From NCBI GenBank assembly GCA_016209155.1, contig JACQWU010000141.1:1-6506 (forward strand): a stretch of 6,506 nucleotides of DNA. The letters are read 5' to 3'. A program made the translations under genes and the position numbers. Positions within the stretch are counted from its first letter, which is position 1; each line of letters opens with the position of its first letter. This DNA comes from Candidatus Desantisiibacteriota bacterium. GTDB taxonomy: Bacteria; JACRDZ01. The notes under the pieces are model-generated. The model searched no databases and was not told where the DNA came from. It saw nothing but the letters and a program-made list of their open reading frames with translations. Shown here piece after piece: positions 1-6,506 of this stretch.

Positions 1-214
1 TTTCTCCGAATGTCTTTATTACTTTATTTGAAATCCCTGCTTCAAGCGGTGTGCATGGGCCCGGAGAAATAACTATTTTTTCAGGGTTCATTTTTTTTAT
101 ACCGGGAATAGTTATTTTATCATTCCGGTAGACTTTTATATCAGCACCCAGCTCCCCAAGATATTGCACAAGGTTATAAGTAAAAGAATCGTAATTATCT
201 ATTACCAGAATCAT
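1..214 (-). CDS. trpG: Anthranilate synthase component II, glutamine amidotransferase subunit (partial, N-terminal 71 residues)
   Basis: This subunit takes ammonia from glutamine and passes it to TrpE for anthranilate synthesis in the cytoplasm. Only the N-terminal 71 residues are in the window; the gene leaves the left edge before the catalytic Cys-His-Glu triad. The start [20 protein letters not shown] is the family signature, and residues 50-62 ([13 protein letters not shown]) form the conserved oxyanion-strand loop of class I glutamine amidotransferases. The ATG start is firm: it overlaps the trpE stop in an ATGA arrangement and follows a strong Shine-Dalgarno. Overlap of this kind usually couples translation and keeps the two subunits balanced. 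By sequence alone it could also be PabA, since one amidotransferase serves both pathways in many bacteria. The neighbouring TrpE makes TrpG the better name. The end of the gene and any fusion to TrpD cannot be seen. Confidence 0.95.
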
Positions 215-1692
215 TCAAGACCTCCTTCAGCCATATGTATGGCTTGAAGCATACCGCGGGCTTTATTTAGTGTTTCCTGATATTCTTTTTCAGGATCAGA
301 ATCCGCCACAATACCGGCCCCTGCCTGGATATAAGCTATTCCGTTTTTAATTATAACAGTTCTTATTGTTATGCATGTATCAAGATTACCGTAAAAACTG
401 ATATATCCGATTGCTCCGGCATAAGGACCGCGCCTTGTATTTTCAAGCTCATCTATTATTTCCATAGCTCTTATTTTAGGCGCACCGGACACTGTCCCCG
501 CAGGGAAAGCAGCCTCTAAAGAATCAAAAGCATCTTTCCCCTGTATAAGTTCACCTACTACATCCGTAACCATATGCATAACATGAGAATATTTTTCTAT
601 TGTCATAAATTCAGGAACATGAACAGATTTGTATTTTGAAACTTTCCCTATATCATTTCTTCCCAGATCCACAAGCATTATATGCTCGGCGCGTTCTTTT
701 GAATCATTGATAAGTTCATTTTCAAACTTATCATCCTCTCTTTCGTTTTTACCCCGCGGTCTTGTCCCTGCAATTGGACGTACTTCTATTTTTCTATTTT
801 CGACTCTTACTAATATTTCAGGTGAAGCACCCGCAATAATAGTCTCTCCCATGCGCAGAAAATACATATAAGGTGAAGGATTAATTTTACGCAATGCTCT
901 ATAAATATCAAAAGGATTACAATTTAATTTTATATCTAACCTCTGAGAGAGCACAACTTGAAACACATCCCCTGCACGGATATATTCTTTGGCTTTTTTT
1001 ACATTCTGTATAAATTCTTCTTTTGAAACATTCGAATTAAACTGTAATTTTTTTCTCTTCCCGCCTTTTTCACTATTCAAAAATATTGGGCTTTTTAATC
1101 CGGCTACGATTATATCTATCTTTTTTTTTGCTTCATTATAAGCATCCCTCACATTTTTCTTATTATCAATATGAGCGTTCGTTACCACCTTAATAGTATG
1201 ATTAACATGATCAAAAACCACAATTGTATCAGTAATCATAAGAAGACATTCAGGAATATTTAGTATGTCTTGATTTTTATCGGATATATTTTCAAAATAC
1301 CGCACCATATCATAACTTAAAAAACCTACTGCACCGCCGTGAAATCTTGGAAGTCCTTCAATATAAACAGGTTTATATTGAAGCATATGTTTTTTAAGAA
1401 TATTTAATGGAGTATCTTTTGTCTTAATTTTTTTTGTTTTACCATTTTCAATTATCTCTACACTGCCGCATCTGCTTAAAAAAATTATTGACGGATTACT
1501 GCCAAGAAAAGAAAACCGGGCAATCTTTTCTCCGCCTTCAACGCTTTCCAGAAGATAGGAATATTCACCTGTATCAAGCTTCATAAAAGCAGATACCGGA
1601 GTTTCGGTATCTGCAAGAATCTCTTTGTAAACAGGGATTAGATTCCCCTTTTTTGAATAACTTATAAATTTTGGTAAAGAAGGATAATACAC
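211..1692 (-). CDS. trpE: Anthranilate synthase component I
   Basis: This enzyme converts chorismate plus ammonia from TrpG into anthranilate and pyruvate, the first committed step of tryptophan synthesis. At 493 residues it has normal family length. Residues 47-50 (LLES) and 271-276 (NPSPYM) match the tryptophan feedback pocket. The chorismate-binding domain spans about 225-485, with PIAGTRPRG (306-314), [13 protein letters not shown] (337-349), [22 protein letters not shown] (396-417, PAGT/GAPK core) and the DPEKEYQET region (466-474). The alanine in PIAGT marks TrpE; PabB enzymes usually have lysine there. The start is GTG at 1692-1690: an AAGGAAC ribosome site precedes it on the minus strand and no ATG fits better. 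The stop overlaps the trpG start by 4 bases. The protein contains no tryptophan at all. All catalytic motifs look intact, so it should be active and feedback-sensitive. Confidence 0.97.
220..227 (-). promoter_or_regulatory. Strong ribosome binding site of trpG
   Basis: On the minus strand this reads AAGGAGGT, a full anti-Shine-Dalgarno match lying inside the last codons of trpE, 5 nt before the trpG ATG. It decides the trpG start and contrasts with the weak or absent Shine-Dalgarno sequences of most plus-strand genes here. Confidence 0.85.
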
Positions 1693-1748
1693 TGATATGT
1701 TCCTTTTATTTCTTAAATTGGACTTATGACTATTGTTATATTTGCATT

Positions 1749-1777
1749 ATTATAGACATAGTATTGAAATTTGTCAA
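1749..1777 (-). promoter_or_regulatory. Perfect-consensus sigma70 promoter of trpEG
   Basis: On the minus strand TTGACA (1777-1772) and TATAAT (1754-1749) are separated by exactly 17 bases, an exact match to the housekeeping consensus in both boxes and spacing. Transcription should start near 1742, giving a leader of about 50 nt before the GTG of trpE. That leader has no leader peptide with Trp codons, no terminator hairpin and no room for a T-box. Confidence 0.82.
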
Positions 1778-1802
1778 TGAATAGACCTTCATTAAAATGA
1801 CA
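1772..1802. promoter_or_regulatory. Candidate operator: interrupted inverted repeat between the divergent promoters
   Basis: AATGAA (1776-1781) and TTCATT (1788-1793) are perfect 6-base arms around a 6-base centre. The outer TGTCA (1772-1776) pairs with TGACA (1798-1802), so the plus strand reads TGTCAATGAA, centre, TTCAT, 5 extra bases, TGACA. TCATT-AA-AATGA (1789-1800) is a second small dyad in the same stretch. The repeat overlaps the -35 box of trpEG and ends just before the -35 of the rightward promoter, where a regulator could affect both. No known box is recognised, in particular no TrpR-like CTAG core. Short AT-rich dyads also arise by chance. Confidence 0.35.
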
Positions 1803-1806
1803 TTTT

Positions 1807-1836
1807 TTGTTATATTAATATAATTTATGTTATAAT
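1807..1836 (+). promoter_or_regulatory. Extended -10 promoter for the PAS/kinase operon
   Basis: TGTTATAAT (1828-1836) is a TGn extended -10 with a perfect TATAAT. TTGTTA (1807-1812) is a partial -35 match at 18 bases. The predicted transcript begins near 1843, about 55 nt before the first ATG at 1899. A perfect 14-base palindrome, TTATATTAATATAA (1810-1823), overlaps the end of the -35 and fills most of the spacer. It could be an operator or simply low-complexity AT sequence. Confidence 0.65.
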
Positions 1837-1862
1837 ATAATATTAAAAGGTGATAGTATTAA

Positions 1863-1880
1863 AACAAATTTTGATTTGTT
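1863..1880 (+). repeat. Small inverted repeat in the leader of the PAS/kinase operon
   Basis: AACAAAT and ATTTGTT are perfect 7-base arms around a TTTG loop, between the predicted transcription start and the ATG at 1899. The hairpin would be weak because it holds one G-C pair per stem. It lies upstream of a poor ribosome site (GAAAAGTG), so a modest effect on translation is possible. It lacks the following T-run of a terminator. Confidence 0.3.
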
Positions 1881-1898
1881 AATTAGAAAAGTGAAAAA

Positions 1899-2264
1899 AT
1901 GTCTCAAAAATTTTTTGAAAACAAAAAAGAAATAACTTTATTGTTCAAATCCCTCGAAAATTCTTATGATGGAATTCTTGCATTGGATATTGATTATAAA
2001 ATTCTCTATGCAAATTCTGCGATAAAAAAAATGTTTGGTTTACCTTTACGTGATTTAATCGGCAGTACAGCAGAAATAATACTTACAAAAAATTGTTTAA
2101 AACAAATAAAAGAAAAAGTCCTGAAAAATAAAACATGGGAAGGAGAGTTTTGCATAAAACAAAAAAAAGGCGGGGATTTATTTGTATGGATAAAAGCCGC
2201 CCTTGTTAAAAATAAAATTTCATCCAGGATTCTTTTATTATTTCATGATATTAACGAATGGTAA
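1899..2264 (+). CDS. PAS domain protein, probably the detached N-terminal sensor module of the downstream histidine kinase
   Basis: This 121-residue reading frame is a single PAS fold with almost nothing else. Residues about 15-120 show the pattern ENSYDGILALD (20-30), ILYANSAIKKMFG (35-47), a WEGEF segment (80-84) and a final strand ending LLLFHDINEW. DINEW is where PAS domains normally hand over to a signalling helix. There is no transmembrane segment, so it is cytoplasmic. No ligand can be assigned, since no heme- or flavin-binding signature is obvious. The ATG is the first possible start after an in-frame TAG at 1884-1886, and its ribosome site is weak. The stop TAA is followed by one AAA codon and then the ATG of the kinase in the same frame, so the two read as one 503-residue protein interrupted by one codon. 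It may be a genuine small PAS partner, or the 5' part of a kinase gene carrying a nonsense change. Confidence 0.75.
   Translation: MSQKFFENKKEITLLFKSLENSYDGILALDIDYKILYANSAIKKMFGLPLRDLIGSTAEIILTKNCLKQIKEKVLKNKTWEGEFCIKQKKGGDLFVWIKAALVKNKISSRILLLFHDINEW
2262..2264 (+). other. In-frame TAA separating the PAS module from the histidine kinase
   Basis: Reading through gives DINEW-stop-KMESDLKDY. This matches the usual PAS-to-helix linker (D-I-T-E-R-K-K-M-E-E-E-L pattern) with the stop in the place of one linker residue. A single T-to-A change would give AAA, lysine. The frame is the same on both sides, so a homopolymer indel cannot explain the stop. Confidence 0.8.
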
Positions 2265-2267
2265 AAA

Positions 2268-3410
2268 ATGGAATCGGATTTAAAAGATTATGCAATCAAG
2301 GTTGAGGAAACCTTCCATATTATGGAAGAAGAAAAGCTGAAAACCGAAACTGTTTTTTCCAGTATTGCAGAGGGGCTATTTACGGTTGATAATAATTGGA
2401 TTATAACTTCTTTTAACCCGGCCGCAGAAAAAATCACGGGGATTAAAGCAAGCTATGCCGTGGGGAAGCCGTGCCATGAAATAATACATGGAGAGCTCTG
2501 CAAAAAGCATGAATGCGCGCTTTCAAAATCTAAAAAAACTGGTAGAGTAATGTTAAATATAGAAGGAAAAATACGGGACTCCATGGGACATTGGCTGCCG
2601 GTAATCATAAGTACTGCTCCTTTAAGAAATCCGCAAAATAAAATAACCGGAGGAGTGGAAACTTTCAGAGATGTGAGCGAGCTTGAAAGAGTCAATCATG
2701 AGCTTGTCAGATTAAATAATATCAAAACGGACTTCCTTTCCATGGTCTCTCATGAACTAAAAACCCCTTTAACAATAGTAAAAGGATATTCTGAATTACT
2801 GGTACATGGAAAATTCGGGGAGCTCCTGCCGCACCAAAAAGAAATTGTCAGCATGATTAGGAATAAGGTTGATAAATTAAATTTTCTTATTAATGATTTA
2901 TTGGATGTCTCACAACTTGAATTCGGAAAGTTTAAAATTAATAAACAGTTATTTAGTCTGACAAAACTTCTTACAAATAAAAAAGAGGAATTTAAAATTA
3001 TTGCCGAGAAAAAAAATCTAAAACTGGATTTTAATTCATGCCCGGAAGAAATTGTTATTAATGGAGATCAGGAAAGAATTTCCCAGGTATTATCCAATTT
3101 AATATCTAATGCGATTAAATTTACAAATCCAGGGGGAAAAATAAATGTAAGCTTGGAAAATGGAAGCAATTTTATCAATATCAATGTTGTTGATACAGGT
3201 ATTGGGATGAAACATGAAAAAATAGAAAATATTTTTGATAAATTTTATCAGATAGACACTTCCAATACACGGCAATACAGCGGAATTGGACTCGGACTTG
3301 CTATCAGCAAGGATATTATTGAAATGCACGGCGGTAAAATCAATGTTAAAAGTGAACCCGGATGCGGAAGTACATTTTCTGTTATTCTGCCGTATAAAAC
3401 AATCAATTAA
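2268..3410 (+). CDS. Soluble PAS-domain sensor histidine kinase (HisKA-HATPase), with a cysteine-bearing PAS
   Basis: This is a 380-residue cytoplasmic two-component sensor that should autophosphorylate on His162 and pass the phosphate to a response regulator not found in this window. Residues 1-25 form a charged linker helix, and about 26-140 a PAS domain (SSIAEGLFTVD to TFRDVSELE). The HisKA dimerisation domain follows with the H-box SHELKTPL (161-168). The ATPase domain shows the N-box (NLISNAIKFT, 277-286), G1 box DTGIGM (309-314), F-box FDKF (323-326) and G2 box GIGLGL (339-344). Every catalytic box is intact and there are no membrane segments. The PAS carries C69, C78 and C83 in GKPCHEIIHGELCKKHECAL, an arrangement seen in a subset of PAS sensors and compatible with thiol or metal sensing; that role is inference. 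ATG 2268 is the first start after the TAA but has no Shine-Dalgarno, so translation would need reinitiation or readthrough. Only 18 bases separate it from the next gene. Confidence 0.93.
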   Translation: MESDLKDYAIKVEETFHIMEEEKLKTETVFSSIAEGLFTVDNNWIITSFNPAAEKITGIKASYAVGKPCHEIIHGELCKKHECALSKSKKTGRVMLNIEGKIRDSMGHWLPVIISTAPLRNPQNKITGGVETFRDVSELERVNHELVRLNNIKTDFLSMVSHELKTPLTIVKGYSELLVHGKFGELLPHQKEIVSMIRNKVDKLNFLINDLLDVSQLEFGKFKINKQLFSLTKLLTNKKEEFKIIAEKKNLKLDFNSCPEEIVINGDQERISQVLSNLISNAIKFTNPGGKINVSLENGSNFININVVDTGIGMKHEKIENIFDKFYQIDTSNTRQYSGIGLGLAISKDIIEMHGGKINVKSEPGCGSTFSVILPYKTIN

Positions 3411-3428
3411 CCGGAAAGCAATACAAAT

Positions 3429-3917
3429 ATGCAGCTTAATAAAACAATTTTTTATTTTTTTTGTATAATGCTTTTTTCTATACAAACTGCGTCTTCTCAG
3501 AAGCTTCCGCCTTTTGATACATGCGCAAAGAAACAGGGACCTCAAATTGTTTTAGATCCGCCTGTCCTTAAATTTGGAAAAGTTAGTGTGCAAAATGCTA
3601 CTGCATCCAAAACTGTTAAATTATATAATAAAGGTGATTCAGATCTTATTATTACAAATTTAAGAGTTTCCTGCGGGTGTGTAAGTGTTTCCTTCAAATC
3701 TGGGAAAAATAAAAGTCCCTATTTCGGCATATATGGCTCTACTCCGGGATGGAAGGAAAAAATTGCCCCTGCAAGCTACGCTGAATTGACAGTAATTCTT
3801 GATTTAACGGATTATCCTGTTTCAGAAGGGATTCAAATAAAAGATATTTTCATATCCAGCAATGGGACAAGAAATCCTGAATTAATACTAAAAGTTGAAA
3901 TGGAAACCATAAAATAA
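3429..3917 (+). CDS. Secreted DUF1573 domain protein with a CGC motif
   Basis: This 162-residue protein has a probable signal peptide (Lys5, hydrophobic 7-20, cleavage likely near TASSQ, 20-24) and one DUF1573 domain at about 42-160. DUF1573 domains are Ig-like (ASH/MSP-type) modules of unsettled function. The landmarks are LKFGKVSV (48-55), the strand KTVKLYNKGDSDLIITNL (61-78) and the family hallmark SCGCV (81-85; CGCT in most members), followed by a proline-aromatic stretch and a final strand typical of the subfamily. C82 and C84 flank one glycine and could form or exchange a disulfide; C32 in the mature N-terminus is a third cysteine. There is no lipobox, so it is probably periplasmic or exported and soluble. 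A GGAAAG ribosome site lies 10 bases before the ATG, and the gene sits between the kinase (18 bases) and a thiol-transfer membrane protein (4 bases). A role as redox client of that protein is inference. Confidence 0.88.
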   Translation: MQLNKTIFYFFCIMLFSIQTASSQKLPPFDTCAKKQGPQIVLDPPVLKFGKVSVQNATASKTVKLYNKGDSDLIITNLRVSCGCVSVSFKSGKNKSPYFGIYGSTPGWKEKIAPASYAELTVILDLTDYPVSEGIQIKDIFISSNGTRNPELILKVEMETIK

Positions 3918-3921
3918 TAAC

Positions 3922-5091
3922 ATGGAAAACAACAAAATTATTCTGATAATTTGTTTTATTATCACTATTTTTTCCTCTCCTGTTTTTTCTGATACACGAA
4001 AATATGAATCAACTCTTCCAGGGCTCATTATCTTTCATTCTCTTTCATGTAATTCCTGCATTAAGGTTAAAAAGGAAATAATACCTGAAATAGAAAAAAA
4101 ATTTCGAAACAGAATACTTATAGAATTCCGCGATATTGCAGATATAGGGAATTATAAGCTTCTTATAAGTCTTCAGGAAAAATACAAAATAAAATTAAGC
4201 AATGATTTACCTGTATTTTATCGAGAAAAAAAAATAAAAAAAAATTATGAAATATTTATTAATAAAATGCTGTATTCCCCCAAAAAAGAAGAGATACAAA
4301 ATTTCAATTCAGTGGATTTAATATCCCGTTTCAGATCATTTAAACCTGCTACGATTATTTCTGCCGGTTTAATTGACGGAATTAATCCCTGTGCTTTTAC
4401 GGTTATTGTATTTTTTATGTCTTTTTTAGTAGTGCAGGGTTATAGAAAAAGACAACTGGTTATAATCGGATTATCATTTATTTTTTCTGTATTTCTAACT
4501 TATTTTTTGCTGGGCCTCGGAATTTTTGGATTTCTTTATCAACTAAAAAATTTTTGGCTCATAACAAGAATATTTAATGTTTCCATAGGTATATTCAGTA
4601 TTATACTCGGAATTCTGTCGATTTATGACTTTATCAAGTTTAAAAGTACAAATGAAACAAAAGACCTTCTTCTGCAATTACCGGGTGCAGTAAAAAGACA
4701 GATACATTCGGTAATCAGATTGTATAATAAAAATCCCGAAGATAATGAAAAGAACGAATTTGAAAAAAAAAGCATTATCAGTCTGGTGATAAGCGCTTTA
4801 ATTTCAGGATTTCTGGTATCATTATTAGAGGCAGTATGCACAGGACAGGTTTACCTTCCGACCATAACATTTGTTTTAAAGACTTCATCCTATAAATTAC
4901 AGGCTTTCATGTATTTACTGCTTTATAATCTTATGTTTATTTTCCCCTTATTTATTGTTTTTTTATTAGCTCTTTCAGGCACAACAACAGCACAATTCTC
5001 CCGATTTATAAATAATAATCTTTCCGCACTTAAGATACTTATGGCTATTTTATTTTTTGTTTTTGGAATATTCTTAATATTTCTAAAATAA
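3922..5091 (+). CDS. Thioredoxin-like/CcdA (DsbD-family) fusion, membrane thiol-disulfide electron transporter
   Basis: This 389-residue protein has an N-terminal signal or anchor segment (5-23), a thioredoxin-like domain with CNSC (C43-C46) and a probable cis-proline in NDLPVF (P97), then a six-helix membrane domain at about 145-388. The membrane domain carries the two CcdA/DsbD transmembrane cysteines: C157 in GINPCAF (helix 1) and C306 in EAVCTGQVYLP (helix 4). Hydrophobic helices lie near 145-171, 178-207, 216-236, 286-306, 328-350 and 367-388. DsbD-family proteins carry electrons from cytoplasmic thioredoxin across the membrane. Here the exported CNSC domain precedes the membrane core rather than following it as in E. 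coli DsbD. A charged loop at about 240-283 separates the two three-helix halves. Likely uses are cytochrome c maturation or reduction of exported thiol proteins, with the adjacent DUF1573 protein an obvious candidate. The start lies 4 bases after the previous stop and lacks a clear ribosome site, suggesting coupling. Confidence 0.88.
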   Translation: MENNKIILIICFIITIFSSPVFSDTRKYESTLPGLIIFHSLSCNSCIKVKKEIIPEIEKKFRNRILIEFRDIADIGNYKLLISLQEKYKIKLSNDLPVFYREKKIKKNYEIFINKMLYSPKKEEIQNFNSVDLISRFRSFKPATIISAGLIDGINPCAFTVIVFFMSFLVVQGYRKRQLVIIGLSFIFSVFLTYFLLGLGIFGFLYQLKNFWLITRIFNVSIGIFSIILGILSIYDFIKFKSTNETKDLLLQLPGAVKRQIHSVIRLYNKNPEDNEKNEFEKKSIISLVISALISGFLVSLLEAVCTGQVYLPTITFVLKTSSYKLQAFMYLLLYNLMFIFPLFIVFLLALSGTTTAQFSRFINNNLSALKILMAILFFVFGIFLIFLK

Positions 5092-5114
5092 CAAAAAAAG
5101 AAAAAGGAAATATC

Positions 5115-5143
5115 TTGACAACCCTATTTTTATATGGTTAAAT
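5115..5143 (+). promoter_or_regulatory. Promoter for the methyltransferase gene
   Basis: TTGACA (5115-5120) is a perfect -35 box. Seventeen bases on, TTAAAT (5138-5143) matches four of six -10 positions and has a TGn extension (TG at 5135-5136). The expected start is near 5150, leaving about 60 nt of AT-rich leader. No intrinsic terminator for the preceding gene is visible between 5092 and 5114, so readthrough from the upstream operon may add to expression. Confidence 0.65.
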
Positions 5144-5212
5144 TATTTTATCGATTTTCAATCAACTCTACATATATTTATATTATAAGCTCAAACAATT
5201 CTATGGATAAAA

Positions 5213-5866
5213 ATGCTGATTAAATATCTTAGAAGACCAGTAAGATTTGATTATCTTAATAAATGGTTAAATAAAAAACATTTCAAAGTATTGGATGTAG
5301 GATGCGGAAATCATTCTCCGTCAGTGACGAAAAAATATTTTCCTGAAATAGATTATTATGGTTTAGATATGGTAAAAAATTATAATTCTGATGAAGAAGA
5401 TTTACGCTGTATGGAAAAATTCTATGAGGTAGACCTTGCCAAATCATACAATCTTGATATTATCCCGGATATTTTTTTTGATGGTCTGATTTTAAGTCAT
5501 GTAATAGAACATCTGGAAAACGGAGAAAAAGTAATTCTTGATTTGCTGCATAAACTAAATACTAACGGTATAATATATATTGAATTCCCATCCCCGCACA
5601 GTGTTTATCTTCCAAGAATGAAAGGTACTTTAAATTTTTATGATGATCCTTCACATGTAAAGTTATATAATGTTAAGAAACTAAATAATCTTTTAAAGGA
5701 AAATGGTTGTATTATTTTAAAATCAGGGATAAGACATTCTCTAAAAAAAATCATATTACTACCATTATATGCTGTTAGTTCTTTGTTTTCTTTCGGGAAT
5801 ATTTCTTCTTCTGTTTTTTGGGATATTACCGGTTTTGCCAGTTATATAATTGCAATTAAAAAATGA
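5213..5866 (+). CDS. Class I SAM-dependent methyltransferase (Methyltransf_11/23 type)
   Basis: This 217-residue protein transfers a methyl group from S-adenosylmethionine; the acceptor is unknown. Motif I is VLDVGCGN (26-33), the ribose-binding acidic residue is D52 in YGLDMV, and the post-motif region reads DGLILSHVIEHLENG (90-104), with HVIEHL typical of the small-molecule and glycan methyltransferases. NGIIYIEFPSP (118-128) follows as the next core strand, and LNNLLKENGC (157-166) as the C-terminal helix. The C-terminal 180-215 is unusually hydrophobic (KKIILLPLYAVSSLFSF, then SYIIAI) and may bind membrane or a lipid-linked substrate. ATG 5213 has only a weak GGAT ribosome site; a six-codon out-of-frame ATG mini-frame (5203-5223) overlaps the start. 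It has its own promoter and is probably not functionally tied to the upstream redox genes. Nothing nearby identifies a substrate pathway. Confidence 0.88.
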   Translation: MLIKYLRRPVRFDYLNKWLNKKHFKVLDVGCGNHSPSVTKKYFPEIDYYGLDMVKNYNSDEEDLRCMEKFYEVDLAKSYNLDIIPDIFFDGLILSHVIEHLENGEKVILDLLHKLNTNGIIYIEFPSPHSVYLPRMKGTLNFYDDPSHVKLYNVKKLNNLLKENGCIILKSGIRHSLKKIILLPLYAVSSLFSFGNISSSVFWDITGFASYIIAIKK

Positions 5867-5872
5867 AGAATA

Positions 5873-5889
5873 CTGTGACAAATCCACAG
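5873..5889 (+). repeat. Short inverted repeat between the methyltransferase and the radical SAM gene
   Basis: CTGTG (5873-5877) and CACAG (5885-5889) form 5-base arms around a 7-base loop just after the methyltransferase stop. No T-run follows, so it is not a convincing intrinsic terminator. It may be chance or a weak RNA structure. Confidence 0.25.
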
Positions 5890-5925
5890 GGCATCTTCTG
5901 TTTCTGATAGGAATTATTTATTTTA

Positions 5926-6506
5926 GTGCGCGAACCCAACCCAAATGAAATTGAAAAATTATTGGAATCAGTTTTCCCTTTTTGGAGTATAAGCAAAAAA
6001 AATGAAATCACAAGGCTTATATATGAAATATCCAAAAGAGAAAATATCCCTTCCCATGAAATAATTCATAATCAGGAAGGGAAGCGTTTTTCTATAATTA
6101 AATCAGATTTACTAAGAAAACGTTACCCCTATGCATTTATTCATGAAAAAGCCCCCAAATTCTATATGCCAAAACTTGAAATAATACCCGAAAATAAATT
6201 AAAAATTAACAATAATTTTTTTTGCCCGCAGGAAATTTATATTGAAGAAGGTATTGAAAATAATTATCTTATTTCAAGATTTAAAAATCTTTTTCCTGAG
6301 GCGCAATTCAGCTATATCTCATCACTAAAAAATTACCTTAAAAATAAATCTTTCACGATTAAAGACTACAACGACAGAAGAAATAAATTTTTTATAATTA
6401 AAGAAAAATTTGATTTTGTGAAACAATGTCCCTGCACTCCGTCTGCAATCCCATGCGGATACAACATTTTCAATTTGGGATTCGGCTGTCTTTTTGAATG
6501 TACTTA
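5926..6506 (+). CDS. SPL-like radical SAM protein (spore photoproduct lyase family), partial, N-terminal 193 residues
   Basis: The open frame runs to the right edge without a stop. Near the edge it reads CPCTPSAIPCGY (168-179), then FNLGFGCLFECT (182-193), with two bases of the next codon. C188 and C192 are the first two cysteines of a radical SAM C-x3-C-x2-C cluster motif; the third would fall at residue 195, just outside. The upstream stretch FFCPQEIYIEEG (98-109), a run ending FPEAQFSYI (123-131), and RRNKFFIIKE (151-160) follow the layout of the spore photoproduct lyase family ahead of its cluster. That family includes DNA thymine-photoproduct repair enzymes, but many members in non-spore-formers have unknown substrates. 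Extra cysteines C168, C170 and C177 could bind a second metal. The first 80 residues are not recognised. GTG 5926 is chosen because an in-frame TAG lies at 5908-5910 and AGGAA at 5909-5913 precedes it; an ATT at 5920 is a less likely alternative. Confidence 0.8.
   Translation, partial: MREPNPNEIEKLLESVFPFWSISKKNEITRLIYEISKRENIPSHEIIHNQEGKRFSIIKSDLLRKRYPYAFIHEKAPKFYMPKLEIIPENKLKINNNFFCPQEIYIEEGIENNYLISRFKNLFPEAQFSYISSLKNYLKNKSFTIKDYNDRRNKFFIIKEKFDFVKQCPCTPSAIPCGYNIFNLGFGCLFECT

Follow-up and report, generated by a model that had tools for sequence, protein, structure and literature searches.

Does a single TAA codon that separates a PAS domain from a sensor histidine kinase in one reading frame interrupt a gene, or does it mark the boundary between two genes? 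The window analyzed here is a whole contig of 6,506 bases (G000:C41) from a metagenome-assembled draft genome (352 contigs, 3.08 Mb in total, with an estimated completeness of 79%), in which a search for 16S rRNA found none. An original prediction described positions 1899-3410 as a multi-PAS histidine kinase split by one in-frame TAA. Our analysis instead indicates that these positions probably hold two adjacent genes on the same strand with a stop-start junction, one encoding a small free PAS protein and the other a complete single-PAS histidine kinase, and we put the probability of this reading at about 0.64. Comparisons within the phylum were made with three other genomes, all of other families. 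For comparisons within the source genome, contigs totalling 0.59 Mb were sampled, and their genes were called by codon usage.

The PAS and Kinase Open Reading Frames

The first open reading frame (ORF) lies on the forward strand at 1899-2264, running from ATG to the TAA at 2262-2264. A single whole PAS domain makes up its 121 aa (E 1.5e-7, covering positions 2-103 of the 103 in the PAS_9 profile), and the sequence also matches TIGR00229 (E 1.5e-9). With one complete PAS domain and no other content, the ORF has the composition of a free single-domain PAS protein. Single-sequence folding gave a PAS-like model of modest confidence (mean pLDDT 63), and the Foldseek matches to this model were PAS and LOV domains, including some free-standing short LOV proteins.

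The second ORF (forward strand, 2268-3410, ATG to TAA) encodes 380 aa with PAS (1.7e-9), HisKA (6.3e-18), and HATPase_c (1.8e-31) domains in that order, all above curated cut-offs, as in a PAS sensor histidine kinase. The H, N, G1, F, and G2 motifs are visible in the sequence, and the motif SHELKTP supplies the conserved histidine at which autophosphorylation is predicted. The best solved relative by sequence is the SrrB kinase core (E 6.5e-47). Per-residue codon scores are alike for the two ORFs. The coordinates and layout that had been proposed (1899-2264 and 2268-3410 in one frame, with TAA-AAA between) are exact, and the accompanying statement that both parts keep their expected motifs without decay holds, given a whole PAS domain in one ORF, HisKA and HATPase_c with all boxes in the other, and like codon scores. 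The description as a multi-PAS kinase fits the read-through product; the kinase ORF itself has one PAS domain.

Relatives of the Kinase

The nearest kinases in the phylum genomes are those of G001:C68 (422 aa) and G003:C6 (JAQUKH010000006.1; 423 aa), and both are continuous. They have the same domain order as the window kinase, are about 45% identical to it over residues 145-498 of the read-through frame, and share with it a PAS domain carrying the cysteine motif GKPC..IHGELC....CAL. They differ from the window kinase in having an extra coil of 14 alignment columns before HisKA. Both belong to another family of the phylum, have no upstream PAS gene, and have other gene neighbors; the gene preceding each of them looks from its sequence like a dehydrogenase of the isocitrate/isopropylmalate kind. 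Because gene neighbors differ, orthology is putative rather than proven, and we compare these proteins as nearest relatives.

The two relatives start about 35 residues ahead of the shared PAS domain, without any earlier PAS domain. Judged by the extent of these continuous relatives, the 380-aa ORF, described earlier as the kinase half of a longer gene, is in itself a whole kinase. To call it a kinase split by one TAA is to presume a fused ancestor, which is not seen in the nearest relatives. PAS domains of the kinase type were also sought in 84,980 species, each represented by one genome; most are preceded by about 30 residues in proteins 450-490 aa long, and by length and context we take these proteins as putative sigma-54 regulators. 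This type of PAS domain is thus usually the first domain in other proteins, which is consistent with a gene that starts where the window kinase does.

The Stop-Start Junction in the Source Genome

The two ORFs are parted by TAA (2262-2264) and AAA (2265-2267), a gap of 3 nt, so that the junction TAA-AAA-ATG (forward strand, 2262-2270) is a stop, one untranslated codon, and a start. One frame shared by directly consecutive genes is not beyond chance in the source genome, where it was seen in 33 of 332 sampled same-strand neighbor pairs. Exactly one codon separates stop and start in five listed pairs among the 332, the window's included. Two of the others have the identical nine bases: the CoaE-IspD pair (L181) and a pair in which a cyclase gene comes after an epimerase gene (L182). 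In another, made up of two branched-chain permease genes (L192), the junction reads TAA AAT ATG. These pairs are plainly separate, complete proteins. Since the same junction parts unrelated complete genes, the shared frame and single stop, which had been read as the sign of a split, are no evidence of one, and the arrangement in the window is ordinary for this genome. The importance of the case beyond annotation is small: where A+T content is high and TAA-AAA-ATG normally serves as a gene boundary, as in this genome, two ORFs in the same frame and one stop apart do not indicate a split gene.

Shine-Dalgarno motifs occur at 56% of starts in the genome and at 13% of control positions. None precedes the kinase ATG, and none was found at any of five forward genes checked in the window, so its absence at 2268 does not discriminate between explanations.

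Programmed readthrough of the TAA would let a single frame give rise both to a short PAS protein and to a long kinase with two PAS domains, in a ratio shifted by some condition, and had been put forward as a switchable sensor. The frame is open beyond the stop, and the domain order of the read-through product is sensible. Against readthrough, the same junction also parts unrelated genes, whose joint translation would be meaningless; the kinase starts from a separate ATG and matches its relatives in extent; and TAA terminates other genes of the window. Folding of the RNA after the stop indicated no structure (z = -0.40). We know of no recoding signal or leaky stop context that is present at this TAA. 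We consider readthrough highly improbable. A scan of the read-through protein against viral contigs gave no match. Since other genes here terminate at TAA, we rejected a changed genetic code. We also rejected slippage in the A run, as had been done originally, because both ORFs share one frame.

Resemblance of the Junction to a PAS Linker

The sequence around the stop had been described as an ordinary passage from PAS domain to linker in which a stop takes the place of one residue. Some proteins do align ungapped next to the stop, for example ADITERKRMEDALRE against HDINEW-stop-KMESDLKD. To a linker profile built from 50 true PAS linkers, KMESDLKDY scores 1.96 bits. This score is reached by 6 of 308 ordinary N-termini from the same genome, taken with the codon before ATG, and is beaten by 49 of the 50 true linkers. 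Extending the PAS ORF over the stop raised its score on the PAS S-box model by 2.6 bits and its scores on two kinase models by 5.6 to 5.8 bits; among eight control N-termini, the gain was exceeded by one on S-box, one on AtoS, and none on PnpS. A weak likeness to PAS linkers therefore stands, although nearly all true linkers score better. It hints at a former fusion of the two sequences, and we treat it as suggestive and not as proof.

Possible Nonsense Mutation or Base Error

The somewhat linker-like junction also counts in favor of a rival explanation, in which one gene of about 503 codons encoding PAS-PAS-HisKA-HATPase is interrupted by a nonsense mutation of recent date or by an error at one base of the draft consensus. 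Apart from the window PAS, none of the 136 PAS_9 and 111 PAS matches in the four phylum genomes lies in an open frame of fewer than 200 residues, a finding that favors this explanation. Free single PAS proteins are rare in the genomes compared, so fission of a fused gene and nonsense mutation both remain live histories for the locus. The position of the stop speaks against mutation or error: it falls exactly between domains, one codon before an ATG. By our own estimate, a stop placed at random among 503 codons would do so with a probability of about 1% or less. The nearest relatives have no fused form and lack the first PAS domain altogether.

Broken genes occur elsewhere in the draft genome, including a MutL gene spread over three frames and a PAS kinase gene divided between two, which makes another broken gene in the window easier to accept; the breaks found, however, are frame changes or N gaps. 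In-frame stops are scarce, with at most two sites in 106 kb of aligned coding sequence from the source genome, one of which was read as a kinase-to-receiver boundary. The MutL-like gene (L177, G000:C32, about 2479-3970) extends over three reading frames with no N gap, and may be either a decayed mismatch-repair gene, with a possible mutator phenotype, or the product of assembly indels. The PAS kinase (L291, G000:C302, 4750-6550) is another PAS-PAS-kinase gene, with a frame change inside a PAS domain and sequence apparently missing. An apparent sensor/kinase split on contig C11 of the source genome was rejected as a 27-N assembly gap.

A kinase split by a single stop does occur in a relative. 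The histidine kinase at 1374-2900 of G002:C42 (L304) has a single in-frame TAG at 2217-2219, and its neighboring paralogue is intact, 60% identical, and aligns ungapped across the stop; from the alignment, this is a clear case of nonsense or sequencing error. The stop in L304 is in mid-kinase with no start beside it, whereas that in the window is between domains with an ATG one codon on. Nonsense mutation or base error in the window is thus possible but not favored, and it ranks next after the gene pair.

A Probable Stop-Start-Coupled Gene Pair

Gaps of -8 to +10 nt between adjacent genes are treated as predictive of termination-reinitiation, and a gap of about 20 nt nearly abolishes coupling (PMC10666635). 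The PAS and kinase ORFs are on the same strand with a gap of 3 nt, inside this range. They resemble described termination-reinitiation pairs in these respects and may likewise be coupled, and they differ from the commonest form, which is an overlap of 4 or 1 nt (PMC10666635; PMC6728339).

Several features argue for a pair of genes. Both ORFs are intact, their ends coincide with domain boundaries, the kinase has the extent of its relatives, and the junction is of an ordinary type; the stop follows a complete PAS domain, and the ATG comes one codon later. In the phylum relative G003, free PAS-PAS proteins are encoded as separate ORFs directly upstream of signaling genes, which provides a parallel for a free PAS protein in this position. 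Counting against the gene pair are the standing of the window PAS as the sole one in such a short frame, the somewhat linker-like junction, and the lack of a Shine-Dalgarno motif at the kinase ATG. Stop-start reinitiation with a free PAS protein was one of four explanations in the original prediction, and it fits best among them.

If the two genes are co-transcribed, a ribosome ending the PAS protein at the TAA could restart on the ATG one codon on, so that a single message would give both proteins in linked amounts. Once free, the PAS protein would sense alone and act in trans, with the neighboring kinase as its simplest target. In Caulobacter, the single-domain PAS protein MopJ was found in complex with the kinase DivJ (PMC4432633). 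Like MopJ, the window protein is small and has one PAS domain, and by analogy it may bind a histidine kinase; MopJ differs in its length (165 aa) and in its PAS type (PAS_5).

Many histidine kinases have tandem PAS domains, and the read-through frame would share their domain order; unlike them, the window has a stop and a start between the first PAS domain and the rest. We give roughly even odds that the gene pair arose by fission of a fused PAS-PAS-kinase gene. With such an origin, the locus would illustrate on a small scale how a sensor domain can come away from its kinase. The titles and abstracts found on split or fissioned PAS kinases contained nothing bearing on this case.

Cysteine Motifs in the Window

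The PAS domain of the kinase (2346-2675) has the cysteine motif GKPCHEIIHGELCKKHECAL, common to the phylum relatives. A looser form occurs in many N-terminal PAS domains from Desulfobacterota, Zixiibacteriota, and others. The motif might bind metal or sense redox. Directly downstream of the kinase, 3429-5091 encodes a DUF1573 protein and a membrane protein, the latter with a thioredoxin-like CxxC (HSLSCNSCIKV) and a CcdA/DsbD-like appearance, which suggests that thiol redox is a theme of the genes next to this kinase with its cysteine motif. The last ORF (5926-6504) runs off the contig end and has no Pfam or NCBIfam match; its cysteine-rich end (CPCTPSAIPCGYNIFNLGFGCLFEC) is reminiscent of a radical-SAM-type protein.
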